This document shows positions 1-64,000 of a stretch of DNA of 64,000 nucleotides, piece by piece (within the stretch, counting starts at the first letter, position 1; each line of letters starts with the position of its first letter). Below the pieces are notes generated by a model. The model was not told where the DNA came from and did no database searches. It saw nothing but the letters and a program-made list of their open reading frames with translations. Source of the stretch: an uncultured Kiloniellaceae bacterium (GTDB lineage Bacteria; Pseudomonadota; Alphaproteobacteria; Kiloniellales; Kiloniellaceae); contig CANLSF010000005.1 of NCBI GenBank assembly GCA_947493695.1, forward strand, positions 372,001-436,000. Direction: 5' to 3'. The position numbers were made by a program, and so were the translations under genes.

Positions 1-105
1 GCACTCGACTGAAACGCCGAGTGACGCCACCAGGAAACTGTGCATTTCGTCGCGCTCGTCACAAAGCACGACATATCCTTCAGGGAGCTTTGCATCAATA
101 ACCAT
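1..105 (-). CDS. Hypothetical protein, N-terminal fragment (runs off the window)
   Basis: The reverse strand opens at an ATG at 105 and stays open to the window edge, giving 35 residues beginning MVIDAKLPEGYVVL. An AGGGGAG ribosome-binding site precedes the start and overlaps the stop codon of the upstream small gene (111-305), so the two are probably co-translated. I do not recognise the family from this fragment. Confidence 0.55.
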   Translation of the reverse strand, partial: MVIDAKLPEGYVVLCDERDEMHSFLVASLGVSVEC

Positions 106-110
106 GCTGA

Positions 111-305
111 TCACTCCCCTGTCGATAGGTTAAAAGATATGCGATCGAAGGCATAAATTTCCTCGAGCACACCAAACCATTCATTCGCCCAGCATGCGCT
201 GATTGCCGAATCCCGTCCCATCGTCGAAATCATGTTTTGAGCGAGTTCAGCCTGCGCGGATACCTGTACCTGGTGATCGTCCGTTTGAAGTTCTGCCAAC
301 ATCAT
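111..305 (-). CDS. Small hypothetical protein (64 aa)
   Basis: Short reverse-strand gene beginning MMLAELQTDD. The start at 305 is chosen because a purine-rich site (GGGGAGGGGCGG) lies just upstream; an open frame extending to 371 has no such site. The protein has no signal peptide or obvious membrane segment, and it contains a tryptophan-rich patch (CWANEWF) in its second half. It lies 5 nt upstream of the partial gene at 1-105 and shares its Shine-Dalgarno region, so it is the first gene of a small operon. No family recognised. Confidence 0.5.
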   Translation of the reverse strand: MMLAELQTDDHQVQVSAQAELAQNMISTMGRDSAISACWANEWFGVLEEIYAFDRISFNLSTGE

Positions 306-371
306 GCTTCCGCCCCTCCCCATACATTGAAGAATGACGAGATAAATATAAAATTTGCAGTTCAATTTCAA

Positions 372-802
372 CTAAATAATTAATTTTTATTTGAATTAAT
401 ATTTATTAAAATCCGAAATATCATTTAAATCATCCAATATTATTAATTACATAATTGATTTAAAAGAAATTTACTTTGATTATTAAGGTTAAAATGACCT
501 AGATATAAAAAGCCTCTTCTATTCGAGCATCCCTGCAAAAGACCTTTGCAACAGGGTGAGAGTCTTCCCTCATCTGCCACTTGCATAACCTTGGCGACAA
601 CACTCATACTCCGGCCAGTGACTTTTTACCGGAACAATCTGCCGTCGCTTCGGCGCCTATGTTCAGAAAGAGTGGATAACCGTTAAAGCACTTAACATTT
701 TGAGTGTCAGCACCAGGGGTTTGCAAAAACCCTGAGATGGCTCGGCGACTAAAAAGCCGACCATTTTACGGTGTCGAACACTGTAAGCGAAAGGAAACAG
801 GG
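372..802. other. Intergenic region, AT-rich left part
   Basis: No convincing gene. The first ~140 bases are markedly AT-rich compared with the surroundings and lie upstream of the leftward small-gene operon, as expected for its promoter region. The right part is the leader of the rightward TAXI gene. I see no clear terminator or structured RNA. Confidence 0.4.
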
Positions 803-1816
803 ATGACCCTACTGAGCAAATTTACCAGGACCGCAGCCATTTCCGCGGCCTTTGCCGCAGGCTTGGCCGCGTCCGCGCAGGCCCAAGACCTGAAGTTTTT
901 CACAATCGGTACTGGCGGCACCGCCTACACATACTACCCAGTCGGCGGCGTGATCGCTAACGCCATCTCCAAACCTCCCGGGTCGCGCGAATGCGGTCAA
1001 GGCGGCAGCTGTGGTGTCGACGGGTTGATTGCATCGGCGGTTTCGTCGCGCGGGTCTGTAGACAACGTAAACGCGATTATTTCCGGCTTGCGCAGCTCAG
1101 GCTTTGCTCAGTCCGATGTTGCCTATTGGGCTTACACGGGCACAGGCACAATGGAAGGCAAGGAACCCGCTAAGGATCTGCGGACAATTGCAGCCCTGTT
1201 CGAAGAGCATATCCACCTTGTGGCCCTGAAAGACAGCGGCATTAACGGCGTTGCGGACCTTAAAGGCAAGCGGGTCTCACTCGATGAGCCAGGGTCCGGC
1301 ACCTACGTCGACGCCAATCTGATCCTGGAGGCCAACGGCCTTTCGGTTTCAGACGTCGACGCAGAAGCCCTCAAGGGTGGAGCAGCCTCTGAAGCCCTTC
1401 GAAACGGCAAGATCGATGCCTTTTTCGTCGTAGCAGGCTATCCAACCGGTTCTCTGGTTGAACTGGCTTCCGCGGCTGAAATCAAACTGGTCCCGATCGA
1501 CGGAGACGGCGCGAAAGCCCTGGCCGACAAATACGGTTTCTTCGCGCAAAGTGAAATTCCGTCGGATGCCTACCCGGGCGTCGCCGCCGCCAAGACGGTT
1601 TCTGTAGGCGCGCAGTGGTTCACAAGTGCGAAGGAAGATGAGGAACTCATCTACAACATCACCAAAGCCCTGTGGAACAAGGAATCCCGTAAGCTGCTCG
1701 ACGTGGGTCATGCTAAAGGCAAGACCATCACACCAGAAACAGCCCTCACGGGTGTCGGTGTACCGCTGCATGCCGGTGCGGAGCGCTTCTACAAGGAAGC
1801 TGGCCTGATCAAGTAA
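803..1816 (+). CDS. TRAP transporter solute-binding protein, TAXI family
   Basis: Periplasmic substrate-binding subunit (337 aa) of a tripartite ATP-independent periplasmic transporter of the TAXI type. The start at 803 is preceded by AAGGAAACAGGG and gives a clean signal peptide (basic n-region, Ala-rich core, cleavage near AQAQ/D). The mature part opens with FFTIGTGGTAYTYYPVGG, typical of TAXI proteins, and continues with the GKRVSLDEPGSGT segment of the second lobe. An upstream open frame from 704 lacks these signals. The fused TRAP permease follows 308 bp downstream, so the pair forms one importer; the substrate (a carboxylate in most TRAP systems) cannot be read from the sequence. Confidence 0.93.
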   Translation: MTLLSKFTRTAAISAAFAAGLAASAQAQDLKFFTIGTGGTAYTYYPVGGVIANAISKPPGSRECGQGGSCGVDGLIASAVSSRGSVDNVNAIISGLRSSGFAQSDVAYWAYTGTGTMEGKEPAKDLRTIAALFEEHIHLVALKDSGINGVADLKGKRVSLDEPGSGTYVDANLILEANGLSVSDVDAEALKGGAASEALRNGKIDAFFVVAGYPTGSLVELASAAEIKLVPIDGDGAKALADKYGFFAQSEIPSDAYPGVAAAKTVSVGAQWFTSAKEDEELIYNITKALWNKESRKLLDVGHAKGKTITPETALTGVGVPLHAGAERFYKEAGLIK

Positions 1817-1949
1817 ACAGGTATTCGAGTCTGCTCGTTCCAGGAAACATCTGCCAGGAACGTTATGCATGCTGTTGTACAAGGGCTGGAGACCACCGCG
1901 TCCTTCCACACATTCGGCGAGAGACCGCCAGTCTTCGGCACATCGATAA

Positions 1950-1979
1950 CCCGGGCGCTCCGGCGTCCGGGTTTCTCTT
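1950..1979 (+). terminator. Stem-loop with T-rich tail between TAXI gene and permease gene
   Basis: CCCGGGCGC and GCGTCCGGG form a 9-bp stem (one G-U pair) around a TCCG loop, followed by TTTCTCTT. The position between the binding-protein and permease genes suggests partial termination that makes more binding protein than permease. The T-tract is imperfect, so leaky. Confidence 0.6.
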
Positions 1980-2124
1980 AGGGCAGGCTTCTTCCTGATG
2001 CAGGGGAAACAGGAAGACCGAAAACAAAAAGCCTGACGCGGATCGCGAAGTCAGGCCAATCGATCAAAAAAGCAAAACCAGATCTGAACCTGTTGCAGGG
2101 CAGGCTATACCGGGGGACCAAAAT

Positions 2125-4158
2125 ATGAACGCAGATCCGCAGGATAGGGATCAGCTGAGCGCGGAACAGCTCGCAGAACTTGAGCGCAAGTACGATCCGG
2201 AAACCGCATTCCGGCCGACCGGCGCCAAGATCGCCATGGTGATCACAACCGCACTCGTCGCGATGTCGGTCTATCACTTTTACGCATCCGGATTTGGCCT
2301 CATTCGAGAACTCCTGCACCGGGGCATTCACCTCGCCTTTGTGCTCGGCCTAGTCTTTTTCATGTTCTCCTACCGCCGCAGCAACTCGACCGAACCTGCG
2401 TCTGCTGCCTGGTATCGCTTCGACGGCGTCAATCTTCTCGATATCACTTTTGGCATCCTGGCCGTCGTTGCCGCCCTTTATCTTCCGTTACTGCCGCCCG
2501 AGATCGTGGCTGAACGTGTCGGAAACCCATCTGACTTCGACGTCCTGGCCGGGACCATATTGCTTGTCGTCACCCTGGAGGCAGCACGTAGATCGGTTGG
2601 ACCGACTCTGCCCATAATCGCGATCATATTCATTCTCTTTGCGATCTTCGGCCCTTACGCGCCCGGCGCATTGAAGCATGGCGGGACAAGCTGGCTTGGA
2701 CTGATCAATCATCTCTACATGACAAATCAGGGAATCTACGGCGTCGCCATTGGTGTGATGGCGCAATACGTATTCCTCTTCATTCTCTTCGGGGTGCTCG
2801 CGACACGCATCGGTCTGGGTCAGCTTTTCATTGACCTCGCCATGGTCATCGCGGGCCGTTATTCCGGTGGACCGGCAAAGGTCGCGATCTTCTCGTCTGC
2901 CTTCATGGGAACGATCTCCGGGTCTTCGATCGCCAACACCGTGACGACGGGGGCCCTGACCATTCCGGCCATGAAGCGCGTCGGATATCCGCCACACTTT
3001 GCGGGGGCAGTAGAGGCGACCGCCTCGACCGGTGGCCAGATCACGCCCCCGATCATGGGCGCTGCCGCCTTCATTATGGTGGAATACCTCGAGATCCCAC
3101 TGCGCGATATTCTGGCGGCCGCCCTCTTCCCCGCTCTGCTGCACTATTTCGGGATCTTCATCATGGTGCATCTTGAGGCCAGAAAGCTGGGCCTCAGGGG
3201 CTTGTCGGCAGAAGAACTGCCGAAGGCGGGTCTGGTGCTTCGCCAGCACTGGCTATCGATCATCCCGCTCGCCATTCTGGTCTATCTGATTCTATCCGGC
3301 CGCACGCCGGACTTCGCCGCCGTTTACGGGATTATCGCCTGTGTGGTGGTGGGCTTCTTGAACCCGGTGAACCGCCTGAACCTGACCGATCTCTGGAATT
3401 CACTTGCGGCCGGCGCCAGAAGCACGCTCGCGGTTGGCGCGGCCGCCGCGACCGTCGGCATTGTAGTCGGCGTGGTGACCCTGACGGGTGTGGGCTTCAG
3501 GCTCGGCTATGTCGTTCTGCAAACAGCAAACGATATCGGCAGTGTTATGGGCTCTGTCTGGCCGTTCAGCTACTTCACCGTTCCGCAGTGGGCACTCTTT
3601 TTCTCTCTGCTGCTGGTTGCTTTCGCCTGCATCATCATGGGCGCGGGTATTCCAACCACAGCCACCTATATCATTCTGGTCGCCGTTGCGGGCCCTGCCC
3701 TGGCCCAGCTTCAGGTCGAGCAGCTTGTTGCTCACTTCTTCGTCTTCTATTACGGCGTGCTGGCGGATATCACGCCGCCGGTTGCCCTGGCGGCTTATGC
3801 GGCGGCGGGAATAGCCGGATCAAATCCCTTCAAAACCGGCAACACTGCGTTCAGGCTTGGAATCGCCAAAGCCCTGGTGCCTTTTGTCTTCGTCTATTCC
3901 CCGGCTTTGCTGCTGGTCGCTGATGGTTTCACCTGGGCCGCCTTCGCGATCACGCTGCTGGGCGCAATGCTGGGCATCAGCGCGATGGGTGTAGCCTTCT
4001 CAGGCTTCCTGCTTGCGCCACTCAATAAACTCGAACGCTGGTGGGTTGGAGCCACTTCCTTACTGTTCATCGCGCCCGGCGTCACGACCATGCTGATCGG
4101 ATTTGTCTTTTTATCACCGGTCCTCATTCGTCAATTCCTCCAACGCAAGGCCGCCTGA
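2125..4158 (+). CDS. TRAP transporter fused permease (4TM/12TM, DctQM type)
   Basis: Inner-membrane permease of 677 aa in which the small DctQ-like and large DctM-like subunits are fused, as is usual for TAXI-type TRAP systems. After a charged N-terminus (~1-30) about 16 hydrophobic segments follow. The large domain contains the motifs FSSAFMGTISGSSIANTVTTG and MGAGIPTTATYI, characteristic of DctM/TRAP-TAXI permeases. It imports the solute delivered by the product of 803-1816 using an ion gradient. It ends before the cytochrome c' gene, with a 133-bp gap. Confidence 0.95.
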   Translation: MNADPQDRDQLSAEQLAELERKYDPETAFRPTGAKIAMVITTALVAMSVYHFYASGFGLIRELLHRGIHLAFVLGLVFFMFSYRRSNSTEPASAAWYRFDGVNLLDITFGILAVVAALYLPLLPPEIVAERVGNPSDFDVLAGTILLVVTLEAARRSVGPTLPIIAIIFILFAIFGPYAPGALKHGGTSWLGLINHLYMTNQGIYGVAIGVMAQYVFLFILFGVLATRIGLGQLFIDLAMVIAGRYSGGPAKVAIFSSAFMGTISGSSIANTVTTGALTIPAMKRVGYPPHFAGAVEATASTGGQITPPIMGAAAFIMVEYLEIPLRDILAAALFPALLHYFGIFIMVHLEARKLGLRGLSAEELPKAGLVLRQHWLSIIPLAILVYLILSGRTPDFAAVYGIIACVVVGFLNPVNRLNLTDLWNSLAAGARSTLAVGAAAATVGIVVGVVTLTGVGFRLGYVVLQTANDIGSVMGSVWPFSYFTVPQWALFFSLLLVAFACIIMGAGIPTTATYIILVAVAGPALAQLQVEQLVAHFFVFYYGVLADITPPVALAAYAAAGIAGSNPFKTGNTAFRLGIAKALVPFVFVYSPALLLVADGFTWAAFAITLLGAMLGISAMGVAFSGFLLAPLNKLERWWVGATSLLFIAPGVTTMLIGFVFLSPVLIRQFLQRKAA

Positions 4159-4291
4159 CCCCGGTTTCTCAAAAAAAATGTAAAAAAAACGCATTTGGTT
4201 GGAATAAAGCTGCGGGATCAGGTGTTGTAGTCGTGCCAGCGTTTGCCCGCGGGCAGTTTTTCGAGAGATTGGAACAACTGGAGGGATTACA

Positions 4292-4756
4292 ATGAACAAA
4301 TTGGTCAAGATAATCAGCGCATCGGCGCTTGCCGGAGCAGTAATGATTACCGGAAGCGTCATGGCCGAGACAGAGCCGGACGCCGCGATTCAATATCGCA
4401 AGGCGCTGATGTCGACCGTCGGGGGAAATATGAAAGCTTCGGCGCTGATCATTAAGGGTCAGGTCGAGCACAAGGACGCACTCGCCGCCCATGCACGCGG
4501 GATCGCCGCAGCGGCAACACTGGCCCCCGCAGCCTTTAAGCAAGATACCCACGACAAAGGCAGCGAGAAGACGACTTCCAATGCCAACGTCTGGAAGGAA
4601 TGGGACAAGTTTGCGGCTGGACTGAAAACCCTGGAGGTAGAAGCCACCAAGCTCGCCGATCTGGCAGCCAGCGGTGACATGGCAGCAGCCGGCAAACAGC
4701 TGGGTGTGGTCGGCAAAACCTGTAAAGCCTGCCACGACGCAAATCGCGATAAGTAA
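4292..4756 (+). CDS. Cytochrome c' (class II cytochrome c)
   Basis: Periplasmic haem protein of 154 aa. A signal peptide ends near VMA/ETEPD. The class II signature CKACH lies at residues 144-148, close to the C-terminus, with preceding helices rich in Ala/Lys as in four-helix-bundle cytochromes c'. These proteins bind NO or act in electron transfer. The gene faces a cytochrome b561 gene (4869-5549) across a strong terminator; this b561/c' pairing is common and suggests the two exchange electrons. The start has AACTGGAGGGATTACA upstream, a good ribosome-binding site. Confidence 0.9.
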   Translation: MNKLVKIISASALAGAVMITGSVMAETEPDAAIQYRKALMSTVGGNMKASALIIKGQVEHKDALAAHARGIAAAATLAPAAFKQDTHDKGSEKTTSNANVWKEWDKFAAGLKTLEVEATKLADLAASGDMAAAGKQLGVVGKTCKACHDANRDK

Positions 4757-4804
4757 CGCGCGGAACACTACGGACGGCTTGGTCTTATGAGCCTGATCGG
4801 CGAA

Positions 4805-4836
4805 AGGGGTGTGGTATCAACCACTCCCCTTTTTTT
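4805..4836 (+). terminator. Rho-independent terminator after cytochrome c'
   Basis: AGGGGTGTGGT pairs with ACCACTCCCCT (one mismatch) around an ATCA loop, followed directly by a run of Ts. It lies between the convergent cytochrome c' and cytochrome b561 genes and ends the rightward transcript. Confidence 0.85.
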
Positions 4837-4868
4837 CGTGGCAGCTCAGCTGTAGGACAAGCAGCCCA

Positions 4869-5549
4869 TCAGGCAAATTCGAGCAACGTCCACACCGCTG
4901 CCGCAGCCACCGCCAATCCAACTATGGCCAACCAAGTGCCGCGCAGGACAAAATGTACATCGTCGCCCGACTGCTTACGACCCGTGATCATTGGCAGGAT
5001 CAAGTTGTCCTTCTTCACGACGAGATAGAAAAAAGCGGCGGCGATGTGCAACGCAGCGCATGCCAATAACGCGTCGAACAGCGTCTTGTGAATCCCCGTC
5101 AGCCAGTCAGACGTGGACTTCGTCACCAGATGGTACAGCGGTCCTTCGGTAAAGATATCGTCGTTGGAGAAAAGTCCCGTCGAAGCCTGAGCCAGAACCA
5201 GCATCAGCAACACCAGCACCATCCAGCCACCGAGAGGATTGTGACCAAAATAGTGGTCGGCCTTACCGGCAAGCAGACGACGCGCATACCCCAGTGCCGT
5301 CACGGGCGACGTGACAAACTGCGTGAAGCGTGCAGTCGTGCTGCCAATGACACCCCAAAGCAGACGGAATAATACCAGGGTCAGGATCGCGATCCCGGAG
5401 CGCATATGCCACTCCATTTCACCCATCTCGCCGGTCAGCCAGGAAGCGCCAAGCAATGCGACGAGACACCAGTGAAAAAGCCGGGTCGGCAGATCCCAGA
5501 CAAGCACGCGTTTAGGAGTCGTTCCTTCTCTTTTCGTCATTTCGGACAT
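4869..5549 (-). CDS. Cytochrome b561 family membrane protein
   Basis: Di-haem b-type cytochrome of 226 aa with four or five hydrophobic helices. It opens with the family-typical VLVWDLPTRLFHWCLVALL (a haem-ligand His in the first helix) and has further His residues in WHMRSG, ADHYFGHNPLGG, GIHKTLFDALL and AALHIAAAFFY, compatible with two haems. The C-terminal WTLLEFA tail ends the last helix. It is convergent with the cytochrome c' gene, the likely redox partner. The precise start (5549 or an ATG a few codons later) is not certain. Confidence 0.9.
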   Translation of the reverse strand: MSEMTKREGTTPKRVLVWDLPTRLFHWCLVALLGASWLTGEMGEMEWHMRSGIAILTLVLFRLLWGVIGSTTARFTQFVTSPVTALGYARRLLAGKADHYFGHNPLGGWMVLVLLMLVLAQASTGLFSNDDIFTEGPLYHLVTKSTSDWLTGIHKTLFDALLACAALHIAAAFFYLVVKKDNLILPMITGRKQSGDDVHFVLRGTWLAIVGLAVAAAAVWTLLEFA

Positions 5550-5672
5550 ATTGAGGCATCGCCTTTCGATCCGTCACTACGCATTTTTTATTCCTAAGCA
5601 GAAACCTGTTCGCAAGCATTTTCATCACTATGTGTGGGCACGCTCACCGATCACAACAGGAGATCAGCAAGC

Positions 5673-6575
5673 CTACCCAAGCAGCAACACAAGAACGCCC
5701 CCAATTATTAGAAAAATCCCGCAAACCTCGGCGAAATTCGGACGCTCCCGGAAAAAGAAGTACGAGGCTGCGAAGGTGAAGATCAACTCAACCTGTCCCA
5801 GGGCGCGGACATAGGCCGCGTTCTGAAGGGTCATCGCGGTGAACCAGCAAGCAGAGGCCATCATGCCGCTCAAGCCCACTCCGAGCGCAATGCGCCAGGT
5901 CCGGATAACCGCCATGATCTGCCCCGGCTCTCGCACGCGCAGATAGACGGACATCGCCAGGGTCTGCATGACCGTGACGCAGGCCAAAGTGAATGCGGCC
6001 TGAATGACGACACCCTCTCCCCCCAGAGACAAGGACGCCGCACGGTAGGACACCGCCGATATACCGAAGAAAGTCCCGGACGCAATACCGATCAAAGCGG
6101 TCTTCTTAAACCAGCTCATAAGAAAGGTCTTGAGGTCGAACGCCCCTTTGGCAAGAGACAGGGCGAACACACCGGCCAGACTGATCAAAATTCCCGCGAC
6201 GGCGGCAAGGCTTAAGGGATCACTCAGAATCACGATGCCGATCAACGCCGTTTGAACGGTCTCGGTCTTCGAGTATGCCGTTCCGACCGCAAAGTTCCGA
6301 AACGAAAACAACGATACCAGAAGCGCCGTCGCGAAGATCTGCGCGGCGCCGCCGATAGACGCGTAGATCCAGAAAGAGAAATCCGGCGCTGGAATTGTGA
6401 AGCCGCCGAAGCTTGAGAGACCGCTCACGTATAGAAGCGCAAAGGGAAAAGCAAAAACAAAACGCGCGTAAGTGGCACCGGAAGTCGAAACCTGCTCCTT
6501 CATATGCTTCTGCAAAGCAGACCGAAGATTTTGCAGGAACGCCGCTAAAACGGTGATCGCAACCCAGGCTTCCAT
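5673..6575 (-). CDS. EamA/DMT-superfamily transporter
   Basis: Ten-helix drug/metabolite transporter (300 aa) with two EamA halves. The start at 6575 (MEAWVAITVLAAFLQNLRSALQK) is chosen because AGGAAAAG precedes it; an in-frame ATG 36 nt upstream has no such site and adds an unusual leader. The second half ends FTFAASYFFFRERPNFAEVCGIFLIIGGVLVLLLG, typical of EamA domains. The substrate is unknown. Stands alone, divergent from 6863-7618. Confidence 0.85.
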   Translation of the reverse strand: MEAWVAITVLAAFLQNLRSALQKHMKEQVSTSGATYARFVFAFPFALLYVSGLSSFGGFTIPAPDFSFWIYASIGGAAQIFATALLVSLFSFRNFAVGTAYSKTETVQTALIGIVILSDPLSLAAVAGILISLAGVFALSLAKGAFDLKTFLMSWFKKTALIGIASGTFFGISAVSYRAASLSLGGEGVVIQAAFTLACVTVMQTLAMSVYLRVREPGQIMAVIRTWRIALGVGLSGMMASACWFTAMTLQNAAYVRALGQVELIFTFAASYFFFRERPNFAEVCGIFLIIGGVLVLLLG

Positions 6576-6862
6576 AACCGCTTTTCCTATCACCGAGATG
6601 AGCAACCGCACGCGGTCGACCGCAGACTGCCCGGCGATCCCGCTCTATGCAATCAATAGCTAAACTCGCTTTGCGGACCCCCGTCGTGCCAGACGCATTA
6701 CGCTTCAAGTCTCAGCCAAAACCACACAGAAAAATCATCCTATACGTGTAAATATTATTATAATTCAATCAAAGGACATTAATTTTCTCGCTCAAGATGA
6801 AGAATAATATTTTAAAAAGCCCTATAATGGAAATGTTGTGCATATATTAACAGGAGAAAATC

Positions 6863-7618
6863 ATGACAACCGTTAGTAATAGCTTCCGCAATCAAATCGA
6901 ACTTAAATTTGGCCCCCGGATACTTCTGGATCGTTTCTTCGCAGCCGCAGAGAAGACAGCCGACGATCATGGTCTGATTTTGTCGATTGAAACCGACTTT
7001 GAAGAGCTTCTGGCATTTAACAGAACCCAGACCGCAACCTGGTACCCCCTCACACCGATGTATGATCCAAGAGTTAACCGAATGTCCCCCGAGACCTCAT
7101 TCTGGATTTCCGGACGGGATCATCGCGGCGACATTGTCGCGACCCAGTGCGCTCGCTTCTACGACTGGACAGGGACCAACTTCAAGGTTGAATTCGAATC
7201 GCTCAGACTTGCATATGAACATCCGGACGCCGTGATGTTCCCGGAAGAGCTGGCGATTTGCGAAGCGTCGTCCGCGACGGCGATCACCGGACCGGTCTGT
7301 TTCAGTGGCGCTGCATGGTACCGGCCAGACTATCGGGGCACAGGGCTATCGTCATTTTTACCCCGTATCTCGAGAGCATTGGCCTACAATAACTGGAACA
7401 CACAATACACCTACAGCTTCATCGAACCCAAGCTCGCGGCAAAAGGCGTTGCCGCGCGATACGGTTACACCAACGTCGAGGCCGGTGTCGAGTGGCTCAA
7501 TTCCTTCAGAGGCAGTTGCTCATTCTGCCTTCTGTGGATGCACAGAGATCAGTTATTGGCCGACATGCAGTGGTGGACACAGCAGCAAGTCGATACGCAA
7601 GAGTCTCTTTTCGCGTAA
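6863..7618 (+). CDS. Putative GNAT-fold acetyltransferase-like protein
   Basis: A 251-aa soluble protein that I do not recognise as a named family. RPDYRGTGLSSFLPRISRAL (around residues 153-172) resembles the acetyl-CoA-binding R-G-x-G-L motif of GNAT enzymes. The following AAKGVAARYGYTNVE resembles the usual A..Y/F-G-Y/F ending of the fold. The N-terminal half is Trp/Tyr-rich and has no known signature. The start has CAGGAGAAAATC just upstream. It sits alone between divergent and convergent neighbours, so context gives no substrate. GNAT assignment is inference from these two motifs. Confidence 0.6.
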   Translation: MTTVSNSFRNQIELKFGPRILLDRFFAAAEKTADDHGLILSIETDFEELLAFNRTQTATWYPLTPMYDPRVNRMSPETSFWISGRDHRGDIVATQCARFYDWTGTNFKVEFESLRLAYEHPDAVMFPEELAICEASSATAITGPVCFSGAAWYRPDYRGTGLSSFLPRISRALAYNNWNTQYTYSFIEPKLAAKGVAARYGYTNVEAGVEWLNSFRGSCSFCLLWMHRDQLLADMQWWTQQQVDTQESLFA

Positions 7619-7892
7619 GGCATGAACAGCTTTCACTGAAACAGTGAAAAGCGTGATGCGTCTCGAGGATACATTGCCTGAAGAGGCCTCACGTTCTTAA
7701 TGAGACTTTCTACTGCGGCTGAAGCAGATTTGGCGGCAGGCAACCAAAAAAAAACCAAACCGGCACAAGAACCACACTTACAGTATTGGGAATATCAGCG
7801 AAAACTTTGCTCCGCCGTCAGGCGAAAATTCCAAGTAGGTACATAATTTATATTTTAAAACTTACAGGTAGATCCAAGCACCTAACGGCGGC

Positions 7893-9110
7893 TTACTTTT
7901 CATTGCGAGCGTCCGCGATCATACGCAATAGCCTGGCAAACTCGCGTCGTGTTACAAATCTGTCCTCGGCACAGAAGTCAGCCATTCCTTCCGTCGGCTT
8001 TTGACACGATAATATAAGCCTCTCAAGCGCCACCTCAGGCTCAAGACCGTTGTTTTGAACAAGACCGAAGAACCGCCGGCGAAACTCAGTCGTATCGGAT
8101 TGATGCACAATCACTGTTCGCCACTTCGGAATTATCAACAAAGCCTGATGACCAAAGCCCCACGCCCAGAACGAGTTTGCAGGCAAACCATTTTCCTGAT
8201 CTGGTATCCACCAGAGAAGTCCCTGTGCCTTTCTCAGCCCTGAATTGCCGGTATCCACGGCTTCGGCGTTAATCCGCTCGACCCAGGCGCTCGAGATAAT
8301 ACGCCGCCCCTCCAACGTCCCTTTACCCAGGTAGAGCTGACCGAACCGGACCAGATCGCGCGCTGACATGCGAAACATTGCCGCTTTGTGCCGCGAGCGC
8401 TCGGGGGCAAGCAAATAAGAAACATCCTCGCGGACAAAATCCTGCATACCAACCGGATCCGCTATCCCCGATTTAAATGCCTCGGCGATAGACATGCCTG
8501 TCTGTCGTTCAAAGATCGTCGTCAGGGCATTGTAGTCCCAATTGTTGTAGGCCCAGATCTCTCCGGGCACATTCGCCTCATCCCCCAGCCGACGGTTTTT
8601 ATCTGCGATCAGGCCTGCCTCTGCGGCGGCAGGATGGTTGATGCCTGAGACGCTTTTGAGAAGATGGTGAACCGTCGCCGTCTTTTGCAGCGCGGTCAGA
8701 GGTAGCGGCGAATCATCGACACCAAGCTCCCGCAACGTGGCCTCAAGGCCGATGCGCCGCGCACCGGCGCCAATGTGCTGGCCGACCAACGCACTGAGAA
8801 ACACCTTACGAATGGAATGGACGTGATAGCGTTCTTCAATGTTACCAAAAGCGCCGAGAGTTTGACCGTCCGTGACAATCATCAACGCATCTGTGCTCAG
8901 CGAGGCGGCATATGCAAAGACTTCATCGAGACGGGCGGAATCCCAGCCAAGCGACTCGCCCTCAGACGGCGATAGCCGCAGGGTCTCGCCCGCCTTCGCT
9001 TCTGCCTTTACCAGGAAGGCGCTTGCCAAGCCAATCAGAACCAAAGCGCCAAGCGTGACAACCCAGAGCTTCACCAGAACGCGGTTTCTAAAAAGCTTGC
9101 GACAAAGCAT
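7893..9110 (-). CDS. Serine hydrolase of the beta-lactamase/transpeptidase-like fold
   Basis: Membrane-anchored or secreted hydrolase (405 aa). An N-terminal hydrophobic helix (residues ~15-35) is followed by a class C beta-lactamase-type domain with the nucleophile motif SIRK in HSIRKVFLSALVG and the YNN motif in WAYNNWDYNALT, plus a late GFGHQALLI segment where the third motif is expected. Such proteins are esterases or peptidases rather than true beta-lactamases. The start at 9110 follows AGAAGGT. An extension of the frame to 9188 is non-coding in style. It lies 114 bp downstream of pspC and could be read through from the psp operon. Confidence 0.85.
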   Translation of the reverse strand: MLCRKLFRNRVLVKLWVVTLGALVLIGLASAFLVKAEAKAGETLRLSPSEGESLGWDSARLDEVFAYAASLSTDALMIVTDGQTLGAFGNIEERYHVHSIRKVFLSALVGQHIGAGARRIGLEATLRELGVDDSPLPLTALQKTATVHHLLKSVSGINHPAAAEAGLIADKNRRLGDEANVPGEIWAYNNWDYNALTTIFERQTGMSIAEAFKSGIADPVGMQDFVREDVSYLLAPERSRHKAAMFRMSARDLVRFGQLYLGKGTLEGRRIISSAWVERINAEAVDTGNSGLRKAQGLLWWIPDQENGLPANSFWAWGFGHQALLIIPKWRTVIVHQSDTTEFRRRFFGLVQNNGLEPEVALERLILSCQKPTEGMADFCAEDRFVTRREFARLLRMIADARNEK

Positions 9111-9224
9111 GAGCCTGGACCTTCTTTCTGAAAAGAACGCACAAAACCGGACCGGCTCGGACGGCGAACGCCGTGGAACCTGGTACAACCGCAGCTGACT
9201 GAAACGATATTAAATGGCGGATTC

Positions 9225-9692
9225 CTAAGCGCCGGGCCCGGCATCCCTCAAGTCCCGGTCCATCCTATACCCAGGCGAGGTGACCTGCGCCTCGATACGT
9301 CGCAGACGCAGTTCCAGCGCCCGGAACTTCTTATCCAGGCTGGAGAGTGTTTGACCGGGCTCACGATGAACTGACTGCCAGAAGCGCTCCTGTTCCGGGC
9401 TGTCATAGAGGTTCTCGGGCTCGCGATCGAGGATCAGAGTCATCAGCAGATAGCCGGAGATCGTCGGGATCGTGAAGAATACAGCACTGATCAGGGTGGC
9501 GAGACGCAACCAGAACGTCGGCAAACCGAAGTAATTGGCGATACCGCCGCAAACGCCAAATAGCCGTGCCTGACCACCGGACGTTCGATACAGGCGCACG
9601 CGGCTGTAGGCTTGCTGACTGCCGTAATTCACTCCCGGGTCGGCGCGATAGCCCTGCCCTTCACGACGCGTATGATTTGGCCCTTGCGTCAC
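9225..9692 (-). CDS. pspC: Phage shock protein C (PspC domain)
   Basis: Inner-membrane protein of 155 aa that with PspB senses envelope stress and relieves PspF inhibition by PspA. After a ~30-residue hydrophilic leader the PspC domain reads LYRTSGGQARLFGVCGGIANYFGLPTFWLRLATL, followed by a second hydrophobic stretch and a coiled-coil-like tail (LDKKFRALELRLRRIEAQV). GTG at 9692 is chosen as start: it has GGAGGGCAAGG upstream and overlaps the pspB stop as GTGA, the usual arrangement for coupled translation. A TTG 15 nt upstream is a weaker option. Confidence 0.93.
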   Translation of the reverse strand: MTQGPNHTRREGQGYRADPGVNYGSQQAYSRVRLYRTSGGQARLFGVCGGIANYFGLPTFWLRLATLISAVFFTIPTISGYLLMTLILDREPENLYDSPEQERFWQSVHREPGQTLSSLDKKFRALELRLRRIEAQVTSPGYRMDRDLRDAGPGA

Positions 9693-9922
9693 TGCCTTGC
9701 CCTCCAATCCGGGGACTCTGCATCAAGAATCTTCTCGAGCGTATGAATTCGGTCCTCCATCTTTGCAGCGGACTCCCAAAGTTCGGAAAGCGTCTGCTCG
9801 TCATCATGAGAGAGAGTCTTTGCCGTACGCCAACGGGTAAAATAATGCACCACGATCCATACCGGCGCGACGACAGCCAGAAAAATGATCAGCGGCGTGC
9901 GAAGAAGTTCGACCAACTCCAT
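9689..9922 (-). CDS. pspB: Phage shock protein B
   Basis: Small bitopic membrane protein of 77 aa: an N-terminal transmembrane helix (LIIFLAVVAPVWIVVHYF) followed by a cytoplasmic helix with LSHDDEQTLSELWESAAKMEDRIHTLEKIL, the classic PspB leucine-zipper-like region. It works with PspC to release PspF from PspA. It lies 5 nt after pspA and overlaps pspC by 4 nt. Confidence 0.95.
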   Translation of the reverse strand: MELVELLRTPLIIFLAVVAPVWIVVHYFTRWRTAKTLSHDDEQTLSELWESAAKMEDRIHTLEKILDAESPDWRARQ

Positions 9923-9927
9923 CAGCC

Positions 9928-10608
9928 TTATCCTTTTTTCTTCGTGCTCTTCTTGGCCAAGCGGTCTTTCAACACAGCCATCTCGGCATCAATCGCGTCT
10001 TCAGCTTCAAGCTCGACAATCTCCTGCGCCAGAGTCTTGCGCTGCCCGACATCGAAAGCTTCCACTCTTCCCTCGGCCTCGTCCAGCTTCTTTTCCAGCT
10101 GCTCGAAACGGCCCAGGGCATCATCGACGCGACCGTCATAGAGAGTCTGCCGAACCTTCAGGCGCGAGCTGGCGGAGTCATGCCGGGTCAACATCCCCTT
10201 CTGCTTCGCCTTCGCCTCCGCAAGCTTGGCCTGCAGCTTTGCAATGTCTTCATCACCGCGCAGCAAAGCCTCTTCGATGTGTTCGAGGTCTTCTTTCATG
10301 ACCTCGATAGCTTCAATCAGCTTGGCCTTCTCAAGCAAAGCGCCCTTGGCGAGGTCCTCACGTCCCTTGGTGAGGGCAATCTCGGCCCGGCGCTCCCATT
10401 CCGCCTGAGCATCGACAAGCTTGTCCAACTTGCGCTCAACCTCTTTCTTGTCGGCAATATTGCGTGCTGCACCGGAGCGCACCTCGACCAGCGTATCCTC
10501 CATCTCCTGAATGATCAGCCGAATGATCTTTGCGGGATCTTCGGCGCGATCAAGGATCGAAGTGATGTTGGAATTAACGATGTCGGTTAAGCGCGAAAAA
10601 ATACTCAT
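9928..10608 (-). CDS. pspA: Phage shock protein A (PspA/Vipp1 family)
   Basis: Peripheral membrane-stabilising, almost entirely helical coiled-coil protein of 226 aa. It begins MSIFSRLTDIVNSNITSILDRAEDP with the family-typical KIIRLIIQEMEDTLVEVRS. PspA binds and inhibits PspF, and under stress forms oligomers that protect the membrane. The start at 10608 follows GGAGTAGAGAC; an upstream in-frame ATG at 10641 is unlikely. The C-terminus is Lys-rich (KKSTKKKG). Second gene of the operon, behind the 68-aa membrane protein. Confidence 0.97.
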   Translation of the reverse strand: MSIFSRLTDIVNSNITSILDRAEDPAKIIRLIIQEMEDTLVEVRSGAARNIADKKEVERKLDKLVDAQAEWERRAEIALTKGREDLAKGALLEKAKLIEAIEVMKEDLEHIEEALLRGDEDIAKLQAKLAEAKAKQKGMLTRHDSASSRLKVRQTLYDGRVDDALGRFEQLEKKLDEAEGRVEAFDVGQRKTLAQEIVELEAEDAIDAEMAVLKDRLAKKSTKKKG

Positions 10609-10678
10609 GTCTCTACTCCATACTTTCATTGCAAAGCGCATAGGTCGAACCGGCCCCTGCCGACCGGCCCGCAGCGCT

Positions 10679-10885
10679 TTAGCCGAGGATCAGGCCAACA
10701 ACCACGCCAGCACCAAAGATCATCCAGTGACGGCTTCCGCTTGGTGTCATCGCCTGGTTGGCCTTGCGCAGTGTCCGTCGGCAAAGCCCACGCAGATCCT
10801 CTTCCGCATGACTGCGGCCGCCTGACCGCGCAGAACGGCGGTGTGCGCTGTAGTCGGAATTGCTGGAGTAATCCTGGTACGACAT
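10679..10885 (-). CDS. Small single-span membrane protein, first gene of the psp operon
   Basis: A 68-aa protein with a Ser/Tyr/Arg-rich N-terminus (MSYQDYSSNSDYS), a charged middle (EEDLRGLCRRTLRK) and a C-terminal hydrophobic helix (HWMIFGAGVVVGLILG). AGAGGGA lies 9 nt before the ATG. It begins about 34 nt after the predicted start of the sigma-54 promoter, making it the promoter-proximal psp gene. Its role is unknown; by position it could be a PspD/PspG-like accessory effector, but I see no sequence match to those. Confidence 0.8.
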   Translation of the reverse strand: MSYQDYSSNSDYSAHRRSARSGGRSHAEEDLRGLCRRTLRKANQAMTPSGSRHWMIFGAGVVVGLILG

Positions 10886-10929
10886 CGTCGGCGTCCCTCT
10901 TTTAGATAATGACTGTTGCTATATGGCAC

Positions 10930-10946
10930 TGCAGAGATCGTGCCAA
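10930..10946 (-). promoter_or_regulatory. Sigma-54 (-24/-12) promoter of the psp operon
   Basis: On the reverse strand the sequence TTGGCACGATCTCTGCA differs at one position from the consensus TTGGCACG-N4-TTGCA, with GG and GC at the required spacing. It lies ~45 nt upstream of the first psp gene and is divergent from pspF, whose product activates sigma-54 RNA polymerase. AT-rich DNA and two TTTCGAAA-type palindromes (10948-10955, 11005-11019) between here and pspF are candidate PspF or bending sites. Confidence 0.88.
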
Positions 10947-11084
10947 ATTTCGAAAACTTAGATAAAACATTGTTATTATTATATTTTTACACCCTTACGG
11001 TGATTTTTCGTGTCGAAAATAATGTCTCTAATTGGCATTTTTTATTATTTTACGCTATTTTTTATCAATTTATGATACTGTCGA

Positions 11085-12164
11085 ATGATGCAACATGAGC
11101 TTCCCTCTCCAATCGGGCAATCCAGGGCATTTCTGGAGTCTCTTGAACACATTTCCCATGTCGCTCCTCTCGAGCGTCCGGTGCTGGTGGTGGGTGAGCG
11201 CGGTACCGGCAAGGAACTCGCCGCCGCCCGAGTTCATTTCCTCTCCCAACGCTGGGAAGCGCCTTTCATAAAGCTCAACTGCGCCGCGCTTGCTGAGAAT
11301 CTTATTGAAGCCGAGTTGTTTGGCTATGAGGCCGGCGCCTACACAGGCGCCGTCAAGCGCCGCATCGGCCGCTTTGAAATGGCCCATCAAGGCACGCTTT
11401 TTCTGGACGAAATCGCCAACGCCAGTCTTGCCGTTCAGGAGAAAATCCTGCGGGTAATCGAATACGGCGAGATGGAACGGGTCGGCGGCAATACGACACT
11501 GCAAGTCGACGTGCGCGTGGTTGGCGCCACCAACGTCGATCTGCCCGCTGCGGCGGCCGCGGGCCATTTCAGGGAAGATCTTCTGGACCGTCTGGCCTTC
11601 GACGTAATTACACTTCCACCCCTTCGTTACCGCGAGGGCGACATAGCTTTGCTCGGAAATATGTTTGCCCGCGCTATGACCCAGGAACTCGAGCGGGACA
11701 GCTTTCCCGGTTTCACAGCAGCAGCCATGAAACAGCTTGAAGCACACGCCTGGCCAGGCAACATTCGGGAACTAAAAAATGTGGTCGAACGGGCCACCGC
11801 GCATACAGCGGAAGGCCAGAAGGTCTCTGCAGTGCTACTGGACCCTTTCGAATCCCGGTACCGGCCAGGGTCGCTACGCGAAGCCAGGATACAGGCGTCA
11901 GCCGAACCCGCCCTTCCGGCCTCTTCCGATGTGGTACCAGAACCCTACGAGGCTTCATCACCGAGGCAATCCGAGCCCTTTGATTTCAAAGAGAAAGTCT
12001 CCTCCTATGAAAAGGAACTTCTGCTCGAGGCGCTTGCCGGTAACCGCTATAATCAGAAGGCAACTGCGTCGTATCTCTCCCTGAGTTACAATCAACTCAG
12101 GAATAGCTTGAAAAAACATGGTTTGATCGAAGCCGGGCGGGATATAAAGGACGAAGTGGCTTAA
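11085..12164 (+). CDS. pspF: PspF, sigma-54-dependent transcription activator of the psp operon
   Basis: AAA+ enhancer-binding protein of 359 aa lacking a receiver domain, as in known PspF. Walker A GERGTGKE at 37-44, the sigma-54 contact loop GAYTGA at 84-89 (usual form GAFTGA), Walker B GTLFLDEI, RVIEYGEMERVGG and LLDRLAFDVITLPPLRYRE are all present. A C-terminal helix-turn-helix ends NQKATASYLSLSYNQLRNSLKKHGL. It is slightly longer than the enterobacterial protein because of a ~40-residue linker before the HTH. It diverges from the psp genes. The start ATG at 11085 lacks a clear ribosome-binding site, consistent with low expression. Confidence 0.95.
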   Translation: MMQHELPSPIGQSRAFLESLEHISHVAPLERPVLVVGERGTGKELAAARVHFLSQRWEAPFIKLNCAALAENLIEAELFGYEAGAYTGAVKRRIGRFEMAHQGTLFLDEIANASLAVQEKILRVIEYGEMERVGGNTTLQVDVRVVGATNVDLPAAAAAGHFREDLLDRLAFDVITLPPLRYREGDIALLGNMFARAMTQELERDSFPGFTAAAMKQLEAHAWPGNIRELKNVVERATAHTAEGQKVSAVLLDPFESRYRPGSLREARIQASAEPALPASSDVVPEPYEASSPRQSEPFDFKEKVSSYEKELLLEALAGNRYNQKATASYLSLSYNQLRNSLKKHGLIEAGRDIKDEVA

Positions 12165-12217
12165 TCGACCACTGGCGCAGCTTTGGTTTGGCGCCTGTGT
12201 GGAAGCAGCCGCCCTGA

Positions 12218-12856
12218 ATGACTATCGAAGTCTGGTATATGGATCGTAAATTAAGTGACGCGGCGGCAGTGAACTCTACAGCCAGCCCCACCCCTCAACG
12301 TGCCGACAATCGACGCGCACAGGTGATTGCGGCGGCTGCGCGGCAATTGCGCGAAAACGGCTATGCCTCGACATCGATGCGCAAGATCGCCAGCGAGGCA
12401 GGCATCCTGGCCGGCTCGATCTACTATCACTTCCTTTCCAAGGAAGACCTGATGTCTGCGGTTCATGACGAAGGCCTCAAAAAGATAAGCACATCGGTCC
12501 GGCGCGCTATGGACAAGGAGAGTGATCCCTGGCTGCGGCTTGAAGCCGCCTGCGCCGCACATACCGGTGCCATTTTGGAAGCGGACGACTTCGCAGGCGT
12601 CGTCCTGGCTGACATTTCCCGGGTCTCGCCAGATCTGCAGAAACTCTTGAATGATCAGCGCAACAGCTATGAAGAGGTCTTCAGGGTCCTTATCGACGAG
12701 TTGGATTTACCCCCATCGGTCGACCGCAGCCTGTTCCGGCTCAGCCTGCTGGGCTCTCTGAACCACGCCTCACGTTGGTACAAGGCCAATGGCCTCTCTC
12801 CAACAGAAATCGCCAAGGTCTTTGTGCGCATGCTCCGCAACGGCGTCGGCCAATAG
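12218..12856 (+). CDS. TetR/AcrR family transcriptional regulator
   Basis: DNA-binding repressor-type protein of 212 aa. The HTH occupies residues ~28-75 (RRAQVIAAAARQLRENGYASTSMRKIASEAGILAGSIYYHFLSKEDLM), followed by an all-helical ligand domain. It starts 53 bp after pspF. The neighbouring SDR gene at 12911-13753 is convergent, so it is not an obvious divergent target; ligand and targets are unknown. An ATG at 12239 is an alternative start. Confidence 0.88.
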   Translation: MTIEVWYMDRKLSDAAAVNSTASPTPQRADNRRAQVIAAAARQLRENGYASTSMRKIASEAGILAGSIYYHFLSKEDLMSAVHDEGLKKISTSVRRAMDKESDPWLRLEAACAAHTGAILEADDFAGVVLADISRVSPDLQKLLNDQRNSYEEVFRVLIDELDLPPSVDRSLFRLSLLGSLNHASRWYKANGLSPTEIAKVFVRMLRNGVGQ

Positions 12857-12910
12857 CGACATGCCTTTTGCTCAGGCACCACAGCGTTTTGTGTAAGCCA
12901 ACTGATTGGA

Positions 12911-13753
12911 TCAGGGCGGCGGCATATCGTCAGGCACAAAGAAATCAGGCATCAGTTCGTCGTCAGGGACATCGGCATAACCGGAAAGATCGGTAATCCC
13001 GGCGGAGGCTAAAATCAGATCATCAAGGCAGAAGTTGCCGGTAAACTCCCGCGACGGCCGGGTCAGGATGATATGTGCCGCATCCGACAGGATCTCGACT
13101 TTCCGGCATCGCCGCATTGCCTCGTCACCGCCCAGAACGTTCTGAACTGCTGCCGTCCGGATTGCTGTCCTCGGCCAGAGCGCATTGAAGGCAATACCGT
13201 CTTTTCTAAATTCTTCCGCCATGCCCAGAACGCACATGGACATCCCGAATTTTGCCATGGTGTATGCGACGTGTCCGCCGAACCATTTCGGCTTCATATC
13301 CAAAGGTGGCGACAAATTCAGCACATGCGGGTTTTCCGCATTTTTAAGATGCGGAATACAGGTTTTGGAAACCAGAAAGGTGCCGCGGGTATTTATCCCG
13401 TGCATCAGATCGTAACGCTTCATATCGGTTTCGAGCGTCGGGGTCAGTTGAATGGCGCTGGCATTGTTGATGCAGATGTCCAGGCCGCCAAAGGTCTCGA
13501 CTGTCTTTGCAACAGCTGCCTGAACCTGCTCTTCGTAGCGGATATCGCAGATTACAGGTAGCGCACGCCCGCCGGCAGCCTCCACCTCTTCAGCCGCAGT
13601 GTAGATTGTGCCTTCAAGCTTGGGGTGCGGCTCAGCCGTCTTCGCGGCAATTGCCACATTGGCGCCGTCCTGAGCCGCCCGTTTTGCGATCGCAAGGCCG
13701 ATCCCTCGCGAAGCTCCGGAGATAAAAAGCGTTTTTCCCGACAGATCCGACAT
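12911..13753 (-). CDS. Short-chain dehydrogenase, HSDL2-type
   Basis: NAD(P)-dependent oxidoreductase of 280 aa. The cofactor motif GASRGIG lies near the N-terminus, INNASAIQLTPT matches the NNAG region, and the catalytic YxxxK appears as VAYTMAKFG. The long insert AKTAEPHPKLEGTIYTAAEEV and HVLNLSPPLDMKPKWF are hallmarks of hydroxysteroid dehydrogenase-like protein 2. Start at 13753 has GGAAGGGAAGG upstream. It follows the nitrile hydratase-like genes by 105 bp on the same strand and may be co-transcribed. Human HSDL2 carries an SCP2 domain; here a separate SCP2 gene lies 3 kb away (16632-16934). Confidence 0.88.
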   Translation of the reverse strand: MSDLSGKTLFISGASRGIGLAIAKRAAQDGANVAIAAKTAEPHPKLEGTIYTAAEEVEAAGGRALPVICDIRYEEQVQAAVAKTVETFGGLDICINNASAIQLTPTLETDMKRYDLMHGINTRGTFLVSKTCIPHLKNAENPHVLNLSPPLDMKPKWFGGHVAYTMAKFGMSMCVLGMAEEFRKDGIAFNALWPRTAIRTAAVQNVLGGDEAMRRCRKVEILSDAAHIILTRPSREFTGNFCLDDLILASAGITDLSGYADVPDDELMPDFFVPDDMPPP

Positions 13754-13858
13754 TGGCCTTCCCTTCCGATCACGGCACGGCATCATCAACGATGAACTGC
13801 AATATGGACCTGTTTTAAGCACCTGTCGATCAATCAGGATTTTGCGACAGGATCAGCC

Positions 13859-14518
13859 TCATGCAGATTTAGGCAGCGCCGTTCCAATCATGCAATCGCG
13901 TGTGACCAGATCCGCAAGCGCCTCTTCATCCAGGTCACCGGTGCCCGAGGGACGCGCGGGGAGAACCATGTAACGCAGGTCCGCGGTACTGTCATGTACC
14001 CGTACCTCTACATCAACCGGGATCTGCGTCCCGAACTCCTTCAGGACAGCCCTTGGTTCACGTACCACGCGGCTGCGATAGGCCCGCGCCTTGTACCAGT
14101 CGGGTGGTAAGCCAATCAGCGAACGCGGATAGCAGGAGCAGAGGGTACAGACGATCACGTTGTGGACAGCCGTCGTGTTTTCGACCGCCCTGATGGGAAT
14201 AGCACCCGCATCAATCCCGAGTTCTCCTGCCGCCGAGATGACATCCTCGAGCATACGGGCTTTAAACGCAGGATCGACCCAGGCCCGCGCGATCAGACGC
14301 GCTCCAAACACAGGCGATTTTGAATCGATGACTTCGATCGTCGAGCGAAGCTCTTCAGCTGTGATGACCTTTTTCCCAACCAGCAGCTCGATAACCGCTT
14401 CCGTCATGACCTGATAATAGCTGTAGTCGCCATCTTCCAGATCCGGCTGGAAAGGATGCCGATGACCATGGGCGTGGTCATGGTCGTGATGATGCCCATT
14501 GTCCTGCATATCAGACAT
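13859..14518 (-). CDS. Nitrile hydratase alpha / thiocyanate hydrolase gamma-type subunit (cobalt type)
   Basis: Metal-bearing catalytic subunit, 219 aa. The metal site VCTLCSCYP lies at residues 123-131 (Cys124, Cys127, Cys129); Thr in C-T-L-C-S-C marks the cobalt type, whereas iron enzymes have Ser there. LPPDWYKARAYRSRVVREPRAVLKEFG follows as in the family. The N-terminus has an unusual His/Asp-rich run at residues 8-21 (HHHDHDHAHGHRH), perhaps for metal capture. The ATG at 14518 overlaps the preceding gene by 8 nt and has AGGAG upstream. With the two half-beta genes it forms a three-subunit enzyme hydrating a nitrile or thiocyanate-like substrate. Confidence 0.93.
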   Translation of the reverse strand: MSDMQDNGHHHDHDHAHGHRHPFQPDLEDGDYSYYQVMTEAVIELLVGKKVITAEELRSTIEVIDSKSPVFGARLIARAWVDPAFKARMLEDVISAAGELGIDAGAIPIRAVENTTAVHNVIVCTLCSCYPRSLIGLPPDWYKARAYRSRVVREPRAVLKEFGTQIPVDVEVRVHDSTADLRYMVLPARPSGTGDLDEEALADLVTRDCMIGTALPKSA

Positions 14519-14840
14519 GCTCTCGCGCTCCTGTTTCCGCTGTTTGTGACAGAGTTTCAGCGTCCTGTAACCAATGCTCGTAGATGTCCACGACGGTGGT
14601 GTCCTCTGCGCTTCCCTCATAGTCGGGCCAGAGGTCGCACTGCAAAAACGTGACGCGAAAAAGCGTGCGCGCAGGCAGGCCGTCGCGCCCGTAGGCAAGC
14701 TCTTCCGGATTGGGAAAGTCACCGACTATATCTGTCACAATCCCGGTCTTGCCGCGAACAAAGAACGGCGTCCGGACGTGACCAGGCGGGAATGCGCGCG
14801 TGACGCTCACCCTGGCGCCGATCGGAAAACGAGGGCTCAT
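14511..14840 (-). CDS. Nitrile hydratase beta subunit, C-terminal half (separate polypeptide)
   Basis: A 109-aa protein corresponding to the SH3-like C-terminal domain of nitrile hydratase beta: MSPRFPIGARVSVTRAFPPGHVRTPFFVRGKTG, later LFRVTFLQCDLWPDYEG and VVDIYEHWLQ. It is the equivalent of the thiocyanate hydrolase alpha subunit. Its ATG overlaps the stop of the N-terminal-half gene as ATGA, and its end overlaps the alpha-type gene by 8 nt, indicating stoichiometric co-translation. Both halves are intact with their own starts, so this is a genuine split, not a frameshift. Confidence 0.9.
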   Translation of the reverse strand: MSPRFPIGARVSVTRAFPPGHVRTPFFVRGKTGIVTDIVGDFPNPEELAYGRDGLPARTLFRVTFLQCDLWPDYEGSAEDTTVVDIYEHWLQDAETLSQTAETGAREHV

Positions 14841-15187
14841 TTCACCCCCTCATTCTGCGTCTCGTTCTTGGCCGCACGGTCCGCATCCCATCGCGCTTCC
14901 ACGTCCGCCATCTTCAGGCCAAGTTCGTCAATGTTCAGCACGCCCTTCTCGATCAGGTTATTGGTGATCGATGCGATCCATCGCTCGTAGTACGACATTT
15001 CGTCATACGCGCCCGGCCCCAGATCCTCGATCCCCCGGCGCAGCTCGTCGACAGTAATGAGACGCCGTTCGGGTCCGGATAAAAGACGCAGCACCGCATC
15101 GACCCGCTTCTCCCAGGGCGCAAAATCATGTTCGTTCTGAACCACCGGGCCGGCGTCGAGCCCTCCCATGTCATGGTGTCGTCTCAT
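14837..15187 (-). CDS. Nitrile hydratase beta subunit, N-terminal half (separate polypeptide)
   Basis: A 116-aa protein matching the N-terminal helical half of nitrile hydratase beta: MRRHHDMGGLDAGPV parallels the usual N-terminus (HDMGG...GPV), followed by EKRVDAVLRLL and YYERWIASITNNLIEKGVLNIDEL. It corresponds to the thiocyanate hydrolase beta subunit. The start at 15187 is preceded by AAGGAAGGTG. First gene of the operon; gene order (N-half, C-half, metal subunit) equals that of thiocyanate hydrolase scnB-scnA-scnC. No activator/cobalt chaperone gene is seen next to it. Confidence 0.9.
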   Translation of the reverse strand: MRRHHDMGGLDAGPVVQNEHDFAPWEKRVDAVLRLLSGPERRLITVDELRRGIEDLGPGAYDEMSYYERWIASITNNLIEKGVLNIDELGLKMADVEARWDADRAAKNETQNEGVK

Positions 15188-15336
15188 CACCTTCCTTCTT
15201 TCGTTTTTTGCTTTGATCGGTCGTGGCACTGCCAGGGACTAAGGACAGGAATCTTATCAGGCCGATGCGTGAGCGAAAACCGCGCGTTGATCACAGCTTC
15301 GACAAGACTTCAGCCCCTCCAGCCTTTGCCGGAGAG

Positions 15337-15365
15337 TTGGCTAAAATTTCGACAGTTTTTATAGA
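15337..15365 (+). promoter_or_regulatory. Candidate sigma-70-type promoter for a small RNA
   Basis: TTGGCT (15337-15342) and TATAGA (15360-15365) are separated by exactly 17 nt, a good match to the housekeeping promoter. It points rightward into a gene-free stretch that ends in a strong terminator at 15456-15484, with no open frame between them. Confidence 0.5.
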
Positions 15366-15371
15366 AATACC

Positions 15372-15485
15372 GACTTTAAACTCTCGGTGACATTCCCATG
15401 CAACACTCAAAGATGCGCTCTCATTCACCCCTAGTTTGAGCGCATTTGAATAACTGCCCCGCTGGTTCGCCGGCGGGGCTTTTTC
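15372..15485 (+). ncRNA. Candidate small RNA (~114 nt)
   Basis: The interval between the promoter-like element at 15337-15365 and the terminator at 15456-15484 lacks an open frame. It contains an internal hairpin (ATGCGCTC at 15413-15420 pairing with GAGCGCAT at 15438-15445) whose loop holds the single-stranded stretch TCATTCACCCCTAGTTT. The flanking protein genes are both on the reverse strand, so the rightward terminator has no protein gene to serve. Family unknown; the transcript is inferred. Confidence 0.5.
15456..15484 (+). terminator. Strong rho-independent terminator with TTCG tetraloop
   Basis: GCCCCGCTGG pairs with CCGGCGGGGC (one G-U) around a TTCG tetraloop, followed by five Ts. 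It is oriented rightward, although both flanking genes run leftward. A second inverted repeat (GCTTTTTCAGC / GCTGAAAAAGC, 15478-15505) overlaps its tail and could serve the leftward gene at 15507-16148. Confidence 0.8.
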
Positions 15486-15506
15486 AGCCCGGAAGCTGAA
15501 AAAGCA

Positions 15507-16148
15507 TTACCCTTCCTTACGCTTCAGGAAGGCCTCGAGCAATTTCAGGTGCTCACCAGCGCGATTGCGTGAATAGACCAGCGTCATGCCTTCTTCGGTC
15601 AGGGTCCGATTGTAAATCTGAATCTCGTAACCACCATCCTCAGTAACGACCACAACATAAATCGAGAAGGTGTTGTCCTGTATCCGGCCCCATAAGTAAG
15701 GGGCAGTACCTCGGGGATCCTTTGGCGAACGGGACGCGTCAATCTTGTCATCGTCCTTCTGATCGCCTTGCGCTTTCTCCAACTTCGAGATGTCTTCGAC
15801 ACCGCCGCTTGATTTGACCGCCACGAAAATTGTCTCCGCCGGGTCTGCAGGCACAAAAACAGCATCGTGGGTCTTCGAGTTAAACGTTCCGTCAGGGCGT
15901 TTCGACAAGGTTGTCCAGGAGACCTCTACCCCTTCGACGCCGGGCATTGCATCTGCAACAGGACTGAAAGAAACCGAAATACCGCGCTTCTTTGCACCTG
16001 TTGCGGTCAGATACGTCGTCTCCCCCTGGAAGACACCGTAGAACGCCTCAACCGAAGCATCCGCCGCATACCCGGGCCCGGCGAACAACAAAACCGACAG
16101 TGCGAGGATCACCCCGCGCAATATCGTCATCGGACGAAAACTCAACAT
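15507..16148 (-). CDS. Secreted hypothetical protein
   Basis: Exported protein of 213 aa with a clear signal peptide (LRGVILALSVLLFAGPGYAAD) and cleavage near YAA/DA. The mature part is mainly beta with segments FYGVFQGETTYLTATGAKKRGISVSFSP and DNTFSIYVVVVTEDGGYEIQIYNRTLTEEGMTLVYSRNR. No catalytic motif is visible and I do not recognise the family. An internal ATG at 16130 is an alternative start. It stands alone; a 480-bp gap lies upstream. Confidence 0.75.
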   Translation of the reverse strand: MLSFRPMTILRGVILALSVLLFAGPGYAADASVEAFYGVFQGETTYLTATGAKKRGISVSFSPVADAMPGVEGVEVSWTTLSKRPDGTFNSKTHDAVFVPADPAETIFVAVKSSGGVEDISKLEKAQGDQKDDDKIDASRSPKDPRGTAPYLWGRIQDNTFSIYVVVVTEDGGYEIQIYNRTLTEEGMTLVYSRNRAGEHLKLLEAFLKRKEG

Positions 16149-16631
16149 ACCTGCTTTTGCCTCCCTAGGGCTCCTCTGAACCGGCGCACAGCAATGCGCC
16201 GATCAGACTGGTCGGAACCTGTTTTTTGACTTCCTATCGTGCGGCGCAGAAAGACGATAGTTTCCGCCCGTGAAACCCATCAAGCTTGCACCACACTATT
16301 TACATGTAGTTATTCCAGTCCTCAGTAAAAGCTCTGACTTGTTTTCTACCTACGTCATCAATGACTGCATAGGAGCACCGGCGGTAATGTGAGTGTTCCC
16401 GCGTCGAAAATCAAACATCATATCCGGGCCCAGGCCTTGGAGGTTCGTAAAGATGCAACGCCAAAGCACACGCGGCACTATCCAGTCTTGTTATAAAATG
16501 CCGATGCTATAGTGCATAAACAGAACCTTTATTATATCTATGATCGAAGTTAGGACCTTCACCCTATCTCAATACCGGCACTGTAGTGTGTAGGAGAGAT
16601 AGTTTTGGTGATTGAAGAAGGAGGATGCAGA
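16149..16631. other. Intergenic region, no gene recognised
   Basis: This gap holds the divergent promoters of the secreted protein gene (leftward) and the SCP2 gene (rightward). The part around 16490-16560 is AT-rich and has TATA-like elements, but no pair with correct spacing stands out. No open frame with coding character was found. Confidence 0.4.
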
Positions 16632-16934
16632 GTGACCCTTGAGGAATTGACCCAGCTTATTCAAAGCCGTGCAGCGGAGAATCTCCCTCTGGGTTACCGG
16701 GTGAAATTCGACATAAACGATCTGGGCATCATCCTCTGGGACGGGACCGAGACTCCGGCCAAATTCAGCCACGAAGACGAAGACAGCGACGCAACGGTCG
16801 GGCTGAACAGCGACAATCTCGAAAAATTGATGAGTGGTAATCTCGATCCAACACTCGCCTTCATGACCGGTAAAATCAAGGTGAGTGGCTCAAAGGGTGT
16901 CGTTATGAAACTCAGCAATATGCTTGAAAGCTGA
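16632..16934 (+). CDS. SCP2 sterol-carrier domain protein
   Basis: Stand-alone SCP2 domain of 100 aa, a hydrophobic-pocket lipid-binding fold. Family features are IILWDGTETPAKFSHEDEDSDATVGLNSDNLEKLMSG and the amphipathic GNLDPTLAFMTGKIKVSG...KLSNML ending. GTG at 16632 is chosen as start because GGAGGATGCAGA precedes it with good spacing; a TTG/GTG start at ~16605 is less likely. Ligand unknown. Convergent with the Mpo1-like gene 20 bp away. Confidence 0.88.
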   Translation: MTLEELTQLIQSRAAENLPLGYRVKFDINDLGIILWDGTETPAKFSHEDEDSDATVGLNSDNLEKLMSGNLDPTLAFMTGKIKVSGSKGVVMKLSNMLES

Positions 16935-16954
16935 CAAACGGCGGTACGATCACC

Positions 16955-17515
16955 TCAGGACCTCTGCTGACCGCCTTCGGCTTCACGGGAAACCGAATAC
17001 TGGGGATAACGCTCGGCAAGGATTTGATCTATCCGGCGCTTTAAATCCAGCTTCCACCCAAGCAGAAAAAACAGCTCCGCGACCAGAAACATCGGCCCGA
17101 TCAACGCCTGAAAGAGATTGCTCATCAGTGCCGGTCGTCGGCCTTCGTATACGTGTCCCCATAGCTGAAGTATCCAGCCGCCGACAAAGAGGATGGCGAA
17201 GACAGACCATACCGTCGTCTCCTCGCTCGTATGCGCCAGATACTCAGCGATGAAAAAACAGGGTACGAGAAACAGCGCCATCCCCAATCCGATCGCAAGG
17301 TCGAGGCTGATCCAAAGGCAAAGCACCGCAAGAGCCACCAGAAGCGCGTAGGAAACCTCAACGCCGGCGATCGAAACGCGAAACAACGCCAGGGCGACAA
17401 GGATCGAGAAGACAATCGCGGGAATCCCGAAGAAATGAGTAATCCGGTTGCGCGGGTCTCTGTGATAGCTCGTATACATCGCCATTTGAGACTCGAATAG
17501 GCCACTCAGCGTCAT
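16955..17515 (-). CDS. Mpo1-like / DUF962 membrane protein
   Basis: Integral membrane protein of 186 aa with about four helices. It has both family signatures: YHRDPRNRITHFFGIPAIVFS near the N-terminus and GGWILQLWGHVYEGRRPALMSN in the middle, with His residues placed as in yeast Mpo1, an iron-dependent dioxygenase of 2-hydroxy fatty acids. A lipid-oxidising role is plausible but not established in bacteria. The start at 17515 follows GGAGTGCGAGAG. Confidence 0.87.
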   Translation of the reverse strand: MTLSGLFESQMAMYTSYHRDPRNRITHFFGIPAIVFSILVALALFRVSIAGVEVSYALLVALAVLCLWISLDLAIGLGMALFLVPCFFIAEYLAHTSEETTVWSVFAILFVGGWILQLWGHVYEGRRPALMSNLFQALIGPMFLVAELFFLLGWKLDLKRRIDQILAERYPQYSVSREAEGGQQRS

Positions 17516-17707
17516 CTCTCGCACTCCAGGGCGTCTCGGGTGAAGTAACAGCTCATACGATAGTCATAATTTATGGAGGCTGCAGCCTTTTATCACCTCT
17601 GACCAGGCACTCAGTGGGCTGATGATGCAGCCACTTCCCCTATTGCCTTCGCGAGAGGAATATTACAACTTGGCGCCACCCTCTGCGGGTGTCACGGCAG
17701 GTGGATT

Positions 17708-18277
17708 ATGGCCAGAACAAAAGAATTTGATATCGACGAAGCGCTCGAGCGAGCAATGAACGCCTTTTGGAGCCACGGTTACGCCTCGACCTCGATGCAT
17801 GATCTGGTCGAAGCAATGCAGATTCAGCGTGGCAGCCTTTATGGCACCTTCGGTGACAAGCAAACCCTCTTTCGCCTTGCTTACGAGCGCTATGACGCCC
17901 GTCGGCAACGCGGCATGAAAAGCGAACGCCCACCGATTGAGGCCATCCGAGCCTGGTTTTCCAAGTTGGTGGAAGAAGGCTGCGCCACAAACGGCACCAG
18001 AGGCTGTTTCATCGTGAACACTGCACTGGAGCTGGAGATGCATGACGAAGCCATGCGGGACAGCGTGGCAAAAAGTTTAACCAGTATCGAAGCCTTTTTC
18101 TTCGACAATATCCGTTCGGGTCAAAAAGACGGCAGTATCGATGTCGGACTGGACGCCCGTAAAACGGCCCAGTCCATGCTCTCCTGTGTCATCGGCCTGC
18201 GTGTGCTCTCGCGCTCCCGCCCGGAACGTACCCTCCTTCAAAATATTGCCGATTCCGCGGTCGCGCCCATTCTCTAA
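17708..18277 (+). CDS. TetR family transcriptional regulator
   Basis: Regulator of 189 aa. The HTH spans residues ~8-54 (FDIDEALERAMNAFWSHGYASTSMHDLVEAMQIQRGSLYGTFGDKQTLF). The C-terminal domain, with NGTRGCFIVNTALEL, resembles the YxaF/AcrR-type subgroup that often senses electrophiles or quinones (inference). It is divergent from the Mpo1-like gene (190 bp gap) and 122 bp upstream of the SUMF1-like gene, either of which could be a target. Confidence 0.88.
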   Translation: MARTKEFDIDEALERAMNAFWSHGYASTSMHDLVEAMQIQRGSLYGTFGDKQTLFRLAYERYDARRQRGMKSERPPIEAIRAWFSKLVEEGCATNGTRGCFIVNTALELEMHDEAMRDSVAKSLTSIEAFFFDNIRSGQKDGSIDVGLDARKTAQSMLSCVIGLRVLSRSRPERTLLQNIADSAVAPIL

Positions 18278-18399
18278 ACTTTAAGGCCCGCGCGAATGTG
18301 ATCCCAAGTGATCCGGGATCTCCGTTAAAATCGCTGCAGAAACGCAACCGCTTGGAGCAAACCACGCCTGGTGTGCGTAGTCTGCCGCGAAGGAAAGAA

Positions 18400-19287
18400 A
18401 TGATGCCCGCCATCGCTATAGTCCTGCGAAGAACACGGCCATGGCGACTGGCCATCCCTCTCCTATTTCTTCTGGCGGCTTGCCAACCGACACTGGCCGA
18501 GAACTTCGAGGCACCAGAGACTGTTGAGGTCCCGGGCGGCCCCTTCATCGCAGGCTCTGATTCTGCGCAGCGCGAGACAGGTTATCGTCTCGACGAGGCA
18601 GCCTACGGCCACAGCGTGACACGCCAAAACGGCTGGTATGACCGGGAGCGGCCACAGGGCGCGGAAACCCTTCTCGCGTTTGCGATCACTAAAACCACGA
18701 TCACCAATAAGCAGTATGCGGTTTTTCTGGCGGACACCGGCCACCGCGCCCCCGATGTATCGGTGGACACCTGGAAAAGCTACGGGCTCATCCATCCTTA
18801 CGAGCGCACGCGGCGGCATGCGTGGTCTGCAGGCGAGCCACCTTCCGGACGCTCAGAGCACCCGGTTGTTCTGATCTCTCATGACGACGCGCGTGCCTAT
18901 GCCAAGTGGCTGAGCCGGAAGACCGGAAAACCCTGGCGTCTTCCAAGCGAGCTGGAGTGGGAAAAGGCAGTGCGCGGTGTTGACGGCCGTATTTTCCCCT
19001 GGGGTGACCAGTTCGACCCGGCAAGGCTCAACAGCCACGACTCAGGCCCCTTCGATACCCAGCCGGTCGGCAGTTTTCCGGAAGGTCAAAGCCCCTATGG
19101 CTTGCTCGACGGCGCGGGGCAGGTTTTCGAATGGACTTCAAGCCCAGGTAATCCCGGACGGTTTCTGGTCAAAGGCGGATCGTGGGACGACAAAGGCTGC
19201 GGGGTCTGCAGGGCCGCAGCGCGACACGCCAGGCCAGCGGATCTAAAGCATATCCTGATCGGTTTTCGCGTTCTACACGACCTGTAA
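18400..19287 (+). CDS. SUMF1/formylglycine-generating-enzyme-like lipoprotein
   Basis: Exported 295-aa protein. The start at 18400 has AAGGAAAGAA upstream. The signal sequence ends in a lipobox LLAAC/Q, so it is probably lipid-anchored. The rest is an FGE-sulfatase (SUMF1/EgtB/PvdO) domain: VPGGPFIAGSD, ITKTTITNKQYAVFLADTGH, WRLPSELEWEKAVRG, FPWGD, SPYGLLDGAGQVFEWTSS and KGGSWDD...IGFRVL. The Cys pair of true FGE does not align: only CGVC is present in the last segment, so sulfatase maturation is doubtful and a PvdO-like or ligand-binding role is possible. Confidence 0.88.
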   Translation: MMPAIAIVLRRTRPWRLAIPLLFLLAACQPTLAENFEAPETVEVPGGPFIAGSDSAQRETGYRLDEAAYGHSVTRQNGWYDRERPQGAETLLAFAITKTTITNKQYAVFLADTGHRAPDVSVDTWKSYGLIHPYERTRRHAWSAGEPPSGRSEHPVVLISHDDARAYAKWLSRKTGKPWRLPSELEWEKAVRGVDGRIFPWGDQFDPARLNSHDSGPFDTQPVGSFPEGQSPYGLLDGAGQVFEWTSSPGNPGRFLVKGGSWDDKGCGVCRAAARHARPADLKHILIGFRVLHDL

Positions 19288-19318
19288 CGTCAGCGCCCTG
19301 ATCACCCCCTGCCGGGCT

Positions 19319-19996
19319 TCAGACCGCTTCTTGCTCGACCGCATCTTCAAGAAAATACGTCACAGAGTCCCCGGACTGCCAGGCTTCGTGCTTTCGCATG
19401 ATCGATTTGAAAAGCTGCCCGGATTCCAGGCTGTTCAGCCAGCGTTGCAGAGCCTTGTACGGCGTGCTCTCGAACCACTCCATATCGACCCGTGCGAACT
19501 GGCGGACAAAAGGAAAAATAGCAACATCAACCAGCGAAGGATTGTCGCCGAAGAGATAAGACGTATGTTCCAGACGATCTTCGAGCTTCTCCAGAAACGG
19601 CAGAGTCAGGTCCCGATAGACGCTCGCATCCTGCTCGGGAAAGCGATCCGCGTATTTGTAACGGTCCAACGCGAATTTAAAGGGACCGTCATTCTCGGCG
19701 ATCAAACCATAGGCCGGCGCTCTGGTGGTCGGGTCCTGAAGCGGCCAGGACCAGCGTCGGATATTCGCCTGCTCCATCGCCCAATTTATGATATCCAGGC
19801 TTTCCTCAAGCACCTCTCCATCAGGCAGAAGCATGATGGGCACAGTACCCTTGGGCGAAGCTTCAAGCATGGAAGCCGGTTTTTTACGCAACACGACTTC
19901 CCGCAGCTCACACTCGATGTTAGCGATCACCAATGCCATGCGAGCGCGCATCGCATAGGGGCAACGCCGAAAGCTATAGAGAACCGGTAGATTCAT
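19319..19996 (-). CDS. Glutathione S-transferase family protein
   Basis: Soluble 225-aa protein with an N-terminal thioredoxin-like GST domain. [16 protein letters not shown] carries the CPYA motif of glutaredoxin-like GSTs, and [24 protein letters not shown] is the glutathione-binding part. A helical C-terminal domain includes [19 protein letters not shown], the N-capping-box region. It overlaps trhO by 4 nt (ATGA), so the pair is translationally coupled, trhO first. Confidence 0.9.
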
Positions 19997-21024
19997 GATG
20001 CCTCCGAGTCTGAGCCTGGTTCCGCAAATCCGGTATCCGTCTCCGCGCGGGGCGCTGAGAGCGTAAAGGGCGACGAGCTCTGTGCTTTCGATCGCCGCCG
20101 GCCATGCGCCTTGGGATGCGAACCAAAGTGACTTTGATTACGTTCCGCGGCCAGCATGACCTGTTTTTGCCGTTCGCGGTTTCGGGCGCGCTTTTCATCT
20201 GTCAGCTCATGATAACAGAACGGACAGGACAGCCCCCGTTCATAAAGTGGTGAATTACGGTCAGACACAGAAAGCGGCGCGCGACAACTGCGGCATTCGG
20301 TATAACTGCCTTCGTTCAGGCCGTGTGTCACCGCGACCCGGTCATCGAAGACGAAGCACTCGCCTTTCCACAGGCTTTCCGACTCGGGGACGGTTTCCAG
20401 ATACTTCAGGATCCCGCCCTTCAGGTGATAGACCTCGTCAAAACCCTGTTCGAGCATGAAAGAAGAGGCTTTTTCGCAGCGAATTCCGCCCGTGCAGAAC
20501 ATCGCGACCTTACGATGTTTACCTGGGTCCAGGTTTTCCTTCACGTAGTCAGGAAACTGGCGAAAAGTCTCTGTTTTGGGATCCGTCGCACCGTCGAAGC
20601 TGCCGATACCGACCTCATAGTCATTGCGTGTGTCGATCACAATAACCTCCGGGTCGGAAATCAGATCATTCCAGTCTTCCGGCCGAACGTACTGCCCAAC
20701 CTGACGGTTTGGATCCACATCAGGCACGCCCAAGGTGACAATCTCTTTTTTCAGCCGGACCTTCATGCGCAGGAACGGCATTTTCTCAGCGCGGCTCTCT
20801 TTATGCTCAAGATCCGCCAAACGTCCGTCAGACCGCAGATACGACAATACTGCATCAATACCTGTGCGTGTGCCGGCAATCGTCCCGTTGATGCCTTCTG
20901 CCGCCAACAACAGAGTCCCCATGACACCTTGCTCGACGCAAACTCTCGCCAGAGGTTCGCGCAGTTCCGTGAAGTCCGGAAGCGGGGCGAATTTATACAG
21001 CGCTGCAACAACAAAATCGGCCAT
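19993..21024 (-). CDS. trhO: tRNA uridine(34) hydroxylase TrhO (YceA-type rhodanese)
   Basis: Enzyme of 343 aa that hydroxylates U34 of certain tRNAs, giving 5-hydroxyuridine. Order: an acylphosphatase-like N-terminal domain with [14 protein letters not shown], a rhodanese domain with [13 protein letters not shown] and the catalytic Cys loop [16 protein letters not shown], then a Cys-rich zinc-type segment ([38 protein letters not shown]). The C-terminus is basic. These are hallmark YceA/TrhO features. Divergent from the HerA gene. Confidence 0.95.
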
Positions 21025-21319
21025 AACTTGTATGTAGACTTATTTTTTCAAAAGGACATACGCTGACTACCACAACCTCCGACAGTCGGCCAAAAAAAAC
21101 CGCCACAGAGCCACCAATCCTTCAAAATTTCCCCTTTTATGATAATTTTTAACATGTATTTCTGCTTTTACGAGAATTCAAATCTCGAACCAAAGGACGT
21201 ATCTCTTCAGCCTGAGAGAAACCAGGAAACTGCCCCATGTCAGCTTGATCTCTAGGTATTTCTTAACCGGAAGGAGAGAATACTGTCGCAGTCAATTTCC
21301 ACCCCCAAGGGAGCGCACC

Positions 21320-22942
21320 TTGTCCGATCAGGCAATTTTAGCCGGCTATGTCACCTCTGTTTATGGCTCCAAGCTTCTCGCAACCCTGGTGACGCCAGAG
21401 AGTCGCGGCTCGGCCATTGACGCGGCTGCAGTCGACCTCGCCGTGCAAATTGGCGCGATCGTTCGAATTGATACGCCGAGGTCCTGGGCCTATGGCGTCG
21501 TCAATAAACTCGATGCTCAGCAGGCCTCCTCTCCTCCCCGGCCGGACGAGCAACGCCAGGTCGAGGTCGATCTTTTTGGCGAAATCCCGCTCGATGGCCT
21601 GGAGGGTGTCGCCCAGGACTTCCGACGGGGGATTTCCATATATCCGACCCTTGGCGCGCCTCTGTATTCCACGTCAGATTCTGAGTTGGGGACAATTTAC
21701 GCTCAGCCGAATTCCTCCAATGTGGTGGTCGGTAGCCTCTATCAGGATGCACGCATCCCGGCCTATGTCATGACCAACGAGTTGCTTGGGAAGCACTTTG
21801 CGATTCTGGGCACGACCGGCGCTGGGAAGTCCTGCGCATTGTCCGTAGTGCTGCATTCAGTTCTTGAATCTCACCCACACGGTCACATCGTCCTGCTTGA
21901 TCCTCACAACGAGTACGCGCCCGCCTTTGGCGAGACCGCCGAAATCATCCGTCCGACCGATCTTCAGATGCCCTATTGGCTGTTGAACTTCGAGGAAATG
22001 ATCGAGGTTCTCTGCAGTCCGGACGAGAACGCCCGCGACAGTGAAGCCGCTATCCTCAAAGACGCCATTATCTATGCAAAGCGTGCTTTTTGCTCTGATG
22101 AGGAAGCAAGCCGGATCCTTACGGTCGACACGCCGGTACCATACCGTCTGAGCACAATGCTCGAGCGGATAGACGATGCGATGGGAGATCTCGGCAAACC
22201 CGATCAGATGGGTCCCTACTTGCGCCTGAAGAACCGTATCGATGACCTTCGCGATGACCGTCGTTTCAGCTTCATGTTCGCGGGTTTGACCGTGAAGGAC
22301 AACATGGCGGACGTTCTGTCGCGTATCTTACGTATTCCGACAAGCGGCCGTTCGGTCTCGATCTTCGATCTGTCAGGTGTACCTGCAGAGATCGTCGACG
22401 TCGTGGTCTCCCTGCTCTGCCGTACTATCTTTGACTTTGCACTCTGGAGCCCGCCAGAGGATTCCGCGCCAATCCTGATGGTCTGCGAGGAAGCACACCG
22501 ATACATCCCACGCGATCCCAACGATGGGTTCGGGCCGACCCGCAAGGCCATCGCTCGCATCGCGAAGGAAGGCAGAAAATATGGTGTCTCCCTGGGCCTG
22601 GTGACCCAACGCCCATCCGAACTGGCGGAAACGATCCTCTCGCAATGCAATACCCTTTTCGCCTTGCGTATGGGTAATCAGCAGGATCAGGAATTTGTGG
22701 AACGCGCCCTCCCTGAGAGCGCAGCCGGTATGCTCTCCTGCCTCCCCTCCCTGCGAACCCAGGAAGCCGTGGTCGTCGGCGAAGGTGTGCGTGTTCCGAT
22801 CCGCATTCGCTTCGGTCATCTGGAGGAAAATAAACGTCCGCACAGCACAACCGCGGACTTTGCCAATTCTTGGCTAGAAGACGCGACGACACGTGAGACG
22901 ATTTCACGCTCCATCGAACGCTGGCGGAAGCAACAGCGTTAA
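21320..22942 (+). CDS. HerA-like hexameric ATPase (HAS-barrel + DUF87/FtsK-HerA)
   Basis: DNA-translocase-type ATPase of about 540 aa. An N-terminal HAS barrel (LAGYVTSVYGSKLLATLV) precedes Walker A GTTGAGKS near residues 164-171, HIVLLDPHNEYAP, Walker B ILMVCEEAHRYIP and the arginine-finger segment TQRPSELAETILSQCNTLFALRM. TTG at 21320 is chosen as start because AAGGGAG lies 7 nt upstream and the HAS domain begins there; an open frame from 21245 adds an unlikely leader. HerA normally works with the nuclease NurA in end resection, or with Sir2/DUF4297 partners in phage defence. Neither is adjacent here. Confidence 0.88.
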   Translation: MSDQAILAGYVTSVYGSKLLATLVTPESRGSAIDAAAVDLAVQIGAIVRIDTPRSWAYGVVNKLDAQQASSPPRPDEQRQVEVDLFGEIPLDGLEGVAQDFRRGISIYPTLGAPLYSTSDSELGTIYAQPNSSNVVVGSLYQDARIPAYVMTNELLGKHFAILGTTGAGKSCALSVVLHSVLESHPHGHIVLLDPHNEYAPAFGETAEIIRPTDLQMPYWLLNFEEMIEVLCSPDENARDSEAAILKDAIIYAKRAFCSDEEASRILTVDTPVPYRLSTMLERIDDAMGDLGKPDQMGPYLRLKNRIDDLRDDRRFSFMFAGLTVKDNMADVLSRILRIPTSGRSVSIFDLSGVPAEIVDVVVSLLCRTIFDFALWSPPEDSAPILMVCEEAHRYIPRDPNDGFGPTRKAIARIAKEGRKYGVSLGLVTQRPSELAETILSQCNTLFALRMGNQQDQEFVERALPESAAGMLSCLPSLRTQEAVVVGEGVRVPIRIRFGHLEENKRPHSTTADFANSWLEDATTRETISRSIERWRKQQR

Positions 22943-22985
22943 AGAAAGGCCGGGCTTTGTTGAAGAGGCTTTGCTAAAGGCCTTA

Positions 22986-23492
22986 TTAGGCTCGTTGAGC
23001 AAGCATCGGAACTTCTGTGGGAGCGATCTGCTGGGAAAGAACTGAAGAGGCCGGAGTTGTGCCAGCCATTACGGTTTCCTGTTTCCGCTGGCCCTCAAGA
23101 ATCTCAATGACCCTGGCTTCGATTCCGCCCGGTTTGACAGGTTTGCTCATGAATGCATCGCCGCCTGCAGCAAGGACCTGGTCCTTTACTTCATGTTCCT
23201 CATAACCGCTGACGACGACGACCGGCGTCCTCGCCAGAGCAGCATCTTCAGCAGTTCGCAGCGACTGCAGGAACTCAAGACCGGAAACCGGTGTCATGTT
23301 GAGATCGGAGATCACAATGTCGACAGGCTTTTCGCGGAGCATTTCGAGAGCTTCCTTACCATCAGCAGCCATTGCAACTGAGGCAGCGCCCAGAGCCAGT
23401 AAGGTCATCTGCATCATGGCCCTGACAACACCCGTGTCGTCAGCCACCAAAAAGGTCAGAGACCCCCATTCTTCGCGCGAAAGCACAGTCAT
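22986..23492 (-). CDS. Stand-alone receiver-domain response regulator
   Basis: CheY-like protein of 168 aa. The receiver (residues ~12-135) has the acidic pair ADD at 18-19, phospho-acceptor Asp63 in VISDLNM, the conserved VSGY segment and Lys in FMSKPVK. A ~35-residue low-complexity tail (ETVMAGTTPASSVLSQQIAPTE) follows and no output domain. It probably acts in chemotaxis-like or phosphorelay signalling. It is convergent with the HerA gene, and no kinase is adjacent. Confidence 0.9.
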   Translation of the reverse strand: MTVLSREEWGSLTFLVADDTGVVRAMMQMTLLALGAASVAMAADGKEALEMLREKPVDIVISDLNMTPVSGLEFLQSLRTAEDAALARTPVVVVSGYEEHEVKDQVLAAGGDAFMSKPVKPGGIEARVIEILEGQRKQETVMAGTTPASSVLSQQIAPTEVPMLAQRA

Positions 23493-23678
23493 TCGTGTGG
23501 TCCAAACTTCAGCAAAAATATTGTACAGAAACTAAAAGAAACGCCGTAAAGCCTAATCGCTCACTTTAGCATTGATGCGAACAATCAACTTCAGAAACGC
23601 TATCCGTAAAGCCTTAACAATAGGTAAGAGCCGCTGACCACATCTGATTGATTTTTTTATAAAAATCTAAAATTTAGC

Positions 23679-24743
23679 TCAAAAGCGGAAGGAAACGCTG
23701 ATGGCACCGAACTGGTCGATATTCTCCTGAGTATCAAACTCCTTGGAGCGGATGATGTGGGTATAGGCGATGCGCGCAACCGGGAAGATCACCGCAGCGC
23801 CGAATTGCAGATCACCCACGAGAATCTCCTTATCCACATCCCGGCTACCCTCAAAACTGTTGCCGTCGAGGAAGATATTGCGTGCAACAATCCTGCCTTC
23901 GGCTCCCGCAAAAAGGTACCAGCCCAGCAGGTCGACCGGGTCAAAGTATGCGGACCCGGGCAGGCTCGGGCGAATACGCTGAGGACCGCCGAGATCATTG
24001 CGCAGATCCTCGCCGAACCGCAGAGTTGCCCCGGCAGCACCATAGGTCAGGACGTTGCCGATAGCCCCGCCGACGTGCGGCGTCACATCGATGCCAAGCC
24101 CGGGCCAAAGGCCGAGCACACCGATATCCTCTTCATCAAACTGAATGAGCGACCGCCACTTACGTTCGTAGGTCAGCAGAATACCGGGTTCATTTTCGAG
24201 CTGTGTATCCCAACCCAGCGGCTCCGGCGATCCGATAAAACCATGCCAGGTTTTTTGGGTCTGTTCCGCCAGTGAGGCCGGACCGACCATGCCGATGTTC
24301 AGATCGAGTGAATCGATCTGATCGTCGCTCTCCGAGACGATGCCAATACCCGCATAAAGCCAGCCCGCATAAGGCCTGGAGTCTTCTGGCGGCTCAACAA
24401 TTCGGATATCATCAGGCGTAAAGATACTCTGACCAGCCGAATATGAGATTCGGAGGCTGCCACCGTCCGGAAACATCGGCAGAAAATTCGCCACATCATA
24501 AGCAAACTCAGGCGCGGCGTTCCGCGGTGACAACCAGGACACCTTGGAACCATGGGTGTAATGCTGATCGCGACTACTTCCGAAAAGATCGTTCTCGGCA
24601 ACAAAACTCAGGGTGCCTTTCGCGTCCCGTTCAGGCTTCTCCTCCTGCTCGCTCGCAGTATCAGACTCCGCTAGCGCCACAATCGGTTGGAAAATCACAC
24701 AAAGGACGAGAAAGAAGACTCTAGAAAACCTGGACAAAAGCAT
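23679..24743 (-). CDS. lpxR: Outer-membrane lipid A deacylase LpxR-like (DUF2219)
   Basis: Outer-membrane beta-barrel of 354 aa. The signal peptide ends near VALAES. The mature protein begins with the family motif FVAENDLFGSSRDQHYTHGSKVSW (Asn-Asp and Ser positions of the LpxR active site) and later carries KTWHGFIGSPEPLGWDTQLENEPGILLTYER, including the catalytic-type His. It ends in Phe (SVSFRF), as outer-membrane barrels do. LpxR removes the 3'-acyloxyacyl group of lipid A in a calcium-dependent reaction. The start at 24743 is chosen for its signal peptide; a longer frame to 24791 adds a Cys-rich leader. Confidence 0.85.
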   Translation of the reverse strand: MLLSRFSRVFFLVLCVIFQPIVALAESDTASEQEEKPERDAKGTLSFVAENDLFGSSRDQHYTHGSKVSWLSPRNAAPEFAYDVANFLPMFPDGGSLRISYSAGQSIFTPDDIRIVEPPEDSRPYAGWLYAGIGIVSESDDQIDSLDLNIGMVGPASLAEQTQKTWHGFIGSPEPLGWDTQLENEPGILLTYERKWRSLIQFDEEDIGVLGLWPGLGIDVTPHVGGAIGNVLTYGAAGATLRFGEDLRNDLGGPQRIRPSLPGSAYFDPVDLLGWYLFAGAEGRIVARNIFLDGNSFEGSRDVDKEILVGDLQFGAAVIFPVARIAYTHIIRSKEFDTQENIDQFGAISVSFRF

Positions 24744-24991
24744 CGACCCAATCTCACAAACACATGACTTAAATTTGCACACAAATAACAATTAGAAAAA
24801 GGCGATTTTTAGGCTTTATCGCCAGCGCCACCCTAGGGCGAGAACGTCGAGAGTGGCTCTAGTTAAGGGATCCAGCACTAGATCTAGGCGTAAATGATTA
24901 GCATTCCCGTAACCTCGATAGGAAACGGCGAAGAACCCACAGACGTGAACCTCAGTGTCCTGCCACAGGATTGGAACCACTGTTCCGCCCG

Positions 24992-25825
24992 CTAACGCCA
25001 GCGCAGGAGCAGGTTCTCCAACCTGCTCAGCACGATGCCGATGGTCAGGCCGATCAGCGACAGCAGGACGACCCCGGCGATCAGATAATCGGTCTGCATC
25101 AGATTTCCGGCGGCGAGGACCAACGCCCCGACCCCCCATTCGGCCCCAATCATCTCAGCCGCGACCAGCAGTACGATCGCGATGGAAGCCGATATCCGGA
25201 ACCCTGAAAGAATGGCCGGCAGTGCACCAGGGAAGATAATCTTCAGAACGATATCACGGGTCGGCATGTCAAAACTCTGCCCCATGCGAATCAGGCTGCG
25301 CGCGACATTGTCCACACCGCTGTAGGTATTGATGACGGTCGGAAAGAACACCCCGAAGAGGATCGTCGCGACTTTCGAGGGCTCACCGATACCGAACCAG
25401 ATGATAAAAAGCGGCAGAAGCGCGATTTTGGGGATGGGAAAAAGCGCCGAGACGAACGGCAAACCAACCGAGCGGGCAATCGAGAACATACCGAGCGCCA
25501 GGCCAACGGCAAGGCCGGCCAGGGTCCCAAGGCTCCAGCCAAGGGCCAGCCGCCCCAGTGATGCAGAGAGGTGCCGCCAGAGATCACCGCTGCGCGCGAG
25601 GTCGACCAGGGCCGCCAGAATCTCTTCCGGGCTGGGCAGTGTGAGGGGATGGATAAAGCCCGTGGAACTGCCGACTTGCCAGGCAGCAATAACCACGGCA
25701 AATGCGATCCAGGCCGCTGCCCTTCGCGACGAGGGTGCAAAGCCGCCACCGCGAAACGGCACAGGGCGCCCATCGGATCCCGGCGAGGATGCCTCCGCCC
25801 CGACCTGCCTCGGATCCTCAGACAT
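24992..25825 (-). CDS. ABC transporter permease, SsuC/TauC-type
   Basis: Inner-membrane permease (277 aa) with six predicted helices after a ~35-residue cytoplasmic leader. The EAA-type cytoplasmic loop (MPTRDIVLKIIFPGALPAILSGFRIS) and the LFPIPKIALLPLFIIWFG segment are typical of nitrate/sulfonate/taurine importers. The gene overlaps the ATPase gene by 8 nt. Third gene of the leftward importer operon. Confidence 0.93.
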   Translation of the reverse strand: MSEDPRQVGAEASSPGSDGRPVPFRGGGFAPSSRRAAAWIAFAVVIAAWQVGSSTGFIHPLTLPSPEEILAALVDLARSGDLWRHLSASLGRLALGWSLGTLAGLAVGLALGMFSIARSVGLPFVSALFPIPKIALLPLFIIWFGIGEPSKVATILFGVFFPTVINTYSGVDNVARSLIRMGQSFDMPTRDIVLKIIFPGALPAILSGFRISASIAIVLLVAAEMIGAEWGVGALVLAAGNLMQTDYLIAGVVLLSLIGLTIGIVLSRLENLLLRWR

Positions 25826-26591
25826 GGCTCAGCTCCATCTCGGCAGTTTGCGCCTCTTCACGGATAAGGTTCCAGAGACGCTCACGGAGAGGCGCCAGGG
25901 CGAGTAATCCATCAGTACCCTGACGCTGCTCCAGCGGCACATCGATCACGACCTCTTCGCGCACCCGGCCGGGGCGCCGGGAGAGCACGACAACCCGGTG
26001 TGCGAGCCGCAGAGCCTCATCAAGATTGTGCGTTACATAGACAGCCGTAAGCTTTTCACGCAGCCAAAGCCCGACAAAGTCTTCCATCAGCAGGTTCCGC
26101 GTCTGCGCGTCCAACGCCGAAAGGGGCTCGTCCATCAACAACACCGCAGGCTTGACCGCCAATGCCCGTGCGATACCGACCCTTTGGCGCATGCCGCCTG
26201 AGAGCTGACGCACATAAGCGCCTGCGAAGTCACTCAATCCCGTACGCGCAAGGGCGTCATCCACGCGCTCGGAACGCTCCGAACTGCTCAGACTGTGGTG
26301 CTCCAGCGGCAGGCCCACGTTTCCTCGTACCGAGCGCCAGGGAAGCAACGCAAAATCCTGAAAAACATAAGTTAAAGGGTTCAGGCATCCATCCGGCACA
26401 TGCCCCTGCATCTCGACCCTGCCGGCACTGGGCCGCAATAAGCCACCAAGGATGCCCAGCATTGTCGACTTGCCGCAGCCGGAAGGACCGATCAAGGCAA
26501 GGATCTCCCCCTCGCGCGCATGCAGATCGACGCCATCCAACGCCGTCAGATCCTCATATTGATGTGTTATCCCCGTCGCCCGCAGTTCCAC
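25818..26591 (-). CDS. ABC transporter ATP-binding protein, SsuB/TauB-type
   Basis: ATPase subunit with Walker A GPSGCGKST, Q-loop FQDFALLPWRSVRGNV, signature LSGGMRQRVGIARAL, Walker B LLMDEPLSALD and H-loop VTHNLDEAL. The spacing and PWRSVRGNV place it with nitrate/sulfonate/taurine ATPases. GTG at 26591 with GGGGGGCAGG upstream is the preferred start; a TTG at 26603 would add four residues. It energises the permease at 24992-25825. Confidence 0.93.
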   Translation of the reverse strand: MELRATGITHQYEDLTALDGVDLHAREGEILALIGPSGCGKSTMLGILGGLLRPSAGRVEMQGHVPDGCLNPLTYVFQDFALLPWRSVRGNVGLPLEHHSLSSSERSERVDDALARTGLSDFAGAYVRQLSGGMRQRVGIARALAVKPAVLLMDEPLSALDAQTRNLLMEDFVGLWLREKLTAVYVTHNLDEALRLAHRVVVLSRRPGRVREEVVIDVPLEQRQGTDGLLALAPLRERLWNLIREEAQTAEMELSHV

Positions 26592-26609
26592 CCTGCCCCC
26601 CAATAGACT

Positions 26610-26653
26610 GAGCCTGACCGTTTCAAATAGTTTCAGATGAAACAGTCAGGCTC
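26610..26653 (-). other. Long inverted repeat between binding-protein and ATPase genes
   Basis: GAGCCTGACCGTTTCA (26610-26625) and TGAAACAGTCAGGCTC (26638-26653) form a 16-bp arm hairpin with one mismatch and a 12-nt loop. It sits between the SBP stop (26676) and the ATPase start and lacks a T-tract. That fits an mRNA-stabilising or processing hairpin that keeps binding-protein transcript in excess. Confidence 0.65.
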
Positions 26654-26675
26654 TCAGTTTTCCTCAGTCTACCGG

Positions 26676-27779
26676 TTAAGGCAGATTGAAGTGCCCCTCA
26701 ACAAACGACAGATCGATGATGTCTGCCGGATCGAGAGATTTGGCAACCATGCCGCGGCTCTGATACCACGCTACCTGTTTGTAGATATCACCGACATCCA
26801 AACGCCCCTTGGGATCGATAAAAGGTGCGCCGGCCTTGGTCTTTGCCGGGGTCGGCTTAGGACCAACGTACTTGTTGATCATCGGGATCAGCTCATCGGC
26901 CTTCGCACCGAACTGCCGGTTGCCCGAGCCGTCAAGCGTATTCATGCCTTCGTGGTAGTCGCCCGCCGCACGCTGGTAGGCGCGCACGAACTTCTCAACG
27001 ATGTCACGGCGTTCGCTGATGTTCTTCGCAGACGTGAAAAGACCGCCAAGCTGATACGGCGTTTCCTGATGCACCCAGCCGATGATCTTTGCGGCACCGG
27101 CCTTGTCGAGTCCTTTGGCGATGTGCGCGGGGATGATCATCGAATCGATCTGACCCGATTTCAGACCACCGATCATCGCGGGCACCGACTGCAGCGGTTT
27201 CAGATTGATTTCTTTCAGATCGAAGCCGCGTTTGTCGGCCAGTTGACCGATCATGTAGTGAAAGGAGGAGCCGGTCTGAGTCATACCGAAACTGCGACCG
27301 GGAAACTTGTCAACTGAGGTAAAACCCGCATCGTAGGCCTTGTTGGAGGCGAGATAGGCCGAGAAATCGTAACCCGGTTCTTCACGGCTTTGCGCCCCGA
27401 TCACCCTGAGCGCGCCCTTGGCAGCTAGATTGTAGAAACCGCCGGTAAAGGCCGTCACGCCGAAATCCGCATCACCGGAAGCAATTGCAACGGCAACCGG
27501 CTGGGCAGCGCGAAAGAATTTGAATTCGACTTCAAGGCCCTCTTCCGCGTAATAGCCCTTTTCCTGCGCAATAAAGAGAGGCGAGGAAGAGACAAAGGTC
27601 AAAGCCGCAATCGTAATCTTTTCTGCCGCCTGGGCCGCGCCGGATGAGAGCAGAGCGGTAGAGAAGACACCGGCCGCCAAAGCAGCGGACAGCGTGAAAC
27701 GGGCCAACTTTCCACCCAGTGCACGCCTAGAGATTGCCTTTTCATATTCAGGCGTGGAACAGGTCGATTTCATTTTCAT
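26676..27779 (-). CDS. ABC transporter substrate-binding protein, NMT1/SsuA-TauA type
   Basis: Periplasmic binding protein (367 aa) with a long N-terminal leader containing twin Arg (ISRRALGG) followed by a hydrophobic core ending AAQAAEK, so either a Sec- or Tat-type signal. The mature part ITIAALTFVSSSPLFIAQEKGYYAEEGLEVEF is typical of NMT1/THI5-like and sulfonate binding proteins, and ASGDADFGVTAFTGGFYNLAAKG forms the ligand-pocket region. First gene of the operon SBP-ATPase-permease. Substrate cannot be assigned. Confidence 0.92.
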   Translation of the reverse strand: MKMKSTCSTPEYEKAISRRALGGKLARFTLSAALAAGVFSTALLSSGAAQAAEKITIAALTFVSSSPLFIAQEKGYYAEEGLEVEFKFFRAAQPVAVAIASGDADFGVTAFTGGFYNLAAKGALRVIGAQSREEPGYDFSAYLASNKAYDAGFTSVDKFPGRSFGMTQTGSSFHYMIGQLADKRGFDLKEINLKPLQSVPAMIGGLKSGQIDSMIIPAHIAKGLDKAGAAKIIGWVHQETPYQLGGLFTSAKNISERRDIVEKFVRAYQRAAGDYHEGMNTLDGSGNRQFGAKADELIPMINKYVGPKPTPAKTKAGAPFIDPKGRLDVGDIYKQVAWYQSRGMVAKSLDPADIIDLSFVEGHFNLP

Positions 27780-27960
27780 CCTTCCTTTTAATCATTCCGG
27801 CCTGACAAACAGGTCCGCTAAAAAGCTAAAACTATTGAAAGTTTTCCACTTTGTCCCGCACTTCAAATACCGTGTTACGAACTGACAAATCGCCAGTTCA
27901 AAACCGGGAGCAAAGATCGAAGCGCTTGATCCAACCGCCTGTATAGCGGCAAAGTTGAGT

Positions 27961-28881
27961 ATGGTCATTACAACATCACAGTCCTGGGGATTGCTGCGCA
28001 GGCTTTTCCTTACAGGTTTCGCGTCGTTGCTTATGAGTTCGGCAGCATCTTTTTCCGTCGCGGCGGACCAGAAACCGGACGTGGTCAACTGCTTCGATGC
28101 AAAGCGAGACCATGTTCAGATCACCCTGCGGTCAGACTGCGCAGGCGAGGTTGTGAGCAACGCTGAGGCAGAGACAATCAAACAGCGTCGAATCGACCGT
28201 ATTCGTAAAAAACTGCAGAACCAAAGCAAGCCGCTGGCGCCGGGGAAACGCCTGGTCAGCATTGGAACCGGTTTCCTGGTCGCTCCCGGGGGCATGGTGC
28301 TGACCAACAATCATGTGATCGCCCGTTGCCCGCAGGTGTCGGTTACCACCACAGCCGGAAAACGCCTGGAAGCAACCGTGCAGGCAACCAGTCCGGCCTT
28401 TGATCTCGCATTATTGAAAACTTCACTGGAAAGCGAGGTCCACGCGACCTTCGCCAGAAAGAACGACCAGTTGACAGACCTGCCGATTGTCCTGGTCGGG
28501 TATCCCAACCAGGGCATCGCGCCCATTAAGCCCCTGCTCACTTCAGGGCGGACCTTGCAGCGTTATCAGGTGTCACGGCTGGGCGTGATGGTTCCGATCC
28601 GCGCCGATGTCCGGAAAGGCAACAGCGGCGGTCCCGTGATCGACGAAAGCGGCCGCGTCATCGGGGTCATCACCGCGAAGATCGATACCGTCTCGACCTT
28701 CAAGCAAACCGGTAAGGTGGTGCGTGACGTCGGCTACGCCGTCAGCAATGCAGTGGTTCTGGGATTTCTGGAGAATAACCAGGTCACCGTCACCACCGCG
28801 GACAGCGGTGCCAAGAACAGTGAGACGGAGCTCTTTGATGCCGCCCGCCCCTATATCGTCAGGGTCGGATGCTGGCAGTAA
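27961..28881 (+). CDS. Periplasmic trypsin-like serine protease (S1C/DegP-type, no PDZ)
   Basis: Exported protease of 306 aa. The signal peptide is RRLFLTGFASLLMSSAASFSVAAD. The catalytic triad is visible as His in LTNNHVIARC, Asp in AFDLALLK and Ser in KGNSGGPVIDESG. There is no PDZ domain, so it is shorter than DegP/HtrA. An N-terminal extension with NCFDAKRDHVQITLRSDC and a C-terminal Cys (VRVGCWQ) suggest a disulfide. ATG at 27961 is preferred over TTG at 27955. Divergent from the importer operon; its partner substrate is unknown. Confidence 0.88.
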   Translation: MVITTSQSWGLLRRLFLTGFASLLMSSAASFSVAADQKPDVVNCFDAKRDHVQITLRSDCAGEVVSNAEAETIKQRRIDRIRKKLQNQSKPLAPGKRLVSIGTGFLVAPGGMVLTNNHVIARCPQVSVTTTAGKRLEATVQATSPAFDLALLKTSLESEVHATFARKNDQLTDLPIVLVGYPNQGIAPIKPLLTSGRTLQRYQVSRLGVMVPIRADVRKGNSGGPVIDESGRVIGVITAKIDTVSTFKQTGKVVRDVGYAVSNAVVLGFLENNQVTVTTADSGAKNSETELFDAARPYIVRVGCWQ

Positions 28882-28934
28882 CGCCTGCCCTCATCCGACC
28901 CCTGTGTCTCTGATTCTGGGGTTTGAAGCCTAGC

Positions 28935-29417
28935 TTAGCTCACAACTTCCCAGGAGCCGTCGGGTTGGCGGCAAGCCCGGCCATAAGCGTCCTGCTCTTT
29001 ACCGCCGACATAGACCGTATGAGTGTACTCGCGGCAATAACGGCCCTCGGAAGTCTGGTATGTCTGGACCGGCTTAATGGTTCCCGAATTGCCGCTGTCA
29101 GGGTTGTTCCAGCTGACTTCATTGCCCGTCGGTGTGTGCTCCAGAGCATCCTGCTCAGCGCGATAGGCATACTGCTTATCCGCGTTATCGAGACTCTGCC
29201 CGACCTGATTACCGACAAAGGCACCGATCAGCGCACCTGCGGCTGTCGCAACAAGCTGGCCCGAGCCCTTGCCGAACTGAGCGCCGGCAACAGCACCACC
29301 GACACCACCTAGCAGAGTGCCGACAGTCTCTTTTGTGCCGTACTGTTTTCCGTTGTTCGCACAGCCCGCAATCGAAAGACCTAAAACGGCAACGAGGATA
29401 AATTTCAAAGAAGTCAT
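28935..29417 (-). CDS. Glycine-zipper 2TM-domain lipoprotein (17-kDa surface antigen type)
   Basis: Outer-membrane-type lipoprotein of 160 aa. The lipobox LSIAGC/A ends the signal peptide. A glycine-zipper segment follows (TLLGGVGGAVAGAQFGKGSGQLVATAAGALIGAFVGNQVGQ), then the domain YCREYTHTVYVGGKEQDAYGRACRQPDGSWEVVS, common in RT0821/SlyB-like lipoproteins. The start at 29417 is the ATG that gives the signal peptide. It lies downstream of the two-component operon on the same strand and has possible response-regulator sites upstream (29525-29541). Confidence 0.88.
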   Translation of the reverse strand: MTSLKFILVAVLGLSIAGCANNGKQYGTKETVGTLLGGVGGAVAGAQFGKGSGQLVATAAGALIGAFVGNQVGQSLDNADKQYAYRAEQDALEHTPTGNEVSWNNPDSGNSGTIKPVQTYQTSEGRYCREYTHTVYVGGKEQDAYGRACRQPDGSWEVVS

Positions 29418-29524
29418 AATGGTCTCGCTCTTCGTTCTGTTGATCGGCGCAATGCTGTTCACTGCTGCCGTGTGAATATGATGACGACTTTAGTGCACTC
29501 ACATTGAAACGATGCTGAACGCTT

Positions 29525-29541
29525 CGTTCATCTGACGTTCA
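29525..29541 (+). promoter_or_regulatory. Direct repeat resembling a PhoP/OmpR-type box
   Basis: CGTTCA-TCTGA-CGTTCA, two hexamers with 11-bp period, followed by GGTTC. The same arrangement (TGTTCA-N5-CGTTCA-GGTTC) occurs upstream of the PepSY-regulator-kinase operon at 32042-32063. OmpR-family regulators bind such tandem repeats. It lies ~110 bp upstream of the lipoprotein start, just after the kinase gene. Confidence 0.5.
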
Positions 29542-29579
29542 GGTTCATGAACAGAGAAATCACCGAATTAATTCAGTAA

Positions 29580-30965
29580 CTAATCCGTTTTTCGTGCGCC
29601 AGGAAGCGTCAGAGCCGCGCGCAATCCCTGCGCAGGAGATTCGAGAATCGACAACTTCCCGTCATAGAGTCCGGCGATATCACCGACAATCGATAGACCA
29701 AGCCCGGAGCCTGGAACCGATTCGTCCAGCCGTTTCCCGCGTTGCATGACCTCTTCGCGGCGCGCCGGCGGTAAACCCGGACCATCATCGTCAACCATGA
29801 TGCAAAACTCACCGTCCCGCAGCGTTACCGAGACGGTCACCTGTTCTTTCGCCCATTTGCAGGCGTTATCCAGCAGGTTTCCCGTCATCTCCTCCAGATC
29901 CTGGCGTTCACCGCGAAACAGCAGATCCTCCTCGCAGTCAACCTCGATGGAGATATCGCGCCGGGCATGAATGCGCAGCAACGTCCGCCTGAGATCCTCC
30001 AGCACCTCTGCTATTTCTGTGCGCACCCCGAGAACGCCGCGGCTCGCGGCGGTGCGCGCGCGCACCAGATAATGGTCTACATGGCGCTGCATCAGAATGG
30101 TTTGCTGACTGACTGTATCTGCCAAGGGTTCTGTCGAGGCCGCCGACTCGTTGAGAAGAACCGAAAGTGGCGTTTTCAGCGCATGAGCCAGATTTCCGAC
30201 GTGTGTCCGGGCCCGTTCCACAACTGCCGTATTATGCTCCAGAAGCGCATTCACTTCAGCCGCAAGAGGTTGGATTTCGCTTGGGAACGGGCCTGTCAGC
30301 TGATCGTCGCGGCCCGATCGGATATCCGCCAGGGCCACTTGAATCCGGCCCAGAGGTTTCAGACCGAAGCGCACCTGAAAAAACATTGCCAGCACCAGGC
30401 CCGTGCCCAACAAGCCCAGGGACCAGGCCAGGGTCGAGTTAAAGCGTCTGATATCGGCAGCCATTTCGGCGCGATCACCGGCGACCACAAAGTCCAGCGG
30501 AATATTCGCTCCGTCCAGGACAATCTCGCGCGCAATTAGGCGCAAACTCTGACCATCAGGCCCCGGCACGTTCACACTGCGCAGGCTGGTTCCCGCGCTC
30601 GGATCCGGTCCAGGCAAGGTCCAGTCCCAGAGGGAGCGCGAACGAAGGGGTTCCAACAACACGGGATCGGAATCATCCGATTCTGTGCGGCGCTGCGAAA
30701 TCTGCCAGTACCAGCCCGAGTAAGGCTGCTCGAACCGTACCTCGCCCAGGACAGCAGTCATATCAAGACGCCCGTCTTCGCCAACATCGCTGGCAACAAC
30801 CAGGCCCTCAAGTAAAACGGTCAGACGCGCATCGAACTCGCGCTCTACGTACTCCAGAAACAGCGAAGACAGGACCAAGCCGCCAACCGCCAATCCCGAT
30901 ACACACCAGAGTGCTGCACCGGCAATCAGCCGGAATGCCAGGGACCTGGATCCGTTACTAATCAT
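29580..30965 (-). CDS. Sensor histidine kinase (PhoQ-like)
   Basis: Membrane kinase of 461 aa. Two transmembrane helices (residues ~12-35 and ~178-197) flank a ~140-residue periplasmic sensor rich in acidic residues (RRTESDDSDPVLLEP). A HAMP-like linker leads to the H-box GNLAHALKTPL with phospho-accepting His261, N-box LLDNACKWAKE, and G-boxes DDGPGLPP and GSGLGLSIVGDIA. The ALKTPL form of the H-box is typical of PhoQ-type kinases. It begins 4 nt after the response regulator stop. Confidence 0.93.
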   Translation of the reverse strand: MISNGSRSLAFRLIAGAALWCVSGLAVGGLVLSSLFLEYVEREFDARLTVLLEGLVVASDVGEDGRLDMTAVLGEVRFEQPYSGWYWQISQRRTESDDSDPVLLEPLRSRSLWDWTLPGPDPSAGTSLRSVNVPGPDGQSLRLIAREIVLDGANIPLDFVVAGDRAEMAADIRRFNSTLAWSLGLLGTGLVLAMFFQVRFGLKPLGRIQVALADIRSGRDDQLTGPFPSEIQPLAAEVNALLEHNTAVVERARTHVGNLAHALKTPLSVLLNESAASTEPLADTVSQQTILMQRHVDHYLVRARTAASRGVLGVRTEIAEVLEDLRRTLLRIHARRDISIEVDCEEDLLFRGERQDLEEMTGNLLDNACKWAKEQVTVSVTLRDGEFCIMVDDDGPGLPPARREEVMQRGKRLDESVPGSGLGLSIVGDIAGLYDGKLSILESPAQGLRAALTLPGARKTD

Positions 30966-30969
30966 GGAA

Positions 30970-31641
30970 TTAAGCGCCGTCTTCCGGCTGAGCCAGACAA
31001 TACCCCAAACCCCGGACGGTCTGGATGAGATTGACCTTCAACTTTTTGCGCAAGCGTCCGACAAAGACCTCAACCGTATTCGAGTCCCTATCAAAATCCT
31101 GATCGTAAAGGTGTTCGGTCAACTCGATACGTGACACTACGCGACCGCGATGATGCATCAGATAGGTCAGAAGACGATACTCCAGGGAGGTCAATTTGAT
31201 CGCCGTTCCATCCACCGTCACCCGCGCACCACGGGTATCGATTAACAAGGGACCACATTCCAGCTCGTTCGTCGCATGCCCTGCCGCCCGGCGCAAAAGC
31301 GCTCGAATCCGGGCCAAAAGCTCCTCCATAACGAAGGGTTTGGCCAGATAGTCGTCGGCGCCCGCATCAAAACCGGCGACCTTCTCGCTCCAACGATCTC
31401 GAGCGGTCAGGATCAGCACAGGCATGCTGCGTCCGTCGCGGCGCCAGCGTTCCAAAACCGTCAATCCGTCGATCTTTGGCAAACCGAGATCCAGAACGAC
31501 GCCGTCATAGGGTTCCGTATCGCCCAGAAAGTGGCCGTCTTCGCCATTATGCGCAGCATCCACCACATATCCGGCATCCTCGAGCCCGGTTTTCAGCTGA
31601 CGGGCCAGATCAGGATCGTCTTCAACGACCAAGAGCCGCAT
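30970..31641 (-). CDS. OmpR/PhoP-family response regulator
   Basis: Two-domain regulator of 223 aa. The receiver has Asp51 in VVLDLGLPK, Glu-Asp-Asp at 7-9 and Lys in YLAKPF. The winged-helix output domain carries TSLEYRLLTYLMHHRGRVVSRIELTEHLYDQD and DSNTVEVFVGRLRKKL. It pairs with the kinase encoded immediately downstream and follows a PepSY gene by 60 bp. Candidate binding boxes are at 32042-32063 and 29525-29541. Confidence 0.95.
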   Translation of the reverse strand: MRLLVVEDDPDLARQLKTGLEDAGYVVDAAHNGEDGHFLGDTEPYDGVVLDLGLPKIDGLTVLERWRRDGRSMPVLILTARDRWSEKVAGFDAGADDYLAKPFVMEELLARIRALLRRAAGHATNELECGPLLIDTRGARVTVDGTAIKLTSLEYRLLTYLMHHRGRVVSRIELTEHLYDQDFDRDSNTVEVFVGRLRKKLKVNLIQTVRGLGYCLAQPEDGA

Positions 31642-31701
31642 CGTATTTCCTTCTCAATTCACGGGATTCTGATTGTGCCATCCAGTCCAAAGCCGCCCTT
31701 T

Positions 31702-32022
31702 TCACTTCAGGATGCGGCCACTGCGAGCATCGACGGTCACGCGGCGCACTTTGCCGTTTTTGTTCAGAATTTTAATAACATAGCGATACTTGCCGCGACT
31801 TCCGGTCAATTTGGCGTCCAGGAGACGCCCTGGATAGCGCGCACGGACCTTTGGCAGAATCGCATCCAGAGGCTGCGCCTGCCCTGAAGAGACGGCTTCT
31901 CGCGCCTTATCATGATCCTGCGCGGATACCGGTGAACTCGGGAGCGCTATGACGGCGACTGCCAACGCTAAAAGAAGCGCGCGCAGCGGTCCGCCCAGAG
32001 GTATGATAAGGAGCTTAATCAT
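31702..32022 (-). CDS. PepSY-domain periplasmic protein
   Basis: Small exported protein of 106 aa. The signal peptide (ALLLALAVAVIALPSSPVSAQ) precedes a single PepSY-like domain ending YRYVIKILNKNGKVRRVTVDARSGRILK. PepSY proteins near PhoPQ-like systems are thought to modulate sensing or metal/peptidase activity (inference). It is the first gene of the operon PepSY-regulator-kinase and is divergent from the His-rich gene at 32152-32649, whose C-terminus has a related PepSY-like sequence. Confidence 0.85.
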   Translation of the reverse strand: MIKLLIIPLGGPLRALLLALAVAVIALPSSPVSAQDHDKAREAVSSGQAQPLDAILPKVRARYPGRLLDAKLTGSRGKYRYVIKILNKNGKVRRVTVDARSGRILK

Positions 32023-32041
32023 GGCCTAGTCCTAGCTCGAA

Positions 32042-32063
32042 GAACCTGAACGGCGAATGAACA
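32042..32063 (-). promoter_or_regulatory. Direct repeat resembling a PhoP/OmpR-type box upstream of the PepSY operon
   Basis: On the reverse strand TGTTCA-TTCGC-CGTTCA-GGTTC lies 20-41 bp upstream of the PepSY start. The hexamers repeat with an 11-bp period. The element matches the one at 29525-29545 at 17 of 21 positions over the GTTCAT...GGTTC core. It lies between the two divergent genes and could serve both. Confidence 0.55.
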
Positions 32064-32151
32064 GCCCATCCAGCATCAGTTCAGCGCGACTATGGCAGTC
32101 TCCATCATCATCGTCCATCCCACCCGGATGAAACTTGTTTTGGAGGCAAAC

Positions 32152-32649
32152 ATGAGAAACCTAATTTTAGCGATCAGTGCCGTTGGGCTACTCCTGATCG
32201 GTGCAAGCGGCGCCCAGGCGGGAGACCGGCACGGTGGACACAACAACAGCCGTCACCATCACGGCCACAGCTATAATTCCAAGCCATTCTGGATTGGCTC
32301 ATTTGTGTTCGGCGGTTACCACGAGCGCGACCAACGCGCCTATGACCGACGCTATGACCGACATTACGGTCATCAGCGCTCCTACAGGCATCATGACCAC
32401 AAACACGGATACTATGACGGGCACAAGCACTACAAAAAGCACAAACATGGGCATAAGTCCCATAAGCGCCGCATTCTGCCGATCAAAAAAATCGTCAAGA
32501 AATTACGTCATCGGAAATACCACGACATAACCAGGATCGTGCTGAAGCATGACCGTTACAAGGTTCGCGCATACGACCGCAAGGGTCGCCCCGTAAAGCT
32601 GATCGTGAATGCGCACAACGGACGCATCCTTCGCAAACGATACCTCTAA
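32152..32649 (+). CDS. Histidine-rich secreted protein with PepSY-like C-terminus
   Basis: Exported protein of 165 aa. The signal peptide (LILAISAVGLLLIGASGAQAG) is followed by a His/Tyr/Lys-rich region with repeats such as GGHNNSRHHHGH, HYGHQRSYRHHDHKH and HKHYKKHKHGHKSHK. It closes with RIVLKHDRYKVRAYDRKGRPVKLIVNAHNGRILRK, which parallels the PepSY ending of the divergent gene product. The His run suggests binding of zinc, nickel, copper or haem in the periplasm (inference). GGAGG lies just before the ATG at 32152. A terminator follows at 32682. Confidence 0.82.
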   Translation: MRNLILAISAVGLLLIGASGAQAGDRHGGHNNSRHHHGHSYNSKPFWIGSFVFGGYHERDQRAYDRRYDRHYGHQRSYRHHDHKHGYYDGHKHYKKHKHGHKSHKRRILPIKKIVKKLRHRKYHDITRIVLKHDRYKVRAYDRKGRPVKLIVNAHNGRILRKRYL

Positions 32650-32681
32650 AACCAGCGACCCAGACTTAATTTGAATTGCCA

Positions 32682-32716
32682 AACCGCGGCGCCAATTGCG
32701 CGTCGCGGTTTTTTTT
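32682..32716 (+). terminator. Rho-independent terminator after the His-rich gene
   Basis: AACCGCGGCGC pairs imperfectly with GCGTCGCGGTT and is followed by eight Ts. It closes the His-rich gene transcript before the convergent acetyltransferase gene. Confidence 0.85.
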
Positions 32717-32742
32717 GACCGAATGCAGCCGTTCTAATCAGC

Positions 32743-33447
32743 CTAAGCGAACGCAGACATACTCTGCTTTTGGCGACCTTCTGTATCGAAGTTAGCAGGG
32801 TCGAGCCACGCTTCCATCCGACGCCGAATGTCCGGCCAGTCCTGATCCGTAATCCCGAACCAGGCGGTATCACGATTTCGCCCCTTGTAGATGGTGGCCT
32901 GGCGAAAAATACCCTCGAACTGAAAACCCAGCCGCGTCGCCGCTGCACGCGAGCCCGCATTCAAGGCATCACACTTCCACTCGTAGCGCCGGTAACCAAG
33001 CTCATCAAACACACGGCGCATCAAAAGATACATCGACTCCGTCGCCGCCGCCGTTTTCTGTAACTCCGGTGCATAATTAATGTGCCCGACCTCGATTACG
33101 CCGACCGCCGGTTCTATCCGCAGATAGCTGGCGACGCCAACCGCCTTCCCGCTCGCCTTGTCCAGGATTGCGTGAAACAGCGGGTCCTCGCCTAGGCAAC
33201 TGCTAACGATCCAGGCCCGGTATTCATCGAGTGACGCAAAGGGACCATACGGCAGGTATGTCCATATAGCGCCTTCCCGGTCCTTGAGATTGGCCTCATG
33301 CAGGTCTGCGCCATGCCGCGCGGGATCAATTGGCTCAACCCGACAATAACGCCCCTCAATAACCGTCTTCGGCGGTCGTTCACACGCCGACCAATCCTCA
33401 AGCGTGAAACCGACAGGTAAACCGAGTTCGCTTGCAAACTGGTTCAT
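32743..33447 (-). CDS. GNAT acetyltransferase (RimJ/RimL-like)
   Basis: N-acetyltransferase of 234 aa. The region GVIEVGHINYAPELQKTAAATESMYLLMRRVFDELGYRRYEWKCDALNAGSRAAATRLGFQFEGIFRQATIYKGRNRDTAWFGI shows the RimJ/RimL pattern (the N-x-x-S-x-x-x-x-x-x-x-G-F element followed by the D-x-x-x/F strand). It probably acetylates a protein N-terminus, aminoglycoside-like molecule or amino acid. It overlaps the small upstream gene by 4 nt. Confidence 0.9.
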   Translation of the reverse strand: MNQFASELGLPVGFTLEDWSACERPPKTVIEGRYCRVEPIDPARHGADLHEANLKDREGAIWTYLPYGPFASLDEYRAWIVSSCLGEDPLFHAILDKASGKAVGVASYLRIEPAVGVIEVGHINYAPELQKTAAATESMYLLMRRVFDELGYRRYEWKCDALNAGSRAAATRLGFQFEGIFRQATIYKGRNRDTAWFGITDQDWPDIRRRMEAWLDPANFDTEGRQKQSMSAFA

Positions 33448-33605
33448 ACTTCCTCCAAAGCGAGATCATAGTCTTTCAACAGGATCATATCGCCCAAACC
33501 ACCCACGCAAAGGACCAGTTCGCTCGTGCGGACAGCGCCACTCTCTATATTGACGACGGAGTAAACCGGACAACAGACATCACTAATGGAGCGAGAGTTT
33601 TTCAT
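33444..33605 (-). CDS. Possible small protein coupled to the acetyltransferase gene
   Basis: A 53-codon frame starting MKNSRSISDVCCPVYSV and ending DYDLALEEV overlaps the acetyltransferase start as ATGA, the standard sign of coupled translation. A longer frame to 33632 exists. No ribosome-binding site or known domain is visible, so it may be chance; the overlap is the only positive evidence. Confidence 0.35.
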   Translation of the reverse strand: MKNSRSISDVCCPVYSVVNIESGAVRTSELVLCVGGLGDMILLKDYDLALEEV

Positions 33606-33827
33606 CGAGATAATCGCAGTATGAGAAACCAAGCTGAAGCAGCATTCCCCTTAAGAAACGGGACTTCTTCATGCATTTTTCACTCTTTACAACCGAAAGA
33701 AGACAACACCTTTAGAGGTAATAAACTGAGAATTTAACCTTCATAGTTGCTTAACAAAATCCAACTAGTACGTGAAGAAACAAAATAAAAATCGCGGTTA
33801 AACAACTACCTCGGGGTAACAACTTCC

Positions 33828-35456
33828 ATGGATAGCACAAACGATATCAGCAAAAGCCTGACCTTCGCCGGATTGGACAACGAAGTCAGAAACCGTTTGC
33901 CGGAAATCTTCGCAAACATCCAGGGTGATCTACCGACACTGATGGATGACTTTTACAACTTCGTCAGCGATTGGGACACCTTGAACCAGTTGACAGAAAA
34001 CGGCGCGCGGGTCCCGTACCTTAAAAGCGCGCAGATTGACCATTGGAAGCTTCTGTTTTCCGGCCGCTTCGACGCGGAGTATTTCACCCGCGCGAAAGCG
34101 ATTGGCAATGCACATCGCCGAATTGGCCTGGGCCCCAACTGGTATATTGGCGCCTACAGCTTTCTGCTGTCACGCATAAACAACCTCCTGGTCGGGCACT
34201 ACCGACGCAAACCCGAACAGCTTAACAATGCGCAAGCAGCTGTGACGCGTGCCATTCTCTTCGATATGGAACAAGCCGTTTCAGTTTACATCGAAGCCGG
34301 TCAGCAAAACCTGCAGGACGAGCTATCCAGCCTGGCAGATAAGCTCGAAACGGAGATCAACGGTGCAGTCGACATCGTAGCGAAGCAAGGCACGGAAATG
34401 AAAGAGACCGCAAGCAAGATGCTGGCGGCCTCCGAGCGTTCCGGCTCCAGCGCAACAGCCGTTGCCTCCGCTTCCGAAGAAGCCTCGGCCAATGTCGAAA
34501 CCGTAGCCGCTGCGACCGAGGAATTCACCGCGACCGTGAAGGAAATCGGCCGTCAAACCGATCAATCGAAAGAGGTGACGCAAAAAGCGGTCCGGGAAGC
34601 TGAGGACGCCGGCCGGATCATGAGCGAGCTTGATGGCCTTTCGCAGGAAATCGGCGATATCGTCAAGGTCATTTCCGACATCGCCGCGCAGACCAACCTG
34701 CTGGCCCTCAATGCAACCATCGAAGCGGCGCGTGCCGGCGAGGCAGGCAAAGGCTTCGCGGTTGTTGCCGGTGAGGTAAAAAGCCTGGCCAATCAAACGG
34801 CAAAAGCGACCGACGAGATCAGCTCGCAGGTAACGAAGGTTCAGGAATCAACCAACCTGGCTGTCGGTGCCATTAAGTCCATTGCTGAAATCATCGAAAA
34901 AATGGATCAGGTCTCTGCCGCAATCGATCAAGCTGCCGAACAACAAAACGCTGCATCGGACGAGATTGCGAACAATATCCAGGAAGCCGCGTCGGGGAAC
35001 CGCGAGGTTGCTGTGAACATCCAAACGGTCGCGACGGAGGCTGCCGAAGTGCTCCAGCTTTCTAACGAAGTTCAGGCGGGAACCGACAAAAGCAGTGAAG
35101 CTGTTGCCCTTCTGGGTGATGGGGTGTCAAAAATTCTTTCTCAGCTCCGACAGCACGAAGCGTTTGATAGGCGGGAACATATGCGCATTGTAAGCCGCCA
35201 GAACTCGGAAGTATTTGCGCATGGTCAGTGGCAAAGCTGCGTCATCAATGATATTTCCGCAGGCGGTGCCGAGATTGCTGCAGTCGATGGTCTCAAGGAA
35301 AGAGATCAGATTAAGCTCAAAATTCCTGGCTTTGAGGAAGTGAGCGGCCACATTTTGCGCGTAACGCCGAAGTCTCGCGGTATCGGCTTCGACATTGACG
35401 ATCAGACCCGCCAACGCCTGGAGCAGCACCTGTCCGGCCAGAAAGCCGCTGCCTGA
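33828..35456 (+). CDS. Globin-coupled methyl-accepting chemotaxis protein with C-terminal PilZ domain
   Basis: Soluble chemoreceptor of 542 aa with no membrane segment. Residues ~1-160 form a globin-coupled sensor domain with a probable haem-ligating His96 in [20 protein letters not shown]. Residues ~165-440 form the MCP signalling coiled coil, with hairpin tip [38 protein letters not shown]. Residues ~444-535 form a PilZ domain with the c-di-GMP motifs RREHMR and NDISAGG. Such a protein could tune aerotaxis by oxygen and by cyclic-di-GMP in one molecule. It is a single gene with its own start region, convergent with the desaturase gene. Confidence 0.93.
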
Positions 35457-35475
35457 GGCTGTATAATCCGGGGCG

Positions 35476-36675
35476 TCACGCATAATGCTTTGTCTGACGC
35501 CCCAGTCGACGCAGCAGTCGAAAGTGCGACGCCGTCATTTGCCCCAATCCGGCCTCCTTGTACGGCTTGCCGAACTCTGCCGCGGTTTTGCGTATGATCC
35601 CGCTGATGGCGATGTAATGAACATGACTGACGTTGGGAAAGAGGTGATGTGCGGCATGGGCATTGGCGCCACCGGCAATGAAATTAGCCAGCCAACTCCG
35701 CGGCAACCAGTCCATCGACGTCAGCAGGGCATGATCGGCCCAGCTATGGGGTAGGTAACCTTCTTCGTTAAGCGTGGGAAACGCGGTCTCCTCGGTAAAA
35801 TGGGTTCCGATCAACATGAACGCGAAAACTATCGACTGGACTGCTGTTACGAAAAGATACCCGATCAACACCTGCCACCAGGCGAAATCCAGCAGGGCCA
35901 TCGGGAGCGCCAGCATCAATCCGAAGTACGCAATTTTGGTAAGCACAAAGAGAACATATTGATACGGTGGATGGCGAATGTCATGGAGGTTCGCCAGCCG
36001 CTTTTTAAACAGATAGATCAGGTCCTGCACGAAGATCGAATGCAGCGCGACCATGGCGTAAATCAAAGGTGCGTAGAGGTGCTGAAAGGCCTGATACCAG
36101 CGGCCGGGATGGTTGGGCGATAAGCGAATAAAAGGGTTTTCGTCAATGTCGACATCGCATCCGTTCACGTTGGGAAAATTGTGGTGAGACTTCACATGAC
36201 GCAGGCGCCAGAGATAGGCGTTTGAGCCCAATAGACTGAAGACAAGCGTATGCACAAAGCGGTCGAATTTCTTGTTCCCACTCAGTGCGTCATGCGCGGC
36301 GTCATGGGCGATATTCGTCACCAGCAAAAGCACAAAGAGGCCGCAGGCCGTCGCGGAAAAAACCGTCCCGACCGCGCCCAGACGGCCAGACAGGGTCAGC
36401 GCGTAGAAGGCCGCGGCCAGGGCTGCGTAGAAGATGCCTTTAAAGAGGATCAGTTTGCCGCCTGTTTTTGCCCGGCCAGTTGTCTGAAAATAGTCAGCGA
36501 CACGACGGCGCAACGTTACCAGGAAGCGGTCGCTTGCATCATTGGAGAACTTGATCCGCTGGCTTCGCGCACGTCCTGTGCCCTGAACTACCTGTTGGCT
36601 GCGCGCATCCGATTTCCAGCGGAAAGGAAGATTACCCCCCTTGCCCGCCCCACCTGAAGAGCCCTTTACAGTCAT
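35476..36675 (-). CDS. Membrane fatty acid desaturase
   Basis: Di-iron acyl-lipid desaturase of 399 aa. The three His boxes are HDAAHD at 124-129, HVKSHH at 160-165 and HAAHH at 340-344, separated by hydrophobic segments. Third box HxxHH with no N-terminal cytochrome b5 domain argues against a front-end desaturase. A ~50-residue basic N-terminus is unusual. Start at 36675 has GGAGTGACACA upstream. The TetR gene upstream (36808-37374) shares a palindrome with this promoter (36693-36712) and probably represses it in response to acyl-CoA state. Confidence 0.92.
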   Translation of the reverse strand: MTVKGSSGGAGKGGNLPFRWKSDARSQQVVQGTGRARSQRIKFSNDASDRFLVTLRRRVADYFQTTGRAKTGGKLILFKGIFYAALAAAFYALTLSGRLGAVGTVFSATACGLFVLLLVTNIAHDAAHDALSGNKKFDRFVHTLVFSLLGSNAYLWRLRHVKSHHNFPNVNGCDVDIDENPFIRLSPNHPGRWYQAFQHLYAPLIYAMVALHSIFVQDLIYLFKKRLANLHDIRHPPYQYVLFVLTKIAYFGLMLALPMALLDFAWWQVLIGYLFVTAVQSIVFAFMLIGTHFTEETAFPTLNEEGYLPHSWADHALLTSMDWLPRSWLANFIAGGANAHAAHHLFPNVSHVHYIAISGIIRKTAAEFGKPYKEAGLGQMTASHFRLLRRLGRQTKHYA

Positions 36676-36692
36676 TGTGTCACTCCAAATTT

Positions 36693-36712
36693 AAGTAAAC
36701 GTTCACTTACTT
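36693..36712. promoter_or_regulatory. TetR-type operator upstream of the desaturase
   Basis: AAGTAAACGTTCACTTACTT, a palindrome with AGTRAACG half-sites, lies 18 bp before the desaturase start. It matches the copy at 37401-37420 at 18 of 20 positions. The half-site is like that of DesT/FabR-type lipid regulators (established family knowledge). Confidence 0.78.
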
Positions 36713-36807
36713 CTATAATTCAAAAAAAACCGGATTGCTTGAACCGGTCATTTGCGCAAGCTTCTGACTTTGAGCCAGATCTGCTGCGGATCGCTCCTGA
36801 GCCTGAA

Positions 36808-37374
36808 TTAACCCTGCGCCACCCTGAGGCAGGTTGCGGTCAATTCGTCTTTTAACTCGCAAAGTCCTTTGTCGATCTTGCCGTAGATCCTGGCGGTCGC
36901 GACCTGAAGCACAACGCCCAGGAGGCTGGCTGTCACAAACTCGGGATCAGCTGGCGGAATATCGCCGCTTTCCATAGCGTCGATCACACATTCGCGTACA
37001 GCATCGACCGGTGTTTTGATCGTATCCGGTAACTTGCCTGATTCGTTGTGCTGAACGAGCAGCAAATAGCTGAAAAGCTCAGGATCTTCATCGAAGAAAC
37101 GGCAAAAGGTGTCAAGCATCGCCCCTATTTGCGCACCAAACCCGGTCCGACCGATCCGCGCGCGCGTCAACTCGGTGGCGAAGGAGATATAGTTCGTAGA
37201 AAACAGATCCCACGCCAGTTGTTCTTTGCTGGCAAAATGCCTGTAGAGCGCACCTTCAGTGACTCCCACAGCCGAGGTGATGTCCCGAATCGAAGTTTCT
37301 GCAAAGCCCTTTTCCACAAACAGCGTTAGAGCTGCACGTGTAATCCGTTCCTTCGTTTCCCTGCCGTCCCGCAT
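36808..37374 (-). CDS. TetR family repressor, probable regulator of the desaturase
   Basis: Regulator of 188 aa. The HTH spans residues ~8-55 (KERITRAALTLFVEKGFAETSIRDITSAVGVTEGALYRHFASKEQLAWDLF). The C-terminal domain binds an unknown ligand. Same-strand neighbour of the desaturase, with operator copies at its own promoter (37401-37420) and the desaturase promoter (36693-36712), so it probably represses both. Confidence 0.9.
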   Translation of the reverse strand: MRDGRETKERITRAALTLFVEKGFAETSIRDITSAVGVTEGALYRHFASKEQLAWDLFSTNYISFATELTRARIGRTGFGAQIGAMLDTFCRFFDEDPELFSYLLLVQHNESGKLPDTIKTPVDAVRECVIDAMESGDIPPADPEFVTASLLGVVLQVATARIYGKIDKGLCELKDELTATCLRVAQG

Positions 37375-37400
37375 CGCCGTTTCCCTGATTCGCCATCTGC

Positions 37401-37420
37401 AAGTGAACGATCACTTACTT
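37401..37420. promoter_or_regulatory. TetR-type operator upstream of the tetR gene
   Basis: AAGTGAACGATCACTTACTT, a palindrome of two AGTGA half-sites, 27-46 bp upstream of the regulator start. Near-identical to the desaturase copy, indicating autoregulation. Confidence 0.78.
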
Positions 37421-37520
37421 TGGATGTCAGCTTTGCAATGTCAAGTCCGGCAGCACTTCTTCCGTTGATTACGCTTCTCGAATCGACCGGAGAAGAAGAC
37501 CCGCGTGAATGACGTGAAGG

Positions 37521-38438
37521 TCAAAAAAGCTTAGCGCCTGTCGTCGGAAGCAGGACACTGTAGAGGCTTGCAGACGCAGTGATGAAGAGGCGGTTGCGTT
37601 TTAAACCGCCGAAGCAAAGATTGGATACCCGCTCGGGAACCAGAATTTTTCCAATCAGGCTGCCGTCCTGCTCGTAGCAATGCACACCATCACCTGCGCT
37701 GGTCCAGATACGCCCCATGGTGTCCAGCCGAAAACCATCGAAGAAGCCGTTGCTGCATTGGGCAAAAACCCGCCCACCCGTCAGTTTGCCGTCGTCGGAC
37801 ACATCGAAGACCCGGATGTGATGTTCGCCGCTGGGATAGCGGGTCCCGCCAGAGTCGGCGATGTAAAGCTGTCGCTCATCCAGGGAAAATGCCAGGCCGT
37901 TAGGGCAGGTGAAATCGTCGGCGACCTGGGTCACCTCTCCATTTTGCGGGTCAATGCGGTAGACGTCCTCGCCCTCCAGCTCCGGATCCGCCTGAAAGCC
38001 CTCATAATCGCTCTCGATACCGTATGCCGGATCAGTGAACCAGATCGAGCCGTCCGACTTCACCACCACATCATTCGGGCTGTTGAGGCGCTTGCCACCG
38101 TATCGGTCTGCGAGAACCAAGCAGGAGCCATCGTGCTCCCAACGCACCACGCGTCGGGTGCCATGCTCGCAAGCCACGATCCGCCCCTGCCGATCCAGTG
38201 TCGTGCCGTTGGTGTAGGTTCCCGCATTGCCATGAAAAACCCCGACCGCGCCGGTAACCTCGTCCCAACGCAGACGCCGGTCATTGGGGATATCGCTCCA
38301 GATCAGCGACCTGTAGGCCGGCACATACACCGGCCCTTCGGTCCAACGCCCCTCGGACCAGAGGCAGTCCAGCTTTTCAGTCAACTTCACGCTGCGGCGG
38401 AAGCGGTCGTCGAGAATTTCGTAGGATGCTGCGCTCAT
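37521..38438 (-). CDS. SMP-30/gluconolactonase family hydrolase
   Basis: Six-bladed propeller lactonase of 305 aa. Family motifs are LWSEGRWTEGPVYVP (metal-ligand Glu), LNSPNDVVVKSDGSIWFTDPAYG and TCPNGLAFSLDERQLYIADSG, with Asn/Asp metal ligands. It most likely hydrolyses a sugar lactone such as gluconolactone. Divergent from an HxlR regulator across twin operators. Start preceded by GGGAGAAAACC. Confidence 0.93.
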   Translation of the reverse strand: MSAASYEILDDRFRRSVKLTEKLDCLWSEGRWTEGPVYVPAYRSLIWSDIPNDRRLRWDEVTGAVGVFHGNAGTYTNGTTLDRQGRIVACEHGTRRVVRWEHDGSCLVLADRYGGKRLNSPNDVVVKSDGSIWFTDPAYGIESDYEGFQADPELEGEDVYRIDPQNGEVTQVADDFTCPNGLAFSLDERQLYIADSGGTRYPSGEHHIRVFDVSDDGKLTGGRVFAQCSNGFFDGFRLDTMGRIWTSAGDGVHCYEQDGSLIGKILVPERVSNLCFGGLKRNRLFITASASLYSVLLPTTGAKLF

Positions 38439-38472
38439 GGTTTTCTCCCGAACAGAAGCCTGTTTATCTCAA

Positions 38473-38491
38473 TGCTATCTTTTTCATAGCA
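38473..38491. promoter_or_regulatory. Operator copy 1 (TGCTAT-N7-ATAGCA) between SMP-30 and HxlR genes
   Basis: Inverted repeat TGCTAT / ATAGCA with a 7-nt spacer. The same half-sites and spacing recur at 38521-38537. Probable binding site for the divergently encoded HxlR protein. Confidence 0.7.
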
Positions 38492-38520
38492 AACTTGATA
38501 CTCTCTGCCAAGATAAATTC

Positions 38521-38537
38521 GCTATGGTTTTAATAGC
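38521..38537. promoter_or_regulatory. Operator copy 2 (GCTAT-N7-ATAGC) near the hxlR start
   Basis: GCTAT / ATAGC with 7-nt spacer, 16 bp upstream of the HxlR start codon and 48 bp (start to start) from copy 1. Placement fits autorepression plus control of the SMP-30 gene. Confidence 0.7.
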
Positions 38538-38552
38538 ACAAGAGATTGAAGC

Positions 38553-38903
38553 GTGACCAAAATTCCCCTACCCGGCTCACCCGTCCGTGGCTCCAAGAGC
38601 GGCGCACCGGTTATGGCGTTGCTCGATTTGCTTGGCCGTCGCTGGGCCATGGGTGTGCTCTGGACGCTCTGCCAAGGCGGTCCGGCAACTTTTCGGATCC
38701 TGCAGGAACGCTGCGAGAGCATCTCACCCGCCGTGCTCAATTCCCGCCTGAAAGAGCTCCGGGAAGCCAACCTGGTGGAGCGAACCACGGAAGGTTACGC
38801 CGCCACAAAACTCGGACAGGAACTCTTCGGTCATCTCGAACCTCTGGGTGCCTGGGCGAAGATTTGGGGAAAATCACTCGCGCCCCACCAGGACATCGTC
38901 TGA
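38553..38903 (+). CDS. HxlR family transcriptional regulator
   Basis: Winged-helix regulator of 116 aa, GTG start. PVMALLDLLGRRWAMGVLWTLCQGGPATFRILQERCESISPAVLNSRLKELREANLVERT is the classic HxlR domain. Family members often sense aldehydes or oxidants. It is divergent from the SMP-30 gene with two shared inverted repeats, so it probably controls it. Confidence 0.93.
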   Translation: MTKIPLPGSPVRGSKSGAPVMALLDLLGRRWAMGVLWTLCQGGPATFRILQERCESISPAVLNSRLKELREANLVERTTEGYAATKLGQELFGHLEPLGAWAKIWGKSLAPHQDIV

Positions 38904-38907
38904 CAAT

Positions 38908-39828
38908 TCACTTCTCTGAACAGAGCAGCCCCAGAAAGTCCTGCAGGATGACCGATTGTCGCCGGTCGCTCCGGGAAATAGCGCAGATCGGGCTGGTGTA
39001 GCTGAAAACCTCGGGCAGCACCTCATAGATTGAGCCCCGCATGGCGTCCACGCAGTGTACCGGGAAAAAGCCCAGATAGACCCCGGCTTGAACAAAGGCC
39101 AATACAGCTTCGGTTTGATATACGGTGCAGCCGACCGGGAAGCGTTCCTTGATACCGCGTAGCGCGTCGCTCTCGTAGTAACCCCGGAACACGAGTTTAT
39201 GCTCGTAGACTTCTTCAGCACTCAGTTCCGTACCAGCAGCGATCTCCTGCGCCAGTGGATGTTCTCCACCGCAAAAGAGACCGATGGGCTCGTGATAGAG
39301 ATAGTTGTACCGCAGCCCCGGCAGACGGTGATAATCGGGCACGATTCCGATGTGCAGACTGCCGTCAATGACACCCCGCTCAATCTCATTCGGCGTACCG
39401 GTCATCAGACTGATCGTGACCCCAGGCTCCTGCTCCCGGTAGTGCTTGATGGCCGACATCAGCGGATTGTTGTCGTCGGAAACCGTGTAATCGATCATGC
39501 CGATTTCGATTTTGCCGACCATCCGGTCATTGACGCTGGAGACGTTGGCGCCAAAGTCGTCAACGGCCGTCAGCAAACGATCAATGTAGGCCAAAACCTG
39601 TTGCCCCTGCTGGGTCAGGCTGAAGCCGCTACGCCCGCGGTGGCAGAGCCTCACCCCCAGCCGCGTCTCCAGATCCGAGAGCTGGATCGAAATGGTCGAG
39701 CGGCTCACGCCGAGTTCCGCCTGGGCCGCCGATAGCCCGCCGCATTCGATCACGGTCTTGAAGACCCGCATCAGCCGCAAATCGACATCGCTTGTCTGGC
39801 CCGAGAATGCCTTCTTCCGTCTTGCCAT
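38908..39828 (-). CDS. LysR family transcriptional regulator
   Basis: LTTR of 306 aa. An N-terminal HTH (DLRLMRVFKTVIECGGLSAAQAELGVSRSTISIQLSDLETRLGVRLCHRGRSGFSLTQQGQQVL) is followed by a substrate-binding-like domain. It is divergent from the ureohydrolase gene, and a palindrome sits between them at 39864-39883 with a copy upstream of the adjacent polyamine-type importer. It probably activates guanidino-compound or polyamine uptake and breakdown. Confidence 0.95.
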   Translation of the reverse strand: MARRKKAFSGQTSDVDLRLMRVFKTVIECGGLSAAQAELGVSRSTISIQLSDLETRLGVRLCHRGRSGFSLTQQGQQVLAYIDRLLTAVDDFGANVSSVNDRMVGKIEIGMIDYTVSDDNNPLMSAIKHYREQEPGVTISLMTGTPNEIERGVIDGSLHIGIVPDYHRLPGLRYNYLYHEPIGLFCGGEHPLAQEIAAGTELSAEEVYEHKLVFRGYYESDALRGIKERFPVGCTVYQTEAVLAFVQAGVYLGFFPVHCVDAMRGSIYEVLPEVFSYTSPICAISRSDRRQSVILQDFLGLLCSEK

Positions 39829-39863
39829 GATCTACCTATCTTGCGGCCTTTATTACGAAATTC

Positions 39864-39883
39864 TGTTTGATAGTTATCAAACA
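39864..39883. promoter_or_regulatory. Palindromic operator between lysR and ureohydrolase genes
   Basis: TGTTTGATAGTTATCAAACA: TGTTTGAT and ATCAAACA half-sites with a 4-nt centre. Outer arms ACGAAATT and AATTTCGT extend the symmetry from 39855 to 39893. The same core recurs at 45143-45170 with the same spacing. Probable LysR-binding site. Confidence 0.8.
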
Positions 39884-39977
39884 TAAATTTCGTATTGGCA
39901 AATTTATCCCCACCGCACAGCAACCTAGAGTGCGACCGCTCGTGTCGAGCATCAACACATGGATTGGGAAAATTACC

Positions 39978-41033
39978 GTGTCCTGGACACCTGAGAAACT
40001 AGCGGCCTTGAGGGATAAATTCTCCGAAGCCGACGGCGGCGATCTCCACGACCCCAGGTTCAGGAAAATCGCGGACAAGATCTTTTCCGAGGGCGGTCGC
40101 AGGCCAGCGCCCTATGCCGGTATCCCAACTCTGCTCGATGCGCCCTACCGTGCTCAGGAAAACGGTGCGCTGGAAATTTCTGACCTTCAGATTGCGCTGT
40201 TCGGTATGCCCATGGATCTTGGGGTGACAAACCGCAATGGCGCACGGTTCGGACCCCGCGCCCTGCGCGCGATTGAACGCATCGGCCCTTACAATGACGC
40301 CCTGGAATGCGCACCCATTCACGAGATGAAGGTCGCCGACATTGGCGATGTTCCTTTCATGAGCCGCTTCGATCTCCATCAGAGCCTGTCAGACATCGAA
40401 AAGTTCGTTGAAAAGATCGCTGCGCAAAATGTCCTTCCCATGGGTGTGGGCGGCGATCATTCGGTCACGCATCCCATTCTGAAAGCCCTGGGCAAGGATC
40501 AGCCCCTGGGGTTGATCCACATAGATGCGCACTGTGACACCGGCGGCTCTTACGAAGGTGAAAAATTCCACCACGGCGGCCCCTTCCGGAACGCTGTCCT
40601 GGATGGCGTTCTCGACCCGGAACGCACGATCCAGATCGGAATTCGCGGTTCTGCCGGATACATCTGGGAATTCTCGAAAGCCTCGGGCATGACCGTGATC
40701 CAGGGCAAAGACATCTCGGATGCCAGCATACCGGCGATCATCGAAAAGGCCCGCGAAGTGGTTGGCGACGGCCCGACTTATTTTACCTTCGACGTCGACA
40801 GTCTGGACCCGGCCTTCGCGCCAGGCACCGGCACACCGGAAGCCGGTGGTCTCACGGTGCGTGAAGCTCTCGCGCTAATCCGGGGCATGAAGGGTATCAA
40901 CTTTGTCGGGGGAGATGTGGTTGAAGTCGCTCCGGCGTACGATGTCACAACGAACACGGCGCAAAACGCCGCTCAGGTCCTGTTCGAAATCCTGAGCCTG
41001 ATGATGTTCAGCCCGTCCCTGCCGAGGGAGTAA
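39978..41033 (+). CDS. Ureohydrolase (agmatinase / guanidinobutyrase / guanidinopropionase type)
   Basis: Binuclear manganese enzyme of about 351 aa that releases urea from a guanidino compound. Metal ligands are seen in GVGGDHSVTHPI (His161), HIDAHCDTGG (Asp183, His185, Asp187) and TFDVDSLDPAFAPGTGTPEAGG. Substrate length specificity cannot be set from motifs alone; the LysR control and adjacent polyamine-type importer support a guanidino acid or agmatine. GTG at 39978 follows GGGAAAATTACC; a longer frame to 39867 lies within the operator. Confidence 0.9.
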   Translation: MSWTPEKLAALRDKFSEADGGDLHDPRFRKIADKIFSEGGRRPAPYAGIPTLLDAPYRAQENGALEISDLQIALFGMPMDLGVTNRNGARFGPRALRAIERIGPYNDALECAPIHEMKVADIGDVPFMSRFDLHQSLSDIEKFVEKIAAQNVLPMGVGGDHSVTHPILKALGKDQPLGLIHIDAHCDTGGSYEGEKFHHGGPFRNAVLDGVLDPERTIQIGIRGSAGYIWEFSKASGMTVIQGKDISDASIPAIIEKAREVVGDGPTYFTFDVDSLDPAFAPGTGTPEAGGLTVREALALIRGMKGINFVGGDVVEVAPAYDVTTNTAQNAAQVLFEILSLMMFSPSLPRE

Positions 41034-41048
41034 TCCGGAACCGGCCAG

Positions 41049-42095
41049 TCAGCGGCTGAAGAAGGAACAGAGATCAGGATCGATTTTCAGCCCGACCTGC
41101 TGTCCGGCGGACAGGCTGACAACCTCACGCGCCCGCGACCGCACCCTGAGCTTCTCCTCGCCCACGGCAATAATCGACTCAACGTTTGGCCCGAGGTCGC
41201 GCACGAACTCAACGGTACCAAGAATCGATCGCTCAGGGTTTTCGCACTCGACAACAGCGATGTTTTCAGCACGGATCGCCACCTCGATACCCGCGCCCCC
41301 CACAGGCAATGCCTTGTCCTGCGCCAGTATACCCAGGAAGGTTACGGCACCACTCTCTGACACCTCGCCTTTGACTACATTCGCCGTACCGAGGAAATCC
41401 GCGACGAAGGCGTCTGCCGGTTCGCGGTAGACCTGAGACGGCATGCCGGACTGCCGCACCACACCATGATCCATGATCACCAATTGGTCCGCGAGCATCA
41501 TGGCTTCGGTCTGGTCGTGGGTCACCAGCACGGTGGTCACGCCGAACTTGCGTTGCAGCTGTCGCAGCTCAATCTGCATATTCTCGCGCAGCTTTGCGTC
41601 TAGCGCCGAGAGAGGCTCATCCAGCAGAAAGAGTTTCGGCTGAACCGCCAGGGCCCGGGCGATAGCGACACGCTGGCGCTGTCCGCCCGAGAGCGCGGCA
41701 ACAGGCCGGTCCGCAATGGTCGGCAGCTCAATCACATTCAGCAGCTCTTCGACCCGGTCGCGTTGACTGGCCTTATCGATACCGCGCAGCTTCAGTCCGT
41801 AGGCGATGTTCTGGGCAACGCTCATGTGGGGAAACAATGCCAGGGACTGGAACACCATCCCAAAGCCCCGTTTGTGCGGCGGGACATTCGAGACATCCAC
41901 CCCATCCAGCAGAAGACGGCCTGATGTGGCATGCTCGAAGCCTGCGATGATCCGCAACAGCGTCGTCTTCCCGCAGCCGGACGGTCCGAGAAGGCAGACG
42001 AAAGATCCTTTCTCGACGTTCATGTCGATATCGCGCAAAGCCGATACGGAACCGAAGTTCTTCGAAACGCCTTCAATCTTCAGGTCGGTACTCAT
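41049..42095 (-). CDS. ABC transporter ATP-binding protein, PotA-type
   Basis: Spermidine/putrescine-type ATPase of 348 aa: Walker A GPSGCGKTT at 37-45, signature LSGGQRQRVAIARAL, Walker B LFLLDEPLSALDAKL, H-loop VTHDQTEAM, and a C-terminal TOBE domain (NIAVVECENPERSILGTVEFVRDLG). Last gene of the operon SBP-permease-permease-ATPase, convergent with the ureohydrolase gene. Confidence 0.95.
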   Translation of the reverse strand: MSTDLKIEGVSKNFGSVSALRDIDMNVEKGSFVCLLGPSGCGKTTLLRIIAGFEHATSGRLLLDGVDVSNVPPHKRGFGMVFQSLALFPHMSVAQNIAYGLKLRGIDKASQRDRVEELLNVIELPTIADRPVAALSGGQRQRVAIARALAVQPKLFLLDEPLSALDAKLRENMQIELRQLQRKFGVTTVLVTHDQTEAMMLADQLVIMDHGVVRQSGMPSQVYREPADAFVADFLGTANVVKGEVSESGAVTFLGILAQDKALPVGGAGIEVAIRAENIAVVECENPERSILGTVEFVRDLGPNVESIIAVGEEKLRVRSRAREVVSLSAGQQVGLKIDPDLCSFFSR

Positions 42096-42116
42096 GTTTA
42101 GGCTCCTTCTGACGAG

Positions 42117-42956
42117 TTAGAACAGGCTTGCACGTCCAGCAATGATCTTGTCGATGATGAGAATCATGACAACGTCGACGAGGATAATTCCCACCGACAG
42201 GGACAGGACCGCCGGATCGAGCGAAGACACGGTCCGGCTATACATCCAGATCGGCAGGGTGCTGACGTCGATCGTGTACATGAAAAAGGTGATGGTGAAC
42301 TCGTTGAAGGAAATGATCAGCGCAAAGATCAGTCCAGCCAGGATTCCCGGCTTCATGAGCGGAACTACCACATCCAGGAAAGCCCGCGGCCAGCTCGCGC
42401 CGAGCGAAATCGCCGCTTCTTCGATCTCGATATCGATCCCGTTCATGGCGCTCATGCAATTTCGCAGCACGAATGGCAAGACCAGCGCGACATGCGGAAT
42501 AACCAGACGCCAGATCCCCAGGTCCAGCGCGAGGCTCTCGGCGATCAGAAGAAAGGCGATGCCCAGAATCACGAGGGGAAACACCAGAGGAAGGGTAAAC
42601 AGCAGTTCCATGCCGGCCCGCACCCTGCCCCCGCCACGAACCAGGGCATAGGCAAGCGGCACGCAGACAAAGGTGGCGATCAGCATCACGAGAGCAGCCA
42701 CCAGCACACTGGTGAACATGGCATCACCCAGTGAATGAGCGCTGGAAGACTCGTCGCTCGACAACTGGGCCCAAAGCGCTTCATACCAGCGGAAGGAATA
42801 CTCTGCCGGGGGAAAGGCCGCAGTTTCCGCAGCTGAAAACGACATCAAGGTCACGACGATCACCGGCAGTGCTGAAATCAGCAGGCCAAGTGTGGTGAGA
42901 AAGAAGATGACGAAGCTGTAGCTGCCGCCGCGCGTCGAAAACAAGCTGGAGAACAT
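42117..42956 (-). CDS. ABC transporter permease, PotC-type
   Basis: Inner-membrane permease of 279 aa with six helices. The EAA loop reads DIEIEEAAISLGASWPRAFLDVVVPLMKPGILAG. It pairs with the PotB-type gene, with which it shares one nucleotide (stop/start TGATG). Confidence 0.94.
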   Translation of the reverse strand: MFSSLFSTRGGSYSFVIFFLTTLGLLISALPVIVVTLMSFSAAETAAFPPAEYSFRWYEALWAQLSSDESSSAHSLGDAMFTSVLVAALVMLIATFVCVPLAYALVRGGGRVRAGMELLFTLPLVFPLVILGIAFLLIAESLALDLGIWRLVIPHVALVLPFVLRNCMSAMNGIDIEIEEAAISLGASWPRAFLDVVVPLMKPGILAGLIFALIISFNEFTITFFMYTIDVSTLPIWMYSRTVSSLDPAVLSLSVGIILVDVVMILIIDKIIAGRASLF

Positions 42957-43846
42957 CAGGCGCCTCCGCCGGTTTGCAGTGGTGCGGATGTCCCGGTTGA
43001 CTTGGGTGTCCGTGTGGAGCGGTTGATCAGCCAGGTCGCCAGAAGCAGCACGCCCGTTGTGATCACAATCAGCACCATGCCCGCCGCCGCTGCACCGGAC
43101 CAGTTGAAGAGCGGGGAAATCATGTCGCGAATCGCAACACCGAGCATTTGCACGCGGCGCCCGCCCAGTAAAAGCGGTATGGCAAAAGCGCTGGCGTTGT
43201 AGGCGAAGACAATCGAAGCGGCGCTGACCAAACCGGGCCGTAACAATGGCAGGATGACATCGTAGAACACGCGCCAGTTCCCGGCGCCCAGCGAACTCGC
43301 CGCCTCGAGATACTCCCGCGAAATTGCCCGCGATGCGCTGAGGATCGGAAAGACGGCCAGCGGTATGGCGGTTTGAATCAGGCCAAGCAGAACGCCGGTT
43401 TCGTTAAACAGCAACAGGATTGGGCGCGAGATCAAACCGCTTTCCCGCAACGCCGTGTTCAGCACGCCGCTTGGCCCGAGCAGGATGATCCAGCCATAGG
43501 ACTGAATCAGAAGATTCAGGATCATAGGCAGCAGAATGGTCACAGTCAGCACACGGCGAACCACCGCACCGCGCACACTGGCGATCACCAGAGCAATCGG
43601 AACCGCAAGGATGAGGACAACGAGGGTGCTGAGGGCCGCAAGCTTTACCGTGACCCAGATCGAGCGCAGAAAAAAGGGTTCCGCCAGCTCGAAATATGCC
43701 TGTAGCGAAAACCCGCTGATCCTGCCGCTCTCGCCGGAAACCGAAAATCTGAAGATGTAAAAACAAGCGCCCAGAAAGGGCGCGATCGCGATAATGGCCG
43801 GTAGCGAAAGCGCAAACGACCTCAGTGACGAATGACGTGGGTCCAC
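42956..43846 (-). CDS. ABC transporter permease, PotB-type
   Basis: Inner-membrane permease of 296 aa with six helices. The EAA loop reads SREYLEAASSLGAGNWRVFYDVILPLLRPGLVSA. It follows the binding-protein gene after a strong intergenic terminator and precedes the PotC-type gene. Confidence 0.94.
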   Translation of the reverse strand: MDPRHSSLRSFALSLPAIIAIAPFLGACFYIFRFSVSGESGRISGFSLQAYFELAEPFFLRSIWVTVKLAALSTLVVLILAVPIALVIASVRGAVVRRVLTVTILLPMILNLLIQSYGWIILLGPSGVLNTALRESGLISRPILLLFNETGVLLGLIQTAIPLAVFPILSASRAISREYLEAASSLGAGNWRVFYDVILPLLRPGLVSAASIVFAYNASAFAIPLLLGGRRVQMLGVAIRDMISPLFNWSGAAAAGMVLIVITTGVLLLATWLINRSTRTPKSTGTSAPLQTGGGA

Positions 43847-43860
43847 CAGACCTTGCTCCT

Positions 43861-43906
43861 AAAAAAAAGAGCGCCATTCCCTTCCCCCCAGAACGGAATG
43901 GCGCTC
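43861..43906 (-). terminator. Intrinsic terminator between binding-protein and permease genes
   Basis: On the reverse strand GAGCGCCATTCC pairs perfectly with GGAATGGCGCTC and is followed by eight Ts. Because it lies inside the operon, it must be partly read through and would give excess binding protein over permease. Confidence 0.88.
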
Positions 43907-43921
43907 ACTGCGGGAGACGAA

Positions 43922-45013
43922 TTAAGCTAAGGTCTGGGTGTAGCGCTTAATCCAATCTTCGCGCACGTCGGCAATGAACTCTTTGTCATGCACAATCGCT
44001 TTGTCGCCAAGCTGCTCCGGCTTGATGATGAAGGGGCTGGCCTTCGCCGCCGCAGACATCTCCGCCTTCTGATTGATCGGACCATTGAGGACGGCTTCCG
44101 CCATCACGCCCTGCACCTTTGCGTCCAGGGTGTAGTTCATGAAGGCATGCACGACGTCATCTTCACCGGGCTTTGCCTTGGGCATGATGGTGTACATGAG
44201 ATCGGCGAAGAAACCCTCCTCGACATCATAGGTCGCGCCCATGTTCGAGTTCGCGGGGTCGGCCAGTTCCTTGGCGAAGAAGGCCGGGGCGTACACGCCA
44301 CCAATATCCAGTGCGTCCGAGCGGAAGAGCTCCACCAGCTGCGTCGGGTTTTCGCCGAAGGTCAGCAGGCGATTGCGAAGCTCGCCAAGTTTCGCCAGGG
44401 CGGCGTCCGCATCGCGGCCGTCGCCGCCGAGCATGCGCGAGGTCGCAAAGATGGTGTCGAGTGCGTCGGTCCAGGTCGCGGGCGGCAGGAACAGACGATC
44501 GGCGTACTGCTCGTCCCACATTTCAGCGTAACTGGTCGGGGGCGACTTGAAGGTCTTGGTGTTGTAAACCAGCCCGCCGGTCCAGAGCAGATAGCCGATG
44601 CCGTGACCGTCAGCGCCGGTACGGAAGCGCGGATCGACATCCTGAAGATTGGGGAGTTGATTGAGATCCGGCTTCGCCAGCAATCCGTCCTTCGACAGTT
44701 CGACTGCGCCAACGCCTGCCAGGGTGATCACATCATACTGCGCCCGTCCGCCGGACGCCCGCAGTTTCGCGACCATCTCAGACGTGCTGCCGGTCCGGTC
44801 GGCAATGACCTTCGCGCCGGTCGCCTCTTCAAACGGCTTTGCAATGTGATTGAGGATGGCCAGACCGGTGTTGTCGGACCAGGTCAGAAGCCTGACCGTT
44901 TTTCCCTCGAAACGTTTGTGGCCAGCCGCCGAAACGATTGAAGGCATAGCCAGAGCCGCCGTAACCCCGGCGCCCGTTTTCAAGAGCCCGCGTCTGGTGA
45001 AACGCACAGACAT
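43922..45013 (-). CDS. ABC transporter substrate-binding protein, PotD/F-type
   Basis: Periplasmic protein of 363 aa. The leader FTRRGLLKTGAGVTAALAMPSIVSAAG has twin Arg, so Tat export is possible. The mature part VRLLTWSDNTGLAILNHIAKPFEEATGAKV is typical of spermidine/putrescine-type binding proteins. First gene of the importer; upstream (45143-45170) lies the palindrome shared with the LysR/ureohydrolase promoter. Confidence 0.93.
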   Translation of the reverse strand: MSVRFTRRGLLKTGAGVTAALAMPSIVSAAGHKRFEGKTVRLLTWSDNTGLAILNHIAKPFEEATGAKVIADRTGSTSEMVAKLRASGGRAQYDVITLAGVGAVELSKDGLLAKPDLNQLPNLQDVDPRFRTGADGHGIGYLLWTGGLVYNTKTFKSPPTSYAEMWDEQYADRLFLPPATWTDALDTIFATSRMLGGDGRDADAALAKLGELRNRLLTFGENPTQLVELFRSDALDIGGVYAPAFFAKELADPANSNMGATYDVEEGFFADLMYTIMPKAKPGEDDVVHAFMNYTLDAKVQGVMAEAVLNGPINQKAEMSAAAKASPFIIKPEQLGDKAIVHDKEFIADVREDWIKRYTQTLA

Positions 45014-45142
45014 AATATTTTCCCCTTCGTGTACCCTGCTTGAAGTCGATTTTTTTCCGTCTCTATCCGCAAAGGGATAGGAGACCGCATTGACGCCATA
45101 AGTCGCAGAGAAACGCAGGAGCGAAAATATCTATGAAACAAA

Positions 45143-45170
45143 TTTTTGTTTGATAAAAATCAAACAAAAA
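45143..45170. promoter_or_regulatory. Palindromic operator upstream of the polyamine-type importer operon
   Basis: TTTTTGTTTGAT and ATCAAACAAAAA are perfect 12-bp arms with a 4-nt AAAA centre, ~130 bp upstream of the binding-protein start. The core TGTTTGAT-N4-ATCAAACA equals the site at 39864-39883. Suggests common LysR control. Confidence 0.78.
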
Positions 45171-45253
45171 CCGGAAATCATGCCGAAACTGCATGTTATT
45201 TGAGCATGAAGTGATCAGAATACGAGCATCGCAGATGGCTCATACCGGCTTCA

Positions 45254-45700
45254 TCAACGCTCGGGCGCTTCGTAAATTTCCGGGTTATGCAGTTCCATGA
45301 ACTTCTCCGGCACCTTCAAGGGTGTGAAGCCAAATTTCTTGTAGAGTTCCTGGGCATCCGCCGTGACCAGTAACCAGCGGCGGATCACCTGCAGGTCGGG
45401 GTGAGCCAGAATGCACTCCATCATCCACTTGCTGAGGCCGCGCCCCCGGCAATCTTTGAGAATGAAAACATCTTTCAGATAGGCCACTGACGCAAAATCC
45501 GAAACCACACGGCCAAAGCCGATCTGACGTTCTTCTTCAAACAGACCAAAGCAGAGCGAATGCTTCACAGCCCGATCAAAAGTCTCCCGCGTCATGCCTC
45601 GCGCCCAATAACTCTCCTCCGAGATGAAGCGGAAGAGCACCTCCATGTCGAAACAGGCGACGTCGGTTGTTAGCCTGTAACTTTCTTTCTGCCACTCCAT
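45254..45700 (-). CDS. GNAT acetyltransferase
   Basis: Small acetyltransferase of 148 aa. RVVSDFASVAYLKDVFILKDCRGRGLSKWMMECILAH carries the acetyl-CoA motif (R-G-R-G-L), and YKKFGFTPL ends the fold. Acceptor unknown. Stands alone behind the importer operon. Confidence 0.9.
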   Translation of the reverse strand: MEWQKESYRLTTDVACFDMEVLFRFISEESYWARGMTRETFDRAVKHSLCFGLFEEERQIGFGRVVSDFASVAYLKDVFILKDCRGRGLSKWMMECILAHPDLQVIRRWLLVTADAQELYKKFGFTPLKVPEKFMELHNPEIYEAPER

Positions 45701-45837
45701 CTTATGCGCGCCTTTTTCCTTTCAGCCTGCCGACAGAGATATCAGATCGCGATTATCTTGAGGACTCTGAATGCATTAGTTGGCCGCAACGCACGTCAGA
45801 TTGATTTTCCGACTTTTTGATTCCGTCCAAACCTGGA

Positions 45838-46410
45838 TCAGTTGGAAAAAACATGCAAATACCAATCGCCCTTGATATTTCGATATCCGCTTAGTTGACG
45901 CGTTGGATGGTTCGTCTCCGGAAGCGGCAACTCGAGACTGTCAAGGAGCGGCTCGGGGGCTGTCGGCCTGAATTTATAATTTCTTTTTGTTCCGACCGTG
46001 ACAAAACCTGATCCGTAGTAGTGAATACTGACACCACCAAAACCTTTATAAGTATCTATGAATATTTCGTCGAGGCCGATTTGATTCGCCAAAACGATAT
46101 ACTCTTCCATGCGACCGATCGTGATTAGATCTTTGGGCCCGGTTCTAGGGTCCACTTCATACGATGTTGCCAAGCGCCCATTTATCAACTCGCTGTCTCT
46201 GACGAAGATCTGAATATGACAGTTCTCTTCATCGACTTTAAGGGCGACACACTGCGCAAGATCGCTCTCCATCATTTCGGCAATCTTGTTGAACTTCTCC
46301 TCATGAGCTTCGAAGCGTTGGATTGCTTCTTCGTCGGAGATGTCCGAAAAATCACCACAGCCAAATAAAAAACCTGCGCACAACAGCATTGCGGCCAGTC
46401 TTAAATTCAT
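45838..46410 (-). CDS. Hypothetical lipoprotein
   Basis: Exported 190-aa protein. The start at 46410 follows GGGAATCTTTTGT and gives a signal peptide with lipobox LFGC/G. The mature part begins with acidic helices (EEAIQRFEAHEEKFNKIAEMMESDL) and has a beta-rich C-terminus (GFGGVSIHYYGSGFVTVGTKRNYKF). Two Cys (CVALKV, NCHIQI) may pair. No family recognised. Confidence 0.72.
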   Translation of the reverse strand: MNLRLAAMLLCAGFLFGCGDFSDISDEEAIQRFEAHEEKFNKIAEMMESDLAQCVALKVDEENCHIQIFVRDSELINGRLATSYEVDPRTGPKDLITIGRMEEYIVLANQIGLDEIFIDTYKGFGGVSIHYYGSGFVTVGTKRNYKFRPTAPEPLLDSLELPLPETNHPTRQLSGYRNIKGDWYLHVFSN

Positions 46411-46508
46411 ACAAAAGATTCCCAAAAGAAGAGCTTGAAAGTGTAAATTTAGGTAATTGATCCAGTCCTTGGTAGAGGCTTGGCAAATACAAAGTCAGGA
46501 TGAACTGC

Positions 46509-47030
46509 CTAGCTGTCATCCAGAGAAAACAGCTCTGTTTTGCATTTCCGTGCAGCGCCCAACTCTTCACTGGTTAATTCCCGCCCAGTCCAGATGCAAC
46601 CGCGGCATGCACCAGCGTGTTCAACCAACTCCAAGAGTGCCCGGTGTTCGACTTTTGTCAGCCCACCCTCCAGCATTTCCAGCGGATGCATGACCAGCAC
46701 AGGGTTGAAGAATTGCCTTCGCCCCATGACTCTGCGGATGGCTTGTGTAAGCAGTTCGCCTGCCGCTTCAAAGTCGCTGATAATCGAACGCGGATGATTA
46801 AGAGGCTCAACGAGTTCGAGAGCATCAGGGTCCAGCGAGACCGCTTCGCCGGCACTCTGACCGACTGCAATAACCCTACGCCTCTCATTTAGTTTTGTGA
46901 TTGCAAGTGCCGCGACGTCTCGCCATTCCCTGCCATCACCTACAACACGCAGATGCAATTCCCGTCGTCGCATTCGAACGTAGATAACATCGTGGGGAAG
47001 CAAATCGAGTAAGAAATCACCAAGGCTCAC
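46509..47030 (-). CDS. MreB-like short protein (actin-like N-terminal domain only)
   Basis: About 173 aa from a GTG at 47030 (the frame extends upstream to 47144, but that would overlap the deaminase). The sequence VIAVGQSAGEAV, PRSIISDFEAAGELLTQAIRRVMGRRQFF, PVLVMHPLEMLEGGLTKVEHRALLELVEHAGA follows the order VAVGEEAK, DFEVTEKMLKYFIRKVHGR, VVICVPTGVTQVERRAI of MreB. The ATP-binding second half of MreB is absent, so filament formation as in MreB is unlikely. It may be a degenerate paralogue or a regulator; start and function are uncertain. Confidence 0.6.
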   Translation of the reverse strand: MSLGDFLLDLLPHDVIYVRMRRRELHLRVVGDGREWRDVAALAITKLNERRRVIAVGQSAGEAVSLDPDALELVEPLNHPRSIISDFEAAGELLTQAIRRVMGRRQFFNPVLVMHPLEMLEGGLTKVEHRALLELVEHAGACRGCIWTGRELTSEELGAARKCKTELFSLDDS

Positions 47031-47094
47031 AAGCAACACCCAAATCGCGTCAAGAAGGTCGGATGCATATGACTTCCGACAGCTTACAGAGCTG

Positions 47095-48378
47095 TCATGC
47101 AGAACGACCGAAGAGAAAATCCACCTCACGCTTCTCCCCACCAAGATCCAGCTTCGCGGTCGCGGGCGGCATTTCCGAGATCACCTTGCCGCGTCGGATG
47201 ACATGGAGACGATTGGCTTTCAGGCGCAGGGCTTCGACCTCGTCGCGGGCCTGCAGGATGACCATGTCGGCGTTGCTGCCTTTCTCAAGCCCGTAGCCTT
47301 CAAGGTGCATGGTCTCTGCACCGCGCTGGGTGACCGAGCGAAACATTTCACGCATCTGGTCCATGCCGGTCATCTGGCCGACATGCAGCGCCATGGAGGC
47401 GACCTCGAGCATGTCGTGGCTGCCCAGGCTATACCAGGGGTCCATGACGCAATCATGGCCTAGCGCAACAGGCACACCGGCGGCGATCAGTTCCTTCACA
47501 CGGGTCATGCCCCGGCGTTTCGGGTAACTGTCGTGGCGGCCCTGAATGGTGATGTTGATCAGCGGGTTGGCTATCGCAGTCACCCCCGCCTCGGCGATCA
47601 GGGGGATCAGCTTACTGACGTAGTAGTTATCCATGGAATGCATGGAGGTCAGGTGCGATCCGGCCACCCTGCCCTGCAGTCCCAGGCGTTGTGTCTCGTA
47701 GGAGAGGGATTCGATATGCCGGGAGTTGGGGTCGTCGGTTTCATCGCAATGCATATCGACCAACAGGCCGCGTTCGGCGGCGATCTCGCAAAGCTGACGC
47801 ACGGACTCCGCACCGTCGGACATAGTGCGCTCGAAGTGCGGAATACCGCCGACCACATCAACGCCTTTGTCGAGAGCGGTCTTGAGCTGGGCCTTGGCAT
47901 TAGGATCGCGCAGATAGCCATCTTGAGGAAAGGCAACCAGTTGCAGGTCGATATAGGGTTTGACCTCCTTCTGGATCTCCAGAAGCGCATCGACCGCCAG
48001 CAGGCGAGGGTCGCAGATATCCACGTGGCTGCGGATCGCCAGCGTACCCCGCGCGATGGACCAGCGGCAGAGCTCCCAGGCCCGCTGCTTGATGGCTTCG
48101 ACAGTCAGGTCTGGTTTCAGTTCGCCCCAAAGCGCGATGCCTTCCAGGAGGGTCCCGCTCTCGTTCACGCGCGGCAGACCGAAGCTTAGCGTCGCGTCCA
48201 TGTGGAAATGACTGTCGACGAAAGGCGGTGTCACCAGCATACCGCCGGCATCGATCTCCTTCGCGGCAGCGGCGTCGAGCTTTGGTCCGGTTTCGACGAT
48301 CTTGCCGTTCTGACAGGCGATATCGGTCAGGTCTTTCTGACCGGGAAGCTTAGCGTTGCGGACGATCAGATCCAGCAT
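47095..48378 (-). CDS. Cytosine deaminase-like amidohydrolase
   Basis: Metal-dependent deaminase of 427 aa. The metal site HFHMD lies at ~57-61, and HCDETDDPNSRHIESL plus GHDCVMDPWYSLG are characteristic of CodA-type cytosine deaminases. It would convert cytosine or an analogue to uracil plus ammonia. Last gene of the operon SBP-ATPase-permease-permease-deaminase, so the importer probably brings in its substrate. The start at 48378 (MLDLIVRNAK) is favoured over an upstream frame to 48453 that overlaps the permease end. Confidence 0.92.
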   Translation of the reverse strand: MLDLIVRNAKLPGQKDLTDIACQNGKIVETGPKLDAAAAKEIDAGGMLVTPPFVDSHFHMDATLSFGLPRVNESGTLLEGIALWGELKPDLTVEAIKQRAWELCRWSIARGTLAIRSHVDICDPRLLAVDALLEIQKEVKPYIDLQLVAFPQDGYLRDPNAKAQLKTALDKGVDVVGGIPHFERTMSDGAESVRQLCEIAAERGLLVDMHCDETDDPNSRHIESLSYETQRLGLQGRVAGSHLTSMHSMDNYYVSKLIPLIAEAGVTAIANPLINITIQGRHDSYPKRRGMTRVKELIAAGVPVALGHDCVMDPWYSLGSHDMLEVASMALHVGQMTGMDQMREMFRSVTQRGAETMHLEGYGLEKGSNADMVILQARDEVEALRLKANRLHVIRRGKVISEMPPATAKLDLGGEKREVDFLFGRSA

Positions 48379-48397
48379 GACGTGTGTTCTCTCTCTT

Positions 48398-49345
48398 CTA
48401 AGCCCGGTCGCCGCGCCGGAAAGGTGCGAGTAACGCCTTGGGATAGGCTGCACGGCGCGCCATAACGACCATGGCCAGGATACTCAAAACATAGGGCGCC
48501 ATCAGGAAGAACTGATAGGGAATTGCCGCCCCGCCTGAGACCTGCTGCACACGAACCTGCAGAGCATCGATCCCGGCGAAAAGCAACGCGCCCAGCAGAG
48601 CCTTACCCGGTCGCCAGGAAGCAAAGATTACCAGCGCCACGCAGATCCAGCCACGCCCGTTGACCATCCCGAAGTAAAAGGCATCAAAGGCCGACATGGT
48701 CAGGAAAGCACCGCCCACCGACATCAGGGCCGAGCCAACCATAACCGCCCCCGTTCGTACGGCGAGCACGTCGATGCCCTGGGCTTCGACCGCCAGGGGG
48801 TTCTCTCCGGCCATGCGCACGGCAAGGCCGACCGGCGTGCGGTTCAGACCGTACCAGATGACCGCAACGCAGATCAGCGCCAGGTATGTCATGGGGGTCT
48901 GCGTAAAAACAGAGGGACCAATCACCGGCAGATCTGACAGAAGCGGGATGGCATAGGGTTGAAAGGGTTCGATCTTTGGCGGTGTTGTGGCATCCGGCAG
49001 CAGCATCCGGAACACAAAGTAGCTGAGCGACGAGGCCAACAGCGTAATCCCGATCCCGGTTACATGCTGGGACAAACCGAGATAAACCGTAAAGCCCGAG
49101 TGCAACAGACCGAACATCATCCCGATGAAGGCCGCGAAGGCCACACCGCCCCAAAGATCGCCGCCCTGGTAGACCCACATCCAACCGGCCATGGCCCCCA
49201 TGGTCATGATGCCTTCGATACCCAGGTTCAGCACCCCTGCCCGTTCGCAGATCAGCTCGCCCAGGGTGCCGAAAATCAGCGGCGTCGCGATGCGCAGGGT
49301 CGCCGCCCAAAAGCCGGTCGTCAGGAGGATCTCGAGAATATCCAT
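48398..49345 (-). CDS. ABC transporter permease (BMP/nucleoside type, second subunit)
   Basis: Permease of 315 aa with about eight helices. IATPLIFGTLGELICERAGVLNLGIEGIMTMGA is typical of nucleoside/branched-chain-like permeases in BMP systems (YufQ/NupQ type). It starts 6 nt after the first permease gene. The open frame continues upstream to 49771 inside that gene, but MDILEIL at 49345 is the natural start, with GAGAGGA directly before it. Confidence 0.93.
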   Translation of the reverse strand: MDILEILLTTGFWAATLRIATPLIFGTLGELICERAGVLNLGIEGIMTMGAMAGWMWVYQGGDLWGGVAFAAFIGMMFGLLHSGFTVYLGLSQHVTGIGITLLASSLSYFVFRMLLPDATTPPKIEPFQPYAIPLLSDLPVIGPSVFTQTPMTYLALICVAVIWYGLNRTPVGLAVRMAGENPLAVEAQGIDVLAVRTGAVMVGSALMSVGGAFLTMSAFDAFYFGMVNGRGWICVALVIFASWRPGKALLGALLFAGIDALQVRVQQVSGGAAIPYQFFLMAPYVLSILAMVVMARRAAYPKALLAPFRRGDRA

Positions 49346-49350
49346 TCCTC

Positions 49351-50400
49351 TCAACCCCGCCTGATCCGGAAGCGGACCAGCATCACGCTGACCAGCACAC
49401 AGAGAACGGAAGACGCCACCAGCACATCGGCCAGATAGGTCGGAATATTCACAGCCCGGCCCATGGAGTCCGCACCGACGTAAATGCCTGCGAGGAAGAA
49501 GGCCGAAACCACCACGCCGATGGGATGAAGCTGCGCCAGCATCGCCACGGCAATGCCTGTGTAGCCAAAGCCCGGCGAGAGATCGAGCGTCAGATAGCCC
49601 TTCAGCCCAATCACTTCGCCAACGCCGGCGATCCCGGCCAGACCGCCGGAGATCAAGGCGGTGCGGATAATCGTGCCGTTGACGTTGATACCCGAGAAAG
49701 CTGCGCCACGGGCATTCAGACCGACAGCCTTGATCTCGAAGCCCCAAACCGTAAAGCGCATCACCAGCCAAATTGCCAAGGCGGCAAGCAGCGCAATGAT
49801 CAGGCCCAGGTGCAGCCGGCTCTTTTCGAGTATTTTTGGCAATAGGCCTTCATCGATAATCGGCGCTGCCTGAGGCCAACCCAGCGACATGGGATCTTTC
49901 AGCGGGCCCTCGAGCAGATAATTCACGAACAGCAGGATGATGAAGTTGAGCAGCAGTGTGGTGACGACCTCATCGACGCGCAGTTTGTTCTTGATCAATG
50001 CGGGCACAACCAGGACCGCGCCCCCTGCCAGAGCGCCAGCGATCAACAGCACCGGAATCAAAAGGAACGCCGGCAGGTCGAGCGCTCCGGTCCCCAGCCA
50101 GGTTGCTGCCAAGGCCCCCATATAGAGCTGCCCTTCACCGCCGATATTCCAGAGTTTCGCCCGGAAAGCGACAGCCGCAGCAAGGCCGGTCAGGATCAAG
50201 GGGGTCGCCCGGGTCAGGGTCTCTGCCAAGGCAAAGCGCGAACCGACGGCTCCCTTCACCAGAAGCGCGTAAGCTTCAAGAACCGACTCGCCCGTCCAGG
50301 CAATCAGACCTGCACAGAGCACCAGTGCGGCGCCCACTGCCAAAATCGGTGCCATTCCTGCCAGCCAGATTGGGGGCGATTCTCGTAATTCCAGTCGCAT
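49351..50400 (-). CDS. ABC transporter permease (BMP/nucleoside type, first subunit)
   Basis: Permease of 349 aa. Family landmarks are TPLILTGLAAAVAFRAKLWNIGGEGQLYMGA and GYTGIAVAMLAQLHPIGVVVSAFFLAGIYVG. It shares one nucleotide with the ATPase gene end (TGATG) and precedes the second permease gene. Confidence 0.94.
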   Translation of the reverse strand: MRLELRESPPIWLAGMAPILAVGAALVLCAGLIAWTGESVLEAYALLVKGAVGSRFALAETLTRATPLILTGLAAAVAFRAKLWNIGGEGQLYMGALAATWLGTGALDLPAFLLIPVLLIAGALAGGAVLVVPALIKNKLRVDEVVTTLLLNFIILLFVNYLLEGPLKDPMSLGWPQAAPIIDEGLLPKILEKSRLHLGLIIALLAALAIWLVMRFTVWGFEIKAVGLNARGAAFSGINVNGTIIRTALISGGLAGIAGVGEVIGLKGYLTLDLSPGFGYTGIAVAMLAQLHPIGVVVSAFFLAGIYVGADSMGRAVNIPTYLADVLVASSVLCVLVSVMLVRFRIRRG

Positions 50401-51947
50401 CAGGCAGCAGCTCCCGCGTTATCCGGTCCCTGGGGGCCGGTTTGCGGATTATGGCCCGCCATCATTAATCCCAGCTCCCGCGGGCTGACCGTTTTCGCGT
50501 CCATCGTTGCGGAAACGCGCCCGTGATAGATCACCGCCACCCGGTCGGAGAGTGCGAGCAATTCCTCCAGGTCCTCGGTGATAAGAAGAACCCCCGCACC
50601 ACGCTCGCGTGCCGCAAGCAACTGACCATGCACGTATGCAATTGCCCCTTCATCCAGGCCACGCGCCGGCTGATTGGCCAGCACCAGACCGGGCTCACGC
50701 GAAAGCGCGCGGGCAAGGATCAATTTCTGCATATTGCCGCCGGAGAGCAGACGGGTCTCGGCATCCGGTCCGGGACAACGGACATCAAAGCGCTCGATCT
50801 GGGCCTCGGTTCGCGCTTTTGCCGCGGAATGATCGATCAGGCCGTGGCGCGAGATGGGACTCGCCCGCAGATCTTCACTGATCATGTTCTCCCAGATCGA
50901 CATTTCACCGATCACGCCCTCGGCGTGGCGGTCCTCAGGAATGCGTCCGACACCCAGTTTGACGACCTTCGCAGGGGTGGGATGCGTGAGCGTTTCACCG
51001 AACAGGGTCAGGCTGCCCTCATCGGGACGGCTCAGGCCGGAAATCAGTTCAGCCAACTGGACCTGACCGTTTCCGGACACACCGGCGATCCCCAGGACCT
51101 CGTGAGCACGAACCTGCAGGTTCACAGCATTGAGCCCAACGCCACCCGTCGCAGAACGCAGCGAAACATCCCTGATCGAGAGGACCGCATCTCCAGGCGC
51201 CATGGGGTCTGCCTTCGGACGCGTGACCGCATGCCCGACCATGGCCTCGGCCAGAATATGCCGGTCAGCACCTTCAGTCGGCATTTCATGTACGATTTTG
51301 CCGCGGCGCAGGACCATGACCCGGTCGCAAATCGCCAGAATTTCATTGAGTTTGTGCGAGATAAAAATAATTGAGAGCCCGCGTTCCACCAGCCGGCGCA
51401 GGGTATCGAAAAGCCCTTCCGTCTCCTGCGGAGTCAGGACGGCAGTCGGCTCGTCCATGATCAGGATTCGCGCATCCCTGTAGAGGGCTTTCAGGATCTC
51501 CACTCGCTGGCGCTCACCAACCGAGAGGTCGCCGACACGGGCATCCGGATCGACCGTCAGGCCATACTCGCTGGACATGGCGTCAAGACGGCTCCTGGCC
51601 GCTGCACGGCTCTGCCAGGGTCGCCAAAGGGACTCCGTACCCAACACGACGTTGTCGAGTACCGTCAGATTATCCGCCAGGGTAAAGTGCTGATGCACCA
51701 TGCCGATCCCGGCGGCAATCGCCGCATGGGGTGCGCCGGGCGGCAAAGCTTCGCCCTCGACCTCGACGTGGCCTTCATCAGCCACGTAATGGCCGAACAG
51801 GATATTCATCAGTGTGGTTTTACCCGCACCGTTCTCACCAAGAAGAGCCAGCACTTCTCCCCGGGCCAACGACAATGAAACACTGTCGTTGGCCACGAGG
51901 GAGCCGAACCGCTTGGTGATGTTTTCCAAGCGTAATACAGCAGACAT
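50400..51947 (-). CDS. ABC transporter dual ATPase (BMP/nucleoside type)
   Basis: ATPase of 515 aa with two nucleotide-binding domains. The N-terminal domain has Walker A GENGAGKTT, MVHQHFTLADNLTVLDNV, signature LSVGERQRVEILKAL and Walker B LIMDEPTAVLT. The C-terminal domain has a degenerate Walker A (GIAGVSGNGQVQLAELI), signature LLSGGNMQKLILARAL and ANQPARGLDEGA (Walker B Glu replaced). This is the RbsA/YufO-like arrangement. Confidence 0.95.
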   Translation of the reverse strand: MSAVLRLENITKRFGSLVANDSVSLSLARGEVLALLGENGAGKTTLMNILFGHYVADEGHVEVEGEALPPGAPHAAIAAGIGMVHQHFTLADNLTVLDNVVLGTESLWRPWQSRAAARSRLDAMSSEYGLTVDPDARVGDLSVGERQRVEILKALYRDARILIMDEPTAVLTPQETEGLFDTLRRLVERGLSIIFISHKLNEILAICDRVMVLRRGKIVHEMPTEGADRHILAEAMVGHAVTRPKADPMAPGDAVLSIRDVSLRSATGGVGLNAVNLQVRAHEVLGIAGVSGNGQVQLAELISGLSRPDEGSLTLFGETLTHPTPAKVVKLGVGRIPEDRHAEGVIGEMSIWENMISEDLRASPISRHGLIDHSAAKARTEAQIERFDVRCPGPDAETRLLSGGNMQKLILARALSREPGLVLANQPARGLDEGAIAYVHGQLLAARERGAGVLLITEDLEELLALSDRVAVIYHGRVSATMDAKTVSPRELGLMMAGHNPQTGPQGPDNAGAAA

Positions 51948-51961
51948 TTTGAGGTTTTTCC

Positions 51962-52963
51962 TCAGAAAGTCGACTTGGGTTCTTCGTCGTTGATCTCGAC
52001 GGTGAAGGTACCGGCCAGGATTTCCGCCTTCAAAGATTCGACCTTGGCCTTCACGTCAGCGGGGATCTTGTCTTCGAATTCGTAATAGGGTGCGAGCGAC
52101 GCGCCGCCCTTGCCCATCATGGTCCATTCCTTGTAGTCGACAGCCGTGAACTTACCGGCCTTAACGTCGGCAATGGCGTTGTTGATGGCGGCTTCCATGT
52201 GCCAGAGCGCGGAGGTAACGACCACATCTGTGCCGTTCTCTTCCTTGTTCATATCGTTGACGTTGCCAAAGGCAATGATGCCTTTTTCACGTGCCGCATC
52301 GACAACACCGGCCCGCTCGGCATAAAGCACATCAACACCGGCTTCGATCTGAGCAAAGGCTGCTTCTTTGGCCTTGGGAGGATCGTACCAGGAACCGATG
52401 AAGTTGACCTTGAACTGAACGTCCGGGTTAACCGAGCGCGCACCTGCCATGAAGGCATGAAAGAGGCGATTGACCTCACCGATCGGATAACCGCCGACCA
52501 TGCCGATGGAATTGGTCTTGGTCATGGAACCGGCAATCATGCCCATCAGATAGCAGGGTTCATGGATGTAATTGTCGAACACGGCGAAGTTTTTGCCGTG
52601 CGGTTTGAAGGGGTCGCCCATCAGGAAGGACACTTCAGGATAATCATCCGCGACAGCCCGCGCTTCGCGGCTGATCCCGAAGGCTTCGCCTACAATCAGC
52701 GCCACACCACTATCAGCGTATTCGCGCAGAACCCGAACGTAGTCTGTGTTTGCCACCTTTTCCGAAAAGACATACTCGATCTCACCGGCTTCCTCGGCCG
52801 CGACCAGCGCCAGATGAAGGCGCGCATCCCATTTTTGCTGGATTGGCTGGGTATAGATTCCCGCCACCTTGATCTTCTCCGCCAGCGCCTGCCCACTCAT
52901 GGCGCCTGCAGTCACAACCGCCGCCAGCAGAGCGCAGGCAGCAGCAAAAGTTTTCCTGAACAT
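51962..52963 (-). CDS. BMP family (nucleoside/nucleobase) substrate-binding protein
   Basis: Periplasmic protein of 333 aa. The signal peptide is AACALLAAVVTAGAMSGQALAE. The mature part KIKVAGIYTQPIQQKWDARLHLAL and GMIAGSMTKTNSIGMVGGYPIGEVNRLFHAF are Bmp/Med-like. With a cytosine deaminase at the end of the operon, the ligand is probably a nucleobase or related compound. First gene of the operon; a RutR-type palindrome lies ~155 bp upstream. Confidence 0.93.
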   Translation of the reverse strand: MFRKTFAAACALLAAVVTAGAMSGQALAEKIKVAGIYTQPIQQKWDARLHLALVAAEEAGEIEYVFSEKVANTDYVRVLREYADSGVALIVGEAFGISREARAVADDYPEVSFLMGDPFKPHGKNFAVFDNYIHEPCYLMGMIAGSMTKTNSIGMVGGYPIGEVNRLFHAFMAGARSVNPDVQFKVNFIGSWYDPPKAKEAAFAQIEAGVDVLYAERAGVVDAAREKGIIAFGNVNDMNKEENGTDVVVTSALWHMEAAINNAIADVKAGKFTAVDYKEWTMMGKGGASLAPYYEFEDKIPADVKAKVESLKAEILAGTFTVEINDEEPKSTF

Positions 52964-53116
52964 TATTGTCCCCTGTTTCGTTATTTATTGAACACCACCC
53001 CGGGCGATCCAACGAATCTCCCTGAGAGAGGTCTCTTTTTATTGCCTACTTAGTCTTTGTAAACGCAAGATTTATTCGGCACGCCCCTCTCATTTGTCGC
53101 GCAGTTTAGCCAAATT

Positions 53117-53132
53117 CTGACCAACTGGTCAA
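53117..53132. promoter_or_regulatory. RutR-type operator upstream of the nucleobase operon
   Basis: CTGACCAACTGGTCAA matches the RutR consensus TTGACCA-N2-TGGTCAA at all but the first base. RutR is the TetR-family uracil-sensing regulator of pyrimidine metabolism. The site is ~155 bp upstream of the binding-protein start, and its reverse-strand TTGACC could also be a -35 element. No rutR gene is in the window. Confidence 0.72.
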
Positions 53133-53346
53133 CTTTTGAGTCCATTTTTGGCCTCGTCTTCAAACCGGAACAAGCGGCTGTTGGTGACTTGGCAGAGATG
53201 GAAAAACCAGGATAGTCTGTCGCTGGGCTGCCACCAATAAATAATACGCACAATAAACAAAGGGTGCCAAAGGCAGCCGCACATCGGCTGAAAGCCTGGA
53301 AGCCGGGATGTAAGCCGGTCTGCTCCTCGGGGAGGAAGGGCGGAAA

Positions 53347-53736
53347 ATGACCTATTCGGTGCTTGTGGTAGATGATGAACCGAATATCGTACTGTCGCTC
53401 GAGTTCCTAATGACTCAATTGGGGCTCGACGTGAGGGTGGCCAGGGATGGCGAGACTGCGCTTGATGAAATCGGGCGTTTACCGCCGGATCTGGTGCTGC
53501 TTGATGTCATGCTGCCGAAATGCGATGGCTACGAGGTCTGTCGGAAAATCCGGGCAAACCCCCGCCTCAACAGGATCAAGGTCGTGATGTTGACAGCCAA
53601 GGGCCGGGATGCAGAACGGGAGAGAGGTCTCGCCGCAGGGGCAGACGACTACATCACCAAGCCCTTTTCAACACGCGAGATCAATGAACGGGTCAGCCTC
53701 TACCTGGAAGAGAAAAGCGCCACGTGCTCGAATTGA
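53347..53736 (+). CDS. CheY-like response regulator
   Basis: Single receiver domain of 129 aa: acidic pair DDE at 9-11, phospho-acceptor Asp53 in VLLDVMLPKCDG, TAKG and Lys105 in YITKPF. No output domain. It precedes a small membrane protein gene and the symporter-kinase gene on the same strand, so it is the probable target of that kinase. Confidence 0.92.
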   Translation: MTYSVLVVDDEPNIVLSLEFLMTQLGLDVRVARDGETALDEIGRLPPDLVLLDVMLPKCDGYEVCRKIRANPRLNRIKVVMLTAKGRDAERERGLAAGADDYITKPFSTREINERVSLYLEEKSATCSN

Positions 53737-53805
53737 AAGCTGCTTCAGCAGGCGGAGGCTTGCCAGGTTTCCGCGCAGAACCGGGTACTGCTTTGGATAA
53801 ATCCA

Positions 53806-54174
53806 ATGAATAACTTCGATCCCAAAGGCGAACGTTCCATCGCGCTCTTTTTACTCGGCATTCTGCTTTTCAATCCGCCGCTGCTGTCAATCTTTGGTAT
53901 CGACGTCGCCTTCGCCGGTATTCCGCTGCTGTATATTTATCTCTTTCTGGCCTGGGCCGCTTTTATCCTGCTGATGGGTTTGATTTCCGAGCGCGGGCAA
54001 GAGCGGCGGCGCAGTCGGAGAGTGGCCCCCCTGCCCGGCGACGAGAATGCAGCGGAGCAGACGCAGATCCGCGAGGATTCCCTGCCCCACAGCATTACGC
54101 CACGGCCTAACCCGGCACAGCGTCTGACAACCGGCCCCTCGCGAAACCCGTCAAACGAAAACGAGAGCTGGTAA
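53806..54174 (+). CDS. Small membrane protein with two transmembrane helices
   Basis: A 122-aa protein with helices ALFLLGILLFNPPLLSIF and IPLLYIYLFLAWAAFILLMGLIS and a cytoplasmic basic/acidic tail (RGQERRRSRRVAPLPGDENAAEQ). It lies 2 nt before the symporter-kinase gene, so the two are co-translated. Small membrane proteins precede SSS-type transporters such as ActP (YjcH), and this may have the same helper role (inference). No named family recognised. Confidence 0.82.
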   Translation: MNNFDPKGERSIALFLLGILLFNPPLLSIFGIDVAFAGIPLLYIYLFLAWAAFILLMGLISERGQERRRSRRVAPLPGDENAAEQTQIREDSLPHSITPRPNPAQRLTTGPSRNPSNENESW

Positions 54175-54176
54175 CG

Positions 54177-57164
54177 ATGTTGACGAGCTGGTTCATACTG
54201 CTCGTTTCTTTAGGCTATCTCTGCCTGCTGTTTGCGATTGCCTATTACGGTGACAAACGGGCCGATGAAGGACGCAGCTTCGCAGGCAACCCCTATATCT
54301 ACACCTTGTCGATTGCGGTCTTCTGCACGTCCTGGACCTTCTACGGCAGTGTTGGACGAGCGGCGACCGACGGTATCGGTTTTTTGCCGGTCTATCTCGG
54401 GCCGACCCTGACCTTCGCCCTCTGGTGGTTTGTTCTGCACAAGATCATCCGCATCACCAAGGCGCACAATATCACCTCAATCGCCGACTTTATTTCGTCA
54501 CGCTACGGCAAGAGTAACCTGCTCAGTGGCCTGGTGACCGTCATCGCTGTGGTTGGGATCATGCCCTACATTTCGCTGCAGCTGAAAGCCGTGTCGACCA
54601 GCTTTGCGGTTCTGCTGCAGTACCAGGACGTCGTTGCACCGAATGGCGCGAATGATTTATCGGCGTTGAGCAGTCTGCTGACCTTCAGCGAAGTGCCGAT
54701 CCTGCGTGACACCGCGTTCCTGGTTACCCTGGTTCTCGCAATCTTCTCGATCCTGTTCGGCACACGCCATATCGATGCCAGCGAACGGCACGAAGGCATG
54801 GTGCTGGCAATTGCGTTTGAATCGGTCATCAAGCTGCTGGCCTTCCTCGCGGTCGGCGTGTTTGTGACCTATGGGCTTTACGATGGGTTTGGAGACCTCT
54901 TTTCGCGCGCTCGTGAGGTGCCGGAAATGAACCCGCTCTTTGGCCAGGGAACCGCGAGCGGATACGGCGAATGGGTCACCACAACGATCCTTTCCATGGC
55001 GGCAGTGATCTGTCTACCCCGCCAGTTCCAGGTGACGGTGGTGGAGAATGTGGATGAAGGTCACCTGCGCAAGGCAGTCTGGCTGTTCCCTCTCTATCTG
55101 CTGATCATCAACATCTTCGTTCTTCCAATCGCGCTCAGCGGCGTGATGATGTTTTCACCCAGCGCCGGCAATCTCGCCGATATGTTCGTGCTTACAATTC
55201 CCCTGGCCGAAAATCAGGGAACCCTTGCACTCTTTGCATTCATCGGCGGTCTCTCGGCAGCTTCGGGCATGGTGATTGTGGCGACGATCGCCCTCAGCAC
55301 TATGGTCTGTAACGACCTGATCATGCCGGTCCTGTTGCGGATCAAGCGCTTGAGGCTGAACGAGCGCGGTGATCTGACACGCCTGCTGCTTGGAATCCGC
55401 CGGGGCAGTATCCTGGTCATCCTGTTTTTCAGCTACAGCTACTTCCGTTTCATCGGCGAGTCCTACACGCTGACATCCATAGGTCTGGTTTCCTTTGCTG
55501 CCGCCGCCCAGTTTGCGCCTGCCATAGCCGGCGGTATCTTCTGGAAAGGCGGAACACGCAAAGGCGCCCTTACCGGTCTGGTCCTCGGATTTATCGTTTG
55601 GGCCTATACCCTGCTGATGCCGTCATTTTCGCGCTCCGGATGGTTGCCGATCGAATTCGTGGAATTCGGACCTGCGGGCATCGAACTGCTCAAGCCCTAC
55701 GCTCTCTTCGGCCTGGAGGGTTTCGACGTACTTTCCCATGCACTCTTCTGGAGCATGCTTGCAAATGTGGGAGGATACGTCGCCGTCTCACTGCTCAGCC
55801 GTCAGAACGCCCTGGAACGGATCCAGGCGGCACTTTTTGTCGATGTCTTCCTGCATTCCGGTCTCAGGGACGGACATCAGCTCTGGCGCGGGACAGCGAC
55901 CTACAGCGATCTTTACGATCTGGTCTCCCGATTTGTCGGAGAACGCAGGAGCCTGCGCGCCTTTCAAAGCTATGCGCGTTCGCGCGGCCTGGACCTGATG
56001 CGCATTGGAGAGGCTGATTCCGATCTCGTAAACTTCGCGGAACGGCTACTTGCGGGCACCATCGGCGCGGCGACGGCCCGCGCCTTGATCGGCACTGTTG
56101 TGAAGGGCGAAATCGTCTCCATCGAGGAAGTCATGGAGGTGCTCGGCGAAGCTTCTCAGGCGATCAAATACAGCCATCAACTGGAGGAAAAATCACGGGA
56201 ACTGGAGGCCGCAACGGCAGAGCTGCGAGCCGCCAACGAACGTCTGCAGGAACTCGACCGCTTGAAAGACGATTTCCTTACCACCGTCAGTCATGAGCTG
56301 CGCACGCCCCTCACCTCGATCCGCTCTTTCAGCGAAATTCTCTTCGACCATCCGAAGCTCGACAATGATGAGCGCACCCGCTTTTTAGGAATCGTGATCA
56401 AGGAAAGCGAACGTCTGACACGCCTGATCAATCAGATCCTGGATATGGCAAAACTGGAATCCGGCCGGACTCACTGGAATATCACCGACGTAGACGCCCG
56501 TGAAGCAATCCGAGAGGCCGTAGCCGCAACCAGCAGCTTGATCGCGGAAGACAAAATCGACCTTTCTCTGCGGTTGCCTGACGACCTGCGCCCGATCCGG
56601 GCGGATCAGGACCGTTTCATCCAGGTGATCGTGAATCTGCTCGCGAACGCCGTGAAGTCCTGCAACGCGGCTGATCCGCGGGTGGAAGTGCGCGTTGTTG
56701 CTCAGGACGGGGGCCTGAAGGTCTCGATCGCGGACAATGGTCCGGGTGTGCCTGCCGGATCCGAGGAGCACATCTTCGACAAGTTTCAACAGGTCAACGA
56801 CGGTCGTGCCGGGGCCACCGGCGGCACAGGGCTGGGCCTGCCTATTTGCCGCCAGATCGTCGAATATCTCGGAGGTGAAATCTGGCTTGAGCGCTCTGAC
56901 ACGCATGACGCTGAAGCGATAGCGGCAGGTTCGTCGAGCAGCTCAGACTCATCAGGTCCAGCGGTTTCGCCGTTACCCGGGTTCTCCACAGACGAAGACG
57001 AAGCCGCGTTTGACGGCGGGGGAGCCGTCTTCAGCTTCACCCTGCCCTATGGTAATGCCAGGCAGGACCATCAGAGCGGTCTTACGCAGGCAGACTCCGC
57101 TTCCGAGACCGAGCCGCAGACAAATCGCCACGAGCGACCGGGTATCAGCGTAGGGTCAGATTGA
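54177..57164 (+). CDS. Sodium/solute symporter-histidine kinase fusion
   Basis: Hybrid of 995 aa. The first ~520 residues are a SSS-family sodium/solute symporter with about 13 helices (TLSIAVFCTSWTFYGSVGRAATDGIGFLPVYLGP; ITSIADFISSRYGKS). A linker with coiled coil follows (LEEKSRELEAATAELRAANERLQEL). The kinase has the H-box VSHELRTPLTSIRSF with His near 705, N-box VNLLANAVKSC, DNGPGVP and GGTGLGLPICRQIVEYLGG. It is like CbrA/CrbS, which sense nutrients such as acetate or amino acids. A Ser/Asp-rich C-terminal tail is present. The end overlaps the convergent gene by 20 nt. Confidence 0.95.
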   Translation: MLTSWFILLVSLGYLCLLFAIAYYGDKRADEGRSFAGNPYIYTLSIAVFCTSWTFYGSVGRAATDGIGFLPVYLGPTLTFALWWFVLHKIIRITKAHNITSIADFISSRYGKSNLLSGLVTVIAVVGIMPYISLQLKAVSTSFAVLLQYQDVVAPNGANDLSALSSLLTFSEVPILRDTAFLVTLVLAIFSILFGTRHIDASERHEGMVLAIAFESVIKLLAFLAVGVFVTYGLYDGFGDLFSRAREVPEMNPLFGQGTASGYGEWVTTTILSMAAVICLPRQFQVTVVENVDEGHLRKAVWLFPLYLLIINIFVLPIALSGVMMFSPSAGNLADMFVLTIPLAENQGTLALFAFIGGLSAASGMVIVATIALSTMVCNDLIMPVLLRIKRLRLNERGDLTRLLLGIRRGSILVILFFSYSYFRFIGESYTLTSIGLVSFAAAAQFAPAIAGGIFWKGGTRKGALTGLVLGFIVWAYTLLMPSFSRSGWLPIEFVEFGPAGIELLKPYALFGLEGFDVLSHALFWSMLANVGGYVAVSLLSRQNALERIQAALFVDVFLHSGLRDGHQLWRGTATYSDLYDLVSRFVGERRSLRAFQSYARSRGLDLMRIGEADSDLVNFAERLLAGTIGAATARALIGTVVKGEIVSIEEVMEVLGEASQAIKYSHQLEEKSRELEAATAELRAANERLQELDRLKDDFLTTVSHELRTPLTSIRSFSEILFDHPKLDNDERTRFLGIVIKESERLTRLINQILDMAKLESGRTHWNITDVDAREAIREAVAATSSLIAEDKIDLSLRLPDDLRPIRADQDRFIQVIVNLLANAVKSCNAADPRVEVRVVAQDGGLKVSIADNGPGVPAGSEEHIFDKFQQVNDGRAGATGGTGLGLPICRQIVEYLGGEIWLERSDTHDAEAIAAGSSSSSDSSGPAVSPLPGFSTDEDEAAFDGGGAVFSFTLPYGNARQDHQSGLTQADSASETEPQTNRHERPGISVGSD

Positions 57165-58035
57165 CTTTCTTGGAATTTCCGGAGCGCACGGCAACATCGG
57201 CTGAACTGGTCATCTCACCGGCAATCGCGACAATCCGGTAGCTTCCCTCCCGAAGGGTGAATGACCCGGTGGAGCCTGTCTTTGTCGATAGCATCCGCTT
57301 GCCGCCCTTGCGATAGACTTCCCAGACCACTTGGTCCGAAGAGAAGAGCCCGCCTTCTTGCGTGAGCGCAGAAGTATGCAGAGATCCGGCATTCATGTTC
57401 AGTGTGTATTTGTAAGTATGGCCGGCTGTGACCTCGATCGTGTGCTTGACCTTGGCATCACGTGTTTTCGCCCGTACCAGATAAAAGCCTTCAGGCAACA
57501 CAAGACTGGGGCGGGGTCCATTGGTTGTCGCGACCAGATGACGTTTCCCGCTGGCATCCCGACCATAGGTCATGACTTCCCAGGCGACATCACCCTTGAG
57601 CGGCTTTGCTCCACGGTGAGGAATAACCTTGAGACGCACCCACCCAGCGTTCAGATTCACCCGGTGTTTGACCGCAGCCGAGGCAACTTCAAGGTTGGAG
57701 TCCACGGCAACGTCTCCGTAGACGGTTGCAACGCGATACTGCCCGGCAGGCAGAGAGAGTTCCGCAGGAGATTTTTCCGCCGTCGCGACGATTGGTCCGA
57801 CAGCGCCGTTCTCAAAACGGGAGACCGTGAAGGAAATTCGATCCTTCAGTGTCTTCGCGCCATTTGCGATCACAGCTTCGAGCTTGATTCGCTGCTGGTC
57901 GCCAACAGCGGCCATTTGCTCGCCGGCCAGTGCGACACCCGCAGGAACAGCGGATAATCCGAGGGAAATGGCACCGGCAAATGCGGTGCGGTAGAGCCAA
58001 TTACACACTGGATTGATCACGTTCGTTACTCCCAT
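57145..58035 (-). CDS. Secreted three-repeat protein
   Basis: Exported 296-aa protein. AAGGAGT lies 7 nt before the ATG at 58035, giving a signal peptide that ends near GVALAGE. The rest is three imperfect repeats of ~85 residues, each closing with a L-x-x-G-x-Y-x-V/I segment: LPAGQYRVATVYGD, LPEGFYLVRAKTRD, LREGSYRIVAIAGE. This resembles carboxypeptidase-regulatory/Ig-like beta domains. A cell-surface or periplasmic binding role is likely. The 3' end overlaps the convergent symporter-kinase gene. Confidence 0.8.
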   Translation of the reverse strand: MGVTNVINPVCNWLYRTAFAGAISLGLSAVPAGVALAGEQMAAVGDQQRIKLEAVIANGAKTLKDRISFTVSRFENGAVGPIVATAEKSPAELSLPAGQYRVATVYGDVAVDSNLEVASAAVKHRVNLNAGWVRLKVIPHRGAKPLKGDVAWEVMTYGRDASGKRHLVATTNGPRPSLVLPEGFYLVRAKTRDAKVKHTIEVTAGHTYKYTLNMNAGSLHTSALTQEGGLFSSDQVVWEVYRKGGKRMLSTKTGSTGSFTLREGSYRIVAIAGEMTSSADVAVRSGNSKKVNLTLR

Positions 58036-58557
58036 AGCCATACTCCTTACTATGGGCAAACGAACCTTTACAAGGGGTGAACATGCTTGCCTACACACAT
58101 TTCTCAAATGCGCTGCTTCAGGGGCACAAATGAGACACTGATCAAACATGAGTCAGGAAACCCCAATCAGACAGCAATGCTCAAGAGTTAACCGCCAGTT
58201 TACTCTGACCCGGAAGATCTTTCTTCGATGCAGCAAAAAATATTTTTCAGTCAACCCTGCGGAGACCCCGATGAGCCCGAAACAGAATAACGGGCACCAA
58301 GCGACACGAATGTCACTCAAATGCCCGTTATCTGCGGCTTCGCCAATTCCCAGCCGTCAAAGTCTTACGACGGCGTCCATCAAAACCGCCCCCGCTGCGA
58401 GGGCACTGCTTTCAAGTTTCAGGATCTGTGGAAGTCGAAAATTCACCCTTTAGGCTGACCAGGCAGCAGGCCCTCTTCCGAAGGCCTGCCGCTAGATCCT
58501 GGCTGTCTGATAATTCTGACTGTCAGATAAGAGTGAACCTATTCAGCACAATCGCGT
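58036..58557. other. Intergenic region rich in inverted repeats
   Basis: No credible protein gene. A nested hairpin is formed by AACGGGCA/TGCCCGTT (58289-58296 with 58322-58329) and, inside it, GACA-CGAA-TGTC (58303-58314). Further imperfect repeats lie at ~58465-58495 and ~58500-58535. They may be terminators for gcrA transcripts or part of an untranslated RNA. Confidence 0.45.
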
Positions 58558-59226
58558 TTAAGCAGCCGCGGAGTCCGACCGCGAGCGAGTGATGTAGGCC
58601 CGTGCGCAATGCTCGGCACAATAGGGCTTACCCGACAACGCCGGTTCACCGCAAAAATGGAAGTCTTCATCGCCCGGATCACCAATTGGCCAAAGACACT
58701 TGGGACCGCGGCGACTCGCATTCACCGCACGAGTTGCCGATGCAACCTTCCCTCGTGTACCGCCTCGGACTGCCTTTGCGGCTGTCGTTGCATGCGCTGC
58801 CGAGCGTGCACCGTTTGCCGCCTGACCACCGCGCGCAGCCGCAGCCTTCGGAGCAGCTGCGGAGCCTGCGCTCGCCGCCGTTTGCGAACCTGCGGACTTG
58901 GCTGCCAATGCAGCTGAGATAACTGTCTGAAGCGGTTCGTTCTTCGCGGCACTCTTGCCCGAAGCGGCAGGCGTGCCAGCCGACCGCGTTGTCTTGGTAC
59001 CTACCGGGCTCTGCTTGACCGCAGCCTTGGCGGATGATGCAGAATTCGAAGCGCCCCCGTCTTCGCCCCGCTTGATCGGCGATGGCCTCGCCTGCAACTT
59101 CATCCTGTGTGCTTTGCCGACGACTGCATTCTTCGAAACGCCGAGAAGCTTGCCAATCGCAGACGCGCTGTGGCCCGTTTCCCAAAGTTTCGTCAGTTCG
59201 TCGATTCGTTCTGGAGTCCAGCTCAT
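58558..59226 (-). CDS. gcrA: GcrA cell cycle regulator
   Basis: Alphaproteobacterial cell-cycle regulator of 222 aa that binds sigma-70 RNA polymerase at GANTC-methylated promoters. The N-terminal HTH MSWTPERIDELTKLWETGHSASAIGKLLGVSKNAVVGKAHRMKL is near-invariant in the family. The conserved C-terminal zinc-like box is PKCLWPIGDPGDEDFHFCGEPALSGKPYCAEHCARAY. The middle (residues ~50-170) is an Ala/Ser/Lys-rich linker, longer than in Caulobacter. GAGGGTGGGCAT precedes the ATG. Confidence 0.97.
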   Translation of the reverse strand: MSWTPERIDELTKLWETGHSASAIGKLLGVSKNAVVGKAHRMKLQARPSPIKRGEDGGASNSASSAKAAVKQSPVGTKTTRSAGTPAASGKSAAKNEPLQTVISAALAAKSAGSQTAASAGSAAAPKAAAARGGQAANGARSAAHATTAAKAVRGGTRGKVASATRAVNASRRGPKCLWPIGDPGDEDFHFCGEPALSGKPYCAEHCARAYITRSRSDSAAA

Positions 59227-59284
59227 ATGCCCACCCTCACGTCAACAACAATATATAGTCACCCTGTCTAAATGTAGGGCTTTT

Positions 59285-59359
59285 ATGGTTAAACGCCACC
59301 ATATAAGGTATGGTTTAGTGAGTCGAGTCTATGAACCGCCCGGATTCGAGTTATCCACA
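59285..59359. promoter_or_regulatory. gcrA control region: CtrA half-site, GANTC cluster and DnaA box
   Basis: Upstream of gcrA are ATGGTTAA (59285-59292, TTAACCAT on the other strand, a CtrA half-site), a degenerate copy ATGGTTTA (59310-59317), GAGTC (59320-59324), GAGTC (59325-59329), GATTC (59343-59347) and TTATCCACA (59351-59359), a perfect DnaA box. All lie 59-133 bp before the gene. In Caulobacter, gcrA is activated by DnaA and repressed by CtrA; this region is consistent with that wiring. Confidence 0.65.
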
Positions 59360-59667
59360 ACTTTGTTTGCGGGGTAACGCGTGCACTTACAAAAAGGGTG
59401 AATTGTTAACGCGCACGGCACCAGCTGAGGTCGAATTGGAAGGCCCAGTTCACAGTCCGGAGCAGGCTTGGCAGCGGCAATGCCGCGACTCGCAAACTTA
59501 TGACGCCTGTAACAAGCGGTCTGCTGCGAGCGACTCGGCCTTGCGGTCGGCCCGGCGCTAAGCTATTAGACCCGCATTCATGCTCCAGTTCGTACAGAAA
59601 CAGGTTAGCCGGACATCCTGGGTCGTCCGCCTCGCGGAGCATCTCGCGCAGATTAAAGACGGATATC

Positions 59668-60282
59668 ATGACCAAGTCGCACGACCAGAAGACAGGCCAG
59701 AACACATCGATCAGAATTTTGGCGGCAGCCGTGCTGGCAATGGCCATCGTGGTTACAGCCTCCAACATCCTGGTGCAGTATCCGATCAACGATCTGCTGA
59801 CATGGGGGGCGTTCAGCTACCCGGTTGCCTTCCTGATTACGGACCTTACGAACCGCTCTCTCGGGCCGGTTCGGGCGCGCAAGGTGGTTTATGTAGGCTT
59901 CGCGCTTGCGGTACTGCTCTCGCTCTATTTCGCCGATCCCCGGATTGCCATAGCCTCGGGCTCCGCCTTCCTGATTGCGCAACTTCTGGATATCTCGATT
60001 TTCGATCGGCTGCGTAAACAGGCCTGGTGGCTGGCCCCGGTTGCCTCATCAACCGTTGCCTCGGCGCTGGATACCTTCATCTTCTTTTGGCTGGCCTTTG
60101 CCGCAACCGGAATTCCCTTCACCCTCTTCGGTGTCGGGTTTGGCGAAACCGGTGTGCCCTGGCAGACGCTGGCACTGGGAGATTATCTCGTGAAGATGGG
60201 TGTCGCCCTGGTCATGCTGATCCCCTTCCGTCTGCTTCTGAGTGTCACCAAACCTCAGTTCACAGCCACCAACGGCGCTTAA
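59668..60282 (+). CDS. yhhQ: Queuosine precursor transporter (YhhQ/VUT family)
   Basis: Inner-membrane transporter of 204 aa with six helices. Family landmarks are ASNILVQYPINDLLTWGAFSYPVAFLITDLTNR and APVASSTVASALDTFIFFWLAF. It imports preQ0/preQ1 for queuosine synthesis. The start at 59668 is chosen as the first codon of the conserved protein. It is convergent with queF 31 bp away, which reduces preQ0. Confidence 0.93.
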   Translation: MTKSHDQKTGQNTSIRILAAAVLAMAIVVTASNILVQYPINDLLTWGAFSYPVAFLITDLTNRSLGPVRARKVVYVGFALAVLLSLYFADPRIAIASGSAFLIAQLLDISIFDRLRKQAWWLAPVASSTVASALDTFIFFWLAFAATGIPFTLFGVGFGETGVPWQTLALGDYLVKMGVALVMLIPFRLLLSVTKPQFTATNGA

Positions 60283-60312
60283 CTCGCCCCAGGAACGTAG
60301 AGCCTCATTCAG

Positions 60313-60777
60313 CTAGCCGCGACCGCGATAGCTGGGCACACCCTGTTCCGGCAGCCAGAGTCCTTCCGGCGGCGATCCGCTTTGCCAGAAGACGTCGATG
60401 GGGATGCCGCCACGCGGATACCAGTAGCCGCCGATCCGCAACCATCTGGGCGTCATGCTGCCGATCAGGCGCTTTGCAATGGCGACCGTGCAGTCCTCGT
60501 GAAACGCGCCGTGGTTCCTGAAACTGCCGAGATAGAGTTTGAGCGACTTGCTCTCGACCAGCAGCTCTTCCGGCACATAGTCGATGACCAGGTGAGCAAA
60601 ATCCGGCTGGCCGGTCACCGGACAGATTGAAGTGAATTCAGGTGCGGTGAAACGCACCAGATAGTCAATATCCTGATGCGGATTGGGCACAGTCTCCAGG
60701 ATGGCCTGATCCGGGTCTTGCGGCAGCTCCGCTGAATGGCCCAGCTGTCCAAGTTTTTCGTATTTCGATTCCGTCAT
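60313..60777 (-). CDS. queF: NADPH-dependent 7-cyano-7-deazaguanine reductase QueF (type I)
   Basis: Enzyme of 154 aa that reduces preQ0 to preQ1 in queuosine biosynthesis. Catalytic Cys52 lies in [23 protein letters not shown], with Asp59 nearby; the substrate/NADPH region reads [30 protein letters not shown]. Short monomeric-subunit form (type I). Convergent with the queuosine precursor transporter gene. Confidence 0.97.
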
Positions 60778-60992
60778 GTGGCTGGTTCTCCGCTGCGGCA
60801 GCTGTCGGCCCGCTCGAGGTAAAAAGTAGTCAGGTCACGCACTCATAAACATTGTCGGCCTTGACCTATGCGCCTTACGCTCGGGGATCAAGCCTGTAGG
60901 CAGTCCACCCCGAAATCGTGACCAGGGCAGGCAAGCTTTCCTTAACCATCTTCTGACAACCTGCGACGCTGCATTCAAAAGGACAAGCCGAG

Positions 60993-61481
60993 ATGGCTGT
61001 TGATGTCGTAGAAAATAATCTTGAGGAAGACGCGTTCGAGCTGGAGGCATCAGATCTTGATGATCTGACCCACGCCGAAATGCTTATGCTTTATACGGAA
61101 TCGGCAAATTCCATCCGCTTCGCGAAAGCGCAGCAGTGGAAGTCCGTCGGCGCGACTCTGTTGGTGTTTGCCGGCCTTATGCTGGTCGCCCACTTCACTA
61201 AAGACAACATCGTGCTGGTCAAAACGACCGCGTTTACGAGCTTCCTCTTTTCGGCTGCTGCAATCTACACCCTTGTCCTCTATCAGGTATGGCAAAATAC
61301 CGAGCGTGAAAAATTACGCGAAATTGCAAGGTCGCTGTCCAATCTCTTTGTCAAAATTCGCACGATCAAGTCGAGTCGCGAGGCGAACTTCCACCGCTAC
61401 ACACTTCTTTGCTTCATGGCCATCGCGATCCTGATCGGCAACGCCATCCTCATCATGGATCTGCAAACGCTGTACCAGTAA
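60993..61481 (+). CDS. Hypothetical membrane protein
   Basis: A 162-aa protein. An acidic N-terminus (VENNLEEDAFELEASDLDDL) is followed by three helices: TLLVFAGLMLVAHF, AFTSFLFSAAAIYTLVLY and LLCFMAIAILIGNAIL. A basic loop (REIARSLSNLFVKIRTIKSSRE) lies between helices 2 and 3. No family recognised. Stands alone 177 bp before the YajQ gene. Confidence 0.8.
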   Translation: MAVDVVENNLEEDAFELEASDLDDLTHAEMLMLYTESANSIRFAKAQQWKSVGATLLVFAGLMLVAHFTKDNIVLVKTTAFTSFLFSAAAIYTLVLYQVWQNTEREKLREIARSLSNLFVKIRTIKSSREANFHRYTLLCFMAIAILIGNAILIMDLQTLYQ

Positions 61482-61657
61482 GAAATTCCGGCGTCTGCAC
61501 GTGTTTTTCAACTGGGCGGTTGGCAATAAGCAATCGTTTATAGTAGACCCAAGGCGGTGAAAATCACGACGCCCAAGCAAGCGCCGCCGGAGTTCCGCCA
61601 AGAACTCCCCTGTCACGGCCTTTCTTGACGAGCAGTCACAAGCCTCGGGAACGAATC

Positions 61658-62143
61658 ATGCCGTCATTCGATATCACTTCCAAAACCGACGTCAACGAAG
61701 TCGACAATGCGTTGAACGGAATCACCAGGGAGATTTCTCAGCGTTTCGATTTCAAGGGCTCAAGCTGCACAATCGAACGCAGTGATAACGAGATTACGGT
61801 CCTGGCGGACGATGATCTGAAGCTGAAACAGATGCACGAGCTGCTGAAGGTCCATTTTACACGGCGCAAGCTCGATGCAGGCGCTTGTGAGTTCAATACA
61901 CCCGAGAAGGCGTCCGGCAACAAAGTCCGACAGACCATCGCAATCAAGCAAGGCATCGATAAAGAGCTCGCGAAAAAGATCGTCAAGGACATCAAAGGCA
62001 GCAAGCTTAAGGTCCAGGTCGCGATCCAGGGTGATGAACTGCGTGTCACCGGAAAAAAGATCGACGACCTCCAGGCTGCAATCGCGCATGTCAAGGACAT
62101 GGGAATTGAGCAACCTCTGCAATATGACAATTTCCGCAGCTAA
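61658..62143 (+). CDS. yajQ: YajQ family cyclic-di-nucleotide/nucleic-acid binding protein
   Basis: Small protein of 161 aa. It opens MPSFDITSKTDVNEVDNALNG with ISQRFDFKGS and closes with GKKIDDLQAAIAHVKDMGIEQPLQYDNFR, near-invariant in the YajQ family. YajQ-type proteins bind cyclic-di-GMP or nucleic acids and can act as regulators. The start at 61658 follows CGGGAACGAATC. Confidence 0.96.
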   Translation: MPSFDITSKTDVNEVDNALNGITREISQRFDFKGSSCTIERSDNEITVLADDDLKLKQMHELLKVHFTRRKLDAGACEFNTPEKASGNKVRQTIAIKQGIDKELAKKIVKDIKGSKLKVQVAIQGDELRVTGKKIDDLQAAIAHVKDMGIEQPLQYDNFRS

Positions 62144-62810
62144 GTCGTCGTCAACGCCTCGACGTAACGAAGAGGTTTTCTTTTGGACAGCAGCGCAGCC
62201 TTCCCTGCCCGCGACCTAATCCCGAGTGACCTTTTGCAATTGAAAATGCGAAGTCTGTAACTCATCGATAGAGATGCGTTGCTCACAGCGCAGCCGATCA
62301 ACAACCTTTCGGCTGTATCAACGACGTGTATTTCCTCTAAAAAATGCAGAATTCGTTTTATCGCGCGCGGCCAGAAAACTGAAATATCAATGCATGCGCG
62401 ATAGGGCTTACAGAAATTCCATCCCTTGCGAGATGTCATCACGTTCTTTTTACCTGCTTGTTATTGCAGAAAATTCCCAAGCTGTCGCCGCGACCGGAAA
62501 CTCTTCTCCACCGCCCTCAATTTGTCATAAAGCTGCTTGATTATCACTGCCATCTCAAAACGTTACGGAAACCCATTCCTGTGACTTTTTTGTGTCACAC
62601 ATCAAGTCAAGAATCATGTTTGTCTTTAGTCCTTTATAGTTATGACTTGATTTAGAAGCAGTGTTAAAAGAGTTGTATGCTTAAATATAAGTAATGCTGA
62701 TATCCGCCTGTAGATTTATCCTAAAAAATAAAGTAGGGTGCCGCCTCGCTTCAACGAAAAGTGGTGTGCGCGTAAAAAAGTAGCCACCCGGAACAGATGA
62801 AAAGCTGGAG
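62144..62810. other. Gene-free region with inverted repeats
   Basis: A 667-bp gap with lower GC than its neighbours and only short frames without coding character. From ~62580 there are inverted repeats: GTGAC/GTCAC (62581-62598) and ATCAAGTCA/TGACTTGAT (62601-62609 with 62643-62651). They may be a hairpin RNA or protein-binding sites ahead of the GntR gene. Confidence 0.45.
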
Positions 62811-63635
62811 ATGCAAGGGTATCAGCATCCCCCGAAATCAAGTAACGGCTTTATGGGGATAAGCCGACCACCTTCCCTCACAAATCAGGTGTCCAAACGT
62901 ATTGTGGACGCCATTGATGAAGGAGTATTTCAACCAGGCGAACGGCTTGTGGAAACCCGTCTGGCTGAGATGTTTCAAGTGAGCAGAGGACCAATCCGCG
63001 AGGCCTTGAAGGCCCTCGAATCGGAAAACATTGTCGTCATAAAACCCGGGCGCGGCACCTTTGTCGCATCCCCCTCCTACGAGGATGTAGAACAGATCGT
63101 CGCGGTTCGCGCCGTACTTGAGGGTCTTGCAGCGCGTGCCGTCGCAGCCCAGGGGGACAAAAGCGAGCTCAGCCAGTTGAAGCTGCTATGCAAAAGCATC
63201 CAGGATGCGGTGAAGCGAGAGGACATAACCGGTTATCAACAGCTGGAGTGGCGCGTTCATGAGGTACTGTGTCAGCTTTCGAAGAATCGCCTGCTGATAC
63301 AATCCTGGCAGTCCATGCGCTGTCAATTGCGACTCTATTGGCGGGGCAAAATTACCAATATCGCGTTGGTCGAAAAGCTGGCGCTTCAGACCTGTGTTCT
63401 GGTTCGCAGCTTAACCGAGAATGATCCCAATGAGGTTGGAGACCTGTTCAGAAGTCACATTATTCTGGCCAGTTATGAAATTATGAACAAACCCGTGCCG
63501 AATTGGCTTGAGAGCTATATCACGCATCTCATTGACGCTGATTACAGAATACATCGGCTTCGGAACAATCTTGCCCGCGCGACCACACTCACAGAGGCCG
63601 ACCACATCGCCGGATCCGAATCCCTCGCCACGTAA
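62811..63635 (+). CDS. GntR family regulator (FadR/FCD type)
   Basis: Regulator of 274 aa. The winged HTH covers residues ~25-90 (QVSKRIVDAIDEGVFQPGERLVETRLAEMFQVSRGPIREALKALESENIVVIKPGRGTFVA). The FCD effector domain follows (VEQIVAVRAVLEGLAARAV, RVHEVLCQLS, RSHIILASYEIM), with Asp/His metal-ligand-like positions. Such regulators control catabolism of sugar acids or organic acids. The N-terminal ~15 residues are uncertain, because ATG at 62811 has GGAG directly adjacent and an ATG lies 14 codons downstream. Confidence 0.9.
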   Translation: MQGYQHPPKSSNGFMGISRPPSLTNQVSKRIVDAIDEGVFQPGERLVETRLAEMFQVSRGPIREALKALESENIVVIKPGRGTFVASPSYEDVEQIVAVRAVLEGLAARAVAAQGDKSELSQLKLLCKSIQDAVKREDITGYQQLEWRVHEVLCQLSKNRLLIQSWQSMRCQLRLYWRGKITNIALVEKLALQTCVLVRSLTENDPNEVGDLFRSHIILASYEIMNKPVPNWLESYITHLIDADYRIHRLRNNLARATTLTEADHIAGSESLAT

Positions 63636-63708
63636 ACAGCTTGAAGTTCACAAACAATCTGAGCCAGCTGATCCCACCCTGACATCTGCGGTCTGAAAAC
63701 GCCGCAGT

Positions 63709-63738
63709 TTGACAGCGTCATTCAGCTGAATTTATTCA
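63709..63738 (+). promoter_or_regulatory. Candidate promoter for uppP
   Basis: TTGACA (63709-63714) is a perfect -35 hexamer. A weak -10 (TATTCA) lies 18 nt downstream. It would give a ~100-nt leader to uppP. The weak -10 makes this tentative. Confidence 0.35.
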
Positions 63739-63846
63739 AAGTAATCATATTGTAACCATAATCAGGCTCTAAATGCGCCTGTCTGATTAATCGTGCAGGT
63801 GTCAAATCCGACACCGGGAAAAATTTATTTAAGGGCGTCGCCAACC

Positions 63847-64000
63847 ATGGGCGAGTTTCAAGTTCTGGTTCTGGCTTTGGTTCAGGGCATTACCGAGTTT
63901 CTACCAATCAGTTCTTCAGGCCATCTGGTTCTCGTTCCCGCCGTTACCGGCTGGCAGGATCAGGGCCTGATGATGGACGTCGCAGTGCATGTCGGCACCC
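63847..64000 (+). CDS. uppP: Undecaprenyl-diphosphatase UppP (BacA), N-terminal fragment
   Basis: The ATG at 63847 opens a frame to the window end: [18 protein letters not shown], then [18 protein letters not shown]. The motif E-F-L-P-I-S-S-x-G-H is the signature of UppP, the membrane pyrophosphatase that recycles undecaprenyl pyrophosphate for cell-wall synthesis and gives bacitracin resistance. The rest lies beyond the window. Confidence 0.93.

Follow-up and report, generated by a model that had tools for sequence, protein, structure and literature searches.

A locus of three overlapping genes in the genome of an uncultured Kiloniellaceae bacterium raises the question of whether its product is a nitrile hydratase (NHase), a thiocyanate hydrolase (SCNase) or an enzyme apart from both, and of how such an enzyme acquires its metal. 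The locus lies in a stretch of 64,000 nucleotides that was analysed as a whole, hereafter the window, and its features are collected in Table 1. An earlier note, made from the letters of the window alone, had described three intact, overlapping genes with the beta subunit encoded as two open reading frames (ORFs), and a cobalt-type metal site. The ORFs, together with the Pfam and TIGR matches to the two halves of beta, confirm the gene structure: betaN and betaC overlap by 4 nt (ATGA) and betaC and alpha by 8 nt, and a GTG upstream at 15229 offers betaN an alternative start that would give 130 aa. All three Pfam domains score above their curated cut-offs and the CxLCSC motif is present, which places the enzyme in the NHase superfamily. 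The motif, in the form CTLCSC, is invariant in both the 22-row and the 38-row alignment and supports the cobalt-type site. The product of the locus is a cobalt member of the nitrile hydratase family in which two proteins make up the second subunit.

Table 1. Coordinates of the features discussed, numbered from the first nucleotide of the window.
Feature	Position	Strand	Details
betaN gene, N-half of NHase beta subunit	14837..15187	-	116 aa; PF21006 E 1e-18, 67.9 bits (cut-off 21.5); TIGR03888 positions 1-102
betaC gene, C-half of NHase beta subunit	14511..14840	-	109 aa; PF02211 E 1.9e-16, 60.8 bits (cut-off 27.7); TIGR03888 positions 136-226
alpha gene, metal subunit	13859..14518	-	219 aa; PF02979 E 2e-75, 252.6 bits (cut-off 27.2)
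Metal-binding motif CTLCSC	14132..14149	-	alpha residues 124-129, from translation
alpha Arg132 codon	14123..14125	-	equivalent of SCNase gammaArg136 and P. thermophila NHase alphaTrp116
His/Asp-rich N-terminal run of alpha	14456..14494	-	residues 9-21
SDR family oxidoreductase, PRK08278 type	12911..13822	-	PF00106 E 1.2e-31; NF006133 461.9 bits (cut-off 250)

Alpha narrowly misses the cut-off of the NHase equivalog TIGR01323 (243.2 bits, cut-off 249.85) and falls far below that of the SCNase equivalog TIGR03887 (204.5 bits, cut-off 291.45). The AlphaFold2 model of alpha (pLDDT 88.5, pTM 0.79; pLDDT <50 across residues 7-20, the region of the His/Asp run) matched 39 chains in Foldseek at E <= 0.001, exclusively NHases and SCNases. 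Because the TM-scores by query length are 0.79 to 3qxe and 0.81 to 2dd4_C, fold does not decide between the two. The window locus encodes a real, intact enzyme of a known superfamily, from a broad, apparently uncharacterised part of it.

The enzyme was compared with a collection of 135 loci, comprising the window, three further loci from its own genome, 38 found with betaN as query in 143 related genomes, 13 on named plasmids and 80 out of an alpha-alignment scan of 84,980 species genomes, from which the best 80 of 592 matched stretches were kept, a sample skewed to the window's kind. An alpha gene is present in 133 of these loci (L086 and L091 are without one), which were sorted into 12 classical loci (an activator adjoins 11 of them; L099 has none within its retrieved stretch), two SCNase-like loci and the other 119, window included, here called group R. 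These R loci are partly non-independent, since L130/L131 and L078/L179 carry identical alphas. Group R extends over Proteobacteria, Actinomycetota, Cyanobacteria, Chloroflexota, Binatota, Rokubacteria and SAR324, several of them represented by single MAG contigs. Nearer to the window, betaN is matched at E 1e-16 or better in 36 of the 143 related genomes (own genome counted), with identities in Alphaproteobacteria from 82% downwards, and its occurrence is patchy: in G002 and G003, which are congeners, there are weaker matches only. Among the open-licence papers searched, we recognised none that deals with group R and found no activity report for any R-type enzyme.

Two concatenated trees of alpha, betaN and betaC separate group R from the classical NHases. 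In tree 1 (79 rows, 375 columns; 130 loci thinned by an identity cut, plus PDB 2dd4), the classical NHases occupy one branch (100/100, length 0.84), the window falls in a nine-row subgroup of R (99/90), and SCNase sits on a long branch inside R (100/100, length 1.34). Tree 2 (76 rows: 44 R, 13 of 26 Streptomyces-type loci described below, 16 classical and 3 SCNase) keeps the window in R, in an eight-row subgroup (96/87) outside classical NHase, places SCNase again inside R on a long branch (1.39), and puts the Streptomyces type among the classical NHases (classical plus Streptomyces 100/99, length 0.64). For this eight-row subgroup, which was named for the tree 2 tests after the first tree had been seen, both union with the Streptomyces type (AU p 1.5e-68) and union with classical plus Streptomyces (AU p 0.0013) are rejected; the placement among classical NHases that the earlier note had weighed against its own reading is thus not what the data give. 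Some R rows (Binatota, Rokubacteria, Rubrobacter) lie nearest the classical side (98/93 and 98/86, tree 2), and the single-gene alpha tree does not resolve the deep branching order. Because no outgroup fixed the root, R, which is what lies across the well-supported branch from the classical NHases, may be either a clade or a grade. The trees suggest, but do not show, that SCNase is nested in R as a long offshoot, since the tree 1 data do not reject a clade of R that leaves SCNase out (p 0.158).

How the enzyme is loaded with metal was examined through a search for activators. An activator profile, A2, was built from 11 activators and searched in 34 genomes: 19 R-only genomes, in which the only full-length NHase alpha is R-type (G033, G054 and G134 also have short partial alpha-like matches), and 15 controls with signs of a classical locus. 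Of the R-only loci, 18 of 19 are in the layout set and that of G042 was assigned by its betaN match; 15 of the 19 genomes reach 90% completeness or more, with contamination no higher than 5%. Many of the genomes searched are drafts or MAGs, with completeness known for the 34-genome set and five later ones. The earlier observation that no activator adjoins the locus proved an understatement: none lies beside the genes within the window, and the profile found none in any of the 19 R-only genomes, where the sole match was, by position, the genome's own betaN (17.6-31.8 bits), compared with an activator in 15/15 controls (62.6-165.8 bits). A sixteenth control with a classical locus, G060, has an activator at 112.5 bits. 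G085, G088, G116 and G124, with several R-type-like loci of which not every alpha was typed, yielded 0/4, the only match being their own betaN (at most 32.0 bits). Thirty-three further genomes, reached via 33 of the 80 scan loci (best 80 of 592 matches), were covered by the activator profile only. In 28 of them there was only the own betaN (22, by position arithmetic) or no match (6); G161, G166 and G172 have a match of at least 49 bits, G150 has one other match, its Streptomyces-type betaN (L192) at 33.2 bits, and G175 one other at 28.6 bits.

The choice of profile matters to these counts. PF21006 alone is less sensitive than the activator profile, having missed the activators of G001 and G025, and the profile used for layout calling had absorbed betaN sequences, such that the betaN of five Streptomyces loci was labelled as activator and was treated as betaN in the tree. 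Against the activator profile, R-type betaN has no scoring advantage over its classical counterpart. Going by these genomes, group R seems to load its metal without a dedicated activator.

The window's own genome (6.46 Mb, 20 contigs) complicates this reading, as it holds four NHase alpha loci, all of which except the window locus come with an activator. Two others, C2 and C3, are classical alpha-beta-activator loci; the third, C1 (L005:8256-9925), has a split beta in the order alpha-betaN-betaC-activator and groups with the classical NHases. L090 has this last order too, as do a Gloeocapsopsis plasmid (L095) and an Aminobacter MSH1 plasmid (L097). The search for a distant activator that the earlier note had proposed has two answers: three activators (122.9-165.8 bits) are present in this genome, each beside another NHase locus, and none is present in the 19 R-only genomes. 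With three activators at hand, help in trans is possible in this strain, and the enzyme could function as an ordinary NHase, with one of the three maturing its alpha. We consider this unlikely, though it is the strongest of the competing accounts: all 19 R-only genomes do without an activator, and among them are relatives with up to 77% betaN identity (G004).

A precedent for maturation of this kind exists in Streptomyces. One study describes the S. canus enzyme ScNHase (AnhD-AnhE-AnhA) as a cobalt-type enzyme with the order betaN-betaC-alpha, no activator and subunits of 10.41, 11.35 and 21.33 kDa, and reports its betaN-like AnhD to be a metal and self-subunit-swapping chaperone (PMC7329996). 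We searched 295 Streptomyces genomes with PF21006, obtained a match in 55 and examined the best 30 loci (L180-L209), of which 26 have the order betaN-betaC-alpha (L184-L209) and 4 are classical. Among the 25 of the 26 for which sizes were taken, several (e.g. L186, L199, L202) are near 10.4, 11.5 and 21.4 kDa, depending on the start chosen, and ScNHase was matched to these loci by genus, layout and size and is represented in the tree through them. The classical Streptomyces NHases L180, L182 and L183 have an unusual ICTLCSCFPW motif and a very long branch (1.59).

ScNHase and the window enzyme share gene order, cobalt type and the lack of an activator in the cluster. They differ in that the ScNHase-like loci (13 of the 26 being in the tree) stand on the classical side, and that the position of alpha Arg132, Arg in the window, is filled in the 26 loci by Leu (14), Ile (7) or Val (5). 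In tree 2, three-part, activator-free enzymes are accordingly placed at two positions, R and the Streptomyces type. Because the ScNHase-like enzymes lie on the classical side, the likeness between window and ScNHase would be either convergent or ancestral, and for the same reason the chaperone role is carried over to the window by analogy. The toyocamycin nitrile hydratase ToyJKL, described as having three subunits like the window enzyme (PMC12648386), probably belongs with the Streptomyces type and not with the window; it was placed via a review rather than its own sequence, the review having S. canus share a branch with S. rimosus (PMC13243292).

With a probability of about 0.55, we favour a single alpha-betaN-betaC cobalt hydratase that has no dedicated activator, uses betaN as chaperone and acts on a small polar or charged nitrile. 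More specifically, alpha would bind cobalt via CTLCSC, with the cysteines presumably oxidised as in other members, and betaN and betaC would supply conserved arginines. Free betaN, an activator homologue, would pair with alpha before final assembly to load the metal and swap it in, in the manner of AnhD, so that betaN probably doubles as structural subunit and metal/swapping chaperone. The enzyme would then add water to the C-N triple bond of its substrate, which we expect to be a nitrile rather than thiocyanate.

The choice of substrate depends on the pocket. The two-subunit cobalt NHases (PDB 3qxe, 1v29) share with the window enzyme the fold, CTLCSC, the conserved betaN/betaC arginines and often a His-rich N-terminus, and differ from it in a fused beta, an activator, Trp at the Arg132 position and Gln at alpha 105. 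The Arg132 position is occupied in the 119 sampled R alphas by Arg (111), Lys (4), Ile (2), Val (1) and Trp (1), in 12/12 classical alphas by Trp and in 2/2 SCNase relatives by Arg. Reciprocal mutants at this position have been deposited (3vyg, SCNase R136W; 3vyh, NHase alphaW116R). At alpha 105, Gln is found in 9/12 classical enzymes, and Gly in the window and 73/116 sampled R. The arginines betaN Arg50 and betaC Arg23 are invariant (116/116 R, 12/12 classical, 3/3 SCNase rows). BetaN Arg51 is Arg in 104/116 sampled R and His in 9/12 classical enzymes, and betaN Arg69 is Arg in 112/116 sampled R and 4/12 classical; both arginines are shared with SCNase. By these residues, the window pocket looks more basic than the classical NHase pocket, which suits, in our view, a polar or anionic substrate.

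SCNase gammaArg136 and betaArg90 are, we assume, the pair that controls substrate choice in SCNase, and the window enzyme has the equivalent of the first and lacks that of the second: betaArg90 aligns with window betaN Leu49, Leu in 89/116 sampled R and Arg in 3/3 SCNase rows. Since alpha Arg132, betaN Arg51 and betaN Arg69 are common to SCNase, thiocyanate is a less probable but conceivable substrate, and the enzyme could be SCNase-like, converting SCN- to carbonyl sulfide and ammonia with a pocket arginine in place of the NHase tryptophan. The nesting of SCNase within R in both concatenated trees and the absence of an amidase among the annotated neighbours agree with this account. The Thiobacillus thioparus SCNase (PDB 2dd4) likewise shares with the window the split beta, these arginines and a place in R, but it differs in its long branch and in betaArg90.

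Several observations make us rate a thiocyanate-hydrolysing enzyme somewhat lower still than maturation in trans. Besides the Leu49 replacement and the TIGR03887 score, window and SCNase lie in separate parts of R in both concatenated trees, and a single clade of window subgroup and SCNase is rejected on the tree 2 data (AU p 0.0045) but not on the tree 1 data (AU p 0.139). Moreover, the SCNase cluster includes an activator according to a review (PMC7193024), as do the clusters of the two relatives L052 and L093, whereas the window cluster has none. In these two loci (Roseomonas and Azospirillum), a single gene encodes a fused beta, and an activator-like gene comes next. The likeness to SCNase first proposed for this locus thus holds for a layout unlike that of two-gene NHase and is not supported as kinship with SCNase as such, in view of the separate positions in R, the low equivalog score and the presence of one of two pocket arginines.

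The gene neighbourhood was also considered. An SDR gene lies 36 nt downstream of alpha on the same strand and is perhaps co-transcribed with the NHase genes; among annotated neighbours, the one other locus with this SDR type after alpha is the nearest relative, L055. The gene upstream of betaN has no family match. Annotated neighbours of R loci vary, and include M24 peptidases, GCS2, RNA methyltransferase, ClpP, acyl-CoA dehydrogenases, an AMP-binding ligase, enoyl-CoA hydratase, ABC transporter parts and SDRs. When the neighbours of the 119 sampled R loci were clustered, the top clusters were mostly antisense shadow ORFs of the NHase genes, and the largest same-strand cluster directly beside R genes was acyl-CoA dehydrogenase (7 loci, 4 adjacent: L101 and L106 annotated, L105 and L107 by cluster). 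ABC transporter genes adjoin R genes in L080 (annotated) and in L082 and L085 (by shared clusters), and aquaporin and cobalt transporter genes in L050 and L053. We found no widely recurring partner gene among the neighbours of R loci, and operon partners were dropped as a clue to the substrate, as they differ among relatives.

Individual loci have further neighbours. L082 also has PEP mutase/isocitrate lyase-family and isochorismatase genes, and the classical C2 locus of the window's own genome (L007) adjoins genes of the same clusters as L080, L082 and L085. On a Planktothrix agardhii plasmid (L049), betaN-betaC-alpha lies directly downstream of an asparagine synthase gene, maybe in a biosynthetic cluster. 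On an Agrobacterium plasmid (L050), betaC-alpha-betaN is followed by aquaporin, DUF302, CbtB and CbtA genes.

The first reading of the locus had offered the His run of alpha as a possible replacement for a metallochaperone, that is, a His-rich N-terminus acting as a built-in device that makes an activator unnecessary. We counted His in the densest 15-residue stretch before the alpha core and took at least 3 as a run. By this measure, a run is present in 112/119 sampled R alphas, somewhat more often than in classical alphas (8/12), and this difference is what speaks for the idea. The run is also found in 2/2 SCNase-like alphas, and all four alphas of the window's own genome have a His-rich N-terminal stretch; among the alphas sampled, it is common in all branches and is not special to the window enzyme. 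Five R alphas, all from MAGs (L126, L144, L151, L155, L160), have 0-1 His and no activator match in their genomes, and because these His-poor relatives are also activator-free, the run does not by itself explain the missing activator. In addition, metal insertion into the Monosiga enzyme does not require its (His)17 run, according to a review (PMC7193024). The proposal is weakened to the point where we regard it as improbable.

A frameshift or assembly error as the cause of the split beta, a result that the earlier note had named as fatal to its reading, can be dismissed, because the halves are separate in 116/116 sampled R loci with both halves (window included; the sample includes the best 80 of 592 scan matches) and overlap by 4 or 8 nt in 80/106 betaN-betaC-alpha loci. 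In the 119 sampled R loci, which again include the best 80 of 592 scan matches, betaN-betaC-alpha occurs as separate ORFs in 106, the variant order betaC-alpha-betaN in 8, a doubled betaN with betaC-alpha in 2, and alpha alone at a contig end in 3; a fused beta occurs in 0/116. With a mechanical choice of start, the betaN stop and the nearest in-frame betaC start overlap by 4 nt in 61/106 loci and by 8 nt in 19/106. The variant order is that of L050, L051, L054, L146, L150, L158, L168 and L169, of which L150 has an extra distant betaN-like gene. Doubled betaN genes at L083, L176, L089 and L092 are possible intermediates between a betaN subunit and a dedicated activator.

To examine the origin of activators, we built a joint tree from activators and betaN domains (93 rows, 101 columns, long branches). 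The 15 classical activators in this tree fall close to classical betaN. SCNase betaN forms a group with the two SCNase-side activators (99/90), which stay on the R side when SCNase betaN is left out. Neither a position of the SCNase-side activators on the classical side (p 0.149) nor one origin for all activators (AU p 0.118) is rejected. We hypothesize, tentatively and at well under even odds, that R keeps the original design of the superfamily, with beta as two proteins and betaN as subunit and chaperone in one, and that activators arose by duplication of betaN, perhaps twice, in the classical NHases and in the SCNases.

Six NHase gene layouts are given in a 2020 review, betaN-betaC-alpha without activator not being among them, and the review states that nearly every cluster includes an activator, which is indispensable outside eukaryotes (PMC7193024). 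Group R is widespread and does not fit this picture. What is already known, from the ScNHase study (PMC7329996), is the parallel in Streptomyces for both the layout and the activator-free maturation. What is new, as judged from sequence comparison, is that the window's group stands apart from the Streptomyces type, is widely spread, is activator-free in the genomes searched and shows a more basic pocket. Group R provides natural activator-free enzymes in which non-corrin cobalt loading and the origin of activators can be tested, and such enzymes might be easier to express for amide production.
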